Assembly (NCBI RefSeq): GCF_006739205.1
Contig: NZ_AP019720.1
Coordinates: forward strand, 1,240,001-1,304,000
Reading direction: 5' to 3'
DNA from: Streptococcus mutans
GTDB lineage: Bacteria > Bacillota > Bacilli > Lactobacillales > Streptococcaceae
DNA: 64,000 nt
Part shown: piece by piece, positions 1 through 64,000 of the stretch
Position numbering within the stretch: position 1 is the stretch's first letter
Layout: each line of letters opens with the position of its first letter
Position numbers and translations under genes: made by a program
The notes under the pieces: model-generated
Told to the model about the DNA's origin: nothing
Database searches by the model: none
What the model saw: only the letters and a program-made list of their open reading frames with translations

Positions 1-1131
1 CTTCATCTGTGTTCCAAGACGACGTTCACCATGTTCAAATTTATCAAATGGAAAACGCGGAATCTTAGCCACTACATAGTCCAAAGCTGGTTCAAACATG
101 GCATAAGTTGTCCCCGTAACTGGATTAATCATCTCATCCAGAGTTAAACCAACAGCGATTTTGGCAGCTAATTTAGCGATAGGGTAGCCAGTTGCTTTAG
201 AAGCTAGAGCTGATGAACGTGAGACACGTGGATTAACCTCAATGACATAGTATTTAAAGCTATGCGGATCCAGAGCCAGCTGTACATTACAACCACCTTC
301 AATCTTAAGGGCACGAATAATTTTTAAACTAGCATCACGCAGCATTTGATTTTCGATATCTGAAAGTGTCTGCGTTGGCGCAAAAACGATAGAATCCCCT
401 GTATGAATACCAACTGGATCAAAATTTTCCATGTTACAGACAACTAGAGCATTATCTGCACTGTCTCTCATAACTTCATATTCAATTTCCTTAAAGCCAG
501 CAATAGAACGCTCAATCAGACATTGCGTTACAGGTGACAGTTTGAGACCATTTTCAGCAATTTCACGAAGTTCTTTCTCATCTGCACACATACCGCCGCC
601 TGTGCCGCCAAGAGTAAATGCCGGACGAACAATGACTGGATAGCCAATCTTAGCAGCAAATGCAACAGCTTCGTCAACGCTATTAACAATATCAGATTCT
701 GGAATAGGCTGTTCTAAATCTTCCATCAATTGCTTGAAAAGATCGCGATCTTCAGCCTGATCAATAGCAGACAGCTTGGTTCCTAAAAGTTCAACACCCA
801 ACTCATCAAGAATCCCAGCTCTTGATAATTCCATCGCCATATTAAGACCTGTCTGTCCACCAAGAGTTGGCAGTATTGCATCGGGACGTTCTTTTCTTAA
901 AATTCGAGTTACAAATTCAATAGTGATAGGTTCAATATAGACCTTATCTGCAATTTCTTTATCTGTCATGATTGTCGCTGGGTTTGAATTGACCAGAACA
1001 ACACTATAGCCTTCTTCTTTTAAAGCAAGACAGGCTTGGGTTCCTGCATAATCAAATTCAGCAGCCTGTCCAATGATAATTGGACCAGAACCAATTACCA
1101 TAATTTTTTTAATATCTGTACGTTTAGGCAT
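1..1131 (-). CDS. carB: Carbamoyl-phosphate synthase large subunit, partial
   Basis: The first 377 codons are present; the 3' end lies outside the window. The protein starts [20 protein letters not shown] and continues with [10 protein letters not shown] and NSNPATIM, the classic opening of the first ATP-grasp (carboxyphosphate) half. CarB uses ammonia passed from CarA, bicarbonate and two ATP to make carbamoyl phosphate for pyrimidines and arginine. It is the last gene seen of the pyrR-pyrP-pyrB-carA-carB operon. The gap of about 180 bp to carA is filled by a member of the repeat family also found at 8.7 and 62.6 kb, which is unusual inside an operon. Identification is very secure. Confidence 0.95.
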
Positions 1132-1134
1132 TTA

Positions 1135-1258
1135 TAAGATATTAAGGGCGTTAAGTAGACATAGCAAAAATAGGAAACCGTCCGACGACGCTCGCGTCTA
1201 GGATGTGTTTACTTTTTTGCAAAGTCCACAGCTCGTATTCAGTTAAGCAAATACGAGA
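1135..1258. repeat. Dispersed 115-bp-type repeat, diverged copy between carA and carB
   Basis: Aligns by eye with the unit at 8695-8968. Shared blocks are GGGCGTTAAG, GCAAAAATAGGAAAC, GACGACGCTCGCGTCTAGG, the T-rich stretch after it, and a GCTCGTATTCAGTTAA end. The centre is a self-complementary GACGC/GCGTC hairpin. It lies inside the transcribed pyr operon, so it would be part of the mRNA between the two synthase subunits. Confidence 0.75.
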
Positions 1259-1310
1259 ACTTGCCCTTCTCCTTTCTTTCATTAATCGTCTCTCTAGACA
1301 ACATTAAATA

Positions 1311-2399
1311 TCACTTGCTAGCTTTTTCCAATTGAAAAGCATCAATTAATTCTAAAAATTCATCAAAGAGATAAGAAGCGTCATGTGGCCCTGGCGCAGC
1401 ATCTGGATGATACTGAACAGAGAAAGCGGGGTAGTATCGATGACGTACACCTTCAATTGATTTATCATTAATTTCTTCGTGCGTAATAATAAGCTCCTCT
1501 GGTAAATTATCACGCGAAACAGCATAACCATGATTTTGACTGGTAAAATCAATACGTCCTGTTGCAATTTCACGCACCGCATGATTAAAACCACGATGAC
1601 CGAATTTCATCTTGTAGGTACTGGCACCATTTGCCAAACTAAAAAGTTGATGCCCCATACAAATACCAAAAATTGGAATTTTACCTTGTACACCACGAAT
1701 CATCTCTAAAGCTTCCGGAACATCTTGAGGATTTCCCGGTCCATTTGACAGCATGATACCATCTGGGTTTAAATTTAAAATCTCTTGAGCCGTCGTATTA
1801 TAAGGAACAACAGTTACATTACAATTACGTTTTGAAAATTCACGTAAGATAGAATGTTTCAGTCCGAAATCAACCAAAACAATATTTTTCCCAACACCCG
1901 GAGCTGGATAAGCGGTTTTAGTTGATACCTGTTCAATATTATTTGTTGGAAGAACAGTCGCACGTAATTGATCTTGTAGATGCTCAATAGAATCACCCTC
2001 ATTAGCCAGAGTTGCCTTCATTGTTCCATGATGACGAATAATTTTGGTCAGTGCTCGTGTATCGATCCCAGAAATACCTGGAATGTTTTTTGATTTCAAA
2101 AATTCATCCAAGGTCATCTGCTTGCGCCAATTATTAGCCCGACGTGCATTTTCTGAAACGACAACTCCCTTACAAGTGGGTTTAATACTTTCATAATCAT
2201 CACGATTAATTCCATAGTTGCCAACAAGCGGATAGGTAAATGTCAAAATCTGACCATTATAAGACTGATCAGTGATAGATTCCTGATAACCTGTCATACC
2301 AGTATTAAAGACAATCTCACCGGTTACATCAAGGTCTGCTCCAAAAGCCTGTCCTTCAAAAATTGTTCCATCTTCTAATATTAAAAGTCTTTTTCCCAT
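1311..2399 (-). CDS. carA: Carbamoyl-phosphate synthase small subunit
   Basis: 362 aa. N-terminal CPSase domain ([15 protein letters not shown]) and C-terminal class I glutamine amidotransferase with the nucleophile elbow GICMGHQL (Cys about 248) and [12 protein letters not shown] (His about 331). It hydrolyses glutamine and channels ammonia to CarB. The residue after HP is Asp, where the textbook triad has Glu; this may be normal in streptococci. The start [11 protein letters not shown] is preferred to an upstream one giving 12 extra residues, because GAAAGG lies just before it and the homologous core begins there. Fourth gene of the pyr operon. Confidence 0.95.
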
Positions 2400-2527
2400 A
2401 ATTTTACCTTTCAGTAAGATACAAAGTATTTTCACTCGCTAAACAAGGTTTGTAACCAATTGCTCTTTAAGGAAAATCCTTTTTTGAATGAAGCTACTAG
2501 ATTTGTCATTAAACAATGATTATGAAA

Positions 2528-3454
2528 CTAGGTTTTGCCTCTTAAAATTGCCTCAAGAATGGCCATTCTAACAAAAACACCGTTTTGCATTTGAGCAACA
2601 ATCCGTGATTTAGGAGCTTCAACCAAACTATCAGCAATCTCCACATCACGATTGACAGGAGCTGGATGCATGATAATAGCAGAGCTTTTTAATTGTTTGT
2701 AGCGTTCTTCGGTTAAACCGTAATGCTGATGATAAGCTTTCTTAGAAAAACTTTCTTTTCCATCGTGTCGTTCATGTTGCACACGTAAAAGCATCATAAC
2801 ATCTATCTGATCAATAATATCATCAATAGCAACATATTTGCCATAAACATCAAATTCTGAAGAATACCATTCTTTGGGACCTGCAAAATAAATTTGAGCT
2901 CCCAAGCGTTTTAGAATTTGCATATTAGATTTAGCTACCCGAGAATGGGTAATATCTCCCGCAATAGCAATCTTAAGATTCTCAAAGGAAGCAAACTCAT
3001 CGTAAATAGTCATTAAATCCAGCAGACATTGGCTAGGATGCTGGCCAGAACCATCACCACCGTTAACAATCGACGTTTGGATGGTACGACTATCAATTAA
3101 TTCTTTATAATAATCATCCTGTGAATGACGCACAACACAAATATCAACCCCTAAGGCACTCATTGTTAGAATCGTATCATAAAGTGTTTCTCCCTTATTG
3201 ACTGAACTGGTTTTAGCATCAAATTCAATGACGTCCAGTCCTAATTTTTTCTCTGCAACCTCAAAAGATTTATGCGTTCTTGTTGACGCTTCAAAGAATA
3301 AGTTTGCTGCAAAATATTGCCTATCCAATGAAAAAGTCACCTTCTTTTCTTTGAAGGCTAGTCCTCTTTTAATTAAACCAAGCACTTCTTCATTGGACAA
3401 GATTTCCATACTAACCAAATGCTTTAGTGATACAACACCATCTGTAACTACCAT
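2528..3454 (-). CDS. pyrB: Aspartate carbamoyltransferase catalytic subunit
   Basis: 308 aa, the usual length of the catalytic chain. Carbamoyl-phosphate site [14 protein letters not shown] near residues 53-66, and [11 protein letters not shown] near 262, both diagnostic of ATCases. It condenses carbamoyl phosphate with aspartate, the committed step of UMP synthesis. No regulatory chain gene (pyrI) is adjacent, as expected for Gram-positive bacteria. It follows pyrP with a gap of only a few bases and precedes carA, and is presumably controlled by the PyrR attenuator at 5.3 kb. Confidence 0.96.
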
Positions 3455-3458
3455 ATTA

Positions 3459-4724
3459 TCAGTCCTTTTCTGGGAGAATTTGATAAAGAATTATACCAAG
3501 TAAGGTTGAAAAAGCGACACCTGTAATCTGTAAACCCTGAATCTGCAGCGTCAAACCACCAATACCAGAAACTAAGATGATACTAGCAATCAGCAGATTT
3601 TTCTTATTATCAAAATCTGTCTTATTCTCAATAAGAATTTTTAAGCCGCTAGAAGCAATCACACCAAAAAGAGCAATAGATATGCCACCGATAACTGGAG
3701 TCGGAATGGATTGCAGTAAAGCTGATATTTTACCAATAAAACTCATCAAGACAGCAAGAAAAGCTGCTCCAGCAATAACATAAACAGAGAAGATTTTATT
3801 AAGGGCCATGACACCAATATTTTCACCATAAGACGTTACAGGAGGTGCTCCCAAAATACCGGCAACAACTTGTGCCAATCCATCGCCAGTCAAAGTTTTA
3901 TCAAGTCCCGGTTTTTTGAAGAAATCACGACCTGTTAGACTATTGAGAACCATGATATGACCAAAATGTTCTGTCATTGTTACAAAAGCAATCGGTGCCA
4001 TGGTTAAAATAGCTGATGGATAAAGCTTAAAACCATCATTCAAAATAGGAAGATGAATGGTAGGAACTTGTATCCAAGAAGCCTTAGAAACACCTGAAAA
4101 ACTGACAATTTCCTGGCCTGTTAAAATTCCAACAGCTACAGCAAATAAGTAACCAAAAATGAGGCCAAAGAGAATAGGCATTAAACCAAACATTCCTTTG
4201 CCATAAACATTAAATAAGACGACAGCAAACAGCGTTATCAAACCGATGAACACATAAGTCAGATGATAATGACCATCTTTGGTCATGACATCACTAACAG
4301 CACTGCCTGCTAGGCTAAGACCGATAACCATAACAATGGGGCCGACTACCACGGGCGGCAATATTTTGTCAATCCAAGAATTGCCAATCCATTTAATTAC
4401 CAAAGCAACAATGAAGTAAACCAAACCACCAGTAATGGCTCCTTGAGCTACTGCTGCAATACCGTCTGTCTTCATTAACGTTTGCATGGCACCAATATAG
4501 GCAAAGCTAGAGCCCATATAAGCAGGAATTTTATACTTGGTTACACTCAAATGAACAAGTGTTCCTAGACCACATGATAAGAGAGCAACAGCTGGATCAA
4601 TACCAACTAAGATTGGGACTAAAACAGTCGAACCAAACATGGCAAAAAGGTGTTGAAAAGATAAACCCAACAACATACCAAAACGAGGTCGCTCTTGAAC
4701 ATCAAGCTTCAATTCTTGACTCAT
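3459..4724 (-). CDS. pyrP: Uracil permease (NCS2 family)
   Basis: 421 aa, hydrophobic throughout with about 12-14 membrane segments. Begins with the short soluble head and [14 protein letters not shown], typical of UraA/Pyr[17 protein letters not shown] near residue 290 is the conserved NCS2 substrate-site region. It imports uracil by proton symport for salvage. Its start overlaps the end of pyrR by four bases, suggesting translational coupling. Second gene of the pyr operon, so uptake and de novo synthesis share PyrR control. Confidence 0.95.
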
Positions 4725-5251
4725 AGACTATCCTCTTTAGCAAGTAATAAAACATTGTCCTTATCATCAATTTCTACCATATTGACAACAATCTCTTCCG
4801 AGCTGCTGGTTGGAATATTTTTGCCAACATAATCAGCGCGAATAGGCAACTCACGATGACCTCTATCAACCAAAACTGCTAAACTTACACGAGCTGGACG
4901 ACCAAGGTTGACAATATTATCAATAGCCGCACGAATGGTACGACCGGTATAAAGAACATCATCTACCAAAATCACATCACGGTTGGTAATGTCTACAGGC
5001 ATCTCAGTTGTATTTTCTTCGACCTTGACATCATCTCGGAAAGATTTGGTATCAAGTTCTCCAAGCGGAACATCCAAGCCTTCAATTTGTTTGAGACGTT
5101 CCTGAATACGACGAGCAATGAAGACACCACGTGTCTTAATACCAGCCAGAACAATATTATCAAGATTCTTATTTCTCTCAATAATCTCATAAGTCATACG
5201 TGTGATAGCACGCTTCATAGTGACACCGTCAACAATTTCTTTCGTTTTCAT
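4721..5251 (-). CDS. pyrR: PyrR RNA-binding attenuation regulator / uracil phosphoribosyltransferase
   Basis: 176 aa. Phosphoribosyltransferase fold with the PRPP loop [13 protein letters not shown] at residues 93-105. Starts [16 protein letters not shown]; this ATG has AGAAAGG a few bases upstream, and the longer upstream frame runs through the attenuator RNA and is not real. PyrR binds pyr mRNA when UMP is high and promotes termination in the leader; it also has weak UPRTase activity. First gene of the operon, directly after a recognisable PyrR-type leader. Confidence 0.96.
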
Positions 5252-5275
5252 AGAATGCCTTTCTGTACAAAAATA

Positions 5276-5385
5276 AGAAAAAATCTCCTCATACAAGGAG
5301 ATTTCACAAAATATAAGTACAGTTTTTCCTGCACTTTTTTCTTTGTCGCTCCTTGCCTGCCTCACGGGACAGTGTTAAAGGAATA
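5276..5385 (-). promoter_or_regulatory. PyrR-binding leader and intrinsic terminator (pyr attenuator)
   Basis: On the minus strand the leader reads AACACTGTCCCGTGAGGCAG and goes on to GGCAAGGAGCGACAAAG. This matches the conserved PyrR-binding loop with its CCNGNGAGG core. About 35 nt later a 9-bp stem (5281-5289 with 5296-5304, loop 5290-5295) is followed by a T-run and ends about 25 nt before the pyrR start. That is a classical transcription attenuator. Confidence 0.9.
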
Positions 5386-5397
5386 TTCATTTCTACT

Positions 5398-5425
5398 ATT
5401 ATAACACACTGCCTATATTTTTCAA
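5398..5425 (-). promoter_or_regulatory. Promoter of the pyr operon
   Basis: Minus-strand -35 TTGAAA (5420-5425), 16-bp spacer and consensus -10 TATAAT (5398-5403). It would start transcription near 5390, just upstream of the PyrR-binding leader. Confidence 0.8.
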
Positions 5426-5473
5426 GAACCAACCGTTTTTTCTAAATTTAAAAACTTACTCTAAAGTAAACAA

Positions 5474-6097
5474 TCAGCCAATACCAAATAATTTAGATAG
5501 GACAGTCGTCAAGCCTAAACTATAGGCAAGAATTGAAGCTGGCTTGCCCAACAAAATAATGAGAGAGAATTGTTTATAGGTCATACTGGTTGTTCCTGCT
5601 AAATAGCAAAGCAAATCATCTGGAGCAATTGGCAAAAAGATAGCCCAAGCAAAATACTTAGCAAATTTACTGTCAGAATTTGTCCAATGTTCATAATTAG
5701 CTAGAGCTTTAGGACTGAAAAATGTCTCCAAAGCTGGACGGCCAAACCGTCTAGCAATATGAAATCCCAAAACAGAACCGATACAAATACCAATATAATT
5801 CCAGATAAAGCCCCAAAACGGTCCAAAAATAACAACACCCGCCAAAGTTGAAACACCACCTGGTAAAATCGGAATAGCCACTTGAATAATCTGCAATAAC
5901 ACAAAAATTAGAGGGCTCCAATTGCCATAACGGTGCATGGCAGCCCGTAATTTTTTAACATCTGTTAAATAGCCTCTTTGATAAAGGTAGACAGTTAAAA
6001 GAATGGTTGCCAGGATTACCAGCCAAGTAACAATGCGCAAAAACATGCGGACATGTCTTAATTTTCTTTCTGTCTTCAAAAGATTTGAGTTCTTCAT
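5474..6097 (-). CDS. TVP38/TMEM64 (DedA-like) membrane protein
   Basis: About 207 aa from the ATG at 6097 (MKNSNLLKTERKLRH); an upstream start in the same frame would give 225 aa, and neither has a strong ribosome binding site. Several membrane segments. The block GGVSTLAGVVIFGPFWGFI followed by GSVLGFHIARRFGRPA is the VTT/SNARE-associated signature of the DedA superfamily, thought to move lipid carriers or phospholipids across the membrane; the substrate here is unknown. Monocistronic, between the pyr operon and rluD. Confidence 0.85.
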   Translation of the reverse strand: MKNSNLLKTERKLRHVRMFLRIVTWLVILATILLTVYLYQRGYLTDVKKLRAAMHRYGNWSPLIFVLLQIIQVAIPILPGGVSTLAGVVIFGPFWGFIWNYIGICIGSVLGFHIARRFGRPALETFFSPKALANYEHWTNSDSKFAKYFAWAIFLPIAPDDLLCYLAGTTSMTYKQFSLIILLGKPASILAYSLGLTTVLSKLFGIG

Positions 6098-6245
6098 AAA
6101 TTTATTGTAGCAAAAACTAAGAAAATATACTGAAATAAATTGTAAAATCAAAAAAGCTTAGAAAAAATCACCAGCACAGTTATAAGAATCTGCTGATCAT
6201 TTCACATTGCTAAACATCAAAAACCGAATGACCTTAATCCAACAC

Positions 6246-7136
6246 TTACAAATGATGCAAATGGTCTAATACCTCCTGAAAAATAACTGGTACTTCAGTA
6301 GTAAATTGCATCAATTCACCAGTTTTAGGATGCGTAAATCCTAAGGTTTTAGCATGTAAAAACTGTCCTTGACCTTTCAATGTTTTCTTGGGAGCATAGA
6401 GAGGATCACCTGCAACTGGGTGACCAATATAGGCCATATGAACCCGAATTTGATGTGTCCTGCCTGTTTCTAACGTGAGCTCCACCAAACTATACTGGCC
6501 AAAGCGTTCTAAAACTTTAAAGTGTGTCACCGCAGGTCTTCCTTTGGCAGTCACTGTCTGTTTCTTACGATCCTTCTCACTGCGGCCAATCGGTGCCTCA
6601 ATAACACCACGGTCATTTGGCAAGTTGCCGTGTACAAGGGCTATATACTGACGCAGTGACTTTTTTTCCTTCAGTTCCTTCGCCAAAGCCTGATGTGCTT
6701 GATCATTTTTAGCAATCATTAGTAGGCCTGAAGTATCTTTATCAATCCGATGGACAATACCTGGTCTGATAACACCATTGATAGACGAAAGATCTTTTAT
6801 ATGAAAAAGCAGAGCATTGACCAAAGTACCTGAAGGATGCCCCACTGAGGGATGAACAACCATCCCTTGCGGTTTATTGATAACAGCGACATCCTCATCT
6901 TCATAGACGATTTCAAGGGGAATATTCTGAGCCACACAGTCTAAGACTTCTTCTTGAGGACGTTCATAATGAATAATATCTCCCTCTTTAACAGCATATT
7001 TTGCTTTTTGCGTTTTGCCATTCACTAAAACAAGACCAGCTTTAATTTGCTCACTCGCCTGAGAACGGGACAAATCTGTCAAATCAGCCAAAGCCTTATC
7101 CAGACGCACTCCTGCTTCTTTTATTTCAATTTCCAT
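6246..7136 (-). CDS. RluD-family 23S rRNA pseudouridine synthase
   Basis: 296 aa from [16 protein letters not shown]-terminal S4 RNA-binding domain (residues about 10-70), then the RluA/RluD catalytic motif HRIDKDTSG with the catalytic Asp near 132. It isomerises uridines in large-subunit rRNA. The start overlaps the 3' end of lspA by 11 bases, and the lspA-rluD order is conserved in Gram-positive bacteria (ylyB in Bacillus). An upstream start adding eight Lys-rich residues is less likely. The exact rRNA target cannot be read from sequence. Confidence 0.92.
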
Positions 7137-7587
7137 TTTTTTCTTCTTTCCATAAGGCAATGATTAGAAGTGCTACACCAACACTTAAATAAGAATCCGC
7201 TACATTAAAGATAGCAAAATCAACAAAATCAAGATGAATCATGTCAACCACATAACCTAAGCGCAAACGATCAATGAAATTTCCTAAACCACCAGAAATG
7301 ATTAGAAGCAGACTGGCCAGTAGCCAAAAATTCTGCGTTTGCATCTGTTTGATTAAATAATAAAAAGCCACTCCTAAAACAATAAAAGTTATCACCGTAA
7401 ACAGCCACTGCTGATTTTCTAAAATAGAGAAGGCTGCTCCTGTATTTCGCAAATAAGTTAGGCTAACAAGATTAGGAATAAATTCAACGATTGTTCCTAG
7501 ACGAATATATTTGACAACAAAAAACTTGCTTAGTTGATCTAAGGCAACTAAAAGCAGTGCTGTTACAGCTAGTACTATTTTTCGCAT
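7126..7587 (-). CDS. lspA: Lipoprotein signal peptidase (signal peptidase II)
   Basis: 153 aa, four membrane segments. Conserved RNTGAAFS near 47-54, then [14 protein letters not shown] and FNVADSYL carrying the two catalytic aspartates (about 115 and 131). It cleaves prolipoproteins before the lipidated cysteine, a job needed by the two binding lipoproteins encoded at 45.9 and 48.1 kb. It lies 8 bp after the LysR gene and overlaps rluD. Confidence 0.97.
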
Positions 7588-7595
7588 AAGATCTC

Positions 7596-8501
7596 CTAAG
7601 GCTTATAAGCTTCAAAATAATTGAACATGACATTGATAAATTTGAGAGCACACGTGGATAAGTTTGTACTATTGCGTCTGACATAAACCATGCGATTATC
7701 CAATTTATCATCCAAAGGAATGACCGTAATACCATTGACACTGCGACTATCCAAAAAACCAGAACCAGTTGCATAGGCGTCTGTACGCTCTAAAATGCCA
7801 TTTAGAGTTGCTCGGTCGGTCACATTGTAAATGAGAGAACTTTCACTAGTGTCTACCAAATTTTCTGAGTAATAAAGGTATTCATCCTTTTCTTGGGTAA
7901 ATCGTACTGTTTCTAGCCCATTTAAATCATCCATAGTCAACTGTTTTTTTTCTGCTAGAGGATGATTCTGACGCAGATAAATATGTGTTTGAAAAGAAAT
8001 CATCTCTACAAATTCAAGCCCCAATTTATCCATTTTTTGCAAAATACCCTTACGGTTTTGCTGATTCATATAGATAATGCCGATTTCACTGTGTCCTTGG
8101 GCAACTTCATCTAAAATCTGAGCAGTTGTCGTTTCAAAAATACGAAAATCTTTATATTTAGGATACTGTTTGGAAAAGGCAGTCAGCAAAGGCGGTAAGA
8201 AATCATAGTGCTGACTGGCAACAGAGAATTGATTCTTTTCACTATCAGACTGGGCATAACGCTTCTCAAAAGAATCAAAACTTTTCACAACTTCTAATGA
8301 TTTTTCGTAAAAAACTAATCCTTGACTGGTTAAAACAGCACCTGTTGTTGTTCGGGTAAAAATTTGAAAACCGAGTTCTTGCTCTAGATCCTTGACAGCG
8401 ACTGACAAACTGGGCTGACTGACAAAAAGCTTAGCAGCGGCTTCACGAAAGGTACCGCTGTTAGCAATGGCCACTACATAACGTAATTGTTGAATATTCA
8501 T
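7596..8501 (-). CDS. LysR-family transcriptional regulator
   Basis: 301 aa. N-terminal winged helix-turn-helix (residues about 1-60, with [20 protein letters not shown]) and a C-terminal LysR substrate-binding domain. The order LysR-lspA-rluD is common in streptococci. It resembles the CpsY/MtaR and CysR-like regulators of streptococci, but the effector cannot be assigned, so no symbol is given. Its promoter region has a -10 TATAAT on the minus strand near 8532-8537, next to an inverted repeat at 8545-8565 that could be an autoregulatory operator. Confidence 0.9.
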
Positions 8502-8544
8502 ATGATTACTTTCTTTTTAAATTGCTCTTTCTATTATACAAAAA

Positions 8545-8565
8545 AATCACACATTGCGCGTGATT
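8545..8565. repeat. Interrupted palindrome, first of a direct pair flanking the repeat block
   Basis: AATCAC...GTGATT arms around a 9-base centre. An 18/21 identical sequence lies at 9208-9228. This copy overlaps the LysR gene promoter region, so it may be an operator. As a pair the two copies bracket the non-coding block that contains the 115-bp tandem repeat. Confidence 0.5.
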
Positions 8566-8609
8566 CAGATTGAAGAAAAAGTCTTCTTTTGAGATTTTCT
8601 TTTCAACTT

Positions 8610-8631
8610 CAAACAGTCTGGGGACTGTTTG
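8610..8631. other. Perfect 9-bp hairpin in the non-coding block
   Basis: Arms CAAACAGTC and GACTGTTTG around TGGG. Followed at once by ACCACC/GGTGGT (about 8633-8648). No clear T-run on either side, so it is not a convincing terminator. It belongs to the repeat block shared in part with 62.5 kb. Confidence 0.5.
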
Positions 8632-8694
8632 AACCACCAATAGGTGGTAAATTATCAAGTGGATGATTTCAGGAATCCAGAGAATTCCATACCT

Positions 8695-8968
8695 AAATCA
8701 AGATACAAAGGGCGTTAAGCGGACAAGAGCAAAATAGGAAACTAACCGACGACGCTTGCGTCTAGGGTATGTTTATCTTTTTGCAGCCGTCCGTAGCCCG
8801 TGTTCAATTAAATCAAGATACAAAGGGCGTTAAGCGGACAAGAGCAAAATAGGAAACTAACCGACGACGCTTGCGTCTAGGGTATGTTTATCTTTTTGTA
8901 GCCGTCCGTAGCCCGTGTTCAATTAAATCAAGATACAAAGGGCGTTAAGCGGACAAGAGCAAAATAGG
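8695..8968. repeat. 115-bp tandem repeat, 2.4 near-identical copies
   Basis: Units start at 8695, 8810 and 8925 (AAATCAAGATACAAAGGGCG) with a period of exactly 115 bp. The first two differ by one base (GCAG versus GTAG). The third stops after about 44 bases at AAAATAGG. Each unit has a GACGC/GCGTC hairpin near its centre and GGGC...GGAC / GTCC...GCCC complementary ends, so its transcript could fold. Related single copies lie at 1135-1258 and 62636-62750. No ORF. The rest of 8502-9383 holds further sequence shared with 62.5-62.85 kb. Confidence 0.9.
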
Positions 8969-9207
8969 GAGAGTAGGATGTGAAATCATTAAGATTCTAG
9001 GAGGATTCCTCTTTTTGACACAATCCGCAGCCTATGCTTATTTCAGATTTAAGCCTAAAGTCTCAAATCTTCTGAGTACCTAAAACTTCAGTATTTCAAG
9101 CACTTTTATCACAACGGAAAGACTCGTTTGAATCTTGCTCTTTGCCTCGTCAATAAAGGAAATATTCTTGAAATCTGCAGATCTTAAAAACAGGTTTTCT
9201 ACATTCC

Positions 9208-9228
9208 AATCACACATTACGTATGATT
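9208..9228. repeat. Second copy of the interrupted palindrome of 8545-8565
   Basis: AATCACACATTACGTATGATT, 18 of 21 bases identical to the copy 663 bp away and in the same orientation. It closes the repeat-rich non-coding block. Confidence 0.45.
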
Positions 9229-9233
9229 ATTAC

Positions 9234-9383
9234 TTATTTATTCTTGATTATTTCCAGCAAGCCAAAATAAGTGGTTAGAATTCCTTGTCCATTTTCTTGC
9301 TGGCACTTAGCCAATAATCTTTGACCGATAAGATTTCCTAAAAGAGAGCCAGTTAGAATAGTTAAAACAAACTCTTTACTTGT
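9234..9383 (-). pseudogene. Possible decayed 49-codon membrane ORF directly after the Nudix gene
   Basis: In the same frame as the Nudix gene and directly after its stop, 49 codons stay open and end in TAA at 9234-9236. They encode a plausible peptide (EFVLTILTGSLLGNLIGQRL, then a charged tail) with one membrane-like segment. No ATG or GTG is in frame at its head. It could be a small gene that lost its start, a readthrough extension, or chance. Confidence 0.3.
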
Positions 9384-9875
9384 TTAATGAACTTTTTTAT
9401 CCAACCAATTTAGAAGAAAATTCTTTGCTAGGCTAGGAGATAGAATAGCTTCCTTGGCTTGGTCAGGATGAAACCAGTTAGCTGCTTCCACTTCATGGTT
9501 CAGTTTTAAATCGCTGGCTTTCTTGGCACGGCAGACAAAGTTCACCATTAAAACTTGATTTTTTTCATAAAAAGAGCTAGCATTAAAAGCTATTATCTCA
9601 ACTGTCAAACAAGTCTCTTCTAACACCTCGCGTTTGACAGCCTCTTCTAATTTTTCGCCTTTATTAACATAACCTGCCACTAAGATATACTGTCTCATAT
9701 GGTACTGCTGAATCAGAAGAATCTTTTGCATTTGCTCATCATAGACAATCATTGATACTGCAAGATCATGCTGAGGAAAACGAAAAGCCTGACAATTTTC
9801 ACAGTAAGGTACTTGCCCTTCGTGTTCTAACATTTTTTCTACTAATTGCATCCCACAATGCTGACAAAATTCCAT
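9384..9875 (-). CDS. Nudix hydrolase with N-terminal zinc ribbon (NADH pyrophosphatase-like)
   Basis: 163 aa. A four-cysteine zinc ribbon at the N terminus (C4, C7, C25, C28), then the Nudix box GYVNKGEKLEEAVKREVLEE near residues 69-88. In the GX5EX7REUXEEXGU pattern the last glycine is Cys here. Zinc ribbon plus Nudix is the layout of NudC-type NAD(H)/capped-RNA pyrophosphatases, but this protein is shorter, so the substrate is uncertain. Its start abuts the stop of the GNAT gene with no gap, so the two are surely co-transcribed. Confidence 0.85.
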   Translation of the reverse strand: MEFCQHCGMQLVEKMLEHEGQVPYCENCQAFRFPQHDLAVSMIVYDEQMQKILLIQQYHMRQYILVAGYVNKGEKLEEAVKREVLEETCLTVEIIAFNASSFYEKNQVLMVNFVCRAKKASDLKLNHEVEAANWFHPDQAKEAILSPSLAKNFLLNWLDKKVH

Positions 9876-10571
9876 TTAACAATCCTTTAATGCTTTTATC
9901 TGCTGACCAGTCTTATCAAAATTCTTCGGTGATAGCCAGTTTTCAAACCGCTTTTTCAGTTTAGGCCAATCTTGATCAATAACAGAAAACCAGTCCGTAT
10001 CACGTGTCCGCCCCTTATAAACAACATGCTTACGGAAAGTTCCCTCATAAGTAAAACCAAGTCGCTTAGCAGCATTGCCAGAAGACTGATTTAGATGATC
10101 GCACTTCCATTCATAACGACGATAACCCAGATTCTCAAAAACATAATTCATAACCAAGTATTGTGCTTCTGTTGCAGCAGATGTTTTCTGCAAGGCAGGT
10201 GCATAAATCACGCGCCCCATCTCAAGCACACGATTTTTGGGATCAATGCGCATAAGCGAAAAAGTACCTAAAACCTTATCTGTCTCTTTGTCACGAATGG
10301 CAAAAAAATAAGGGTTTTCGGATTTTTCATAATCTTGGAGACGTTCTTGAACAGCTTCAGCAGTTTCAAAAGGCTGATCAAACATGTAGGTCCAATCAGA
10401 CGGAACTGCATTCTTCCAATAGAAATCAATAATGTCATTTAGATGTTTTCTGGCATCAATATGTTCCACACTGCAATAGCGACCTTCTAAAAACTTCACA
10501 TCAGGCATTTGACCAACTGCAAAATGTTCCAAAGTTTCTCCAACTTCTTGCTGATACTGATTAACTGGCAT
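9876..10571 (-). CDS. GNAT N-acetyltransferase (RimJ/RimL-like)
   Basis: 231 aa. Central region matches the RimJ/RimL branch: MGRVIYAPALQKTSAATEAQ, then YRRYEWKCDHLNQSSGNAAK and RLGFTYEGTFRKH. Such enzymes transfer acetyl from acetyl-CoA to protein N termini or small amines; the target is not evident. First gene of a two-gene unit with the Nudix hydrolase. Transcription comes from a TATAAT placed inside a perfect 16-bp inverted repeat at 10590-10624, so a dedicated repressor is likely. Confidence 0.85.
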   Translation of the reverse strand: MPVNQYQQEVGETLEHFAVGQMPDVKFLEGRYCSVEHIDARKHLNDIIDFYWKNAVPSDWTYMFDQPFETAEAVQERLQDYEKSENPYFFAIRDKETDKVLGTFSLMRIDPKNRVLEMGRVIYAPALQKTSAATEAQYLVMNYVFENLGYRRYEWKCDHLNQSSGNAAKRLGFTYEGTFRKHVVYKGRTRDTDWFSVIDQDWPKLKKRFENWLSPKNFDKTGQQIKALKDC

Positions 10572-10589
10572 AAAGAACCTCTTTCTATT

Positions 10590-10624
10590 GATTATTAATC
10601 ATTATAGCATAATGATTAATAATC
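10590..10624 (-). promoter_or_regulatory. Perfect 16-bp inverted repeat over the GNAT/Nudix promoter
   Basis: Arms 10590-10605 (GATTATTAATCATTAT) and 10609-10624, with a 3-base centre. The minus-strand extended -10 TGCTATAAT (TATAAT at 10601-10606) lies over the centre. The site is about 20 bp from the GNAT start codon. Perfect symmetry over a -10 box fits a repressor operator better than a terminator, because no T-run follows. Confidence 0.7.
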
Positions 10625-10767
10625 GTTTACGATTGATCGATAACTGACGAACATTATCTATCTACCTTAAAAAGAAAACCTATTAAATGAAATAAAATGA
10701 TCAGATAATCTTCAAATCTCCAGATTAAAAAATGGAATCACAAGAAGATTTTCACAACTAAAAAAGA

Positions 10768-10798
10768 AAAAGGAGTGAAAATGATTTCAACTCCTTTT
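10768..10798 (-). terminator. Terminator of the rplU-prp-rpmA operon
   Basis: Stem AAAAGGAGT with ACTCCTTTT, extended by a TGAAA/TTTCA stretch, then T-rich sequence on the minus strand. It lies about 90 bp after the rpmA stop. Confidence 0.8.
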
Positions 10799-10884
10799 AG
10801 ACTGAAGCCTGTAAAATACAGACTGTTCTTATTCCCTGTAAGAAAAACTTTAAAAAATTTCCTATACTCAAAAAGTAGTAACTT

Positions 10885-11178
10885 TTATTTTGCGATTGGG
10901 TAGACAGATACTTGTTTTTTATCGCGACCTTTACGTTCGAAACGAACAACACCTTCAACCTTAGCAAAAAGGGTATCATCTCCACCACGACCTACGTTAG
11001 CACCTGGGTAGATATGTGTTCCGCGTTGACGGTAAAGGATTGAACCACCTGTAACAGTTTGGCCATCAGCTGCTTTAGCACCAAGACGTTTGCTTTCTGA
11101 ATCACGTCCGTTAGATGTAGAACCGCCACCTTTTTTGTGGGCGAAAAGTTGCAAATTAGCAAGATTCATTTTTAACAT
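10885..11178 (-). CDS. rpmA: 50S ribosomal protein L27 (precursor with cleavable N-terminal extension)
   Basis: 97 aa. Starts [20 protein letters not shown]. Mature L27 begins AHKKGGGS; the first 12 residues are the Firmicute extension that the protease Prp removes after Phe12. Prp is encoded immediately upstream. L27 reaches the peptidyl-transferase centre, so removal of the extension is needed for function. Third gene of rplU-prp-rpmA. Confidence 0.97.
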
Positions 11179-11199
11179 AATGTTGTGTCCTCTCTTAAA

Positions 11200-11535
11200 T
11201 TATTGGGTCATAATCTTAGCTGTTACAAATTCTGGAGAATTTTCAGCAAGATTAGTTATTCCTAGAAGAAAAGCTTCAAATAACAATTGAACTTTCTCAT
11301 CTGATTTATTGGTTATATACGATAAATCAATCTTCATATAACCGCCATCAAACTCATCCATTTGTAAACTAACTGTACAGTCTGCTAAAACTTCCAAAGC
11401 ATTAACCAAATTCATTGATAAAGTTGAAACAGCTGCGCATACGATATCAAAGCCGTACTCACCAGATCCAGCATGACCAGTCAGCTCAACGCTTTCCAGT
11501 ATGCCCTTACGGCGAATAAATGTTGCTTGAATCAT
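11200..11535 (-). CDS. prp: Ribosomal-processing cysteine protease Prp
   Basis: 111 aa. Small cysteine protease with the catalytic His at 21 (TGHAGSGEYGFDIVCAAVS) and Cys at 33, the spacing of the Prp family (formerly DUF464/YsxB). It cleaves the N-terminal extension of L27, whose gene follows 21 bp downstream and does carry that extension. It lies between rplU and rpmA, the standard position. Confidence 0.95.
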   Translation of the reverse strand: MIQATFIRRKGILESVELTGHAGSGEYGFDIVCAAVSTLSMNLVNALEVLADCTVSLQMDEFDGGYMKIDLSYITNKSDEKVQLLFEAFLLGITNLAENSPEFVTAKIMTQ

Positions 11536-11546
11536 ATCAGTTTATC

Positions 11547-11861
11547 TTAAGCGTTGATAGCTTTGATAACAACTTTGGTATAAGGTTGACGGTGACCTTG
11601 TTTACGGTGACTACCTTTTTTAGGTTTGTATTTGTAAGTAACAACTTTCTTTTGTTTTCCTTGTTTTTCAACAGTTCCAACAACAGTAGCTCCTTGAACA
11701 ATTGGAGTACCAACAACAGTTTTGTCACCACCGACAAGAACAACTTGATCAAAGGTTACTTCTGCTCCAGCTTCAACATCAAGTTTTTCAACATAGATTG
11801 CTTGATCGACTTCAACTTTAACTTGTTTTCCACCAGTTTTGATGATTGCGTATGTGCTCAT
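11547..11861 (-). CDS. rplU: 50S ribosomal protein L21
   Basis: 104 aa from [17 protein letters not shown]. The C terminus [19 protein letters not shown] is diagnostic of L21. An upstream start in this frame would add 41 residues from the leader RNA and is rejected; AGGAGGTGC sits before the chosen ATG. First gene of rplU-prp-rpmA, behind a strong promoter and a roughly 125-nt structured leader. Confidence 0.97.
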
Positions 11862-11987
11862 GATGCACCTCCTATAAGTTTTTGTTTGAGGAAATTCCTC
11901 CGTGAAGACTCGCCTAAATCGTGAGCTACGAAAGCTGCTTAAAAGCGATTTTCGTGCGGTTGCACAGGATGTGCATATAGTCAACTT
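11862..11987 (-). ncRNA. L21 leader-type structured 5' UTR
   Basis: Untranslated sequence between the promoter and rplU. It holds a GCACATCCTGTGC hairpin, a second long imperfect stem (AAATCGC ... pairing with GATTTAGGCG) and a GGAGGAATTTCCTC hairpin near the ribosome binding site. Firmicute rplU operons carry the Rfam L21 leader, bound by L21 for autoregulation. Assignment is by position and hairpins only. Confidence 0.65.
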
Positions 11988-11991
11988 TTAT

Positions 11992-12020
11992 AGTATAGCA
12001 TAGTCACTTAGGTATTTCAA
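11992..12020 (-). promoter_or_regulatory. Promoter of rplU-prp-rpmA
   Basis: Minus-strand TTGAAA (12015-12020), 17-bp spacer, TATACT (11992-11997) with TG one base upstream. A near-consensus promoter. Confidence 0.8.
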
Positions 12021-12034
12021 GGAGTACAGTTAAT

Positions 12035-12622
12035 TTATTTAGCTTTTTTCTCTTCAGTAATCGAATTAGGAAAAACAATAGCCAAAGAAACAAATAGAAC
12101 AGTATACATCATAGCCGATGGCCAAATGGTCAAACTTAAAAACAATCCTAAAGTTTTCAAAAACATATCAAGTTTTAGCCATCGACTCTTTTTGACAGAG
12201 AAAGTTTGGATGGCTTCTGCCTTTTGGTTTTCCTTAATATGCGAAAGATCACTCTGCATCCACAAATTTGAACAAGATATTGCTATCACAATAATACCAT
12301 AAAAGGACTGAGCAGCTGAATTATTGAAATCACTTGCAACCAGATTAGTGGCATAAGGAAAAAAAGAAGAGAAAAACAACATTAATAAAGACTGCCAAAC
12401 TGTTTTATTGGAAATACTTTTAATATCATGCCAATTACGATGCAATAAAACCCACATGGCTCCTAACCAAAAGAAGGAAATAGTATAGGCAAAGAAATTC
12501 ATTCGTAACTGCCATAGATTTTCCCAAGAAATAGGGTTTGGTTTCTTTAATTCTAAAACTAAGATTGTCATGATAATAGCCAGTATAGCATCTGTAAACG
12601 CAGCTAAACGTTCCTTTGTCAT
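12035..12622 (-). CDS. TMEM175-family potassium channel-like membrane protein
   Basis: 195 aa with about five or six membrane segments. The motif FTDAILAIIMT at residues 9-19 is the hallmark FSDxxxAIxxT of bacterial TMEM175 (formerly DUF1211). These proteins form tetrameric potassium channels without the usual selectivity filter. C terminus is short and basic. No obvious operon partner. Confidence 0.85.
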   Translation of the reverse strand: MTKERLAAFTDAILAIIMTILVLELKKPNPISWENLWQLRMNFFAYTISFFWLGAMWVLLHRNWHDIKSISNKTVWQSLLMLFFSSFFPYATNLVASDFNNSAAQSFYGIIVIAISCSNLWMQSDLSHIKENQKAEAIQTFSVKKSRWLKLDMFLKTLGLFLSLTIWPSAMMYTVLFVSLAIVFPNSITEEKKAK

Positions 12623-12646
12623 TGTAAACCTCTCTCATTATGTTTC

Positions 12647-13187
12647 CTACTGTACTGTTATTAGCACTAAGCCCAGAACCGCTCTTTTGACTAATTTTTG
12701 AAAACGTTCTAAATCAATACTCTGTTCCGTAGTCAATATCTGGTAGCGCTCCTGCCCCTCGTAATAGTAATGAGATGTCAGTTGGTATCCATTGCGCTCA
12801 TAAAAGGACAGCCGCTGTCTTCTTTGTTCACTATTTGGCGAATCTTTCTCGACAGGCTCTATCGTTAAAATAAGCGGTTTTCTTCCAGCATATTCACGAA
12901 TCTGTGCTAATATCATACTGCCATATCCTTTGGAGCGAACTGACCCATTAACAGCTAAAAAAAGGATAAACACCTGCTCCTTAGATTCAATAATATAAGC
13001 AAAACCAACAAAGCGTTCCTTATCATAATAGGCATAGCAAGTCACCAGAGAGCGCAAGCTATTTAGCAGCAAGCAAAAATAAGGAAAGCGCTCACCGCTC
13101 ACGAGGTGGAAAAGCTGAAAGATATAATCTTTTAACATCATGATAAGCTTTACTAAAAAACTTCACTTTTTGTTGAGTTAAAGTCAT
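12647..13187 (-). pseudogene. GNAT acetyltransferase split by a 7-bp tandem repeat
   Basis: A good start (ATG at 13187 behind AGAAAGGG) opens a frame that reads MTLTQQKVKFFSKAYHDVKR, then LYLSAFPPRER, and stops at TGA after 31 codons. The rest of a GNAT protein continues in another frame (RFPYFCLLLNSLRS, acetyl-CoA motif VRSKGYGSMI, C-terminal SFYERNGYQL). The junction holds two perfect copies of a 7-bp unit, CGCTCAC on the plus strand, at 13089-13095 and 13096-13102. Deleting one copy restores a single frame joined through PPRERFPYF. The internal start at 13141 has no good ribosome binding site. Either a recent inactivation or a contingency switch; a sequencing artefact is possible. Confidence 0.75.
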
Positions 13188-13217
13188 CGATTCCCTTTCT
13201 TATCAACCATATCTTTG

Positions 13218-14399
13218 CTACCATTTTAAATTCACCAATTCCTTCATTTCTTTATAGGCTGTATCAACCTTCTCTTTCATGGCACTATCTAATTTATGAC
13301 GATATTTGCCGCCTTCGATAAAATCTTCTAAAATCAAGACTCGGTAATCCTTATACTCATAACCTTCTGAACCTGTTTGCCCCTTGCCCCAAGACCAGAC
13401 CATGGTTGGATGGGCTTTAACCGTTTTAATATTTGTTTTGCCAGCTTTCTTTTCAAAAGTGACATCCATGAGCAAGCCACGTTCCGTCCAATAATTTTGT
13501 AAATTCTCATAGGACTGGTTAGAAATAAAATTGCCCATGGAATAAATGATAAACTTCTTCTGTCCGTCTTGCTTGACAACCTCTGATGGTTCAGCAACAT
13601 GAGGATGTCCACCAAAAATGACATCCGCTCCCCATTTGATCATTTTATGATAGAGTGTTTTTTGTTCCTCTGTTGGCTCAAGAGCATACTCCGTCCCCAT
13701 TTGCGGCATGACAATGGTCACATCAGCTTTTTTCTCAGCACTTTTGAGTTCTGCTTTTATTTTCTTTTCGTCAAGGTTAGAAAGGTGAGCAGCCTGCTCT
13801 TCTTCTGTTAAATTGCTTTCCATCCCATTGTAACCATAAGCATAGCCCAAGATAGCAATTTTAATGCCGTTGACTTTCTTAATTAGAAAAGATTCTTTAG
13901 CACGATCTTCTTTGTAAATACCAATCGTATCTAATCCTAAGTCATTAAAGGTCTTAACCGTATTTAAAGCACCCGAAAGCTGAGAGTCAAGAATATGATT
14001 ATGAGCCAAATCAACGACATCATAACCTGTATCTTTCATTGATTGAGCAGCTTCAGTCGGGGCATTGAAAAGAGGATAACCCGCTAAAGGATAATCAGGA
14101 CTAATGGTTCCTTCAAAATCACCAATAGCCAAATCAGCGCTAGAAATCCAACTTTTAACATATTCAAAATAAGGGTCAAAATCATAGGAACCATCGTTTT
14201 TTCTGGCACTGGTATAGAGAATATCATGATAAAGAATATCACCATTAGCCACAACTCTTGCTCTTTGGACTCCGTTTGATGATGTGTCTATTTGCTTTGT
14301 CCTTAAAAACAAATCATGAATGCCAGCCAGCAACAAACAGAAAAGAACGAAAGCTAAACAAATTACTATGATTTTCGTATCTCTCGTCTTCTTAATCAT
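13218..14399 (-). CDS. CapA-like metallophosphatase, membrane-anchored
   Basis: 393 aa. Single N-terminal membrane segment (about 8-30), then an extracellular PGA_cap domain: VANGDILYHD, IGDFEGTIS, DLAHNHILD and VIFGGHPHV are the metal-ligand motifs of the calcineurin-like CapA family. CapA of Bacillus acts in poly-gamma-glutamate export, but no capBC partners are here, so the role in this organism is unknown. A -10 TATAAT lies at 14418-14423. Confidence 0.88.
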   Translation of the reverse strand: MIKKTRDTKIIVICLAFVLFCLLLAGIHDLFLRTKQIDTSSNGVQRARVVANGDILYHDILYTSARKNDGSYDFDPYFEYVKSWISSADLAIGDFEGTISPDYPLAGYPLFNAPTEAAQSMKDTGYDVVDLAHNHILDSQLSGALNTVKTFNDLGLDTIGIYKEDRAKESFLIKKVNGIKIAILGYAYGYNGMESNLTEEEQAAHLSNLDEKKIKAELKSAEKKADVTIVMPQMGTEYALEPTEEQKTLYHKMIKWGADVIFGGHPHVAEPSEVVKQDGQKKFIIYSMGNFISNQSYENLQNYWTERGLLMDVTFEKKAGKTNIKTVKAHPTMVWSWGKGQTGSEGYEYKDYRVLILEDFIEGGKYRHKLDSAMKEKVDTAYKEMKELVNLKW

Positions 14400-14448
14400 A
14401 TGGTCACCCCTATGCTTATTATAACATTTTTAAGATAGGGTTTCATTG

Positions 14449-14489
14449 AAAGAAAAAACATTGAAAGATGTTTTTCCAATGTTTCTTTT
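14449..14489 (-). terminator. Terminator after thiI
   Basis: Inverted repeat of about 12 bp (AAGAAA..ACATTG with CAATGTTTCTT) about 50 bp after the thiI stop, T-rich on the minus strand. Confidence 0.65.
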
Positions 14490-14536
14490 ATTTATGATTC
14501 ATGAAGAAAATGATTAATATATGATTTTTCTTGTTT

Positions 14537-15754
14537 TTACAATAAATCTTCGATTAAGACATCAACTTCATCCTGACTTTCTTCCTGCGGTGTTATTTCT
14601 GTAATGTTGATGCCCGCTACAGCACGCGCAACCAAACCTTCAACATCTAACCTCGCTTCATACTGCTCCACATTCTTAATTTTAGGATTGGTTTTAGGCC
14701 GATCCGGTGCAAAAATAGTACAACAATCTTCAAAAGGCTGAATCGAAATAGCAAAAGTATCAATCTTCTCAGCAATATCAATAATTTCCAATTTATCCAT
14801 GGTGACCACAGGTCGAATAACAGGTGTTGTCGTAACAGCATTGATAGCTTGCATAGACTCTAATGTCTGACTGGCAACCTGTCCCAGACTCTCACCATTG
14901 ATAATAACTAAACCACTGCGCTCTTCTCGAATCCGATCGGCAATTCGCATCATGAAACGCCGAGTTAAGGTCATTAGATAGGCTTCAGGAGCTTTTGCCT
15001 TAATTTCTTCCTGAATCTCTGTAAAAGGCACTTCAATAAATTGAATATTGCCGCCAAATTTAGTCAATTTACGTGTCAAATCCTGTGCTTTTTTCAGAGC
15101 ACCGGGGCTAGTATAAGGCGGACTGGCAAAATGAACTGCTTCAATATTAACGCCTCTTTTTAGAGCAAGATAGCCCGCCACTGGTGAATCAATTCCTCCT
15201 GACAGCATCAGCATACCCTTACCTGCTGTACCAACAGGCAAACCACCCGCTCCTTTAATATTTTCATAAGAAAGATAAGCTGCTTCCTCACGAATCTCTA
15301 CTTTCAAATTGACATTTGGATGATTCATCTGCGCTTTGATATCAGGCAAAACGGCAAAAACTGCACTGCCCAAAACCTGATTAAGTTCACGACTGTCTAA
15401 TTCAAACTGATGATCACTTCTTTTGCTGGAAATTTTAAATGTCAAACCTTCATGATGAAGTTCCATCATAATTGCTTGAACAGCCTTCTCTAAAGCAGGG
15501 ACACTTTTTTCAACCTTATAGGAGGGAGAGAAGGCTTGAATCCCAAAAATTTGTTTAAGGGATTCTGCTACAGGAACATAGTTTGCTCCATTAAGATAGA
15601 TATGGGCACGATCACGATCCGCACGAATACTGACTTCAGGATAAATGGACAAAACATGTTTCATATTGCGTTTCAATTGATTGATAAAACGCATACGATT
15701 TTTACCTTTCGTTGACAATTCACCATAACGCACCATAATTTCTGAATACTGCAT
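14537..15754 (-). CDS. thiI: tRNA 4-thiouridine synthase ThiI
   Basis: 405 aa. N-terminal ferredoxin-like and THUMP RNA-binding domains (to about 165), then an AANH/PP-loop ATPase domain with [19 protein letters not shown] near 182-200. The C-terminal rhodanese domain of the E. coli protein is absent, as is usual in Gram-positive bacteria; [10 protein letters not shown] near 340 may supply the reactive cysteine. It adenylates U8 of tRNA and inserts sulfur supplied by a cysteine desulfurase, whose gene lies immediately upstream. Confidence 0.95.
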
Positions 15755-15868
15755 AGTAAAAATAAAAGGTCATTGAATCATTAGAATAGAAAAAATCGAA
15801 ACAAGTCACCTAAATTAGAAACGACTTATCTCTTGTCTAAATTTCTCAGACCTTTTTGCCTTCCCTTC

Positions 15869-17011
15869 TTACCTTACTTTTTTTGTTTTTTCATAAATTT
15901 GTTTGAAAATGGTTAAAAATTGCTCCACCTGACTCATGTCATTATTTTCATCAAGACTAAGGCGAACGGCTGTTTGAGCAAGCTTGCTGGAAATTCCCAT
16001 TGAAATGAGGGTGCCCGCAGGTTTACCAGCCTTGGAGGAACAAGCTGATGTCGTTGAAATGTAAATATCATGTTCTTCAAAGGCATGAACCAATACCTCA
16101 CCACGCACTCCTTTGATACCAAAAGTTAAAATATTGGGAGCAAAATATTCCATTTCTGAAAAAAGAATAACATCATCATAATGCGATAGGCTATCAAAAA
16201 GAATTCTCTTCATAGCCAACAGTTGTTTTTGTCCTATTTTGGCTTTATCAAGAACAATTCTCAAGGCTTTGGCCATTGCCGCAATCCCCGCTACATTTTC
16301 GGTGGTGCTTCGAAAGCCAGCTTCTTGTCCGCCACCGTTCAAAAGAGGAGAAATCTTCTTCCCCGCTTTCTTATAAATAAAGCCAACACCACGAACAGAA
16401 TGAAATTTATGACCAGAAAAAGTCGCAAAGTCAACACGATCAGTCAAGTAATCATCCGTTGCTATCTTGCCAATTGCCTGTACAGCATCTACATGAAAAG
16501 AAATACTAGCCTTATCAGCTAAAAGCTTTGAAATTGCTTTAATCGGTTGAACAGAACCAATCTCATTATTAACAGCCATGATAGAAACTAAAATAGTATC
16601 AGGTCGCAATAGTTTTGCCAAGACATCAACTTTGACAAAACCCTTTTTGTCAACAGGGGCAAAATCAACCTCAAAGCCCTGAGTTTGCAACCATTTAGCA
16701 GATTCTTTCACTGCTGGATGTTCAATGTCAGATACAATAATATGTTTACCGTAACGCTGCTTTTCAAAGGCCAGACCTTTAATGACCCAGTTATCTCCTT
16801 CTGTACCGCCTGAAGTAAAAAAGACTTCATCTGTCCTTTTTCCTAAAAGCTCTGCAATTTGCTGACGAGATGCCTGCAAAATCCTGCTTGACTGACTACC
16901 TAATTGATGCAAGCTAGAAGGATTGCCAAAAATTTTAGTTGCCACTTCTTCATAGGTTTTGATTGCTTCCGGATAAGGAAGTGTTGTTGCTGAATTATCA
17001 AAATAAATCAT
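15869..17011 (-). CDS. Cysteine desulfurase (NifS/IscS-like, ThiI partner)
   Basis: 380 aa from MIYFDNSATTLPYP. Class V PLP enzyme: SGHKFHSVRGVGF carries the PLP lysine and TTSACSSKAGKP the catalytic cysteine. The short loop around that Cys and the position before thiI match the NifZ-type enzymes that feed ThiI with persulfide. ATG at 17011 is chosen over a GTG three codons upstream, because AAAGGTG is correctly spaced for it. Co-transcribed with thiI. Confidence 0.93.
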   Translation of the reverse strand: MIYFDNSATTLPYPEAIKTYEEVATKIFGNPSSLHQLGSQSSRILQASRQQIAELLGKRTDEVFFTSGGTEGDNWVIKGLAFEKQRYGKHIIVSDIEHPAVKESAKWLQTQGFEVDFAPVDKKGFVKVDVLAKLLRPDTILVSIMAVNNEIGSVQPIKAISKLLADKASISFHVDAVQAIGKIATDDYLTDRVDFATFSGHKFHSVRGVGFIYKKAGKKISPLLNGGGQEAGFRSTTENVAGIAAMAKALRIVLDKAKIGQKQLLAMKRILFDSLSHYDDVILFSEMEYFAPNILTFGIKGVRGEVLVHAFEEHDIYISTTSACSSKAGKPAGTLISMGISSKLAQTAVRLSLDENNDMSQVEQFLTIFKQIYEKTKKVR

Positions 17012-17110
17012 CTTTATCACCTTTTTAATACAATAGCAACATTATACCATATTTCACAAAACTTCTTTAGAGAATAGCATCATTTTTATGGCTTTTTTAG
17101 GGAAAAAGCG

Positions 17111-17116
17111 TATAAT
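17111..17116 (+). promoter_or_regulatory. -10 box for the Asn/Gln-rich protein gene
   Basis: TATAAT 18 bp upstream of the ATG at 17135, with no good -35. The gene has a perfect AAAGGAGG ribosome binding site. Confidence 0.5.
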
Positions 17117-17134
17117 ATTATCAAAGGAGGAATC

Positions 17135-17581
17135 ATGGCAAATAACTATTCTCGTCGTCAACAACCCACTAAAAAAACAAAGGGGACAAGTCGGAAACGT
17201 CCGACTGAACATATCAAAACAGGTTTTTCAGCACTGCAAAAGAGTGTTGCTATTATCGCTGGTATTTTAGGGATTATTACCGCTTTGATTACTATTAATA
17301 ATTATCGCAATAGTTCACACAATGATAAAAAAGATTCCACATCTAAAACCACTATCATCAAAGAAAAAGAAGTGGATGACTCAAATAGTAACAACAATGC
17401 TGCTAATTCTCAAGCTGAAAATGACAGCAATAACAATAATAATTCTGCAGAATCAAATCAAAACCAAACTGCAACAACAGCAAATGACAGTAACAGCAAT
17501 TCGGCTAATCAAAATCAAGCCAATAGCCAATCACAAGCAAATAATCAGCAAAATCAAAACAATGCTAATGCTGGTCAATAA
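17135..17581 (+). CDS. Membrane-anchored Asn/Gln/Ser-rich protein
   Basis: 148 aa. Basic N-terminal 30 residues, one membrane segment (about 36-56: SVAIIAGILGIITALITI), then a low-complexity tail of about 90 residues of Asn, Gln, Ser, Ala and Thr. The sequence predicts a short type II membrane protein with a disordered extracellular tail. It resembles small streptococcal proteins of the DUF6556 kind, an uncertain match. Ribosome binding site AAAGGAGG is ideal and a terminator follows at once, so expression is likely. Function unknown. Confidence 0.8.
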   Translation: MANNYSRRQQPTKKTKGTSRKRPTEHIKTGFSALQKSVAIIAGILGIITALITINNYRNSSHNDKKDSTSKTTIIKEKEVDDSNSNNNAANSQAENDSNNNNNSAESNQNQTATTANDSNSNSANQNQANSQSQANNQQNQNNANAGQ

Positions 17582-17585
17582 TTTT

Positions 17586-17621
17586 AAAAAGGTTGGGACA
17601 AAAAAGTGTCCCGACCTTTTT
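17586..17621. terminator. Strong bidirectional terminator
   Basis: 15-bp stem (AAAAAGGTTGGGACA with TGTCCCGACCTTTTT) around a 6-base loop, starting 4 bp after the stop of the Asn/Gln-rich protein gene. Confidence 0.9.
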
Positions 17622-17920
17622 TATTGCATAATGTTAGTTTAGCGCAGGAGTTGATTGGAATTGTCCCCCTCATTTTTCAAGTTCACCCCCTAAACAGTCC
17701 ACTGGATTGTTAAAGTATCCCTTGCTTTACAAGTGATCGCTCCAATAGTTTAGAAACTGTTGAAACTTATCTAATCCACTTTGCAAAAAATAAAATGACG
17801 ACATCAAATCACCAATTCATTCCGATTGACTGACTTTGCCTTATTCTCTTTTTAAATTTTCTTTTCTGAGTACTTTCAGATATGCTATAATGATGACACT
17901 ATTGTATCAAAGGACAAACA
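17622..17920 (+). other. Intergenic region upstream of folC
   Basis: No ORF or repeat seen. Near its end an extended -10, TATGCTATAAT (TATAAT at 17886-17891), without a good -35, probably starts folC transcription about 25 bp before the ATG at 17921. Confidence 0.5.
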
Positions 17921-19177
17921 ATGAATAAAACAGAAACGCTCAATTGGATTCACTCCTTTAAAGCCAAGGGACGACAAGCTGATTTAAAACGCATGAATTG
18001 GCTCTTGGAAAAATTAGGCAATCCACAAACTACATTTCCTGCTATTCACATTGTTGGAACCAATGGTAAAGGATCTACATGTAGCTATTTACAGCATATT
18101 CTGACAGCATCAGGCTATAAAACGGGAAGCTTTACTTCTCCTTATATTACTCGCTTTAATGAACGTATTGCCATTGACGGGAAGGAAATTTCTGATCAGG
18201 ACTTAAACAAGGTCATTTCGCTTGTCAAACCCATTGTTGAATCGGTAACCGTTGAAACCCAGTATGAAAAAGTCACCGAATTTGAACTCGTCACACTTCT
18301 TATGTTTACCTATTTTGCACAAATCAATCCTGTAGACATTGCCATCATTGAAGCAGGAATCGGTGGACTTAAGGATTCAACAAACGTTTTCAAAGCATTG
18401 GCGGTTGTCTGTCCTTCAATAAGTTTTGATCACCAAGAAAAACTGGGCAATAGTTTAGCACAAATTGCCCGCCAAAAGGTAGGAGTCTTAGATGAAAAGG
18501 TCCCCTTTATTTTTGGCCAAATGACTTCTGCAGTTAAACAAGTATTTTATAAAGAAACCCAATTATTAGGCTGCCCAACTTTTGAATGCAATAAAGACTT
18601 TTCTTTTAAGGAAAATGGCAAAGCTTTTGACTTTATTTATCAAGACTTTTTGATATCAGCTATTCACCTAAAAATGTTAGGACAACATCAAAAAGCTAAT
18701 GCCAGTCTTGCCATTATGACGAGTTTAATTCTAGCTAAGGTATTTCCAAATATTAATTCCAAAACAATAAGGACTGGTCTTCAATCTACCATCTGGCCTG
18801 GACGTTGTGAACTATTACAAACTAATTTGCTGCTTGATGGCGCCCACAATATAGATGCTATTACAAAGCTGATTCAAGTGCTAAAAGACAGCTTTAGAGA
18901 TAAAACCATTCATATTCTCTTTGCCGGGCTCAAACGTAAACCAATCGAAAAAATGTTAGCACAATTAGCTGAATTTGATCTCAGTGTTACGAGCTTTGAT
19001 TTTTTTGAAGCCTTGCCTTTAGAAAATTACCCACTTAGCTATCCAAGAGTTGACAATTGGAAAAATTGGATAACTCAGGCAACAGCCCATTCAGACCATC
19101 TTTATGTTGTAACAGGATCTTTCTACTTCATTTCCCAAGTTCGTAATCACCTAATCGAAAAGACAAGGCTCCAATGA
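17921..19177 (+). CDS. folC: Folylpolyglutamate synthase
   Basis: 418 aa, the usual length. Mur-ligase fold: P-loop HIVGTNGKGSTCSYL with GKGST at 49-53; SFTSPYITRFNERI and CELLQTNLLLDGAHNIDAI near 288-306 are FPGS signatures. It adds glutamates to folates (and may act on dihydropteroate). No other folate genes are adjacent. It is one of few plus-strand genes and faces glutathione reductase, with a shared terminator between them. Confidence 0.93.
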   Translation: MNKTETLNWIHSFKAKGRQADLKRMNWLLEKLGNPQTTFPAIHIVGTNGKGSTCSYLQHILTASGYKTGSFTSPYITRFNERIAIDGKEISDQDLNKVISLVKPIVESVTVETQYEKVTEFELVTLLMFTYFAQINPVDIAIIEAGIGGLKDSTNVFKALAVVCPSISFDHQEKLGNSLAQIARQKVGVLDEKVPFIFGQMTSAVKQVFYKETQLLGCPTFECNKDFSFKENGKAFDFIYQDFLISAIHLKMLGQHQKANASLAIMTSLILAKVFPNINSKTIRTGLQSTIWPGRCELLQTNLLLDGAHNIDAITKLIQVLKDSFRDKTIHILFAGLKRKPIEKMLAQLAEFDLSVTSFDFFEALPLENYPLSYPRVDNWKNWITQATAHSDHLYVVTGSFYFISQVRNHLIEKTRLQ

Positions 19178-19189
19178 ACCTTGTCTTTT
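19158..19189. terminator. Terminator between convergent folC and gor
   Basis: 11-bp perfect stem (AAAAGACAAGG / CCTTGTCTTTT). The folC stop codon lies in the loop. Works in both directions. Confidence 0.85.
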
Positions 19190-19196
19190 ATATATA

Positions 19197-20549
19197 TCAG
19201 CGCATAGTGACAAACTCTTCTGAACCTGTTGGGTGAATGGCAACGGTATTGTCAAAATCAGCCTTAGTTGCTCCCATTTTGATAGCAACCGCAAAACCTT
19301 GAATCATCTCATCAACACCATAACCAATACCATGTAGACCAACAATCTTTTCATCCTCACCTACTGTTACCAACTTCATCTTGCAAGCTTGACGGTGACT
19401 GGTTACTGCCGTATACATTGAAGTAAAAGTTGAACGATAAACGGTGACATTTTCTTCACCATACTGATCTAAAGCCGCCTCTTCAGATAGGCCGATTGAA
19501 CCAATAACTGGATGGCTGAAAATAACGGTAGCAACATCCTTATAATCCATCTTAGCCTGAGGCTTATGGTTAAAAAGGCGTTCAGACAGTTGACGGCCAG
19601 CCTTTACAGCAACTGGTGTTAATTCTAATTTTCCATTGACATCTCCAAGAGCATACAAACCTTCAACATTAGTATTTTCAAATGCATCAGTCGCAATAAA
19701 ACCTCTACTATCTAATGTGACACCAGTCACTTCCAGATTAAAACCTTTTGTATTGGCAGCACGGCCAATTGCCCAAATCAATGTATCAACAGTGTACTCC
19801 TCACCATTTTCCAAAATAAGTGTTAGACTATTATCAGTATTTTTAATCACTTCTTTAGGGACTGAAAAAGTATGAAGATGAGGACCATCCTTTTTCATTT
19901 CGTCCACAAGTGTTCCAACAATTTCCTTATCAAATTTGCGAAGGGGACGATCCCGACGGACAAAAAGATGTGTCTCACTGCCAAGAGCATGCAGAATACC
20001 TGAAATTTCCACAGCAATATAACCAGCACCAACAACTGCTGTCCGTTTAGGAATGGCATCTAACTCAAAGAAGCCATCTGAAGTAATACCATACTCACTA
20101 CCAGGAATATCCGGCAGTAAGGCATGACCACCCGTCGCAATCAAAATATGCGGTGCAGTATAATGTTCCCCAGCTACTTCTACTGTATGAGCATCTACAA
20201 AAGTAGCATAGCCATAAACACGTTCAACACCATTGCTATCAAAACCACGTTCATAAGAATCATGAATACGATCAATATAAGCCTGACGATTTTGCTTCAA
20301 GACATCGAAATGAAAGGCCTGAGTTGTTACATCAAAACCGTAGTCAGCTGCATAATTATTAATGGTTTCTGCTACTTGAGCTCCATACCACATGACTTTC
20401 TTAGGGACACAGCCAACATTAACACAGGTTCCACCGACTTGCTTGCCTTCAAACAGAATCACCTTAGCCCCATGCATAGCCGCGCGGTTAGCAGAGGCAA
20501 TCCCGCCTGAACCACCACCAATAACGATATAATCATATTGTTTAGTCAT
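19197..20549 (-). CDS. gor: Glutathione reductase
   Basis: 450 aa. FAD motif GGGSGG at 11-16, redox-active CVNVGC (Cys42 and Cys47), NADPH Rossmann motif [11 protein letters not shown] near 174-184, and C-terminal HPTGSEEFV with the acid-base His. It reduces glutathione disulfide with NADPH in the cytoplasm. Streptococci have this enzyme (gshR) and use made or imported glutathione against oxidative stress. Monogenic, with its own near-consensus promoter and a terminator shared with folC. Confidence 0.95.
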
Positions 20550-20583
20550 AAAAATAAAGACTCCTTGTATTAATCATAAATTT

Positions 20584-20612
20584 ACTTTATCACAAAACAC
20601 TTGGACTGACAA
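20584..20612 (-). promoter_or_regulatory. Promoter of gor
   Basis: Minus-strand TTGTCA (20607-20612), 17-bp spacer, TAAAGT (20584-20589). Confidence 0.65.
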
Positions 20613-20681
20613 TTTTTTAATCTGAAAAAACAGAGCAAGCTAACCTATTGCCCAGCAAGCAGGTAAGCCTGTTCTGTTTTC

Positions 20682-21524
20682 TTAAAAGGCAGTTTCATCA
20701 GGATTGCCCTGTGATTTGACATTTTCAATTTTATCAAGCTTTAAGATATCGTCTTCAGTCAAATCAAAATCAAAAATAGCAAGATTCGATAGGATATTCT
20801 TAGGTGTTGCTGATTTAGGCAGGGGTAAGAATCCCTTTTGCAATGACCAACGTAAAGCAATTTGCGCTACTGTTTTATTATACTTATTAGCTAAATCTTG
20901 AGCTGTTTGATTATCGAAAATACTTCCTGTGCCTAGAGGACTGTAAGCTTCCAAGATCATCTCATTTTGTCTGCAGAAAGCAACCAGATCCTCCTGTGAA
21001 CAACCGGGAGCCAAGAGAACCTGATTGACCATTGGCTTGACAGTAGCCACTTCCAGCAAAGGCTCCAAATGATGAATCATAAAATTAGAGACACCGATAG
21101 CACGGACTTTCCCTGCCTGATATAAATCTTCCATTGCCCGCCAAACATTAGCATTTCTTGTCTTCCATGCATCATTTTCACGCAAGGCTTTAGGATTAGG
21201 CCAATGAATAAGCAACAAATCCAGATAATTAAGTTTTAACTTAGCGAGAGATTCTTCAACAGATTGTTTTGCCTCATCGTAGCTATGCTTATCATTCCAA
21301 ATTTTAGTTGTTATAAAAAGCTCTTCTCTCTTTATAGGACTATCAGCAATGGCACGGCCAACACTCACTTCATTACCATAATACTGCGCTGTATCAACAT
21401 GTCTATAGCCAACCTCAAGAGCATAACTAACGCTTTTATAAGCTTCATCCCCATCAGCCAATTTCCAAGTTCCAAAACCAATTTTAGGAATATGAACGCC
21501 GTTTATTAAAGTGTACGCTTCCAT
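20682..21524 (-). CDS. Aldo/keto reductase
   Basis: 280 aa. AKR family: GFGTWKL at the start, DTAQYYGNE with the catalytic Asp44 and Tyr49, Lys near 74 (TTKIWND), LLIHWPNP with the active-site His, and IGVSNF. Matches the 2,5-diketo-gluconate reductase/YvgN-type subfamily, which reduces dicarbonyls such as methylglyoxal with NADPH; substrate here unknown. Good promoter and AGGAGG site upstream. Confidence 0.92.
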   Translation of the reverse strand: MEAYTLINGVHIPKIGFGTWKLADGDEAYKSVSYALEVGYRHVDTAQYYGNEVSVGRAIADSPIKREELFITTKIWNDKHSYDEAKQSVEESLAKLKLNYLDLLLIHWPNPKALRENDAWKTRNANVWRAMEDLYQAGKVRAIGVSNFMIHHLEPLLEVATVKPMVNQVLLAPGCSQEDLVAFCRQNEMILEAYSPLGTGSIFDNQTAQDLANKYNKTVAQIALRWSLQKGFLPLPKSATPKNILSNLAIFDFDLTEDDILKLDKIENVKSQGNPDETAF

Positions 21525-21560
21525 TTTGATACCTCCTCGAAGATTACTATTACGACTTTC

Positions 21561-21589
21561 ATTATAGAAAATCGAATCTTAAAAAGCAA
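21561..21589 (-). promoter_or_regulatory. Promoter of the aldo/keto reductase gene
   Basis: Minus-strand TTGCTT (21584-21589), 17-bp spacer, TATAAT (21561-21566). Confidence 0.75.
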
Positions 21590-21642
21590 GATATAACTGA
21601 CAACAATTGCTATATATAAACGCGCATCTTAGTTTTGTTCTC

Positions 21643-23283
21643 TTAGTCAGGATAAATATAAGTTAATCTTCCCAAATAGGAAGTCGTGGGATCAAACCAT
21701 CCGCGAAAATTGGAAATATATTGTTGATTCTTATAATTAGCTTCTTTCACTTGAATACGGTTATTACTCTCAACGTGGGTAACGTAAGCAACATGGCCAT
21801 AACCACCATCACTCCAACAAGCAATAGCACCAACTTTAGGAACAGTTCCTATTTTGAATCCCTTAACAGCTACAGTACTTGCCCACTGCCCGCCATTGCC
21901 AAGCCAATTAGGTATCCAAGGAGCCAATTCTTTCACTCCCCAAGTACACTGACCAACTGGATAAGTATTTTTTTCATTCATATAGGCTGTTATTCTTACT
22001 GCAGAAGGTTGATAATGGACAATCTGATTGAGCTGCTGATTAGCCAAAACATGTCCGCTAGTCGTGCCATCATTATAATGAACATAAACATGGACATTGT
22101 AGCTTCCTGTTTGATTGCCATGCTTTTGAACATCGGCAGTAATTGCAGCCTTTCCATTTGCTAGCTGTTTAGCTTCATACCAATAAAGATTAGCTTGATT
22201 AGCATCAGACCAAACAGCAGCACTGATTGATTGTATCGCTTTTGAATTATCTGTTTCAGCTACAGTCACATCAAACGTTCCTTTGTTAATATTATAATGA
22301 TCAATAGTTACCTGAGGATCTTCATAGTTAATAATAGACGGAACATTAAAATGAGTTTCTCCTAGACCATCCAGTTTCTTGCTTAATTGGCTATCGCCAT
22401 AAATATGAGCTTGATAGCTGCCTAATTCAAAACGATGTGCCTTTAAATAAACAGTTGTTTTAAATATACCATCAGCCACTTTTGTTGCCTGATACCATTT
22501 CAAATCGTCTTGGCCATTTTGTTCACTCCACACAGGAATGGATACTGAACTGATATAAGGGGGGACATTATTAACAACAACATCATAACTGGTATCATTT
22601 ATTTTATCAATCTGAATCTTGACTTTCGGTTTAGGAATATCAATATCTTGAGCACTAATTGGTATCATCTTACCATTTTGCTTAAGGTAAGTATGAACAT
22701 GGTAAGTTCCATAACCTTTATGATTAGCATAGCCAGCCAAAGTATTCCCGTCAGCATCTGCCGTGTACCAATGAAGATCATCTTGACCATTCTCAGCCGA
22801 CCAAACTGCTGAAAAAAGTTGATCCGCTGCACCAGGTTTCAGCTTAGAAAATAGTTGAAGGCCACCTTGTTTTAAGGATAATTGCGGTGCAGATAAGGAT
22901 AATTTTCGTTTCCCCAAATCAACCCCGACTCGATTACCATCTGTATAGGTAATATAAGCATGCGCAATATAAGAGCCTACCTTACTGCCATGATTCTCAG
23001 CATTAAAATGAACTGTCAATTGATTGCTCCCATCATTACTGGCATGATACCATTTCAAATCATCCTGCCCATTTTCTTCAGACCAAATCGCAACATCTAT
23101 CGATTGAATAGTTTTTCCGTTGGCTGCCTGTACAGCGTTGACATCAAAAGTTCCAGCCTGTTCATTATAATGGCTAATCGTCACCTGATTATCCTCTGTA
23201 TCTGCTGCCGTATAAGAACTAACAGCCAGCATTCCTAAAATACTGCTTGCAAAAAGTGCCACTTTAAGTTTTCTCATTCTCAA
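21643..23283 (-). CDS. lytF: Secreted CHAP-domain murein hydrolase with four Bsp-type repeats (competence lysin)
   Basis: 546 aa. Signal peptide (about 1-27, ending SYTAAD), then four repeats of about 90 residues, each with a VWSxxNGQDDLxWY-like core followed by a GSYxxHxY stretch (GBS Bsp-like repeat). The C-terminal CHAP domain has catalytic Cys near 446 (GQCTWG) and His near 497 (GHVAYVTHV). The fourth repeat has lost the NGQDD core (NQANLYW). This matches the S. mutans competence autolysin LytF/CrfP as I recall it, and a SigX box lies just upstream. The start may be TTG at 23283, better spaced from AAAGGAG, or ATG at 23277. Confidence 0.85.
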   Translation of the reverse strand: MRMRKLKVALFASSILGMLAVSSYTAADTEDNQVTISHYNEQAGTFDVNAVQAANGKTIQSIDVAIWSEENGQDDLKWYHASNDGSNQLTVHFNAENHGSKVGSYIAHAYITYTDGNRVGVDLGKRKLSLSAPQLSLKQGGLQLFSKLKPGAADQLFSAVWSAENGQDDLHWYTADADGNTLAGYANHKGYGTYHVHTYLKQNGKMIPISAQDIDIPKPKVKIQIDKINDTSYDVVVNNVPPYISSVSIPVWSEQNGQDDLKWYQATKVADGIFKTTVYLKAHRFELGSYQAHIYGDSQLSKKLDGLGETHFNVPSIINYEDPQVTIDHYNINKGTFDVTVAETDNSKAIQSISAAVWSDANQANLYWYEAKQLANGKAAITADVQKHGNQTGSYNVHVYVHYNDGTTSGHVLANQQLNQIVHYQPSAVRITAYMNEKNTYPVGQCTWGVKELAPWIPNWLGNGGQWASTVAVKGFKIGTVPKVGAIACWSDGGYGHVAYVTHVESNNRIQVKEANYKNQQYISNFRGWFDPTTSYLGRLTYIYPD

Positions 23284-23316
23284 TCGAAATCTCCTTTATT
23301 CTTTTTTACATCTTAT

Positions 23317-23324
23317 TATTCGGA
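23317..23324 (-). promoter_or_regulatory. SigX (ComX) cin-box upstream of the CHAP lysin
   Basis: Minus-strand TCCGAATA, one base from the streptococcal cin-box consensus TACGAATA, followed downstream by the AAAGGAG site about 20 bp on. A conventional -10 TATAAT at that position is absent, in keeping with alternative-sigma control. Confidence 0.75.
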
Positions 23325-23418
23325 AATAGGATGTGAAATTTTGAAAAAGGAACTATCTATTATATATGTTTTTTAGACTGACTTAAGTAAGACTTTTACA
23401 AATTAATCACAATATAAA

Positions 23419-23466
23419 ATAGAGTTTGCCAATGACGCTAAGATGCAATCATCGAACAAACTCTAT
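23419..23466 (-). terminator. Terminator ending the polysaccharide locus
   Basis: 10-bp stem ATAGAGTTTG / CAAACTCTAT with a 28-base loop, T-rich afterwards on the minus strand, about 20 bp after the sccQ stop. Confidence 0.65.
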
Positions 23467-23482
23467 TGTTGTAAAATAATAG

Positions 23483-25294
23483 TTAATCTCTGTGCCTACC
23501 CATATAATTGCCTACAGTTGACAAAAAGTTTTTTAGCATTCTTGACGAACATAATTTTTCAAAAAGTACTATTCCTCCCATGCACATAAATAGGTTAAAT
23601 AACAGATAAGCTGATGGAGCATAGAAACCATAAATGAAAGAATCCGTATTTGGGTCAATCCATCTTGAAAACAGACTAACAATAAAAAGATTTAGAATCC
23701 CTGTTAGTAATAGAGAAGATAGTATAATTAATTTATTAAGATTATTAGCTGTGAATTGATGTCTAAAACCATCAATAATTAAGATAAAATAAGCAAGAAA
23801 AGACAAGGGAAACATAAAATAGGACACAACCTGATAACATTTGATAAGCTTTTCTTGGAAATTAATATAATAATTTCTTCTTCTAAAAATACTAGCATTT
23901 AATTGCTGATAGTGATTTGAAAGACTAGTTAAATTGACATCATAATCACTGTAGGTCTTTGTGATCCCTACTGCACTTAACTGATCATTAGTTCTAGGCA
24001 AGGAAGTATTTAGCATGCCTTCGTAAGAAATAAGCTCAGTCTCTGTTAAATTAGGATAATCTATATAACCTGATGATAAATTTGTATTATAGAAATGAAA
24101 CATTTTATTCGTCAGATCCAGTGACATGGTCATAGATTGACTAATATCTTTCCAATGGAAGGCACCTGTTTGTGTGGAGAGATAGATACCATCGCGTTTC
24201 TTTAACTTTCCCTTTTGAAAAGCTTCCCCCAGTTCATTTGCTATAGCTTTATAAAGAGCATTGGTTTTTTTGCCATTACCATGATAATAACCCTCTTCTT
24301 CTACACCAAATCGAAAAGCCCATTGAGCAATATCTCCTTTAATATCAGTATTTTTACCAGCCCATAGACCATACGAAGCTAAAACTGTATTTCCTACTGT
24401 TCGTAAACTCGGACTTGCTTTAATAGCTAATTCGAAAGCTTTTCGTGACGCCCAAACAGTACTGTCAGTTGTTTGATTATCTTCAATTTTATAAATGAGA
24501 CTCATAGCTTTTGCTGCAGCTGTATCAGAGCGATCATTAACGCCCCATATGCCATAATAGCTATAGTTAATAGCTGAGACCCAAACATTACTAACAACTA
24601 TACCAATTAAAGGTAATAATACAAGGACACTCCTTAATAAAATTTCATGTAGATCCCTTTTATAAAGAATAACAATTGTTATAATAATTGTTATAGCAGC
24701 AACTAATATAAAAGGTAAAATCCAAATAGAATCTTCCCGCAATGTCCAAAAATACATGATAGAAAAGAAAGCTAAAATAGTCCACGGTAAAAACAAAGAT
24801 AATCTATCGCGACGTCTTATAAAGATAGCAATGTAACTAGATATAATAAGTAACAGAACCCATGGAACCAGTGCATTACGATAAATGCGATAAAAAGCAC
24901 CATGATTGATAGGCGTAAAAATAATAACAAAAAAGATAAGCAACAGTAATTTTTTACTTTTTACTACAGGCTGAATGGCCTTTATAAAACTAAAACTAGA
25001 CAGACTGATTAACAAGCCATAAAGTACGCTATAAGGGATATTTAACAGCTGAGTTAGAGCAAGAAAAAGAGGGTAGCCTACATTTTTAGTCATTGAAATA
25101 TAAGAATAAGTTTTACCCAACCAATTTCCTGAAGCAATTGAAATAGCATTTTTAAGCTGCAGTAAATCATCATAACCTGTATTAGCATCCAACTCCCATG
25201 GAGCACTTCTCAATAAGGCTATTCGAAAAATTCCAATGAAACATAATATAATATAAAATAGAGTACTTTTTTTAATAGTCACATTCTTATTCAA
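23483..25294 (-). CDS. sccQ: Multi-membrane-span GT-C-like glycosyltransferase of the polysaccharide locus
   Basis: 603 aa, about 11-12 membrane segments with a large extracytoplasmic domain (about 260-460). Early acidic motif SAPWELDANTGYDD lies in the first external loop, where GT-C enzymes keep their catalytic Asp. GT-C enzymes take sugars from polyprenyl phosphate carriers outside the membrane; here the donor would be glucose-phosphate-undecaprenol made by the upstream GT2 enzymes. Last gene of the 12-gene locus. The symbol follows the published S. mutans order A-H, M, N, P, Q as I recall it; function is inference. Confidence 0.7.
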   Translation of the reverse strand: MNKNVTIKKSTLFYIILCFIGIFRIALLRSAPWELDANTGYDDLLQLKNAISIASGNWLGKTYSYISMTKNVGYPLFLALTQLLNIPYSVLYGLLISLSSFSFIKAIQPVVKSKKLLLLIFFVIIFTPINHGAFYRIYRNALVPWVLLLIISSYIAIFIRRRDRLSLFLPWTILAFFSIMYFWTLREDSIWILPFILVAAITIIITIVILYKRDLHEILLRSVLVLLPLIGIVVSNVWVSAINYSYYGIWGVNDRSDTAAAKAMSLIYKIEDNQTTDSTVWASRKAFELAIKASPSLRTVGNTVLASYGLWAGKNTDIKGDIAQWAFRFGVEEEGYYHGNGKKTNALYKAIANELGEAFQKGKLKKRDGIYLSTQTGAFHWKDISQSMTMSLDLTNKMFHFYNTNLSSGYIDYPNLTETELISYEGMLNTSLPRTNDQLSAVGITKTYSDYDVNLTSLSNHYQQLNASIFRRRNYYINFQEKLIKCYQVVSYFMFPLSFLAYFILIIDGFRHQFTANNLNKLIILSSLLLTGILNLFIVSLFSRWIDPNTDSFIYGFYAPSAYLLFNLFMCMGGIVLFEKLCSSRMLKNFLSTVGNYMGRHRD

Positions 25295-25427
25295 TTAGAC
25301 CAATCTCCCTCTTTTTTATCTACATAAAATTCTAAAAATTTAAAATGGTGGCTAATAAGCTGAGTTAGATAAAAATTTGAACATTTTTATAATCGCCACA
25401 AATAATACCCAACCCCAGCCCTAAAGA

Positions 25428-26366
25428 CTATTTACGGCCATTACGCTCATAATAGTCATAAATTTTCAGTTCATATTGCATACGATTCTGACGAACAATA
25501 GTATCTAAAATAAAACCTAACGCAAAAGACAAGGCTGCTAAAATCATAAAACCTGTTGCTAAAATAGCTGATGGCATTTTAGCAATAAAGCCTGTTTCTG
25601 CAAATTCCGTCACAACAGGAACACCTACGATAAGACCTAAAATAAAGAAAAATAAAGTCACAAGACTAAAGAATATGAGTGGCTTATAATCTTTAAAGAG
25701 ATTAAAAATCATACAAAGTACTTTAAAACCATCCGAGAAGGTATTCAGTTTAGATTCACTGCCCTCGGGACGATCATGATATGTAATAGGCACTTCGACT
25801 AGTTTAAAACGTTTGTCAAGCGAATGGATTGACAATTCAGTCTCAATCTCGAATCCTGATGATAAGACAGGAAAATTCTTAACAAAGAGACGATTAAAGC
25901 CACGATATCCCGTCATAATATCCTGATAATTTCCTTGGTAAAGGTGATTAACTAAAAGTCGTACTAAATTATTGCCGAAGCCATGAAACCCACGCTTATT
26001 TTCTTCAGCATAAGTCCCATTAGATAGACGATCTCCAATGGTCATATCAGCTTTACCAGAACGTAAAGGATCTAAAAGCTTTTGCACCTCGTCTGCTGGG
26101 TAGGTATCATCTGCATCAACCATGATATAGTAATCTGCATTAATTTCACGAAACATTGAACGAACAACATTTCCCTTTCCTTGACGAGATTCAAAACGAA
26201 CAATCGCACCAGCTTGACGAGCTAATTCATTTGTTCTGTCTTTAGAATTATTATCATAAACATAAATGTCAGCTTCCGGTAAGACTCGCTTAAAATCAGA
26301 GATAACTTTTTGAATAGTAATCTCTTCATTGTAAGCTGGAAGTAATATTGCAATTTTCTCTGTCAT
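25428..26366 (-). CDS. sccP: Polyprenyl-phosphate glycosyltransferase (GtrB/DPMS-like)
   Basis: 312 aa from MTEKIAILLPAYNEEITIQK. GT2 domain with YDNNSKDRT, MVDADDTYPAD (the metal-binding DxD) and MTGYRGFNR, then two C-terminal membrane segments (about 225-295). Such enzymes charge undecaprenyl phosphate with a sugar on the inner face. It is one of two such enzymes in the locus; the other lies one gene upstream. The start is set by the GT2 fold; ten extra upstream residues are unlikely. Glucose as donor sugar is inference. Confidence 0.8.
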   Translation of the reverse strand: MTEKIAILLPAYNEEITIQKVISDFKRVLPEADIYVYDNNSKDRTNELARQAGAIVRFESRQGKGNVVRSMFREINADYYIMVDADDTYPADEVQKLLDPLRSGKADMTIGDRLSNGTYAEENKRGFHGFGNNLVRLLVNHLYQGNYQDIMTGYRGFNRLFVKNFPVLSSGFEIETELSIHSLDKRFKLVEVPITYHDRPEGSESKLNTFSDGFKVLCMIFNLFKDYKPLIFFSLVTLFFFILGLIVGVPVVTEFAETGFIAKMPSAILATGFMILAALSFALGFILDTIVRQNRMQYELKIYDYYERNGRK

Positions 26367-26497
26367 AGTATAAATTCTCACTATTAATATTATCAAGCAA
26401 CAAAATTTAGAATCAACAACAATTAAACATGACTTACTAGTAAATGCTAAGCTCTGGTTTTATAAAGCTATTGATTCTAAATAAATGCCTATAGCCT

Positions 26498-27424
26498 TTA
26501 TCCTTTTTCCTTAACAATATAAACTGGTCTTTTCTTGGTTTCCAAAAAGATTTTAGCAATGTATTTTCCAATAATACCAAGTGACAAAAGCTGTAAACCA
26601 CCTATTAAAAGTATAATAGACACCATACTAGCCCAGCCCGTAACACTGCCCCCAACAGTTAATTTTCGAATGATAATAAATAAAATACTAATGATGGAAA
26701 GTAAAAACGAAATAGCCCCTGTCCATGTTGCCAAGTTAAGCGGTGCTTCAGAAAAGTTAATGAAACCATCCATAGAATAACGTAAAAGAGTCCAAAAACT
26801 CCATGACGTTTTTCCTGCAACACGTTCTCGATTCTCATAAGCTACGTAAGTGACATCAAATCCTACCCAAGAGAAAAGGCCCTTTGAAAACCGGTTGACT
26901 TCGCCTAACTTTAAAATACTATCAACTACCTGACGTGTCATTAAACGAAAGTCACGCGCCCCATCTACCATTTCTGTACTCGAAATTTTATTAATAAGCC
27001 AATAAAATGTTTTCGCAAATAAAGAGCGAATAAAAGGCTCCCCCTTCCGGTCAGCACGTCGAGTACCTACCACATCATAACCTTGTTTTAATTTAGAGTA
27101 CATTTTGATTAACAATTCTGGCGGATCCTGTAAATCAGCGTCCATAACCGTAATAAGATCACCATCTACTGCTTCCAACCCTGCTAAAAGAGCAGCTTCT
27201 TTTCCAAAATTTCGGGAAAAAGAGAGATAATGTACATTTTCAAACCGAGCTGCAGCCTCACGTAAAACTGTTAAAGTCTTATCACTTGAACCATCATTAA
27301 TAAAATAATAATCAAAAAACAGCTCATCAGACATTTGTCTTTCCACTTTTTGTGTTTCTTTTAAAAATGGGTAAATGGTTTCTTCCTCATTATAACAAGG
27401 AATAACTATTGAAAGTTTTTTCAT
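26498..27424 (-). CDS. sccN: Glucosyl-phosphoryl-undecaprenol synthase-like GT2 (GtrB type)
   Basis: 308 aa. GT2 domain with SIVIPCYNEEETIYPF, NDGSSDKTL, SFSRNFGKEAALLAGL and VMDADLQDPPELL; DGARDFRLM and NRFSKGLFSWVGF are GtrB/DPMS family signatures. Two C-terminal membrane segments (about 230-300). Closer to canonical GtrB than its neighbour. In S. mutans SccN is reported to make glucosyl-phosphoryl-undecaprenol for glucose side chains, a result I recall from the literature. Close behind sccM. Confidence 0.85.
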   Translation of the reverse strand: MKKLSIVIPCYNEEETIYPFLKETQKVERQMSDELFFDYYFINDGSSDKTLTVLREAAARFENVHYLSFSRNFGKEAALLAGLEAVDGDLITVMDADLQDPPELLIKMYSKLKQGYDVVGTRRADRKGEPFIRSLFAKTFYWLINKISSTEMVDGARDFRLMTRQVVDSILKLGEVNRFSKGLFSWVGFDVTYVAYENRERVAGKTSWSFWTLLRYSMDGFINFSEAPLNLATWTGAISFLLSIISILFIIIRKLTVGGSVTGWASMVSIILLIGGLQLLSLGIIGKYIAKIFLETKKRPVYIVKEKG

Positions 27425-27440
27425 TTTTCCCCCTTGAAAA

Positions 27441-28730
27441 TTAATAATTGGATTTAAATTTTCCTTCTTGCCATCTCACCTTTTCTTTAAGTAAGGGATA
27501 TCCCTCTTTCAAAAGAAGTAAAATTACAATGAAGACGGCAAAAAGTAATGGAATATAAGTTCTGAGTTGAGAAGCATAAATAGTTGGCGACAAAGAGACT
27601 AGCATTCTTGAAGCATATCCTGCAACCAAGATAACCACGGCCAGCAAACCCTTTATTTTTTCTTCAAATAAGTAAAAGATAACAACAGTTATTATTAATA
27701 GCAAAGCCGTATAAATAATCAACGGGTATAAATTCTCTTTAATACTAAAATAAAGATGATTTTTCCTTACATTTTGAGTATCAACAATTTTTTGTATTGC
27801 TGTAAATAAATTACTGATACCTAACTTATTTATAATGAGTGTATACACTATAAAACTTATAGCAACTGTTGAGAAAAATTGTTTCTTTAGAAGAGATAGA
27901 ATAATAATTATAAGCAATAGTATAAAGAAAATATTTAATTCTGCGGTTACAAAAATAATTCTGTTTGTTTCCAAATAACCTTTTAGAATTTTCGTTATTA
28001 GAGATAATTTATTAAAACCGGGATACCAAGTGGCAATCTCTTGCGAGAGACGACTGTCAGAACCTGGAGAAAAGAATGCTGATATAAGACCTAATAAAGA
28101 AACACCAAATGCTCCTAAATATCTCATATTAATTTTTTGATTTTTAACAAATTCTGCTATAAGAAGAAAACCTATAATAAGAAATCCTAAAACAGTGAAC
28201 TGTTCTTGCATAAAAGCAAAACTAATAGCAATAAATGCTAACAATACAGAGAAGTTATTTTTCTGATTTAATAAACACCATCCAATTACTAGTGCAAACA
28301 TAGGGAATAAGTAATTCGTTACTGTAGGAATTAAACCAGCACTTGTAAAAAGCACTCCGGGAAAAATAACGATAAAAACTATTGGAAGACTATATTTTAC
28401 ATATAGATAACCCTTTTCAGGAAGAATAATCTGCTTCAAAGCATATAAGAAGAGAAAGGTTAAACCTAATAAAGAAATATCAAAAATAATATAATGATGT
28501 CCTGACATAAACATCGTCACTGATTCAATAAGCAATCTACTTGACCAAGTTTGATAGCGATAAATGGCATACTCAAAGAAACCATGTTTACTTAATTCAT
28601 GCGCAAAGATCGTTTGATCTCCTGCATCATTAATATATACTACCAGCTCTAATGTAAAAATAATACTGACAATAAAATAAAATAACAATAGGCGGTAATG
28701 ATTCTTAATAAAACTTATTACCTTTTCCAT
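27441..28730 (-). CDS. sccM: Polytopic membrane protein, putative GT-C side-chain glycosyltransferase
   Basis: 429 aa from MEKVISFIKNHYRLLLF, preceded by AGGAGAG. About 11 membrane segments. External-loop residues VVYINDAGDQTIFAHEL contain the acidic pair expected in GT-C enzymes, and SRLLIESVTMF matches DUF6056-like oligosaccharide membrane proteins. Proposed to attach glucose from polyprenyl phosphate to the rhamnan backbone. The region downstream of rgpF is where S. mutans serotypes c, e, f and k differ, so this gene may help set serotype; I cannot name the serotype from sequence alone. Confidence 0.7.
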   Translation of the reverse strand: MEKVISFIKNHYRLLLFYFIVSIIFTLELVVYINDAGDQTIFAHELSKHGFFEYAIYRYQTWSSRLLIESVTMFMSGHHYIIFDISLLGLTFLFLYALKQIILPEKGYLYVKYSLPIVFIVIFPGVLFTSAGLIPTVTNYLFPMFALVIGWCLLNQKNNFSVLLAFIAISFAFMQEQFTVLGFLIIGFLLIAEFVKNQKINMRYLGAFGVSLLGLISAFFSPGSDSRLSQEIATWYPGFNKLSLITKILKGYLETNRIIFVTAELNIFFILLLIIIILSLLKKQFFSTVAISFIVYTLIINKLGISNLFTAIQKIVDTQNVRKNHLYFSIKENLYPLIIYTALLLIITVVIFYLFEEKIKGLLAVVILVAGYASRMLVSLSPTIYASQLRTYIPLLFAVFIVILLLLKEGYPLLKEKVRWQEGKFKSNY

Positions 28731-28793
28731 AAATACTCTCCTTCTATATATTAGCATTGAAATTTCTCATAAGTATTTTTCATAAAAAAAGAT

Positions 28794-31334
28794 TTATCGA
28801 ATGTCAAAGAATCCTTTATAGTTTCTGATATATCCCTTTCCTACAGTTATATCATATTGTATAAGCTTCAAATCGTTAGCAATTTCTTTTTGTTCTTTAG
28901 TCAGTTTTCCATGACCAACAGTAGTATTATCTAAAACTTCTGTTAATAGAGCGTAATAAGGCGAAACTTTCGAATTGGTATGTTCTAGAAGTTCAGCTGT
29001 AAAATCACTAGAATTAACATAAGAATGATTCAAAGTCTTGGTATTATAATTACTCCAGATAAAGTAATCTGTTTGATATTGACTGTCCGGATCTTTTTTG
29101 AAAGCACTTTCAGGATACAAACCAGGTAAATGGTCTCCATAAAAAACAACTGTTACTTTGTGTTTCAGCTGCGAAAGTTGGGCTAAAAAATCTTTCGTTT
29201 CTTTATCTGTATAGGTCAGCAATCGCGCATAACTAGATAAAGAACCATTTTCATCTTTTGTATAGCCCTTGCCAGTAGCAACCACATCACTTGGCTCATC
29301 CGATGCCCAAGGTACATGATTTTGCATTGTCATTACAGAGAAAAATTGACTTTGAGAAGGATTAATCTTATCTAAAATATTCTGATAAGTTGTTTTATCA
29401 CTAACATTAAGTCCTACTTTTTCAGAATGAGTAATTTTGTCACTGGTTCCACTGGAAGCAACAAAAGTCGGAAATTTTAATTTATCATAAACATATTTTC
29501 TAGAATAATTTGAAGCCGAAGATGGGTGAATAACAACTCGATTTTTCGATTTAAACTGATTGCTGATGGAAGGAAAAACAGACATATCAGGAACAACCTC
29601 GGTATAGAGAGTTGAAACCGAAGAGTTAAAATTATAGTATGGCAAACCAGTTAATGATTGAAATTCCATATTGGCAGTACCACCGCCATAACCATCTGAA
29701 TGCATTAATCCGCTAGTTGTTTTTTCTTTAATCTGTTTAATATTAGGAATAACATCACGACTAAGGTTAACTCCTTGAACACGGTCAGGATCCGAAAAAC
29801 TTTCACTTAAAATATAGATAACTGTCTGATTTGAAATATTTTCTGTTCGAACCTTATTGATTTTATTAGCTACATTATTATATTTCTTAGCTAATTTAAG
29901 AATACGCTCTTTACTGTAGTCTGACGGTTTATCCATAATAGACTTGGTTACCTGCTTTGTCCAAACATACATCAGAGATTTATAACTAGCATTCGAATAA
30001 AAGCCTTGATAGCCTATATCAACCCAATTATTAACCTGAGATATTACAGGAATCCCATTTACAATTTTGCTGCCTTTCTCATTTCTAAAGATGATAAAAA
30101 TACTAAACCCAAGAAGACAAATAGAAGAGATAAGCCCTACTTTTAACCGATAATTTTCCGTAATTTTTCCTTGCAGCAAACGTTTTCTAAGGAACAAATA
30201 TAACAGAATCAGAGCAGCTAAAATTAATAGAGTACTAAAAATAATATTAGCATTAACAGAACGTGCTAACAATCTTATATTAGTAACCCATGCAAAATCT
30301 GTCACTAGCAGAGGTTCATTACGCATACCTACCTTAAGGACATTAACGACAGTAATAATTGATCCTAAAATAACAATTAGAAAAGTTACAAGTAGATAGC
30401 GATTAATGATCAAGTATAAGAAAAAACCAGCCGCTGTCAATACCAATATCTGGTAAGCAGTTGCTCCCGGAACAATATACTTACCTAATAAATCAGCATC
30501 ATTTTTTAAGCCGTATTGAAAAGCATAGTTAAAGATAGTAGCAAATAAAAGACTGGAAACAAAGGCTAGGGAGAGATTGGGACGATTCAATTTGATAGAA
30601 CGATAAGCATTAAAACAAGCTTCTACAATCACACTAAACAAGATTAACGTTAGCAGAGTATAAAGAAATAAAAGACTTTCATAGGCAAGAGGTTTGTGGT
30701 AATAAGCCCTTAATGATTCCTGTAAAAGTTTAACATAAAGCGTATCGCTAAGAATAAAAGAAACAATTAATCCAGTTAGAAGAAATTCAGTTTCAGAAAA
30801 GTTCTCTAAAAGTAGAGTCATTTTCCGAGACAAATGTGATCTCTTCATTTTCACTCTTATAAGATAATTCAAAGCAAGTGTGCAAACAATAATTAAAACT
30901 AAAGTCGGTAAAAAATAAGGCTGAAAGAAGTGATTTTTTGCTAAATCCCAAATCTTAAAAGACTCATTATTTAATTCTCTGGTAACAGCTAGAAAATAGG
31001 ATATTACTATATAAAGACCATATCCTAACAATAATTCTATAAAAAAAGTTTTCTTTAGATTTTTAGATAAATAGAACGATAGTCCTAAAATGGAGAGAAC
31101 ATAAATAACAAGACAAACTCCCCCGATAATTTTAAAATGACTAGGCAATGCTTCCCAATGCTCCATCATAATATCAAAGTTTCTCGAAATGACTTTGAAA
31201 GACAAAGATGAATTTGCTCTACGTCCTATTAAAAGATCATAATTTCTTAATGTGACATTAAGAGCAAAAATGAAAATGAAAATAAGTAATTTTTGCTTTC
31301 CAAGCATATCCCATATTTTTTTCAATTGTTTCAT
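28794..31334 (-). CDS. sccH: Glycerol-phosphate transferase of the cell-wall polysaccharide (GacH/SccH)
   Basis: 846 aa. N-terminal half with about 11 membrane segments, then an extracellular LTA-synthase-like sulfatase fold (about 490-800). IYILSESFSDP supplies the first metal ligand, GYGGGTANMEFQSLTG the nucleophilic Thr, and VFYGDHLPGLYP the metal-binding Asp-His. GacH-type enzymes transfer glycerol phosphate from phosphatidylglycerol onto side chains. Its start overlaps the rgpF stop by four bases, so translation is probably coupled. SccH-dependent decoration guides division-site selection in S. mutans, as recalled from the literature. Confidence 0.88.
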   Translation of the reverse strand: MKQLKKIWDMLGKQKLLIFIFIFALNVTLRNYDLLIGRRANSSLSFKVISRNFDIMMEHWEALPSHFKIIGGVCLVIYVLSILGLSFYLSKNLKKTFFIELLLGYGLYIVISYFLAVTRELNNESFKIWDLAKNHFFQPYFLPTLVLIIVCTLALNYLIRVKMKRSHLSRKMTLLLENFSETEFLLTGLIVSFILSDTLYVKLLQESLRAYYHKPLAYESLLFLYTLLTLILFSVIVEACFNAYRSIKLNRPNLSLAFVSSLLFATIFNYAFQYGLKNDADLLGKYIVPGATAYQILVLTAAGFFLYLIINRYLLVTFLIVILGSIITVVNVLKVGMRNEPLLVTDFAWVTNIRLLARSVNANIIFSTLLILAALILLYLFLRKRLLQGKITENYRLKVGLISSICLLGFSIFIIFRNEKGSKIVNGIPVISQVNNWVDIGYQGFYSNASYKSLMYVWTKQVTKSIMDKPSDYSKERILKLAKKYNNVANKINKVRTENISNQTVIYILSESFSDPDRVQGVNLSRDVIPNIKQIKEKTTSGLMHSDGYGGGTANMEFQSLTGLPYYNFNSSVSTLYTEVVPDMSVFPSISNQFKSKNRVVIHPSSASNYSRKYVYDKLKFPTFVASSGTSDKITHSEKVGLNVSDKTTYQNILDKINPSQSQFFSVMTMQNHVPWASDEPSDVVATGKGYTKDENGSLSSYARLLTYTDKETKDFLAQLSQLKHKVTVVFYGDHLPGLYPESAFKKDPDSQYQTDYFIWSNYNTKTLNHSYVNSSDFTAELLEHTNSKVSPYYALLTEVLDNTTVGHGKLTKEQKEIANDLKLIQYDITVGKGYIRNYKGFFDIR

Positions 31335-33082
31335 GACTTTATTTTTTGCAGAGAACGTTTAAGGATATATTTGACAGCCCTAGCTGGACCAATAAAGATA
31401 TACTTAAAAGCTCCCTTTATTCCTCCCATATGGTTAAAATCAATAAAGGTATTTGGTGCTGAGTTACCACGTTTATTTAATAATTTATTATCTATGAAAG
31501 GCGTCAGATCAACTGGATTTTTAGAAATTCTAAAATCGTAATGCTCATTCCAAGCAATGTAGATCAATAAACGCTCAATAGCATGTAAAATAGAATTTTG
31601 CGGTAAAGGTTCCTCAGGCACATCATCATCTGTCAGATTTAAATCAAAGAGCGGTTTTAAGGCATCATATTTAAACCAAACAAAAGTGCCATAACTCATG
31701 ACAAAAGTATGAAAAGCATTGAAATCAATCTTTTTGGTCATGCCCATCTTTTGCCATAATGTATTCATCTCAGGTGCAATCAAATGTTCATTCCAAGCAT
31801 CAACAATTTTATTATAGCGAAAGAAAGTTGGCATATCAGCAATCACCAAACCAATTTTGGGGTTTTGCTGTAATTGCGCTAAAATATTGTCTGCTGGTTT
31901 AACCAACATGTCAATTAATTCTTCCCGCCAAGATTGGCCAGCCCAAAAATCAGCCTCCTTTGACTTTTTGGTATGAAAATGACCAACAAAATCATAGGTA
32001 GATAAATAATTTTTTAATTTTAACATAGGAAGAACATCACGTCCAATATTGCCTGTGACAAAAACCTGAGCCTCTTGACTGTTTGCGGATAGAATCTCTT
32101 CAATTTCAGCTTTCTTATCATCACTATCTGTCGTTATAAATAAATCATAAGAAAAATGAAATTGTTTAAATGCCGTTAAAAATTCTTCCAGCAAATCCAC
32201 ATAAAACACATGGAGATGAACCGCAGCTTTTTGATTCTTTAAATCAACTCTTTCCCTTTTCTTGACATATTTGTGACCCAATAAATAACTAAAATCAGGA
32301 TAATTGATTTCTGACATGTGCGAAACGATTAAATCAATAGGATAGGTCGAATTCTTTTGAATATCATTTAAAAGATAGGGCGTAATATGTTGATTATTGT
32401 CAATCGCTTTAACCTTGATAAAGGGCACCCTATGATTCAAAATAGCTGTTGGATTATAGTAAGAGAAGTCTGCATGAAGCATATGCGAAGCATCTTCTTT
32501 GGTCGTATCAAAAACGACATCATATTGAAAACCAGCATCTAAGAGAGTTGTCGTGACCTTTGTTTCATACTGATCAATCACCTTTTGAACATCCTGATAC
32601 TCTTTTATATTTTCCCAAAAGTCTCTGAAAGCGGTGCTTCTTAAAACAGATGCTTTAAATGAAATAAAGTAACTTTGAATATGCTCACGAAATGACTTGG
32701 TCGCACGGTTGTTGGTCAATCCCCAAAAATCAACTGTCGTCTTGGTTTCAAATTCTTGATAAATTGAATACATTTCCCAAAGAGGTCCAAAACAAGTGTC
32801 ATTCATGGTTGTTACCGAGTCATATGTCACAAGTTCATCAAAACCGACAAAGACCATTCCATCTCGCCAAGCTGCAAAGTCAAATCCAGAATTCTGCCGT
32901 TGAATGAAGTCATCAATGAGATGCTTTTCTCTTAGCATTTTGACATCCGCATCTGCCACTTGGCTATTTGAAATAAAGATAACTTTTGAAAACAAGGATC
33001 TCATTTGAGTCAACTGATAAACGACATGGGAACTTACCCGATTGTATTTATTAAAATGAACATATAAAAGCAGGCGCTTCAT
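31331..33082 (-). CDS. rgpF: RgpF-family rhamnosyltransferase
   Basis: 583 aa from MKRLLLYVHFNKYNRVSSHV; the ATG overlaps the rgpE stop by four bases. Two RgpF (rhamnan synthesis F) segments: VIFISNSQ and RQNSGFDFAAWRDGM in the first half, VTGNIGRDVLPML and YDFVGHFHTKKS in the second, each a GT-A-like unit. It extends the rhamnan backbone from dTDP-rhamnose in the cytoplasm. The last backbone gene before the decoration genes. A longer start of 15 extra residues is rejected. Confidence 0.92.
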   Translation of the reverse strand: MKRLLLYVHFNKYNRVSSHVVYQLTQMRSLFSKVIFISNSQVADADVKMLREKHLIDDFIQRQNSGFDFAAWRDGMVFVGFDELVTYDSVTTMNDTCFGPLWEMYSIYQEFETKTTVDFWGLTNNRATKSFREHIQSYFISFKASVLRSTAFRDFWENIKEYQDVQKVIDQYETKVTTTLLDAGFQYDVVFDTTKEDASHMLHADFSYYNPTAILNHRVPFIKVKAIDNNQHITPYLLNDIQKNSTYPIDLIVSHMSEINYPDFSYLLGHKYVKKRERVDLKNQKAAVHLHVFYVDLLEEFLTAFKQFHFSYDLFITTDSDDKKAEIEEILSANSQEAQVFVTGNIGRDVLPMLKLKNYLSTYDFVGHFHTKKSKEADFWAGQSWREELIDMLVKPADNILAQLQQNPKIGLVIADMPTFFRYNKIVDAWNEHLIAPEMNTLWQKMGMTKKIDFNAFHTFVMSYGTFVWFKYDALKPLFDLNLTDDDVPEEPLPQNSILHAIERLLIYIAWNEHYDFRISKNPVDLTPFIDNKLLNKRGNSAPNTFIDFNHMGGIKGAFKYIFIGPARAVKYILKRSLQKIKS

Positions 33083-34476
33083 TTTTTTCTCCTGAATAAG
33101 TTGATAATTTTTGTAGGAATGGTCCAACGGCGGGAATGAGTGACTGAATTGTAGCGGACAACCATCTCATTTAACTGTTCTAGATACAAATCTCTCTCAG
33201 CAACAGCTTTTTGATATTGATACTTATAAGGACTGAGCATTTTTAGCTCTACCTTCTTTTGATCCAATTCCTTCACTAAGTGATTCGCTAAAAAATCAGG
33301 CTGACTTGGCTGATCAACATTAAACCATTCATAAGTCAGTTTAAAGTCTTGCCCTTCTTGTGCGGTTAAATCATAGATCATTTGAGGATCGGGAGCTATA
33401 AAATAATAAGAATAACCAAAGACTTTGGCATTGGTCCAAGTCGGTAATAATTCTGTATTAACTGTTGTATTTACCAATGACACTTGACGATAGTAACTTG
33501 GGATTTCAGATAAATCAATCCGAATTTTCCGTATATTTTCTGGAAAAGTCAATTGAATATTGCCCGAATGCTGCAAAGGAAACTGAAAACAATTTTCTTC
33601 TGAAAATTCTTGATCATCTCCTTTAGCTAAATAAATGGTAATCTGCTGATTATCCCAAACATTTTTTCCATCCTGAGCCAGAACTTTTTCAAAATCATTA
33701 TGCTTAGGCAATAGATATTCTAGAACTTTCTTATAATCACTATCAGGGTACTTTTCAATATACTCAAGCTGCGTTTCTAAGAGTCTATCAAATCGCTGGG
33801 CTAGTTTTTCTGAATCCTTAGAACGTGAATCTGACTCAGCATCCATACGATAGACGGTTGTAGAATCCCTTAAAAACGCTAATTTAGTTTTTTTAAATAA
33901 TTCCAATTGGATATTGAAGGTATCATCAACGGCATCTTTATTAATTCGATCATTAATTTCTAACATTAATTTAGTTTCCACCAACCAAGTGGAAGCCATC
34001 GTCATCCCTTTTAAGGCAAGCATCTTTTCATAAGAATCCATAAAAGGGATAATATTATTTTTTAGTACATCTTTATGAATTATATTCCCTTTAGAGTCCA
34101 CCATGTCAAAGTCTGTATTAGACCATTTTGATTCAGGAGATGTCTCTAAAAGATCAATTTGTTTTTGAAGCTTAAAAGGGTCTATCCAATAATCATCACC
34201 ATCACATCTGGCAATGTACTGTCCTCTAGCTTTCTTACAAATATCGGACCAAGTTTTTGTAATTCCTTGATTTTCTTGATTAAAGAAAGCCCGAATTAAA
34301 TCTGGATACTGTTTTTGATAGGTTTTTATGATATGAACTGAATGATCTGTTGAAGCATCATCAACAATTATGATTTCATATGGAAATGATGTTTCTTGTT
34401 TCAGGAAACTATCAATAGCTTCACCAATCCAGCTTCCTTTATTATAATTGGTGCAAATAATGGATACTTTTACCAT
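33079..34476 (-). CDS. rgpE: Rhamnan-locus GT2 glycosyltransferase
   Basis: 465 aa. N-terminal GT2 domain (1 to about 230) with SIICTNYNKGSWIGEAI, VDDASTDHS and ARCDGDDYWIDP, followed by a C-terminal extension of over 200 residues of beta-rich and then coiled character ending in a basic tail. In S. mutans RgpE has been linked to glucose side-chain addition. It abuts rgpD (22 bp) and overlaps rgpF. Confidence 0.88.
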   Translation of the reverse strand: MVKVSIICTNYNKGSWIGEAIDSFLKQETSFPYEIIIVDDASTDHSVHIIKTYQKQYPDLIRAFFNQENQGITKTWSDICKKARGQYIARCDGDDYWIDPFKLQKQIDLLETSPESKWSNTDFDMVDSKGNIIHKDVLKNNIIPFMDSYEKMLALKGMTMASTWLVETKLMLEINDRINKDAVDDTFNIQLELFKKTKLAFLRDSTTVYRMDAESDSRSKDSEKLAQRFDRLLETQLEYIEKYPDSDYKKVLEYLLPKHNDFEKVLAQDGKNVWDNQQITIYLAKGDDQEFSEENCFQFPLQHSGNIQLTFPENIRKIRIDLSEIPSYYRQVSLVNTTVNTELLPTWTNAKVFGYSYYFIAPDPQMIYDLTAQEGQDFKLTYEWFNVDQPSQPDFLANHLVKELDQKKVELKMLSPYKYQYQKAVAERDLYLEQLNEMVVRYNSVTHSRRWTIPTKIINLFRRKK

Positions 34477-34498
34477 TTTAATTCTCCGACACTATATC

Positions 34499-35716
34499 CT
34501 ATGAAAATTGCCACTGCCCATTCCTTTGAATAAGTCCACTGGCAGAATCCATAGCTGATTTGTCATCACCTTCAAGGTCATCTCGATTAATAGAAATAAT
34601 AGGTGTATTTGTCGCACTAGAAAAAGCCAACATCTGCCCTTGCTTATCTCTAACTGTCACTTCCAATTTTAACTTAATATCATTTAAGCTTTTCAGATGG
34701 CATTCATAAAAAACCCGTTTCTTTCCTGAACCACTGGATAGATAGTCTAAAGAATTGTCATTATAAATCCAAATATTACGATCAACATCTGTCAAAGAAA
34801 GAGCAATATATGTTCCCACATCTGCAAGAACGTTATAAGAAATTTCAAAACGGATGGAGTCTCTTGGTGTCATACGATTAGCAGACAGGAGTTTTACTTC
34901 AAGATTATCAACAACAATTTGCTCTTCTTCCTGAACGGCTGCTTCCTCTTCTTGTTTATCCTCAACAATCTGGTCTGTATTATCTAAACTGTATTGGTTA
35001 GCCACATCAAATGGCTCACCAATTGCCTTTATCAAACCATCATCTATTAAAACAGCTTTATTACAATATTTCTTGACTGCAGCCATATCGTGCGTTACCA
35101 AGATCGTAGTCTTGCCGCTATTCTTTCTTTCCAAAAAGTAATCATTACATTTACGCTGAAAGGCTTCATCACCAACCGCCAAAACTTCATCAAGAATGAG
35201 GACATCCCCTTGCGCTTTTATGGCAACAGAGAAGGCAAGACGCACCTGCATCCCACTAGAATAGTTTTTCAGCTTTTGATTCATGAAATCTTGAAGTTCT
35301 GCGAAGTCTACAATATCCTGATACATAGTATCTACCTCTTCAGTTGTGAAACCAAGCATAGCCCCATTCATATAAACATTTTCACGGCCAGTCAGTTCTG
35401 GATTAAAACCGACACCGAGTTCAATAAAAGAAACTAATTTCCCATCTACAGTAACTTTGCCTTGTTCAGGAACATAAATTTGAGAAATAATTTTTAAAAG
35501 TGTTGATTTACCAGAACCATTTCGGCCTACAATACCAAAAAAGTCTCCTTTTTCAACTTCGAAATCAATATCTCGCAGGACATGCTGTTTCTTATAACCT
35601 TTAATCCCTTTAAAACGATTGACTAAGGCAGTTCTCAAACTTTGAGTACTTTCAACAGGTAACTTAAAATACTTACTGACATGGTCAACTTTGACTGCAA
35701 TATTATTTTTTGTCAT
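34499..35716 (-). CDS. rgpD: Polysaccharide ABC exporter, ATP-binding subunit
   Basis: 405 aa. Walker A GRNGSGKS at 64-71, signature YSSGMQVRLAF near 147, Walker B VLILDEVLAVGDE. A C-terminal domain (about 265-405) of the Wzt type follows an acidic linker rich in Glu. It powers flipping of the lipid-linked rhamnan with RgpC, and the C-terminal domain may bind the glycan. It shares one base with rgpC. Confidence 0.93.
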   Translation of the reverse strand: MTKNNIAVKVDHVSKYFKLPVESTQSLRTALVNRFKGIKGYKKQHVLRDIDFEVEKGDFFGIVGRNGSGKSTLLKIISQIYVPEQGKVTVDGKLVSFIELGVGFNPELTGRENVYMNGAMLGFTTEEVDTMYQDIVDFAELQDFMNQKLKNYSSGMQVRLAFSVAIKAQGDVLILDEVLAVGDEAFQRKCNDYFLERKNSGKTTILVTHDMAAVKKYCNKAVLIDDGLIKAIGEPFDVANQYSLDNTDQIVEDKQEEEAAVQEEEQIVVDNLEVKLLSANRMTPRDSIRFEISYNVLADVGTYIALSLTDVDRNIWIYNDNSLDYLSSGSGKKRVFYECHLKSLNDIKLKLEVTVRDKQGQMLAFSSATNTPIISINRDDLEGDDKSAMDSASGLIQRNGQWQFS

Positions 35717-36525
35717 TAGATAATCTCCGCAAATTTCTTAGCATTATAATTGAAAACAAGAAAACCGATAATAAACACAAAAATAGGCACAAGATATGGA
35801 ATGACAGCAATAGATTTATGATTAATCATCTGCCAAATAGTAACATTAGCTGGATCAATCAAAATGTGCCGCATATCCTGAATAATTTGAGCAATTGGAC
35901 TCAATAAAAGAAGCTTAGCACCTACAACACTGCGAGTAGCAATATAAGTCAAAGAATAAATAATTGGCGTTCCATAGAACCCCCCTTGCAGAATAACTTC
36001 CCAAACAGGACCAATGTCACGATATCTCACATAAAGCGTTGATAAAATAAAGGCAATCCCTGTTGAGAAAAGTAAGAGCTCAAGGAAAAGCGGAATCAAC
36101 AAGAATAAATTCCATCTAAAAGTAAAAGTTACACCATTTAAAAGGGCAAAGATTAAAACAACAATTACATTAATACCAAAATTAATAGCAGCTCCAGAGA
36201 CTGCTGAAAAAACAATCGTCTGCTTCGAAAAATTAAGTTTACGCAGTAAATCGCCACGCGTTACAACAGAAACCATACCCATCATGGTTGTTTCTTGGAA
36301 AAATGTCCAAATAACATTTCCTAGCAGGAGAGCAACAGGCCAGTGAGGCACATCGCCCCCTAAAGGTAAGAAACGAACAAAGACAATGTACATGATAGCA
36401 AACAGCATCAAAGGCTTCAAAATTGACCAAAGGTAGCCAATGGCGCTTCCTTGATAACGAAGTTTAAAATCAGTCTTGATAAGTTCTTTTAATAGAATAC
36501 GATTTTTACGACTAAAAAAGTCCAT
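35716..36525 (-). CDS. rgpC: Polysaccharide ABC exporter, permease
   Basis: 269 aa, six membrane segments, ABC-2 type (Wzm/TagG family): YRGSAIGYLWSILKPLMLF-like N terminus (RYQGSAIGYLWSILKP), then FYGTPIIY near 185. With RgpD it moves undecaprenyl-linked rhamnan across the membrane. Its stop overlaps the rgpD start and its start overlaps the rgpB stop by a single base each. Confidence 0.93.
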   Translation of the reverse strand: MDFFSRKNRILLKELIKTDFKLRYQGSAIGYLWSILKPLMLFAIMYIVFVRFLPLGGDVPHWPVALLLGNVIWTFFQETTMMGMVSVVTRGDLLRKLNFSKQTIVFSAVSGAAINFGINVIVVLIFALLNGVTFTFRWNLFLLIPLFLELLLFSTGIAFILSTLYVRYRDIGPVWEVILQGGFYGTPIIYSLTYIATRSVVGAKLLLLSPIAQIIQDMRHILIDPANVTIWQMINHKSIAVIPYLVPIFVFIIGFLVFNYNAKKFAEII

Positions 36526-37460
36526 TATTTTCTCCTATAACCAAATTTAGTAATAATCAATGTCTTAAAAACAAAAGTATGAAAGGCACGATTCTTAGCA
36601 AAACCATATTGTTTGAGCCATTTAATCCTGTTTAAAAACGACTGATCCAACAAAGTCACATAAGCTTGAATAATAGCCTTATTAGCTGCCGGCAAATCCA
36701 ATTCCAATAAATGACTGGCTTGTTGCTGACTTGATGTTACTAACCACCAGTATTTTTTCACCAAACGATGGGGACGCAGCCAATTTTTCAAACGTTTAGA
36801 CCAAGTTCTAGCTCCCAAAACATTACTTTCATGCTGGCGGTATAATTCTGTGGTCTCATCTAGATAAATCAATTTACCTAGACTGGCAGCAAGGAGCGCT
36901 AAATACCAATCATGCATAATCAAGTCATCATAACACTGCTTCCACTGCTTAGCTAGACAATGATTAACCATCATAGTCCCGCCAGTAACTGTATTTTCTG
37001 TTAATTCCTCAAGTAAACTAGTATTGGCATGATGAGACTGTGTTTTGATCATGCTATCATGCAAAACTTGCAAATCTCTATCTACTACTGTCAAATCTGT
37101 ATAAACCATCAAAGGGATTTGATTGTTTTCTTTTTCAACACTTGCCAGAGTTAATTTCAGCTTTTGCGGCTGCCAAACATCATCTTGATCGCTAAAAAAA
37201 TAGTAATCGGCCTTTTCATATTTTAGTAAGGTATAGAAATTTTTGATGACACCAAAATTTTCTCGTTTATCAGCATTGATAAAACGAATCCGCGCATCAG
37301 ACTTAGCAAAGTCTGCAATAATTTTAGGAGTTTCATCACTAGAACCATCGTCGCGAATAAGTAAGTTCCAATTTTCAAAAGTTTGTTTTTGAATACTTTG
37401 GATTTGTTGGGCGATGAATTCCTGACCATTGTAGGTGGACATTAAAATATTAACTTTCAT
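36525..37460 (-). CDS. rgpB: Rhamnosyltransferase RgpB (GT2)
   Basis: 311 aa. GT2 domain: ILMSTYNGQEFIAQQI, IRDDGSSDET, FFSDQDDVWQP and TGGTMMVNH. It adds rhamnose from dTDP-L-rhamnose to the lipid-linked primer. The C-terminal 80 residues are basic and likely membrane-associated. Overlaps rgpA by 11 bases, implying translational coupling. Confidence 0.92.
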   Translation of the reverse strand: MKVNILMSTYNGQEFIAQQIQSIQKQTFENWNLLIRDDGSSDETPKIIADFAKSDARIRFINADKRENFGVIKNFYTLLKYEKADYYFFSDQDDVWQPQKLKLTLASVEKENNQIPLMVYTDLTVVDRDLQVLHDSMIKTQSHHANTSLLEELTENTVTGGTMMVNHCLAKQWKQCYDDLIMHDWYLALLAASLGKLIYLDETTELYRQHESNVLGARTWSKRLKNWLRPHRLVKKYWWLVTSSQQQASHLLELDLPAANKAIIQAYVTLLDQSFLNRIKWLKQYGFAKNRAFHTFVFKTLIITKFGYRRK

Positions 37461-38604
37461 GTAAGAACAAGTCCTCGTACTCTTCTACAATTTTCTCCCA
37501 AGTATAGTAATTTACAATAATTTCCTTAGCTCTTTGTCCATACTCTGCAAAATTTTCCTGTTTATCAAATTGATTGATTAACTGAGCAAGACTTCCACTA
37601 TCCTGAGTCCAATACCGTGCAGCATCTAATGCTACTGTATAATTAAATTCAGTAATCAAGACAAGATTCAAGTCCGTATGGGCTAAAGCTTCAAGCAAAC
37701 CGGGATTAGTCCCTCCAACCTCGTGACCGTGAATATAAGCAAAAGCTTGTTCACGAATATAAGTTAAAAGAGGACGATCATAAACTGTCCCAACAAATTT
37801 AATACGCTTATCTTTATCAAATTCGGTTTTTTGTCGCAAATCTTCAAAATAGGCATTGCCTTCATAATTGCAAATAATAACCAAATCACGTTCACTTGAC
37901 GAAGTCATGAATTCACGGATAGCTGTTTCATAGTTATTCTCAGGAACAAAACGTCCAACAATGAGATAATATCCTCTATCTTTAATAGCCCATTTTTTAT
38001 AAAAGTCTTTAACCTTGGAATCGTTTTTTGACAGCCCTGAAGGTGATAAATCCGTGCCATAGGCAATAAAAGTCGTCTTTGCCCAAGGATACATTTGTTT
38101 GATATAGCCTTCAATTCCAGTATTATCAGAAATAACCAAATCAGCTTTTTTGGTCATGCATTTTTCAGCATATTTAAGATAGGCTTGCACTGGACGTGAC
38201 CATTTAGAACGTCGCCATTCCAAACCATCTGGATTAATATAAAATCGTCCGCCTATGTGCTTAATCTTACGAGCAAAGGGTCCCATAAAAGCACCGATTG
38301 TATTTCCTAAAATATAAAAAATAGGGTGTTTGATTTTTTGATCCTTGATCAACTTTAAAGCATAGCGAATAGCCATCATATCATAAGCAATGACTCTGGC
38401 AGGACCCAGCTTAGGAGCCTTAATAGTAAAACAATCAACACCTAAATAGGTAAAATGCTTATGCTGGTCAGTCTCACTAAGACAGGCCACATGATAAGTT
38501 AACTGCTGCGACTGTTTATGCTTAACCAATTCTTCCACGAAAGTCTCAAAACCACCATATTTTGCTGGTAAGCCGCGACTTCCTATGATGAATACATGAC
38601 GCAA
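37450..38604 (-). CDS. rgpA: Rhamnosyltransferase RgpA (GT4, initiating)
   Basis: 384 aa. DUF1972 N-terminal half (HVFIIGSRGLPAKYGGFETF) joined to a GT4 Rossmann half (VGRFVPENNYETAIREF, GHEVGGTNPGLLEAL). RgpA transfers the first rhamnose to GlcNAc-pyrophosphoryl-undecaprenol. It has its own extended -10 and a terminator-like hairpin separating it from rmlD, so it may be transcribed apart from rmlD. Confidence 0.93.
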   Translation of the reverse strand: MRHVFIIGSRGLPAKYGGFETFVEELVKHKQSQQLTYHVACLSETDQHKHFTYLGVDCFTIKAPKLGPARVIAYDMMAIRYALKLIKDQKIKHPIFYILGNTIGAFMGPFARKIKHIGGRFYINPDGLEWRRSKWSRPVQAYLKYAEKCMTKKADLVISDNTGIEGYIKQMYPWAKTTFIAYGTDLSPSGLSKNDSKVKDFYKKWAIKDRGYYLIVGRFVPENNYETAIREFMTSSSERDLVIICNYEGNAYFEDLRQKTEFDKDKRIKFVGTVYDRPLLTYIREQAFAYIHGHEVGGTNPGLLEALAHTDLNLVLITEFNYTVALDAARYWTQDSGSLAQLINQFDKQENFAEYGQRAKEIIVNYYTWEKIVEEYEDLFLHES

Positions 38605-38639
38605 ACTCTATTCCCCCATTTTATAATACAATACATTAC

Positions 38640-38645
38640 ATTATA
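38640..38645 (-). promoter_or_regulatory. Extended -10 upstream of rgpA
   Basis: Minus-strand TATGCTATAAT (TATAAT 38640-38645) about 36 bp upstream of the rgpA start; no clear -35. Confidence 0.55.
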
Positions 38646-38673
38646 GCATATTTTAAAGAATTTTGCGAAAAGA

Positions 38674-38697
38674 AAAAACAGGTTTAAACCTGTCCTT
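38674..38697 (-). terminator. Hairpin and T-run between rmlD and rgpA
   Basis: Self-complementary ACAGGTTTAAACCTGT (38678-38693) followed on the minus strand by TTTTTTCTTTTC. It lies just after the rmlD stop and upstream of the rgpA -10. Probably at least partial termination. Confidence 0.7.
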
Positions 38698-38710
38698 CTT
38701 TGCTAAAATA

Positions 38711-39565
38711 CTATTTTTTGACATCCTGCTTATAAAATTCTTGTAAAGCTTCTTGCCAAGTCGGAATAACAAATCCTGTCGCCTTAGCCTTTGTCAAACT
38801 CATAGTTGAATTTAACGGCCGTTTGGCTTTAGCAGGGAACTGACTAGAGTCAACAGGTTTTACGACAACATCGGTATCCTTTAAAATTTCAAGTGCAAAA
38901 TCATACCAAGTCGTATCTTCGGTTGCATCATTTGATAAATGATAATAACCATATTCTTTTTGATTTTCAGCCAGATAAGTCATAAATTCAGCTAAAGTTC
39001 GTGTCCAAGTCGGACGACCATGCTGATCATTAACAACCGTTAAACTGTTATGACTTTTAGCAAGATGTTGCATAGTAAAAACAAAATTTTTACCATAATT
39101 ACCAAATACCCAAGCTGTACGGATGATGTAAAAGTTCTTAACGTATTTTTCAACTGCTTCTTCACCTAAACGCTTTGTCCGACCATACTCAGTCTTAGGA
39201 TTTGGCTTATCATCCACTTCCCATTCTTGACCAACTGGCTTTTCACCATCAAACACATAATCAGTTGAAATGTAAACCAAAGTTGCATTATATTTCTCAC
39301 AAGCCTTAGCAATGTTTTCAGTTCCTGTCACATTGATAGCATAATCCAACTCTTTACCTTCATCTTCTGCAGCATCAACTGCTGTATAGGCTGCACAATG
39401 GTAGACAAGACTCGGTTTAACCTGTAAAAAGACTTCATCCACTTTTTCAGCTTTTGTAATATCCATCTCTGCAACATCAACAGCCACATAGTCTTCATTA
39501 CGTTCATCAAGTAAATGACGTAATTCTGTACCTAATTGACCATTACTTCCTGTGATTAAAATCAT
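38711..39565 (-). CDS. rmlD: dTDP-4-dehydrorhamnose reductase
   Basis: 284 aa. Extended SDR: ITGSNGQLGTELRHLL (NAD(P) motif), CAAYTAVDAAED, STDYVFDGEK with the YxxxK partner YGRTKRLGEEAV. It makes dTDP-L-rhamnose, the sugar donor for the rhamnan, by the last reduction step. rmlABC are not in this window, as usual in S. mutans. First gene of the 12-gene locus (also called sccA). Confidence 0.95.
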   Translation of the reverse strand: MILITGSNGQLGTELRHLLDERNEDYVAVDVAEMDITKAEKVDEVFLQVKPSLVYHCAAYTAVDAAEDEGKELDYAINVTGTENIAKACEKYNATLVYISTDYVFDGEKPVGQEWEVDDKPNPKTEYGRTKRLGEEAVEKYVKNFYIIRTAWVFGNYGKNFVFTMQHLAKSHNSLTVVNDQHGRPTWTRTLAEFMTYLAENQKEYGYYHLSNDATEDTTWYDFALEILKDTDVVVKPVDSSQFPAKAKRPLNSTMSLTKAKATGFVIPTWQEALQEFYKQDVKK

Positions 39566-39881
39566 TATTTTTTCTCCTTTAAAAAGCTTTATTACTATTA
39601 CCTAAAAAAGACTAAAACAAAAGTATTAATCTCATTATATAAAATAGTTATAACAGCATGATGAAGTTATTGATTGAAAAGCATTACCCCTTGATTCACA
39701 AAGTGATAGCCTCATAAATGTTATTCATGTCAATACCTAATCAACTGTGCTGGGGGTAGGACTGCAAAATCAATTCTACGAAATCACGATTTTCATATGT
39801 AACTTATAGATTAGACTATTTTGTGGGTGATTACGCAACAATCATGTGTGTCTGGCCTATTCCCTTTTTAACAATTTAACT
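39566..39881 (-). other. Intergenic region upstream of rmlD
   Basis: No ORF seen. A minus-strand TATAAT lies at 39634-39639, about 70 bp before rmlD, without a good -35. AAAGGAG precedes rmlD. Around 39750-39850 there is a weak AAAATC/GATTTT stem. Confidence 0.4.
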
Positions 39882-40217
39882 TCAACGAATCCCTAACGCA
39901 ATACGGGCATAGCGGCTCATTTTATCCACTGTCCAAGCTGGTGACCAAACAAGTTTCACATCAATGTCCAAAACTTCTGGAACGTCTTTAAGAGCATCGT
40001 GGATTTGATCTGTAAGCAAATCTGCTAATGGGCAGCCCATCGTTGTTAATGTCATATCAATTTCAGTACGGCCTGAATCTTCAAAACGAATATCATAGAT
40101 AAGACCTAGATTAACGATATCAATACCCAGTTCTGGATCAATAACCATTTCCAAAGCTTCAAGGATTCTATCTTTAATTTTAGCAATTTCTTCGGGAGTA
40201 TAGTTTTTATCTGCCAT
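39882..40217 (-). CDS. MIP18/DUF59-family iron-sulfur assembly factor
   Basis: 111 aa. DUF59 domain: DPELGIDIVNLGLIYDI, LTTMGCPLADLL with the conserved Cys. SufT/MIP18-like proteins help assemble iron-sulfur clusters. It follows rpoD after 12 bp, as in other streptococci, probably in the same transcript. Confidence 0.9.
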   Translation of the reverse strand: MADKNYTPEEIAKIKDRILEALEMVIDPELGIDIVNLGLIYDIRFEDSGRTEIDMTLTTMGCPLADLLTDQIHDALKDVPEVLDIDVKLVWSPAWTVDKMSRYARIALGIR

Positions 40218-40229
40218 AGCCCACCTCTC

Positions 40230-41345
40230 TTAATCTTCAACAAAGTCACGCAACTGCTTGCTGCGACTAGGGTGACGCAGCTTGCGAAGCGCTTTAGCCT
40301 CAATTTGACGAATACGTTCACGAGTAACATCAAAGACTTTACCAACATCTTCAAGCGTCCGCATTTTTCCATCATCAAGCCCGAAACGCAGACGAAGGAC
40401 ATTTTCTTCACGATCAGTAAGAGTATCCAAAACTTCATCTAACTGCTCACGCAAGACAACACGAGTTGTATAATCAACGGGATTTTCGATGACTTCATCT
40501 TCAATAAAATCGCCTAGATGGCTGTCATCTTCTTCACCAATTGGTGTTTCAAGAGACACCGGTTCTTGAGCAATTTTTAAAATTTCACGCACTTTATCTG
40601 GTGTCATATCCATTCGCTCAGCAATTTGCTCCGGTGTTGGATCTTGTCCCAGTTCTTGAAGAAGATTGCGCTGCTCACGCACCAGCTTATTGATCGTTTC
40701 CACCATATGTACTGGAATACGAATCGTACGTGCTTGGTCTGCAATGGCACGTGTGATTGCTTGACGAATCCACCAAGTTGCATAGGTTGAAAACTTGAAA
40801 CCTTTGGAATAATCAAATTTATCAACTGCCTTCATCAAACCCATATTACCTTCTTGAATGAGATCAAGAAACTGCATTCCGCGTCCTACGTATCGTTTTG
40901 CAATGGAAACAACCAAACGCAAATTAGCTTCTGCCAAGCGCTGCTTCGCTTCAAGATCGCCATTTTCAACAGCAATAGCTAGTTCTTTTTCTTCTTCATT
41001 AGTCAAAAGAGGAACAACGCCAATCTCTTTTAAATACATGCGAACAGGATCATTAACCTTGGCAGAATTACTGCCTAATAATTCTTCATCGGTTAATTCT
41101 TCTGGTTTAATTTCTTCAACAGCATATTTGGTAGAAGGATTGCCTTCTCTGTCAGTAATTGAGATACCGCCATCTGTCAAACGTTCCAGCAAATCATCAA
41201 TCTGCTCTGCTTCAAGTTCAAAAGGGATAACTAATTTTTCAGTAACTTCATCATCAACAGCAACTCCCTCTTTTTTATGGTTGCGAATAAAATCTGCAAC
41301 TTGAACATTAAAAGTACTTGATGTTTTTTTCTTATTATTTACCAT
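40230..41345 (-). CDS. rpoD: RNA polymerase primary sigma factor (sigma-A)
   Basis: 371 aa. Region 1.2 ([17 protein letters not shown]), region 2 ([36 protein letters not shown] for -10 recognition), region 3, and region 4 ([19 protein letters not shown] and [20 protein letters not shown] for -35 recognition). Directs housekeeping transcription. It starts seven bases after the dnaG stop, in the classical macromolecular-synthesis order. Confidence 0.98.
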
Positions 41346-41352
41346 TTTTCCT

Positions 41353-43131
41353 CTATTCCATATTTCTTTTTTGAGCGATCAGGGCTGCTAATCCTTCCAC
41401 TGCAGTATCTACATCGCCATGATTGCTACTCTCTCGAATAGCTTTGCTTTGTTTGCGCATTTCTTGTCGCTGCAAACACTTATCAATTTGATCTTCAATC
41501 TGCTTAATTTCATCTTCAGCAATTTCTTCAGGAAGATTTTCTTCTAAAACACGATAATAAGTTTCCTGAAGCTGATTGGAAAGTTGAGACAAATCATAAG
41601 CATTAATCTCACCGTTAGTTTTGAGAATTTGATAAAGTTCTTGTAATTCTGGCGTTGTAAATTTAAAATGAGCACGATTACGAAATTCATTCAAGAGGTA
41701 ATCGTGGTGGAGTAAGCGGTGGAATAATTGACTCTCGGCTTTAGTTAAAGCGGTTAATTGTTTAGTTACCGGCAAATCTATTAAAACCTGCTGATTGGCT
41801 GACTCTTGTTCGCTGATTTGTGAACGCGTTTGCAGTCGCTCATTATTAACTGCCTGTTCAACCTGTAAATAATCAAAATCTGGTAGAAACTCAGCTACTT
41901 TATTAATATAGGTATTCTGAGCTGTTATAGACGGTGAAGCAGCAATAACCTTAGCTATCTTTTCGACATAGTCAATTTCCGCTTGCAAATTATCAATATT
42001 TTCAGGTTTTAGATGTTCAATCCAAAACTCAGCACTGCTAATCCTTGCTTGTTTTAGCAGCTTTTCTAATTCCTCTTCTGAATTCTCCTTGATAAATTCA
42101 TCTGGATCCATCTGTCCGGGAATTCTAACAATTTCCACCGCCATATTAGACAGCAAGTCCAATGATTTAGCAATAGCATTTTGTCCGGCTTTATCACCAT
42201 CATAGGTCAAAATAACTTTTTTAGTAAATTTTCTTAAATGCTTAACATGTTCTGGTGTTAGCGCTGTCCCCATAGAAGCAACAGCATTAGGAATACCCGC
42301 ACGATAGGCTGCAATAACATCCATAAAGCCTTCCATAAGATAAAGTTCATGTTCTTTTTTAGCTGCAGTCTTAGCCTTATCCAAATGGTAAAGTTCGTAA
42401 GATTTATTAAAAATGATTGTTGAGCGGGTATTCTTATACTTTGCTAATTTTTTAGAAGTATCTTCTTCTGTCCAAATCCGTCCCGAAAAACCTATAATGT
42501 GTCCAAATTCATCAGTCAAAGGAAACATGATCCGATTACGAAAAGCATCATAAATGGAGTTGCTATCTGATAGATTAAACAAACCTGAATTAATAATTGT
42601 ATCTTCATCATATTTTTTGAGCATGGCCTGATACAGATAATCATACTCATTGGGAGCCAAACCTATCTTAAAATAAGTGATAAGTTCATCTGTCAAACCT
42701 CTCTCATAAAGATACTGCCGTGCAGTTTCTCCAACTTTCGTTGTCTTCAAAACAGCTTGATAGAATTTGTTCGCATCTCCATTGATATTAAAAAGTTTTT
42801 GATGTGGATGTTCCTTTTTAACTTCTTGACTCTTATCTTGAAGAGTAACATTAATACCTGAACGCTCAGCTAAAACCTGAACGCTTTCCAGAAAGCTAAT
42901 GTTACGATAATCCTCAACAAATTTAAAAACATCTCCTGAGCGGCCGCAACCAAAGCAATGAAAAAATTGACGATCTTCAATAACATTAAAAGAAGGGGTC
43001 TTTTCTTTGTGAAAAGGACAAAGTCCTAAATAATTACGACCAGAGCGTGAAAGACTAACAACTTCACCAATAACATCAACAATGTTGATACTGTCTTTGA
43101 TTTCTTTAATCTTCTCTTTATCAACAACCAG
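41353..43131 (-). CDS. dnaG: DNA primase, apparent CUG start
   Basis: 592 aa if it begins at CTG (43131). Upstream coding is certain: the zinc-binding domain [14 protein letters not shown] and [13 protein letters not shown], then [11 protein letters not shown] and [11 protein letters not shown] (Toprim), and the DnaB-binding C terminus. In this frame no ATG, GTG or TTG exists before a TTG about 127 codons in, which would delete the zinc finger. The frame opens after a TGA with CTT CTG GTT GTT GAT; GGAGG sits 9 nt before the CTG. So CUG is the best start; a frameshift is the alternative. Followed by rpoD. Confidence 0.9.
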
Positions 43132-43138
43132 AAGTCAT

Positions 43139-43150
43139 CACCTCCACCTC
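43139..43150 (-). promoter_or_regulatory. Ribosome binding site deciding the dnaG start
   Basis: Minus strand GAGGTGGAGGTG. GGAGG (43141-43145) is 9 nt from the in-frame CTG at 43131. The first GAGG is 8 nt from the ATG at 43138, which opens only a five-codon ORF (MTSGC) ending at TGA. Confidence 0.7.
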
Positions 43151-43220
43151 AAAATTGCTTTTTAGCATTGCCTTTTATTATAACATTTTAGAAGTTCCTT
43201 GTAAAATAAATGATAGGCAA

Positions 43221-43265
43221 AAAAGCACTTTCGGTTAAAGTCTAAACTTAACCTGAAAGTGCTTT
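43221..43265 (-). terminator. Terminator after the beta-helix protein gene
   Basis: Long stem: AAAGCACTTTC.GGTTAA paired with TTAACC.GAAAGTGCTTT, loop of about 9 bases, T-rich on the minus strand. It lies between the beta-helix gene and dnaG. Confidence 0.85.
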
Positions 43266-43283
43266 ATAACAACCTTTCACTAC

Positions 43284-44804
43284 TTAACTGATAGAATTGG
43301 CATAAACAGCATTATTATAATTTGATTTTAGGTGAATAGCTTTAAAAATCCACGCCTCGCTTTTGCCATTTTGATTGAAACGGCTGACCAAAGAGTTACT
43401 AAAAACATTATCATAAATTTTGACAAGGCCGACATCAGAAGAGTGCTGTCCGATAGTTCCGCTGTATGCTATTATTTTGCCATGACTGTCTATATAAGGA
43501 ACAAAAGAGTTATTAGCAATCGTGATGTTATTGCACAACTGTTTCTCTTTATTATAATTTTCATAATTTGGATCAATAGCCTTTATCAACCCACCATCCC
43601 AAACACCGCTAGACTCAGCGGCATCCAGCTGGATAACTTCTGAATAAAAATCATGAAGATCTGCATTATCATCAATCTTACTGACATTAGTTAATTCAGG
43701 GGCATAGCCAGTAAATTGATTTCCTTCAAAAGCTGAATTTTGCAAGGAACCTAAGTCAAAAATGTGGCTTCCTTTTTTATGCACCATGGTAAAACTATTG
43801 TTACAAATTTTCCAATTATCACCATGATCAGCCATAATCATAAACTGATTTCCTTTTTCCAAATCACTGGCTTTTATATTGATATTGCGCATGGTGAAAT
43901 TCTTTACACCATCACTAGCTGATGTCCCAGTTGCAAAAGCAAACCAATAAGCCGATCCTTCAACCAAAAGTGTCGTATTATCTCCACGAATTTCAGTATC
44001 AGATGTTAAAGTGATATAATCCTTGTCTGGTGTCTGACTGCCAATCTTAAATTCACCGTTTGGCAAACTTAAGATAGTACCAGAATGTTGTTTAGCATAT
44101 GCAAAAGCTTGTTTAAGAATCTCATTATTTTGAGCTGCAGTATTTTCTGATTTTAGCTGAACTTCATAAACCTTATCCAAATCTTTTTCTTGAATATTAG
44201 TCACCTTGCCGCCTTCATCAAAGGTGATATCATACTTATAGCCACCTGTGGTATTGCTATGATTATAAGAAATATGATCGATTTTACCAGCTGATGCACG
44301 ATAATCCGTTAAACTGCTGCCATCTAAATCAGCTGTCGCAGAGGATTTTAATTTGACAATTTGACCTTTGCTGTATTTAGATCTTTTTGTTTTAACTAAG
44401 TCTTTTTCCTGAACATATTTCAAAGCTTTGCCATTATCAAATGTAACTTCATAACTATAATGATGCTTTTGACGACTGTCTTTTTGTGATTTTATCTTTT
44501 TAACTGTCCCAATCCAATTTTGGTAATGAGACAGCCCTTTTCCAAGACTGTCTTTTTTAGCTGAGGAACTGATCTGAACCTGTTCACCTGAATAGTAACG
44601 TGCTGTTTGTTCCATCTTTTTTTTACCAAAAGGAAGCGAAATAGTTATCGATTTATTGATTTTTTCAAGATGAAGACTCTTAGCAAGTACCCCAAAAGAA
44701 TTGGTAAATGCTAAGAGTGAAACGGCTGATGCGACAAAAAGAGTTAAAATAATGATTTCATTTTTTCGAACCAGCCCTTTTCGCTGACGTTTTCTGCTCT
44801 TCAT
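43284..44804 (-). CDS. Secreted/anchored protein with two SH3-like repeats and a right-handed beta-helix
   Basis: 506 aa. Basic head and one membrane segment (about 17-36). Two related repeats of about 70 residues follow: GEQVQISSSAKKDSLGKGLS to VQEKDLVK (about 70-135) and GQIVKLKSSATADLDGSSLT to IQEKDLDK (about 145-210). The remainder has the pattern of pectate-lyase-like parallel beta-helices (TLTSDTEIRGDNTTL, NFTMRNINIKASD, NNITIANNSFVPY). Probably acts at the cell wall, binding or cutting a glycan; no catalytic residues assigned. It and mscL lie between rpsU and dnaG, genes that often adjoin elsewhere. Confidence 0.75.
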   Translation of the reverse strand: MKSRKRQRKGLVRKNEIIILTLFVASAVSLLAFTNSFGVLAKSLHLEKINKSITISLPFGKKKMEQTARYYSGEQVQISSSAKKDSLGKGLSHYQNWIGTVKKIKSQKDSRQKHHYSYEVTFDNGKALKYVQEKDLVKTKRSKYSKGQIVKLKSSATADLDGSSLTDYRASAGKIDHISYNHSNTTGGYKYDITFDEGGKVTNIQEKDLDKVYEVQLKSENTAAQNNEILKQAFAYAKQHSGTILSLPNGEFKIGSQTPDKDYITLTSDTEIRGDNTTLLVEGSAYWFAFATGTSASDGVKNFTMRNINIKASDLEKGNQFMIMADHGDNWKICNNSFTMVHKKGSHIFDLGSLQNSAFEGNQFTGYAPELTNVSKIDDNADLHDFYSEVIQLDAAESSGVWDGGLIKAIDPNYENYNKEKQLCNNITIANNSFVPYIDSHGKIIAYSGTIGQHSSDVGLVKIYDNVFSNSLVSRFNQNGKSEAWIFKAIHLKSNYNNAVYANSIS

Positions 44805-44903
44805 TTTCTTCCTTTCAGTAAATTAGTGATAATATTATAGCATACTTTCATTTTAGCAGCATTTCAATTTTACCACAATTTTGAAAAAAGTGAAGCATAA
44901 GTA

Positions 44904-44932
44904 TTGTAAAACCTAGTGTCTTCCTGTATAAT
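44904..44932 (+). promoter_or_regulatory. Promoter of mscL
   Basis: TTGTAA (44904-44909), 17-bp spacer, TATAAT (44927-44932). Confidence 0.75.
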
Positions 44933-44963
44933 AAGAATCTGATGAACAGAAAGGAAATCTAAA

Positions 44964-45347
44964 ATGATCAAAGAATTGAAAGATTTTTTATTTAAGGGTA
45001 ACGTCCTAGATCTTGCAGTAGCTGTTGTTATGGGGGCTGCTTTTAACGCCATTATCACTTCCTTAGTTTCAGATGTTATTACTCCCCTATTCCTTAACCC
45101 AGTTTTAAAAGCTGCCAATGTTAAAAATATTGCTCAGCTTTCATGGAACGGTGTTGCATATGGCAGTTTCTTAAGTGCAGTTATCAATTTTCTTATCGTT
45201 GGTACAACACTTTTCTTCGTTGTTAAAGCTGCAAACAAAGCAGTATCGCTTGGCAAGAAACAAGAGGAAGAAGCTGCAACTGAAGCTGACCCAACTGAAG
45301 TCGAATTACTTGCTGATATTAAGACGCTTCTTGAAAAACAAAACTAA
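44964..45347 (+). CDS. mscL: Large-conductance mechanosensitive channel
   Basis: 127 aa. KELKDFLFKGNVLDLAVAVV and MGAAFNAIITSLVSDVITPL form the gating first helix; the second helix follows (SFLSAVINFLIVGTTLFFVV) and an acidic C-terminal bundle. Opens under membrane tension to release solutes on hypo-osmotic shock. Plus strand, between rpsU and the beta-helix gene; own promoter and terminator. Confidence 0.96.
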   Translation: MIKELKDFLFKGNVLDLAVAVVMGAAFNAIITSLVSDVITPLFLNPVLKAANVKNIAQLSWNGVAYGSFLSAVINFLIVGTTLFFVVKAANKAVSLGKKQEEEAATEADPTEVELLADIKTLLEKQN

Positions 45348-45376
45348 TATAGCTTGCTTCGACAGGCTGGTAGAAC

Positions 45377-45409
45377 AAAAACAAACTTCTTATTGAGGTT
45401 TGTTTTTTT
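45377..45409 (+). terminator. Terminator of mscL
   Basis: Stem AAACAAAC / GTTTGTTT followed by T-run, 30 bp after the stop. Confidence 0.8.
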
Positions 45410-45466
45410 ATGAATTCTCAATGAGATTAAACTGATGCAGAAAATCGTTTATTCGAATTTTCCAAC

Positions 45467-45493
45467 AAAAAAACAGGTCAGACCTGTTTTTTT
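45467..45493 (-). terminator. Terminator of rpsU
   Basis: Stem AAAACAGGTC / GACCTGTTTT; works in both directions, 12 bp beyond the rpsU stop. Confidence 0.85.
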
Positions 45494-45504
45494 ATTTAAT
45501 CACT

Positions 45505-45681
45505 TTAGAATTTTTTACGTTTGCGAGCTGCTTCTGATTTACGTTTGCGCTTTACAGAAGGTTTTTCGTAGAATTCACGTTTGCGTGATTCTTGAAGTGT
45601 ACCAGCTTTAGTTACAGAACGTTTGAAACGACGAAGAGCATCGTCAAGTGATTCATTTTTGCGCACTACTGTCTTTGACAT
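45505..45681 (-). CDS. rpsU: 30S ribosomal protein S21
   Basis: 58 aa from [20 protein letters not shown]; strongly basic tail ([14 protein letters not shown]). Eight upstream residues in the same frame are rejected, since GGGGAG lies before the chosen ATG. S21 binds the 30S platform. It is monocistronic here, parted from dnaG-rpoD by mscL and the beta-helix gene. Confidence 0.97.
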
Positions 45682-45729
45682 GTATCTCACTCCCCTCAAT
45701 TTCATTGTAACATTTACACGTTCTTAAAC

Positions 45730-45759
45730 ATTATACAAAAATACGATAATAAATGTCAA
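45730..45759 (-). promoter_or_regulatory. Promoter of rpsU
   Basis: Minus-strand consensus TTGACA (45754-45759), 18-bp spacer, TATAAT (45730-45735). A GACGTTTTCAAACC stretch just upstream is only a weak catabolite-element look-alike. Confidence 0.85.
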
Positions 45760-45800
45760 GACGTTTTCAAACCATTTTAAAACTATTTTCAAAAAACAAG

Positions 45801-45821
45801 GCAATAATTAAAAATTATTGC
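45801..45821. other. 9-bp perfect hairpin upstream of rpsU
   Basis: GCAATAATT / AATTATTGC around AAA. Lies between the binding-protein terminator and the rpsU promoter. No assigned role. Confidence 0.4.
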
Positions 45822-45877
45822 TTGCTATTCTCTCATAAATAAATGGCATTAATGGCGCTAATCTTTTAACTGCAGAG

Positions 45878-45906
45878 AAAAAGCAAAACATCTAAACTTG
45901 CTTTTC
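45878..45906 (-). terminator. Terminator of the first binding-protein gene
   Basis: Minus-strand stem AAAAGCAA / TTGCTTTT followed by TTCTC, about 10 bp after the stop. Confidence 0.65.
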
Positions 45907-45916
45907 GATTTATTAA

Positions 45917-46732
45917 TCAATCCACTTGCTGACCAGTTAATTGAACAGCATCGCTGATAAACTGCTTGTATTTATCTTCTTTTTTGAGTTTCTTAATAAC
46001 CTTATTCACCGTCTTAACTAATTGACCACTGTCTTTAGGCAGAGCAACTGCTTTGGCATCCCCTTCACCCGTTTTTAAGGCAACTTTGGCAAGAACCAAA
46101 TCACTATTTTGAGACACATAACCTTCTGCCACTGGTTTTTCAAGATCAATAGCATCAACCTGACCAGATTTGAGCTCATTAACAGCTTCGCCCATCGAAG
46201 TCAAAGAGGTAATGTTTGATTGTTTTAATTGATTTTTAGCTAATCCTTCTTCAATCGTTCCTTTTTGAACAGCTACTTTAGTCTTATTACTAAAAGAAGA
46301 AATCATTGTATATTTGTTCAAATCAGACTTTTTAATAAGAATAGCATTTTCCGTTTTATAATAAGCTTCTGAAAAGTCATAGGCTTGAGCACGTTCCTTG
46401 GTATAAGATAAACCAGAGATAGCTATGTCTGCTTTTCCTGTTTTTAAACTGGACAAGACATTATCAAAACTCATGGAAGATAATTCCAGTTTCACTCCCA
46501 ATTCTTTAGCAATTGCTTTTGCCAAATCAATATCAGCACCAACAACAGTATCCTTACCGTTCACAAGAGCCTTGAACTCAAAAGGAGCATAGTCCGGACT
46601 AACAGCAACAACTAACTTTTTCTTTTCTTTAATATCATCCTGTAAATTTTTTGAATTAGAAGAACTGCAAGCTACTAAAGTAAATACAGCCACAAAACTC
46701 AACAAACCTAAAACTAACTTTTTAAATGTCAT
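45917..46732 (-). CDS. Amino-acid ABC transporter substrate-binding lipoprotein
   Basis: 271 aa. Lipobox LVACSSS (lipidated Cys about 22). SBP family 3: VAVSPDYAPFEFK, VGADIDLAKAIAKELG, DIAISGLSYTKERAQ. Binds a polar amino acid at the outer face. A paralogue lies two genes upstream at 48117, and a fused binding-permease protein with its ATPase is at 54.7-57.6 kb, but no permease or ATPase is adjacent. Co-oriented with the aminotransferase 32 bp upstream, so probably co-transcribed. Confidence 0.9.
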   Translation of the reverse strand: MTFKKLVLGLLSFVAVFTLVACSSSNSKNLQDDIKEKKKLVVAVSPDYAPFEFKALVNGKDTVVGADIDLAKAIAKELGVKLELSSMSFDNVLSSLKTGKADIAISGLSYTKERAQAYDFSEAYYKTENAILIKKSDLNKYTMISSFSNKTKVAVQKGTIEEGLAKNQLKQSNITSLTSMGEAVNELKSGQVDAIDLEKPVAEGYVSQNSDLVLAKVALKTGEGDAKAVALPKDSGQLVKTVNKVIKKLKKEDKYKQFISDAVQLTGQQVD

Positions 46733-46764
46733 TCTTTCCTCTTTTCTATTAACCCAAATCTATT

Positions 46765-47901
46765 TTAAGTGATCTTTGCCTGTTCGTCAAATTGCCGCAA
46801 GCATTGCGATAATCTGGTTAAACCAGCTTTTAAAATCTCCGTATCACCACAATAACCCAGACGAACATGCCCCTCGATATCAAAACGATTACCAGGAACG
46901 ACAAGCACACCATAATCTGATAAAAGCTTTAGGCAAAAGGTTTCAATAAGCATCGGAACATTCAGCTTAATAAGCGAAGTCGAAACATGATCCGGTAAAA
47001 TAGCCTGAGCACGCGGTTCTTTAGCCAGCCAATCTTGCAGAATTTGCAGATTATCGACCACAATCTCTTGATTCCTCTGAATAATTGCCTGACGGTGTTT
47101 TAAAGCAAAACTTGCCAACATGTCGTCAAAAACACCAGCACAAATCATGGTATAATCGCGATAATCTCTTAAAACAGCTGTCACTTTCTTATTAGAAGCC
47201 ACCCAACCAACGCGGATTCCTGGCAAAGAATAAGCTTTGGACAAGCTATCTACTGAAATGCCTTTATCATATAAATCAACGATTGCCGGAATGTTTTTGT
47301 CAGATGCAAAGGTTTTATAAACTTCATCGGATAAAATATAGGCACCACAAGACTCGACAATAGCAACTAATTCTTTCAGATAGGCCTCATCCATAATAGC
47401 ACCTGTCGGATTGTGGGCGTTATTGATGCAAATCATCTTAGTATTAGGACGAATGAGCTGCCGTAACTCATCTAAATCTGGCAACCATTTACTATCTTCC
47501 TTAATCTGCCACAAGTCAACTTGAGCTCCTAGTGATTTAGGAATATCATAGAGCTGCTGATAAGTTGGATACATTGAAATAACATGATCTTCTGGTTCAA
47601 TCAAGGCATAGAGAGCCAACATGTTTGCTCCGGTGGCACCATTGGTTTGTAAAACCTGTTCCGCTTGAATATTCTTATAAAGCTTACAAACCTCAGCCTT
47701 AAATTGAGGCGAGCCTTCTATCCAGCCATAGTCCATTTTCTTCTGCCCTAATTCTTGAAAAAAGGCATTTAGATCTTGCTGGGTTAATTGAAATAATTCT
47801 TCCAAACTTAAAGCAGCAATTGACACACCAGCAATGTCGTAGGTGGCATTCTTTTCATGGACATTAAGCCACTCCTCCACTCCAAAACGTGGTAACTTCA
47901 T
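46765..47901 (-). CDS. PLP-dependent aminotransferase (class I/II)
   Basis: 378 aa from MKLPRFGVEEWLNVHE. Fold-type I motifs: LQTNGATGANMLALY, NNAHNPTGAIMDE, LSDEVYK and SLSKAYSLPGIRVGW carrying the PLP lysine. Similar to aspartate/capreomycidine-like aminotransferases; the substrate is not evident. It sits between two amino-acid binding lipoproteins, so it may act on the imported amino acid. A start 19 residues further upstream is rejected. Confidence 0.88.
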   Translation of the reverse strand: MKLPRFGVEEWLNVHEKNATYDIAGVSIAALSLEELFQLTQQDLNAFFQELGQKKMDYGWIEGSPQFKAEVCKLYKNIQAEQVLQTNGATGANMLALYALIEPEDHVISMYPTYQQLYDIPKSLGAQVDLWQIKEDSKWLPDLDELRQLIRPNTKMICINNAHNPTGAIMDEAYLKELVAIVESCGAYILSDEVYKTFASDKNIPAIVDLYDKGISVDSLSKAYSLPGIRVGWVASNKKVTAVLRDYRDYTMICAGVFDDMLASFALKHRQAIIQRNQEIVVDNLQILQDWLAKEPRAQAILPDHVSTSLIKLNVPMLIETFCLKLLSDYGVLVVPGNRFDIEGHVRLGYCGDTEILKAGLTRLSQCLRQFDEQAKIT

Positions 47902-48116
47902 TTTGACTCCTTCATTCTTTCTAGTATTGATAATACTTAATAAGCAGGAACTTGTCAATCTTTAAGGAGAGTTTCAGACATAATAAAAGCGGGACAAATA
48001 GGCAAATTGCACAGCAATCATGCCTGTCTATCCCAGCATCCAACTCATTAGCATATTATTCTAATGATTGACTATTTCGCACTCCAACTATAAATTGTGA
48101 AGGCTTTACTTAAATT

Positions 48117-48932
48117 TTATTTCCCACCTGATACAGATAAATTATAGGCATCTTTGACAAACTTATCAATCTTATTTGCTTTTTTAAGTTTTTTGATAAC
48201 TTTATCCACTTTCTTCTTAAGTGCACTGCTTCCCTTAGGCATAGCTACAGCATAAGCATCTGATGAACTTGATTTTAACTTAATTTGAGCAATAGCCAAA
48301 TCATCGTTTTTAGCAACATAACCTTCCGCAATTGGCTTTTCTAAAACAACGCCATTGACTTGACCTGATTTCAATTCATTAATCATTTCACCATTTTGGA
48401 CAAGAGAAACGATTTTAGCACCCGTTAATTGCTCCTTAGCAACGGTTTCTTGGATTGTTCCTTTTTGAGTGGCTACTGATAAACCCTTGAGAGAATTGGT
48501 TTTCTTATATTTAGCTAATTCTGATTTTTTAACAATAACAACATTGACAGATTCATAATAAGTATCTGAAAAGTCATAAACTTTTTGACGTTCTTTTGTG
48601 GCAGAAATTCCTGAAATACCAATATCTGCTTTGCCAGATTGAACACTGGACAACACATTATTGAAAGACATAGCAGAAAATTCAACTTTGACCCCCAATT
48701 CTTTGGCAATAGCCTTAGCGATTTCAACATCGGCACCAACAATCGTATCTTTACCATTGACCAAGGTCTTGAACTCAAAAGGTGCAAACTCAGGATTCAT
48801 GGCAACAACAATCTTACCTTTGTTCTTAATTTTTTGCAGCGAATCATCCTTAGATGACGAACTACAGGCAGCAAGGGTGACTAGCATTAAGGCAGCAATA
48901 ATTCCCAGCAAAATTTTTTTTAGCTTTTTCAT
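48117..48932 (-). CDS. Amino-acid ABC transporter substrate-binding lipoprotein (paralogue)
   Basis: 271 aa from MKKLKKILLGIIAALML; lipobox LAACSSS. SBP family 3: VAMNPEFAPFEFK, VGADVEIAKAIAKELG, DIGISGISATKERQ. Clearly related to the protein at 45917; the two differ in binding-loop residues and may take different amino acids. GAGG is well placed before the ATG. It has no neighbouring transporter. Confidence 0.9.
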   Translation of the reverse strand: MKKLKKILLGIIAALMLVTLAACSSSSKDDSLQKIKNKGKIVVAMNPEFAPFEFKTLVNGKDTIVGADVEIAKAIAKELGVKVEFSAMSFNNVLSSVQSGKADIGISGISATKERQKVYDFSDTYYESVNVVIVKKSELAKYKKTNSLKGLSVATQKGTIQETVAKEQLTGAKIVSLVQNGEMINELKSGQVNGVVLEKPIAEGYVAKNDDLAIAQIKLKSSSSDAYAVAMPKGSSALKKKVDKVIKKLKKANKIDKFVKDAYNLSVSGGK

Positions 48933-49039
48933 GATATTCCTCAATTCTTATTTGTAAGATAAAACTATTTTAATTCATATTTATTCATTTGTCAAGTATT
49001 TTTTTATAAAAATCCATTGTATCTTAAAAATAGTACTTC

Positions 49040-49504
49040 TTACCAAAACTCTTTGACAAAATCATCTGCTAGGCGTTCACGATAAAAGAGTTCAGATAAG
49101 TTTTTTTCTTCAAACACGCGCAGCAGATTAAGCATATCATAAGCCAAATCAAGCTCTGCCAACTCTTTTCTTGCTACCCAACGCACTTGTCCTTCAGCAG
49201 AAGACTGCAAGTCACCTTCAAAATCAGATGTCCGATAAAGAAAAACCAGATAACGAACATCTTCCTTGGTATACCAATGCTTCATCCCAACCAACTGTGG
49301 ATGATGAATGGTTAATCCTGTCTCTTCTTTGACTTCGCGAATAACAGATTCCACTAAACCTTCATGTTCTTCAATGTGCCCGCCAGGCAGGGCAGCACCA
49401 GACCAAGAATAACGCTTAGGATCACGAATTTGCATAACAATATTTCCATTGCCGTCTTCAATTAAACACATATTAGTTAGGATGACTTGAGAGGTACGGG
49501 ACAC
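49040..49504 (-). CDS. MutT/Nudix hydrolase (8-oxo-dGTP diphosphatase-like)
   Basis: 154 aa. Nudix box GGHIEEHEGLVESVIREVKE then ETGL, a perfect match to GX5EX7REUXEEXGU. The start SQVILTNMCLIED and LPGGHIE resemble MutX-type streptococcal 8-oxo-dGTPases, which remove oxidised dGTP. Monocistronic. Confidence 0.88.
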   Translation of the reverse strand: MSRTSQVILTNMCLIEDGNGNIVMQIRDPKRYSWSGAALPGGHIEEHEGLVESVIREVKEETGLTIHHPQLVGMKHWYTKEDVRYLVFLYRTSDFEGDLQSSAEGQVRWVARKELAELDLAYDMLNLLRVFEEKNLSELFYRERLADDFVKEFW

Positions 49505-49561
49505 GGGGTTCTCCTTTATGATTCTTTTAATTAATGGAATCCATTATAACATAGTTAACAC

Positions 49562-50452
49562 TTAATCACTTAAATTTCTTGAAATGACCAATTCGCTCTT
49601 AAAACCATTTAATTCAAGGACATTTTCACAATCTTGGAGAGAAAAATCATCACTCGCTTTCCCATTTTCTTCATAGGATATTTTTGTGGCAAGGCCTTTT
49701 TTAACAGCTTGGAAAAGATAATCTTTAGGCACTTGAATCTTAGATGTCGCTGAAAGCTGATTGAGAGCAATCTCACCTTGATGAGATAGAATATCGATAA
49801 ACATATCTAAATTGCTATCAAATTCCATTTCTCCGACACCGCCATCAACAGTAATCGTTGAAACTTTTCCACTCAATTCAAAACGATGACAACAGATATT
49901 AGTGAGTATTAATTCTCTGCAATTAACTGCAAGTTCAATTTTCCCAAGATATTTTTCAGGCAGAAAAACTGCAATCCTTAGATTCTCCTTAGCAATGGCT
50001 TCTGTCATATCTCCTAACCTCTTTAAATCAATATCAATCTTATTTTTAACATCGTCAATTTTAATTTTAAAGTGTTCTTCCAATTGATTTAAAGTATTAC
50101 TGAGAAGTTTAACTTTAACTTTTTCACTCTCTACAGCTTGCATACTAATTTGATAGGCACCACCTAACTGAATGTCAAAATCTTTTTCCCCATCAATATC
50201 ATATTCAGTACTACTTTCATAAATAAAGTCTTTCGACTGGCGATTAGCTTCTTTGCCAAAGAGCAATTGATCTATTGAAACTTGAAAAAAGTCAGAAAGA
50301 GCCATTAAATTGACAACATCTGGTGTTCCTGCACCTGACTCCCATTTGGTAATAGCTTGTCTGGAAATATGGAGCTCCTCCGCTAATTTTTCTTGCGATA
50401 AACCTAATTGTTTCCGATAATCACGTAAACGTGTTTCAAATGTCATAATCAT
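49562..50452 (-). CDS. XRE-family regulator with C-terminal adhesin-like domain
   Basis: 296 aa. HTH_3 at 5-60 (LRDYRKQLGLSQEKLAEELH, ISRQAITKWESGAGTPDVVN), then a C-terminal beta-rich part (about 90-290) like DUF4097 (VDGGVGEMEFDSN). HTH plus DUF4097 regulators often control adjacent membrane genes. The second ATG (50446) is better spaced from AGGAGG than the first. The next gene in transcription is a Nudix, and the gene behind it is the decayed CPBP remnant. Confidence 0.85.
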   Translation of the reverse strand: MIMTFETRLRDYRKQLGLSQEKLAEELHISRQAITKWESGAGTPDVVNLMALSDFFQVSIDQLLFGKEANRQSKDFIYESSTEYDIDGEKDFDIQLGGAYQISMQAVESEKVKVKLLSNTLNQLEEHFKIKIDDVKNKIDIDLKRLGDMTEAIAKENLRIAVFLPEKYLGKIELAVNCRELILTNICCHRFELSGKVSTITVDGGVGEMEFDSNLDMFIDILSHQGEIALNQLSATSKIQVPKDYLFQAVKKGLATKISYEENGKASDDFSLQDCENVLELNGFKSELVISRNLSD

Positions 50453-50642
50453 TTTCCTCCTAAAAATTATTTGTCATTAATGAACAAGCCAAGTCTAATC
50501 GAAAAAAACATGGCAAACAAGCAACTACTGATAACATTTGCCAAAATTACCGCTACTTTCCGTAGCATTTTTAAATATTAGCTCATTTTACAGTGTTTTT
50601 TCACCTATTTCTAAAAATATTTTTTGATGCTCAAATATTTCT

Positions 50643-51234
50643 CTAAGCTGTTACAAAGTAAAACATTAAGTGAAGAAAAAGTGGCCAATACAGGGTTTGA
50701 GCCTTTTCCTTGAGATAAGTAAAAAGTAAAGCCATAAAAAAGGTCAAGATAGCCATTAAAGGACTGTTTCCAAAATGTGAAATATAAAGAAAATGTCCCG
50801 ATATAAACAAAAACGATAAAAAACGATTCGCCACTTAAAAGATAATTCTTGCTGTAAATAGCGCTGAAAAAGACCGAAAATAAGGTAATCCTGCCAGATG
50901 CAGATGACTGACACCGTTGTAAACAGCAAATAATAGGTCACTGGTAAATCAGTCCAATGGTAATGCCAAGGCAGGCTGATAGCAGCTAAAATTAAGATGA
51001 CATAGAGCCAAAACAGCTGTTTTTGTTTGACCTGAAATGTTTTCCTAGTCAAATCCTGATGTGTATAAGCGAGTACCACTAATCCCACAATATTCAGTAG
51101 ACTGCCGGTTGCCTGCGATAATCATGCCTTTTCACCCAAGTATTTGCTAAATAAATCATGGGACAAGCCTACAGTCCAAAAAGCACTAACCAGACAAGAC
51201 TGACACCAATTACCTTAATCAATCTTTTTGTCAT
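50643..51234 (-). pseudogene. Decayed CPBP-type membrane protein gene
   Basis: An ATG at 51234 opens with MTKRLIKVIGVSLVWLVLF and hits TAG after 21 codons. The frame then shifts: the middle part reads NIVGLVVLAYTHQDLTR through QDYLIFGLFQRYLQQELSF, and it ends in a further frame with SGHFLYISHFGNSPLMAILT and PLFLHLMFYF. The three parts together have the layout of a CPBP (Abi) membrane protein, but the catalytic Glu-Glu is replaced by QD in the second motif. At least one stop and two frameshifts, one near a T-run at about 50820. An intact relative lies at 53615. Not functional as written. Confidence 0.65.
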
Positions 51235-51416
51235 TGTTTTAGAAAACATAGCATCTGACTTTTTTACATGGCGTCAATAAATAGCTCATTTCGCAAATCC
51301 CTTACTCTTTGCCTCACCTCACCGCTAAATTATTGCCATCAATATAATGTGTAATGTGAAAATTCCAAATAATCTTCTCTACCATTTACTAATCTAAACA
51401 TATACTATGCTCCTAT

Positions 51417-53408
51417 CTAATCCATCGCCTTCAATTCTAAAACCATATCGCGGATTTGAGCAGCCAGTTCAAAATCAAGCAGTTCAGCTGCTTCTTGCAT
51501 TTGTTTTTGCAGTTTCTTGATGGCTTCTTGACGTTCAGATTTGGTCATTGCATTATAATCCACAGCCTCCTCAGCCACTTCAGAATCATTTGCTTTTGTA
51601 ATCGCGATAAGATCGCGGATATCTTTTTTGATGGTTTGTGGAATAATACCATGCTCTTCATTGTAAGCCATTTGGATTTGGCGGCGGCGGTGGGTCTCAT
51701 CAATAGCGCGACGCATGGACTGCGTCACAGTATCAGCATACATAATAACATGTCCTTGACTGTTGCGCGCAGCCCGTCCAATGGTCTGGATAAGACCACG
51801 TTCATTGCGGAGAAAACCTTCTTTGTCTGCATCAAGAATGGCAACCAGACTAACCTCTGGCACATCAATACCTTCGCGCAGCAAATTGATACCGATAAGA
51901 ACATCAAAAACACCTAAACGAAGGTCGCGGATAATTTCAGTACGTTCCAGAGTCTTGATGTCAGAATGCATGTACTTGACTTTGACCCCCATTTCCTTGA
52001 GGTAGTCGGTCAAATCTTCCGCCATTTTCTTGGTTAAGGTTGTAATAAAGATCCGCTCGCCTTTATCAGTTCTGCTATTGATTTCACCCAGCAGATCATC
52101 CATCTGTCCCATGGTTGGCCGAACTTCCACTTCTGGATCCAAGAGACCAGTCGGACGGATAATTTGCTCAATAACCGTGTCCGTCTGCTCCATCTCATAG
52201 TCACCTGGTGTTGCTGAAACATAGACAATCTGATGGACATGGCTTTCAAATTCTTCTCGACGCAGCGGTCGATTGTCCAGCGCACTTGGCAGACGAAAAC
52301 CATAGTTGACCAACATCTCCTTGCGCGATCGGTCACCATTATACATACCTTTAATCTGCCCCATAGTCATGTGGCTTTCATCGATCACGATGAGGAAATC
52401 CTCTGGAAAAAAGTCAAGAAGTGTATAAGGCGGTTCTCCCTCACTGCGGCCATCCATATGACGCGAATAGTTTTCAACGCCGCTAGTATAGCCCATCTCC
52501 CGCAGCATTTCCACATCATACTCTGTTCTTTGGCGAATACGCTGTGCTTCAATCAATTTCCCTTCTGCTTCAAAAAACCTGACTTGCTCTTCCATTTCCC
52601 TTTGAATCTTGGCAATAGCCACTTCCATGTGCTCATCGTTAGTCATAAAGTGAGTCGCCGGAAAAATAGCCAAGTGATCTACTTCACCAAGAACACGACC
52701 TGTTAAACTCTCAATTTCTCTGATACGATCAATCTCATCACCGAAAAATTCCACACGAAAAGCATGTTCATCACGTGATGCTGGAAAAATTTCCACCACA
52801 TCGCCGCGCACACGAAAACGTCCCCGCTGGAAATCAATATCGTTGCGCTCAAACTGAATATCTACCAAATCATTTAACAATTGGTCACGAGAAATCTCCT
52901 GACTGGGACGCAGACTAACCACGCTATCTGCATATTCCTTGGGCGACCCTAAACCATAAATACAGGAGACGGATGCTACGACAATGACATCATTGCGTTC
53001 CAAAAGGGCAGATGTTGCCGAATGTCGGAGCTTATCAATCTCATCATTAACTGAACTATCTTTTTCAATATAGGTATCACTTGATGGCACATAGGCTTCA
53101 GGCTGATAATAATCATAGTAAGAAACAAAATACTCAACTGCATTATCTGGGAAAAATTCCTTAAATTCACCGTAAAGCTGACCAGCTAGAGTTTTATTAT
53201 GAGCGATGACTAAAGTCGGTTTATTGACTTTTTGAATAACTTGACTCATGGTATAGGTTTTCCCCGTCCCAGTCGCCCCTTTGAGAATTTGCGCTTTCTC
53301 ACCACCTTCAATATTGTCAACCAAAGCCTCAATGGCCTCAGGCTGATCACCAGACGGCTCATATTTTGAAACCAGATGAAACTGGTTATTATCTTTCCTA
53401 TCTATCAT
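51417..53408 (-). CDS. uvrB: UvrABC excinuclease subunit B
   Basis: 663 aa from [20 protein letters not shown]. Walker A GATGTGKT at 44-51, beta-hairpin [15 protein letters not shown] near 98-112, DESHMTMGQ, helicase motifs ([26 protein letters not shown]), and the UVR domain at the C terminus that binds UvrC. It opens the DNA and loads UvrC in nucleotide excision repair. A start 24 residues upstream is rejected. Confidence 0.97.
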
Positions 53409-53469
53409 GATGTATTTACCTCGTTTTCTACTCTCTATTTTATCACAAGAAAAAGCTAAAAGAAAAAAA

Positions 53470-53519
53470 GAGAGCTGCACAGAACTCTTATAAATAAAAC
53501 AGAGTTCTGTGCAACTCTC
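53470..53519 (-). terminator. Long terminator after the CPBP protease gene
   Basis: 19-bp stem with one mismatch (53470-53488 with 53501-53519) around 12 bases, flanked by AAAAAAAG/T-runs. Bidirectional in form. Confidence 0.85.
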
Positions 53520-53614
53520 CCATACCAGTCAACTATTATACTAACAATGATTGAAGGCTGATAATAAATAAACCATTATTTTCACAGTTCTACTATTGCC
53601 AAACATATTACAAT

Positions 53615-54532
53615 TTAAGGCCTTTTGACAGTCAGGTCTTTCTTGATCAAAAGAACAAGCACGATAATTCCTACAAGAAGAACAAGACTGGTTAATAGGC
53701 TACCTTCTGTCCCAAACTGGCCGCCTGAGATCCACTTTGCTGCATTAGCCTTATTCACAAAACGAAACAGTGATCTGCCTGTATCCATCCCACTAACCGC
53801 AACTCCAAAGATATTGCCTTGCGTAAAATTCCAGGCTCCGTGAAGACCTGCTACTCCCCAAAGATTATCTGTTTTCAGCATGTACAGTGCCATAAAAATT
53901 CCAGATAAAATAATGCTCATAATTGAAAAGACTGTGACATGGCTATTAGCCAAATGCATGAGTCCAAACAGACTGCTGGAAATTCCAATAGCTACAGGCA
54001 AATTACTGCGCTTATTGATAATCGGCAAGAGCCAACCGCGTGTCAGCAACTCTTCTGTCCCACCCTGAATAAACCAAAATGGGATAATTGATAAGATATA
54101 AAGAACAGCTGTTCCAGAAAAATCAATAACCTGCAACTCCACACCACCAAACAGATAAGTCAACAAAAAAGCAAAGGAAAAAATTCCCATTCCAACTCCC
54201 CAGCCCTTGAAGATTTCAAGAAACCATTGCTTCTTGAAAAATCCTAAACTGGCAATTGACCGCTTCTCATACCATTTGACCCAAGCAAAATTTATCAGCG
54301 CCACAAAAATAAACAAACCCAATTGAAAAAAAATAGAATTAAAAAAACTATTAGCCATCTCCGGTTTTAGAACAATGAAAGGCACACTCAGCAAACCAAC
54401 TAAAAATCCGCCTCCTAGTTGCCCCAAAAGAAAAAATAGAACAACCATGACACAGGCAATTAGAATGGTCAGCCAAGCTGGGAAATGTTCATAACGGTGA
54501 GTGTAACTTTCTAACATTCTTTTCTTAGACAT
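53615..54532 (-). CDS. CPBP-family intramembrane metalloprotease
   Basis: 305 aa, eight membrane segments. Conserved motif 1 GGTEELLTRGWLLP (Glu-Glu-x3-Arg), motif 2 SLFGLMHLANSHVTV (His), and motif 3 GVAGLHGAWNFTQG (His and Asn). This is the CAAX-protease/bacteriocin-processing family; streptococcal members may confer self-immunity or act in peptide maturation. No bacteriocin gene is seen nearby, so the substrate is unknown. Confidence 0.9.
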   Translation of the reverse strand: MSKKRMLESYTHRYEHFPAWLTILIACVMVVLFFLLGQLGGGFLVGLLSVPFIVLKPEMANSFFNSIFFQLGLFIFVALINFAWVKWYEKRSIASLGFFKKQWFLEIFKGWGVGMGIFSFAFLLTYLFGGVELQVIDFSGTAVLYILSIIPFWFIQGGTEELLTRGWLLPIINKRSNLPVAIGISSSLFGLMHLANSHVTVFSIMSIILSGIFMALYMLKTDNLWGVAGLHGAWNFTQGNIFGVAVSGMDTGRSLFRFVNKANAAKWISGGQFGTEGSLLTSLVLLVGIIVLVLLIKKDLTVKRP

Positions 54533-54617
54533 TTGTCTCTCCTTGTTGTTTTATTGAAATAATACAATTATACCAAATCTTTTTTATTTCTGCAATCGCT
54601 TTACAATTAATAATACA

Positions 54618-54634
54618 TGTTATATTTCCTTACA
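54618..54634 (+). promoter_or_regulatory. GlnR-type operator upstream of glnP
   Basis: TGTTA-N7-TTACA matches TGTNA-N7-TNACA exactly. Located 19 bp upstream of the -35 of glnPQ. GlnR represses glutamine uptake and synthesis genes in low-GC Gram-positive bacteria when nitrogen is ample. Confidence 0.75.
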
Positions 54635-54652
54635 TAACAGTCTATATTGTTC

Positions 54653-54681
54653 TTGCTTAAATAATAGAATTCTGCTATAAT
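54653..54681 (+). promoter_or_regulatory. Promoter of glnPQ
   Basis: TTGCTT (54653-54658), 17-bp spacer, TATAAT (54676-54681). Confidence 0.8.
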
Positions 54682-54722
54682 TTTATATCATATTTATATA
54701 GAAGTTTGTAGAAAGGATTAAC

Positions 54723-56909
54723 ATGAAGAACAAATTTAAAGCTCTGATGCTGGGAATCTTATCAGTAATCTTTATGTTTGGTGCCAAGGTATCCGCTGAC
54801 ACAGTTAAAATTGTATCAGATTCAACTTATGCTCCATTTGAATTTAAAGACAGTGATCAGGTCTATAAAGGAATTGATGTGGATATTATTAAAAAGGCCG
54901 CTGAAATGAGTGGTTGGAACTACAAAATGACTTTCCCGGGTTTTGATGCAGCTGTCAATGCCGTTCAATCAGGACAGGCAGATGCTCTTATGGCAGGGAC
55001 AACTGTCACTAAGGAACGTGAAAAAGTCTTTACCTTTTCCCACACTTACTATGATACGAAAATCGTTATCGCTACTCGTAAACAAGACAAGATTACCAAA
55101 TACAGTCAATTAAAAGGAAAAACGGTTGGGGTTAAGAATGGTACTGCTGCTCAAAGTTTTCTTGAAAAACATCAAGATAAATATGGTTACAAAATAAAAT
55201 CCTTTGACACTGGCGATTCCATGTACAACAGCTTAGAGTCTGCCTCTGTAGATGCCGTTATGGATGATAAAGCTGTCGCTCAATACGCTATTAATCAAGG
55301 ACAAAATCTTCGTATTGAAATGGATGGCGAGTCTATCGGAAGCTTTGCTTTTGCGGTTAAAAAAGGCAGCAAATACGAATATCTCATCAAAGATTTCAAC
55401 AAAGCACTGAAAAAGATGAAGGCCGATGGCAGCTATGATGAAATCATGACGAAATGGATTTCTGCTAAATCTAAAACTGATGAGCAAAGCAAAACCAAAG
55501 AGACTGGTGATGCTAAAGCTAAGGCAAAACCTGTTAAAAGCAGCTATAAGGTTGCTATGGACTCTTCTTTTGCACCCTTTGAATTCCAAAACGATGCTGG
55601 CCAGTACGTTGGTATTGATGTTGAATTAATCAAAGCTATTGCTAAGCAGCAAGGCTTCAAAATCAAAACTGAAAATCCTGGATTTGATGCTGCTCTCAAT
55701 ACTGTCCAATCCAGCCAAGCTGACGCCGTTATGGCAGGGATGTCTATTACCGATGATCGAAAGAAAATTTTTGATTTCTCTGATCCTTACTACACATCAA
55801 ATACCTTACTAGCTGTCCGTAAAGGAAGCAATGTTGTATCCTACAAAGATTTGAAAGGCAAAAAAGTCGGCGCTAAAAACGGTACTGCTTCTTATACCTT
55901 CCTCGAAAAAAATAAGGCAAAATATGGTTACACACTGAAGTCGTTTGACGAAGCATCAACCATGTATGACAGTTTAAATTCAGGTTCTATCTATGCACTC
56001 ATGGATGATGAAGCAGTTCTAAAATATGCTATCCAGCAAGGCCGCAAGTTTGAAACACCAATTCCTGGAGAAAAATCTGGTGAATATGGCTTTGCGGTTA
56101 AAAAAGGCAGCAGTCCTGAATTGATTCAAATGTTCAATAATGGTTTAGCAGCTCTGAAGAAATCCGGTCAGTACGATAAAATTATCAATAAATACCTTTC
56201 TGATAAGAAAAAGGATGCTAAATCAGAATCAAGTGTTGATGAGTCTACCATCTTTGGACTGCTTTCAAACAACTACAAGCAATTATTATCAGGGTTAGGA
56301 ACGACTCTAAGCTTAGCGATTTTATCTTTTGCTCTGGCCATGATTGTTGGCATTCTCTTTGGTATGATGAGTGTCAGTCCTTATAAGACACTTCGAATCA
56401 TCGCTTCTATCTTTGTTGATGTGGTTCGCGGTATCCCATTAATGATTGTTGCAGCTTTCATTTTCTGGGGTATTCCTAATCTCATTGAATCTATCACTGG
56501 TCATCAAAGCCCAATCAACGACTTTGTCGCTGGTACAATTGCCCTTACTTTAAATGGTGGTGCTTATATTGCCGAAATCGTTCGCGGCGGTATTGAAGCT
56601 GTTCCTAGCGGACAAATGGAAGCCAGCCGCAGTTTAGGGATTTCATATAAGACAACAATGAAACGAATTATCTTGCCGCAAGCTTTTAAATTAATGCTGC
56701 CTAACTTTATCAACCAATTTGTTATTTCATTGAAAGATACAACCATTATTTCAGCGATTGGACTGATTGAGCTCTTCCAAGCAGGAAAGATCATTATTGC
56801 ACGTAATTACCAATCTTTCCGCATGTATGCTATCTTAGCCATCATGTATCTTGTGATTATCACGCTCTTAACCCGCCTAGCAAAACGTTTAGAAAAGAGG
56901 ATTAAATAA
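54723..56909 (+). CDS. glnP: Glutamine ABC transporter: two binding domains fused to permease
   Basis: 728 aa. Signal peptide (1-25, GAKVSADT), SBP-3 domain 1 (27-255: [19 protein letters not shown]), linker, SBP-3 domain 2 (275-500: [19 protein letters not shown]), then an ABC permease domain (about 520-728) with the EAA loop [20 protein letters not shown]. One polypeptide gives the permease two tethered binding domains, the architecture known from Lactococcus GlnPQ. Imports glutamine/glutamate. Its last base overlaps the start of glnQ. Confidence 0.96.
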
Positions 56910-57649
56910 TGACTGACCTAAAAATTGATGTTCAGGATTTACATAAATCCTTTGGTAAAAATGAAGTCCTCAAAGGGATTGACGTCCAATTTAACGAGGG
57001 AGATGTGGTGTGCATCATCGGTCCTTCAGGATCAGGAAAATCAACTTTTCTTCGGACCTTGAATCTCCTTGAAACAGTCACTAGCGGCAAGGTTATTGTA
57101 GATGGTTATGAATTGTCAGATCCATCGACCAATGTTGACAAGGCACGAGAAAATATCGGTATGGTCTTCCAACACTTTAATCTTTTCCCACATATGACTG
57201 TTCTTGATAATGTCACTTTTGCTCCTATCGAACTTGGCAGAGAATCCAAGGAAGAAGCACAAAAGCATGGCATGGAACTTTTAGAAAAAGTTGGACTTTC
57301 GGATAAAGCCCAAGCCTATCCTAACAGCCTTTCTGGCGGCCAAAAACAACGTGTTGCCATTGCACGCAGCTTAGCCATGAACCCAGATATCATGCTTTTC
57401 GATGAGCCAACTTCTGCCCTTGACCCTGAAATGGTTGGCGATGTTCTCAACGTTATGAAAGACCTAGCTGAGCAAGGTATGACTATGCTTATCGTAACAC
57501 ACGAAATGGGTTTTGCCCGCAAAGTGGCCAACCGTGTGATTTTCACTGATGGCGGTCAATTTCTTGAGGATGGCTCACCCGAAGAAATCTTTGATAACCC
57601 ACAGCACCCACGTCTCAAAGACTTCCTGGATAAAGTGTTGAATGTCTAA
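56909..57649 (+). CDS. glnQ: Glutamine ABC transporter ATPase
   Basis: 246 aa. Walker [13 protein letters not shown]-loop [12 protein letters not shown], signature [15 protein letters not shown], Walker [19 protein letters not shown]-loop VTHEMGFA. Drives GlnP. Translationally coupled to glnP. Both share the promoter with the GlnR box. Confidence 0.97.
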
Positions 57650-57665
57650 CGTGTTAAGTTTATCT

Positions 57666-57884
57666 GTGACTAAAGTCACTAGCTAAACTACGCAAAGTCC
57701 TATAAGACTTTGCTAAACACCTTACTAGTAAAAGCTCTCACTTAATATCGAACTGAGAGCTTTTACGTCGGAACTTTTTAAATCAATTTTTTATATCTCT
57801 AACTGTCAATGTTTGCCACTATTGTGGACTGACTTGCACCCTTACTAAGTTAAAAAGCAAGACATTATCGGTCTTGCTTTTTAA
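57666..57884 (+). terminator. Cluster of four hairpins after glnQ
   Basis: GTGAC/GTCAC (57666-57679), GCAAAGTC/GACTTTGC (57692-57713), an 11-bp stem AAAAGCTCTCA/TGAGAGCTTTT (57730-57764) and a 14-bp stem TTAAAAAGCAAGAC/GTCTTGCTTTTTAA (57850-57884). The last two look like terminators; the first two have no T-run. Confidence 0.7.
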
Positions 57885-57983
57885 CTGTCGGAACTGTTTT
57901 TATAAACTAAAATCCGTGTTCCTACATATTATGTAAAATTTTATGGAATTTTGCTGATACCAATCAGAAAACTCACTCTTTTC

Positions 57984-58012
57984 TTGCACTTTCTTTTAAA
58001 TATTGGTACACT
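57984..58012 (+). promoter_or_regulatory. Promoter of the ABC-F gene leader
   Basis: TTGCAC (57984-57989), 17-bp spacer, TACACT (58007-58012). It starts transcription near 58020, about 285 nt before the ABC-F start codon. Confidence 0.75.
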
Positions 58013-58027
58013 AAGAACAAATCATTT

Positions 58028-58278
58028 GGAGGTAAGGTGCATTGAAAAACTAAAATTCTTCATATTGGATTACTTTATCTAGAAGAATTTTTTGTGTGCA
58101 CCAAAATCTGAAAAACTGCAACTAATACTTAACGAAAATCAAAGTGAGACTAGGCGACAAACCACAGGCAGTACTAAAAGTGATGTCAATGACCTGTTAT
58201 CTTAATTTTCAAAAGGTATAGACTACTGCTATTTTTGATGACATAAAAGAAGCCCTACTAGATAAAGTAGCGGTTTTT
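58028..58278 (+). promoter_or_regulatory. Structured leader with tiny ORF and attenuator before the ABC-F gene
   Basis: GGAGG (58028-58032) is 9 nt before TTG AAA AAC TAA (58042-58053), a three-codon ORF. This ORF is buried in a stem: GGTGCA (58036-58041) with TGCACC (58097-58102), and AAAATTCTT (58053-58061 region) with AAGAATTTT (58083-58091). Further on, GCCCTACT/AGTAGCGGT with a bulge (58252-58274) is followed by TTTTTATT, an intrinsic terminator 28 nt before the start codon. ACTGCTA (58225-58231) could pair with the terminator arm instead. Together this has the form of ribosome-mediated attenuation. Confidence 0.65.
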
Positions 58279-58305
58279 ATTGTTTGAAAAAGAAAGGCAG
58301 ATTCT

Positions 58306-59811
58306 ATGTTACAGATTCAAAATCTTACCATTACGCACCAGAAAGATCTACAAATACTCGTTAAAGATTTGTCCTTAGTCGTCAATTCTGGTGAGAAATT
58401 AGCTATTATCGGGGAGGAAGGGACCGGTAAGTCTACTCTCCTCAAGACTATACTCAGCCCTGAGTTGATTGGCAACTACGCTGATGTGACAGGTACTATT
58501 CAGAATAGTTTTAACCGAATCGGTTACTTGCCACAAAACATGGAAGATAAAGATTTAACTCTAACCATTAAAAACTATATTTACCATGATATAGATTTTG
58601 ACCATTTTGATTTTAATCTTTTTTATCAAATGGCAGAGCGTTTTCAGTTTGACAGTCAGCGATTTGACGACGATGTCCAGATCATTTCTAGTCTTTCTGG
58701 CGGAGAGAAATTAAAACTGCAGCTGCTGAAAATGCTTGCCTACAATCCTGACTTACTTCTTTTTGATGAGCCTTCTAGTGACTTGGATCTGGACACAATG
58801 ACTTGGTTGGAGCATTTTATCAGTCAGACAGACAAAACCATTATTTTCATTTCTCATGATGAAGCACTACTTAGGAAATGTGCTACTGCTATCCTTCATT
58901 TGGAATTGCTCAAGAAACGCCAAAAGCCCCGCGCCAGCTATTTCCAAGGAAACTATAAGAACTACAAAAGTTGGCGAAAGAATAGCTTTAATAAGCAGCT
59001 TCAAGTCGCGCAAAAAGAACGTGAGGAACATACCAAAAAAATGGCACGCCACCACCACATTCATCAGAGTGTGGAACATCAACTGCGCAACACCAAAAAT
59101 GATGTTGCAGGTCGGCTGCTGGCCAAGAAAATGAAAAATGTCCTGTCTCAGGGAAAACGCTATGCCAAGGAGGTCAAAAACTTCACGGAAATTCCGCAGG
59201 ATATGGATGCTATTAACCTCTTTTTCACGAAAGTTAAATCTTTGCCTGCCAACAAAGTTCTACTGCATTGGGAAAATCGTTCTTTGCCGACAGGACAAGT
59301 AATTAATTTTGACATTCGCGGTCAGGATAAGCTGGTTATCACAGGACAAAATGGAATTGGCAAAACGCGCCTGCTTAAAGAGGTTCTTACCGAGTTAACC
59401 ACAAAATCAGATCTATCTATCTGTTATATGCCACAAAACTACGAAGAGTTGCTGGATGGTAAGCTGTCTGCTCTGCAATTTCTCAAAGAAAGTGCGGGCG
59501 AAGAATCTTGCCGTAATCTTCTAGCTAGTCTCCAATTCACACGAGATGAAATCACGTATCCTGTCAGCTATTTATCAGGTGGTCAGAAGGCTAAACTCTT
59601 TTTAGCTCAAATGGTCTTGGAAAGCAGCAATGTCCTGCTGCTGGACGAGCCAACTCGCCACTTTTCACCAACCAGTCAGCCTCTTATTCGACAGCTTTTC
59701 AAGAATTTTCCGAGTTGCATTGTCAGCGTATCGCACGATAGACAATTTATAGATGAAGTCGTTAATAAACACTACAAATTAAATCAAACAGAATTAGTGA
59801 ATCTAGACTAA
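58306..59811 (+). CDS. ABC-F protein (ribosome-protection type)
   Basis: 501 aa, two ABC domains and no membrane segments. Domain 1: Walker A GEEGTGKS at 36-43, signature LSGGEKLKLQLLK, Walker B LLLFDEPSSDLDLDT. Linker about 215-290 is basic and His-rich (KKMARHHHIHQSVEHQLRN). Domain 2: GQNGIGKT, LSGGQKAKLFLAQM, VLLLDEPTRHFSPTS. Linker and size match Vga/Lsa/Msr-type ABC-F factors that displace antibiotics from the ribosome, rather than the longer EttA/Uup group. A dedicated attenuated leader supports that. Drug class cannot be told. Confidence 0.85.
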   Translation: MLQIQNLTITHQKDLQILVKDLSLVVNSGEKLAIIGEEGTGKSTLLKTILSPELIGNYADVTGTIQNSFNRIGYLPQNMEDKDLTLTIKNYIYHDIDFDHFDFNLFYQMAERFQFDSQRFDDDVQIISSLSGGEKLKLQLLKMLAYNPDLLLFDEPSSDLDLDTMTWLEHFISQTDKTIIFISHDEALLRKCATAILHLELLKKRQKPRASYFQGNYKNYKSWRKNSFNKQLQVAQKEREEHTKKMARHHHIHQSVEHQLRNTKNDVAGRLLAKKMKNVLSQGKRYAKEVKNFTEIPQDMDAINLFFTKVKSLPANKVLLHWENRSLPTGQVINFDIRGQDKLVITGQNGIGKTRLLKEVLTELTTKSDLSICYMPQNYEELLDGKLSALQFLKESAGEESCRNLLASLQFTRDEITYPVSYLSGGQKAKLFLAQMVLESSNVLLLDEPTRHFSPTSQPLIRQLFKNFPSCIVSVSHDRQFIDEVVNKHYKLNQTELVNLD

Positions 59812-59812
59812 A

Positions 59813-59845
59813 AAGAGAATGGGACAGACCATTGACCATTCTCTT
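59813..59845. terminator. Bidirectional terminator between ABC-F gene and a small gene
   Basis: 10-bp stem AAGAGAATGG / CCATTCTCTT, 13-base loop, immediately after the ABC-F stop and just beyond the stop of the convergent small gene. Confidence 0.85.
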
Positions 59846-59847
59846 GA

Positions 59848-60030
59848 CTAAGTCGTTTCAGATGGTTTAACTTCTTCTTTCTCCTTAGCCAATTTTTCTC
59901 GTTCCAAGCGTAATTTGCGATTAGGATTGAGCTTATTGAAAAGTTTCTCCAATTTTTCAGCATTCCAAACATCGGCAGCCGAAACAAAATTACCATCTTT
60001 ATCTTTAAAAGATATGGGTTTATCTCCCAT
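59848..60030 (-). CDS. Small conserved protein, unknown
   Basis: 60 aa, MGDKPISFKDKDGNFVSAAD then a charged helix (AEKLEKLFNKLNP, LEREKLAKEKEE). Perfect AGGAGG five bases before the ATG, so it is almost certainly translated. No known domain recognised. Convergent with the ABC-F gene; about 300 bp downstream of obg on the same strand. Confidence 0.75.
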   Translation of the reverse strand: MGDKPISFKDKDGNFVSAADVWNAEKLEKLFNKLNPNRKLRLEREKLAKEKEEVKPSETT

Positions 60031-60216
60031 AGTAACCTCCTATTTTAGTAACTGACACGCTATTCTTGTTGTACTTCATACCACGACATAAGAAAAGAGT
60101 TTCGATCATAATCATTTTTCGAACTAGTAAGCACGTTAGGCAAGTTTCATAGAACTTGCTATTTACTCATTACTCATTTAAACTCTGTAATTACCGTAAA
60201 AGTGTTACGACATGCA

Positions 60217-60322
60217 GTCAAGTCAGTCGATATTACTGACTTGACGTAATTAGTAAGGTTGGCAGGCAGATCATCATAGTGGCTGCCGTTTGCATATCAA
60301 GTACTTTAGTACTTAGATATGC
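60217..60322. repeat. Cluster of three palindromes between obg and the small gene
   Basis: GTCAAGTCAGT/ACTGACTTGAC (60217-60245, perfect 11 bp), GGCAGGCA/TGGCTGCC (60261-60287, one mismatch) and GCATATC..AGTACT / AGTACT..GATATGC (60292-60322). No ORF. The last could terminate obg, though it has no T-run. The rest of 60031-60330 holds nothing else that I can name. Confidence 0.6.
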
Positions 60323-60330
60323 TTCCAACG

Positions 60331-61641
60331 TTAATCTACAAACTCAAATTCAAATTTACCAATGCGGACAATATCTCCATCTTTGGCGCCACGCTCACGA
60401 AGAGCTTGGTCAACTCCCATGCCACGCAACTGGCGCGAAAATTTCATAATAGCTTCATCACGTTCCATATTTGTCATGACAAAGAGTTTTTCTAGTTTTT
60501 CACCAGACAGCACCCAAGCAGCATCATCCGCGCGCGAAATATCAAAGGCTTTTTCTTCTTCCTCAAAACCATAATAAGCTTCTTCTTGCATATCCGATTC
60601 ATCGTAAAGCAAAAAGTCATCTGTCTGATCCAGAAGCTGAGCCGTAGCATCTAAAAGCGCATCTAATCCTTGATGAGCAATACCTGAAATAGGAAAAATT
60701 TGAGGCTTGTCATCAAATTCACCATAGTTGGCATCTAATTTTTCTTTAAATTGTTCAAGATTCTCTGCCGCTTGGGGCATGTCCATCTTATTAGCAACAA
60801 TAATTTGCGGACGTTCTAATAAACGTAGATTATAGGTCTCCAATTCCTTATTAATAGCCAAATAATCTTCGTAAGGATCGCGGCCTTCACTAGCCGACAT
60901 ATCAATGACATGTAAGATAACACGTGTCCGCTCAATATGCCGCAGAAATTGTGTACCTAAACCAACACCTTGACTGGCACCTTCTATCAATCCCGGTAAA
61001 TCAGCTACGGCAAAAGAATCTCCCGACTTGGTACGCACCATACCTAAATTGGGAACAATGGTTGTGAAGTGATAGGCTCCGATTTTGGGTTTAGCAGCTG
61101 TAATAACGCTGAGAAGAGTTGATTTTCCAACTGAAGGAAAACCAACTAAACCAACATCAGCCAAAATTTTTAATTCTAAAGCCAATTCCCGCTCTTCGCC
61201 AGGTTCTCCATTTTCGGAAATCTCTGGAGCAGGGTTACGAGGTGTCGCAAAACGAATATTACCGCGGCCGCCGCGACCACCATGGGCTACAATAAACTCT
61301 TGTCCATTTTTGACCAAGTCAGCGATAACCTTACCTGTTTGAGCATCGCGAACAGTGGTCCCCTGCGGCACCGATACATAAAGATTTTCTGCACCACGGC
61401 CATGCATACCTTTTGTCATACCTTTCTCACCAGCTTTGGCTTTAAAATGACGGTTATAACGAAAATCCATCAAGGTGCGCAGACCTTCATTAACAACAAA
61501 AATGACATCACCACCACGGCCGCCATCACCGCCCCAAGGACCGCCATTAGCAACATATTTCTCACGTCGAAAGGTAACCATTCCATCGCCGCCGCGACCA
61601 GCCTTAACTGAAACTTTGGCAGTATCTAAAAACATACTCAT
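60331..61641 (-). CDS. obgE: Ribosome-assembly GTPase Obg
   Basis: 436 aa. Glycine-rich N-terminal domain (1-158: [30 protein letters not shown]), G domain with P-loop [27 protein letters not shown] and NKMD, and a C-terminal OCT domain (about 355-436). Binds the 50S subunit and links ribosome maturation to growth control. Followed on this strand by the palindrome cluster. The only upstream gene nearby is the DUF4044-type protein 54 bp away. Confidence 0.97.
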
Positions 61642-61694
61642 ATTCTATTTTCCTATTCAAACTCGCTTAAAAAAACGCCCGTAAGCGTTCCTTT

Positions 61695-61823
61695 TTAAAT
61701 AACAGCACTGAGTGCACTAAGAACAAGCGCGCCAACAGTGACTAAAACCATGATGATAACAACAATCAAAGTCAATTTTTCAAACGGTGTTTTCTTACGG
61801 GGACCATTATCTCCAAAAGCCAA
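61695..61823 (-). CDS. Small membrane protein (DUF4044-like), TTG start
   Basis: 42 aa: (M)AFGDNGPRKKTPFEKLTLIV then a single membrane helix (VIIMVLVTVGALVLSALSAV). Start is TTG, with GAGG 8 nt upstream. A longer frame from 61937 is not credible. Small proteins of this form (DUF4044) occur beside obg in streptococci. Function unknown. Confidence 0.75.
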   Translation of the reverse strand: MAFGDNGPRKKTPFEKLTLIVVIIMVLVTVGALVLSALSAVI

Positions 61824-62147
61824 TTTTCTTACCTCTTTTTTATATTTATAGCTTATTTTTATCTTATTTATATTATCATGAATTAGTCTAATAAGCAAAT
61901 AACAAATATAAGTCACGAGACTGCTATCACGATTCAACTATCCGTTCTAGCTCCATCTGTATATATATATACTAAAGGGCAATAAAATATGTGATTCCAA
62001 AGCTTCAACAGTAACCTTTAATGGGAATATAGAATTTATAGGAAACGCTTCCAAAATTATTGTGATTTCAAATTAAATATGTTAAAGTTAAGCTAATAAT
62101 AAGCAAGACATTACTGTTTTTTCTCTACAAAATAAAAGGAGGCAACT
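61824..62147. other. Intergenic region with AT repeat and a catabolite-element-like palindrome
   Basis: TA dinucleotide run near 61963-61973. At 62041-62052 GGAAACGCTTCC is a 12-bp palindrome differing at two positions from the WTGNAARCGNWWWCA cre consensus. It lies about 100 bp upstream of the thioesterase gene. No ORF. Confidence 0.4.
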
Positions 62148-62510
62148 ATGTCAATTTACAGCAAATCTTATGTCACCACTCCCCAACACTCAGCTATGAA
62201 TTGGGGTTCAGGTAGTCTTAATGTTTTATCAACTCCCAGTATGATTGCTTTTATAGAAAATGCAGCTTTTCTGTACTGTGAAGAAGATTTAGATGTGTCA
62301 AAAACAACTGTCGGTGCTCAAATTACTGTCCAGCATTTGGCCGCTACTAAAATTGGTCAAACAGTAGAAGTCAAAATTTTAGCTGTTGAAAAAGATGGAC
62401 ATCACACCCATTTCCAAATAGAAGTTTACGAAGGAGATAAACTTATCGGTAAGGGTGAACACACACGCGTCACTATCAACATCAAAAGATTCCTTGATAA
62501 ATTAGAATAA
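62148..62510 (+). CDS. Hotdog-fold thioesterase (FlK-like)
   Basis: 120 aa. Hotdog fold with WGSGSLNVLSTPSMIAFIEN (conserved acid-base region), TTVGAQITVQHLAATKIGQT and GKGEHTRVTI near the end. Similar to the fluoroacetyl-CoA thioesterase/YbgC-like DUF family; natural acyl-CoA substrate unknown. Ribosome binding site GGAGG; monogenic. Confidence 0.85.
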   Translation: MSIYSKSYVTTPQHSAMNWGSGSLNVLSTPSMIAFIENAAFLYCEEDLDVSKTTVGAQITVQHLAATKIGQTVEVKILAVEKDGHHTHFQIEVYEGDKLIGKGEHTRVTINIKRFLDKLE

Positions 62511-62635
62511 AGACATGCAACTAGAGCATTCTAGCCTCTCAGATTGAAGAAAAAATTTTTCCTTTAATTAATGATTCAGATAGTAAGTGAAATTAGCCAG
62601 TGGATGATTTCAGAAATCTAGGGAATTCCATATCT

Positions 62636-62750
62636 AAATCAAGATACAAAGAGCGTTAAACGGATAATAGCAAAATAGGAAACTAACCAACGACGCTTAC
62701 GTCTAAGGTATGTTTATCTTTTTGCAGCCGTCCGTAGCTCGTATTCAATT
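62636..62750. repeat. Single copy of the 115-bp repeat
   Basis: AAATCAAGATACAAAGAGCG start, GCAAAATAGGAAACTAACC and CGACGCTTACGTCTA centre, TTTTTGCAGCCGTCCGTAGC end: about 90 percent identical to the 8.7-kb unit. The G to A changes weaken the centre hairpin. Its flanks also match the 8.5-9.2 kb block: about 60 bp upstream (GTGGATGATTTCAG...) and about 90 bp downstream (CCTAAAGTCTCAAATC, CTTTTATCACGG, AAGTCTCGTTTAGAATTCGCTC). Confidence 0.85.
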
Positions 62751-62973
62751 AGAATTTGATCCTAAAGTCTCAAATCCTCCAAGTAGCAGAAACATCAACG
62801 TTTCTGCTACTTTTATCACGGAGAAAAGTCTCGTTTAGAATTCGCTCTGCTCGCAAATAGAGAAAATTAAAATCAAAATTTGCAGAGCCAAAAAAAATTT
62901 TACGTTGAAAAATAGGATTGACTCTATTCTACTATAACTATAAAAAAACCAATTAAAATTTTTCGCGTTCTTT

Positions 62974-63192
62974 TCAAACTGAAGACCAATCCATTTGATA
63001 AACCTTACGGTATAGATCACCAAATAAACCGCGGTAGCCAATATCTTTTCCTTTATAAGTTAAGGACAAAACTTGATAAGAATCTGGTAAAGTGACACAG
63101 CCACTCAGTGAAAGCATGAATTCTTCAATACTGTTAAACGAAGCTTTCTTTTTTGTTTGATAAGCATCTAAATAAGTTAATACAATCATCAT
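62974..63192 (-). CDS. DUF4649-like small protein
   Basis: 72 aa. Sequence MIVLTYLDAYQTKKKASFNS then EEFMLSLSGCVTLPDSYQVL and YKGKDIGYRGLFGDLY, which I recognise as the streptococcal DUF4649/HTH-free family. A strong GGGGGA lies before it. Two adjacent ATGs can start it. Function unknown. Confidence 0.8.
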   Translation of the reverse strand: MMIVLTYLDAYQTKKKASFNSIEEFMLSLSGCVTLPDSYQVLSLTYKGKDIGYRGLFGDLYRKVYQMDWSSV

Positions 63193-63226
63193 CTATTTCC
63201 CCCATCTTACAAATTATTAAAATATC

Positions 63227-64000
63227 TTATTTTATTGCTTTAACTAATTGTTCCAAAGAAGTTGCTGGACGTCCGAGAACACGTTCAATATCAGAAGAAA
63301 CCCCAGCTTGCTTTCCTTCTTTAATAGCTGTATAGGTACTAACCCAAGCATCATATTCCCAGTCTTGTGCTGCCCAAGCTTTACGAGATGCATAAGCTTC
63401 TTCAATGCTCTCATCAATATAAGGAATGATTTCACCCTTTTGCTCACTGACAAAATGAACAATATCAGCCATTGACAAATCTGCCGGACCAGTCATGTTC
63501 AACAGCTGATTTTTCCATTTGTCAGGCTTAGCTAGAATAGTTGTCGCCACTTCAGAGACGTCCTGACGAGCTACAGCAGAAACTTTACCATTACCAGCTG
63601 GACCGCGGATCTCACCATTGTTCAGACACAAATCTAAGAAGAAATCCAGATAAAAATTATCACGCAAGAAGGTGTAAGTAAAACCTCTTTCCTTGATATA
63701 TTTTTCTGTCTTAGCATGATCACGCGCTAAAGTAAAAGTAGCTTCAGTAGCAGCATTATAAAAGGATGTGTAAACAATATGCTTAACACCCGCTTCATGA
63801 GCTGCATCAAGAAAAGCAAAATGCTGCTGCAAACGATTGGGACTTTCTGATGCGGATACCATTAGTAAAACATCAATACCTTTTAAAGCTTCAACAGCCT
63901 CTAGAGAATTTTCAAAAGCAGCCTGCACAAGTTCAGCATTATCATATAAAGCTGCTCTTTGAGGGTTTCTAGCCAAATGTCTCGCTGAGATGCCTTGTTC
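63227..64000 (-). CDS. NmrA-like NAD(P)-binding protein, partial
   Basis: 258 codons here, N terminus outside the window (the frame is open to base 64000). Atypical SDR of the NmrA/QOR2 type: HIVYTSFYNAA near the catalytic region, FTYTFLRDNFYLDFFL, GKVSAVARQDVSEVATTIL and LNMTGPADLSMADI. Such proteins reduce quinones or sense NADP; the Rossmann glycine motif lies beyond the edge. Confidence 0.85.
   Translation of the reverse strand, partial: EQGISARHLARNPQRAALYDNAELVQAAFENSLEAVEALKGIDVLLMVSASESPNRLQQHFAFLDAAHEAGVKHIVYTSFYNAATEATFTLARDHAKTEKYIKERGFTYTFLRDNFYLDFFLDLCLNNGEIRGPAGNGKVSAVARQDVSEVATTILAKPDKWKNQLLNMTGPADLSMADIVHFVSEQKGEIIPYIDESIEEAYASRKAWAAQDWEYDAWVSTYTAIKEGKQAGVSSDIERVLGRPATSLEQLVKAIK

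Follow-up and report, generated by a model that had tools for sequence, protein, structure and literature searches.

In Streptococcus mutans, an ABC-F gene very probably has a leader in which ribosome stalling controls transcription attenuation, as is known from vmlR and lmo0919, and the most useful result of our analysis is that a catalogued small RNA family appears to be the product of such an attenuator leader. The leader lies in the 64,000-nucleotide stretch of DNA that we analysed (the window), which belongs to a genome of 2,018,796 bases. What comes directly from computation is the anatomy and conservation of the leader, the covariation seen in the terminator and the antiterminator, and the prediction of a switch. 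A first-pass annotation of the same DNA had likened the three-codon upstream open reading frame (uORF) before an ABC-F gene to the attenuator of lmo0919; conservation, covariation and constrained folding support an assignment to the ribosome-stall attenuators of the lmo0919 and vmlR kind, but not the strand that had been proposed as antiterminator.

Features of the leader and of the gene downstream of it (positions in the window)
Feature	Positions	Strand	Basis
Promoter-like site TTGCAC-17-TACACT, TGn before the -10	57984–58012	+	Sequence; 7/12 to consensus
Shine-Dalgarno site of the uORF, GGAGGT	58028–58033	+	Read from the sequence
Hairpin 1, putative anti-antiterminator; uORF in its base, antiterminator strand in its apex	58036–58102	+	Folds; weak covariation
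Three-codon uORF TTG AAA AAC TAA (fMet-Lys-Asn)	58042–58053	+	Sequence; conservation in the genus
Antiterminator, 5' side (core 58071–58082)	58071–58106	+	Inverted repeat; fold under ribosome block; covariation
Degenerate BOX-like mobile repeat between the antiterminator strands	58122–58222 (approximate)	+	Inverted ends; similar repeats in the genus
Antiterminator, 3' side (core 58258–58269, also terminator 5' arm and loop)	58233–58269	+	Inverted repeat; covariation; fold
Intrinsic terminator with one bulged base (U-tract 58274–58278)	58248–58278	+	Fold; covariation in relatives
ABC-F gene, 501 aa, putatively regulated	58306–59811	+	Two ABC domains; homologues across the genus

Nine bases separate GGAGG from the TTG start codon of the uORF at 58042, and both the strong ribosome site and the TTG-AAA-AAC-TAA frame are present as first annotated. 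An overlapping uORF, GTG-CAT-TGA (58037–58045), was disfavoured because no more than 4 nt lie between GGAGG and its start and because relatives have ATG at the position of the TTG. The site upstream had been called a consensus promoter; it is promoter-like and has a TGn, but it is not a consensus one, its two hexamers matching at three and four of the 12 consensus positions, and a promoter scan of 57640–58400 did not report it. In one relative (L077), TTGACA-17-TATAGT was read at the position equivalent to this promoter. As to the claim that the uORF is placed in a stem, it does lie inside hairpin 1, but mostly in an internal loop between stems of 7 bp and 10 bp.

The region around hairpin 1 (58018–58120) folds better than 200 of 200 shuffles (z −3.0), and for the terminator region (58190–58310) 2 of 200 shuffles were as good (z −2.9); the fold of the whole leader had a z of −2.2, with 6 of its shuffles as good. 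The terminator stem is composed of CTACT/AGTAG and AGAAGCC/GGTTTTT with one bulged C, and the end of its T-run at 58278 is 27 nt from the ABC-F gene, which bears out the bulged terminator noted previously. A generic terminator scan of 57640–58400 reported none, probably because of the bulge. In three leaders of our set (L091, L093, L094), the uORF starts with TTG, hairpin 1 is far longer, and the antiterminator strand has only a tentative position.

Within 58020–58305, the longest inverted repeat is that of 58071–58098 with 58242–58269, and in its core TACTTTATCTAG and CTAGATAAAGTA pair perfectly over 12 bp. Of the two strands of this helix, the 5' one is located in the apex of hairpin 1, and the 3' one coincides with the 5' arm and loop of the terminator. 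Covariation and constrained folds point to a model in which the antiterminator can coexist with neither the uORF hairpin nor the terminator. The first-pass annotation had placed the antiterminator at 58225–58231, where seven bases are complementary to 58268–58274; this placement has next to no probability, as the two segments pair with a probability ≤0.001 whether or not a ribosome block is imposed and nothing ties the strand to the uORF.

For covariation we used an alignment of 11 sequences, comprising leaders without BOX inserts; a second alignment (A2), which had misplaced rows, was not used for pair counts. In the antiterminator, 94.7% of 132 cells were paired and 6 of the 12 pairs had changed on both sides in at least one sequence. 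For four of the five measures, the observed value was reached by none of 500 shuffles; for the fifth, which counts further pair types, it was reached by 415 of 500. Antiterminator versions slid out of register had 22–40% of cells paired, a comparison in which the structure was taken from one of the aligned sequences and was thus favoured over the slid versions. In the terminator, 88.1% of 143 cells were paired and 4 of 13 pairs had changed on both sides, a count reached by 37 of 500 shuffles. For hairpin 1 the values were 71.8% of 216 cells and 2 of 20 pairs, and since 205 of 500 shuffles equal this pair count, we regard hairpin 1 as conserved rather than proven.

The antiterminator was also recovered when its two strands were defined independently of each other, in 98 of 125 leaders (the 27 dropped had no strand at +24 to +40). 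In 49 distinct pairs, the strands paired at a mean of 9.7 of 11 positions, compared to 7.8 for the same strands against the terminators of other leader classes and 6.2 against shuffled ones; foreign terminators were as good as the native one in a median of 3% and a mean of 12% of cases. The average includes L067 and L070, for which the finder picked a wrong hairpin (6 and 5.5 of 11) though both contain CTAGATAAAG. A first, cruder swap control with 56 representatives, in which some terminators were truncated and some leaders wrongly anchored, gave native, foreign and shuffled means of 20.5, 15.6 and 13.4; it was weak, with foreign terminators as good in a median of 15% and a mean of 27% of cases and 17% of shuffles as good. 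Across the leaders there were 69 distinct best helices, not all of them convincing.

We modelled a ribosome on the uORF as a block that forbids pairing from −15 to about +16 around the start codon, in equilibrium folds of finished transcripts, whereas the real competition is co-transcriptional. With this block, the probability of the antiterminator in the window leader rose from 0.00 to 0.88, while that of the terminator fell from 0.68 to 0.01. The outcome depended on the downstream edge of the block, the antiterminator probability being 0.07 at +12, 0.41 at +14 and 0.84 at +16, and this threshold between +12 and +16 agrees with the +16 toeprint reported for vmlR. In a test set of 40 leaders, one per distinct helix and selected for a helix score ≥20, the block raised the antiterminator by more than 0.02 in 26 and lowered it in none, bringing it above 0.1 in 24 and above 0.5 in 18. 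None of 190 equally sized blocks elsewhere in the spacer gave an antiterminator above 0.1. The remaining 14 of the 40 leaders, all of them chosen for a good helix, did not switch in the equilibrium model.

From this we propose a mechanism in which stalling and readthrough are what we infer. In the off state, ribosomes would quickly finish the three-codon uORF, hairpin 1 would form and sequester 58071–58082, the terminator would form in turn, and RNA polymerase would halt 27 nt short of the ABC-F gene. In the on state, a drug that arrests ribosomes at initiation or directly after it would keep one of them on the uORF, and the footprint of this ribosome, extending to about +16, would mask the 5' arm of hairpin 1. 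The released segment 58071–58082 could then pair with the 5' arm and loop of the terminator, no terminator would form, and the ABC-F gene would be transcribed. By analogy with VmlR, the drugs are probably pleuromutilins, lincosamides and streptogramin A.

The same uORF and terminator might act on a different signal, a general slowdown of translation (starvation, shortage of initiator tRNA or initiation factors, cold) that involves no specific drug class. A uORF of two elongation codons would mainly report initiation, and VmlR is, according to the accessible text of PMC9226507, also induced by translation defects. We nevertheless consider this reading improbable, as the downstream gene encodes an ABC-F protein resembling ribosome-protection factors and as the known relatives respond to the drugs that their factor counters (PMC9226507, PMC10201436, both as far as the accessible text goes). 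The resemblance is to the generic NCBIfam model of ribosomal-protection ABC-F proteins, which the protein matches with 295 bits, under the cut-off of 380. It did not reach the cut-off of any of the named resistance ABC-F families (Vga, Sal, Msr, Lsa, OptrA, CplR), nor of any other among the 25 NCBIfam families listed; scores against cut-offs were 217/725 bits for Vga, 197.5/725 for Sal and 157/750 for Lsa.

Homologues of the ABC-F protein at E ≤ 1e-80 are present in 252 of 284 Streptococcus genomes, and the nearest relative among the genomes searched has 91% of the protein in common. Directly 3' of the gene, a convergent ORF of 60 aa without a Pfam match (MGDKPISF..., 59848–60030, minus strand) is found, and a very similar one lies downstream of the ABC-F gene in several relatives (e.g. 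L068, L069, L078). Between the terminator and the ABC-F gene, some relatives have an ORF of 48–49 aa (MKHL...HPGHTNQHSKPIISHN.GNR type; L075:1327–1473, same place in L074 and L078). A scan of the window with Rfam at gathering scores gave two matches, a PyrR binding site (5274–5385, minus strand) and a ribosomal protein L21 leader (11896–11971, minus strand), both of them ordinary matches; as they lie elsewhere, we rejected a known Rfam riboswitch or leader at this site.

From the 252 genomes we chose 130 upstream regions by similarity (30 loci and 100 further regions, some lower-similarity rows being omitted) and searched them for a Shine-Dalgarno site followed by a short uORF. A strict pattern, which requires GGAGG, three codons and an A in the middle of the third codon and which was defined after the uORFs had been seen, occurred in 103 of the 130 regions, in 0 of 520 dinucleotide-preserving shuffles and on 0 of 130 antisense strands. 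A loose pattern occurred in 125 regions, compared to 27 of 520 shuffles and 11 of 130 antisense strands. The uORF has three codons in 108 of the 125 leaders that possess one, although the selection score favours three codons and ATG. Of the 125 uORFs, 51 encode MNN, 28 MKN and 6 LKN as in the window, and the others encode variants or longer peptides such as MDNNK and MYKKSIA; in all there were 28 distinct uORF sequences. These leader counts are not independent of each other, because many of the species are closely related. The first-pass annotation had suggested looking for the leader in other streptococci, and there the mini-ORF is conserved and the terminator covaries.

Most of the leader is shared with S. 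orisasini and S. devriesei, at 89% and 85% identity. The patterns found no uORF in 5 of the 130 regions (L079, L146, L152, L157, L170), one of which (L152) ends at a contig end. Outside the genus, none of 10 orthologues from the same order had a uORF by pattern, and none of 16 homologues from clostridial genomes, Lachnospiraceae and Oscillospiraceae among them, had one of three codons; both searches could miss diverged forms.

The spacer between the two antiterminator strands holds, in the window, a repeat that has inverted ends and resembles repeats dispersed in other streptococci. We take it to be a degenerate BOX-like mobile element. In its own genome it matched only itself at E ≤ 0.01, which makes an old remnant likely. 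The same spacer contains a different insert in L077 and L081, in opposite orientation by eye, which is missing from L073 and L076; a third, BOX-like insert is present in L178, L182 and L192 and absent from L183 and L189. In the window, the insert forms an identical hairpin in both predicted states and may thus simply ride in the loop of the antiterminator. The name and module layout of BOX elements find support in the accessible part of PMC3049150.

Of ten loci searched permissively with Rfam, four gave a match to the family RF02436, 'Streptococcus sRNA SpF43', and at two of these the match exceeded the gathering score. Across the genus, 163 of 284 genomes match this family, 125 of them above the cut-off, and none of 14 control genomes does. 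In the relatives, the matches span the homologous leader from its Shine-Dalgarno site over the uORF to hairpin 1; in mitis- and pneumococcus-like relatives, SpF43 is the 5' part of this leader. The genome of the window has no match at E ≤ 1e-3, and the window leader itself none at E ≤ 0.1. In a few genomes, an additional weak antisense match is found at the same place.

The corresponding RNA of S. pneumoniae, F43, is described in the accessible text of PMC3395615 as a 99-nt RNA between SP1281 and SP1282, all on one strand and confirmed by Northern blot, and that of PMC4243769 gives SP_1282 the name ABC transporter ATP-binding protein. The first-pass annotation had taken the leader to be undescribed; its pneumococcal counterpart is catalogued as F43 (PMC3395615; RF02436), but the accessible part of that paper does not recognise it as an attenuator, and among open-licence papers we found no report of the streptococcal leader as one. 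PMC6212727 annotates 29 RNA switches in D39V, and section 28 of that paper makes no mention of this leader. A 2025 survey lists M52 (F43/Spd_sr63) as a putative sRNA in 385 genomes with synteny kept, the cis-regulators it removed being M8 and M12 (PMC12323649, accessible part). Two further records touch this locus: a spontaneous base change in a clinical pneumococcus 61 bp upstream of SP_1282, by distance inside this leader (PMC4243769, accessible part), and a table entry that assigns the amino-acid change Y31C to 'SpF43_sRNA', which looks like a transfer of the Rfam label to a coding feature (PMC6336424, accessible part).

The 99 nt of F43 stop just after hairpin 1 and not at the terminator. 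In L178, a T-rich stretch follows hairpin 1 directly, near the reported 3' end of F43, and hairpin 1 of this group could itself stop or pause RNA polymerase. The catalogued pneumococcal sRNA family appears to be the off-state product of this leader. Alternatively, the 5' part could be a free-standing sRNA acting on other mRNAs, with the ABC-F gene downstream only incidentally; this is how Rfam types RF02436, the 99-nt RNA was after all seen on a Northern blot (PMC3395615), and the 2025 survey retains M52 as a putative sRNA (PMC12323649), the papers again as far as accessible. We hold this to be very unlikely for three reasons: in all 50 genomes compared (from the matches listed in both searches), the RF02436 match is on the strand of the ABC-F gene, 115–286 nt upstream of it; the match contains a uORF that looks translated; and the strand in its apex covaries with a terminator that is not part of the sRNA.

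Returning to the attenuator, we lean, with some reserve, towards a broader picture in which the genus has inherited a drug-sensing leader on one chromosomal ABC-F gene. In this picture SpF43 would be the off-state product of the leader and not a trans-acting RNA, and BOX-type repeats would have entered the spacer at least twice, probably three times, to be carried as a self-folding domain in the antiterminator. If this is true, uORF-based drug sensing reaches a chromosomal ABC-F gene that 252 of the 284 Streptococcus genomes possess, and what has been deleted, and put in target surveys as possibly trans-acting, under the name of a catalogued small RNA is a leader. Dozens of natural variants would then be at hand for studying the way in which RNA folding reads a ribosome footprint of ~16 nt.

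Among known systems, RF02436/F43 has in common with the homologous leader the Shine-Dalgarno site, the uORF and hairpin 1; it differs in being catalogued as an sRNA and in leaving the window leader unmatched. The leader of msrD, described as streptococcal, also controls an ABC-F gene by ribosome-mediated transcription attenuation, but there the stalling depends on macrolides and acts via the nascent leader peptide, and msrD shares its operon with a gene for macrolide efflux (PMC10314930, accessible part). In Listeria, lmo0919/rli53 has a uORF and a premature termination before an ABC-F gene that is relieved by lincomycin, a likeness that we draw from its description in the accessible part of PMC11550727 and not from sequence. 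Short uORFs also precede the chromosomal ABC-F genes cplR, vmlR2 and lsaA, with a terminator and a 5' hairpin in the case of cplR as well, but their consensus uORFs are other ones, MR[I/M], MK[L/Q] and MAGN (PMC10201436, in the accessible text of which the string 'streptococc' does not occur).

The closest comparison is with vmlR of Bacillus subtilis, whose leader has a tripeptide uORF (MIN), a stem-loop SL-1 that acts as anti-antiterminator and a 30S toeprint 16 nt past the start, with the uORF variants MDN and MDK functional and MRK less so (PMC9226507, accessible part). The uORFs of our leaders are MNN, MKN or LKN instead of MIN, and the likeness that we draw is one of architecture; further, a BOX-like repeat makes up the apical domain of the window leader, and the ABC-F protein scores below the cut-off of the named resistance families. 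As far as the accessible description of vmlR goes, both leaders have a three-codon uORF within a 5' anti-antiterminator hairpin, a terminator before a chromosomal ABC-F gene, an antiterminator freed by a ribosome at initiation (here by prediction), and an extra hairpin at the apex of the antiterminator.
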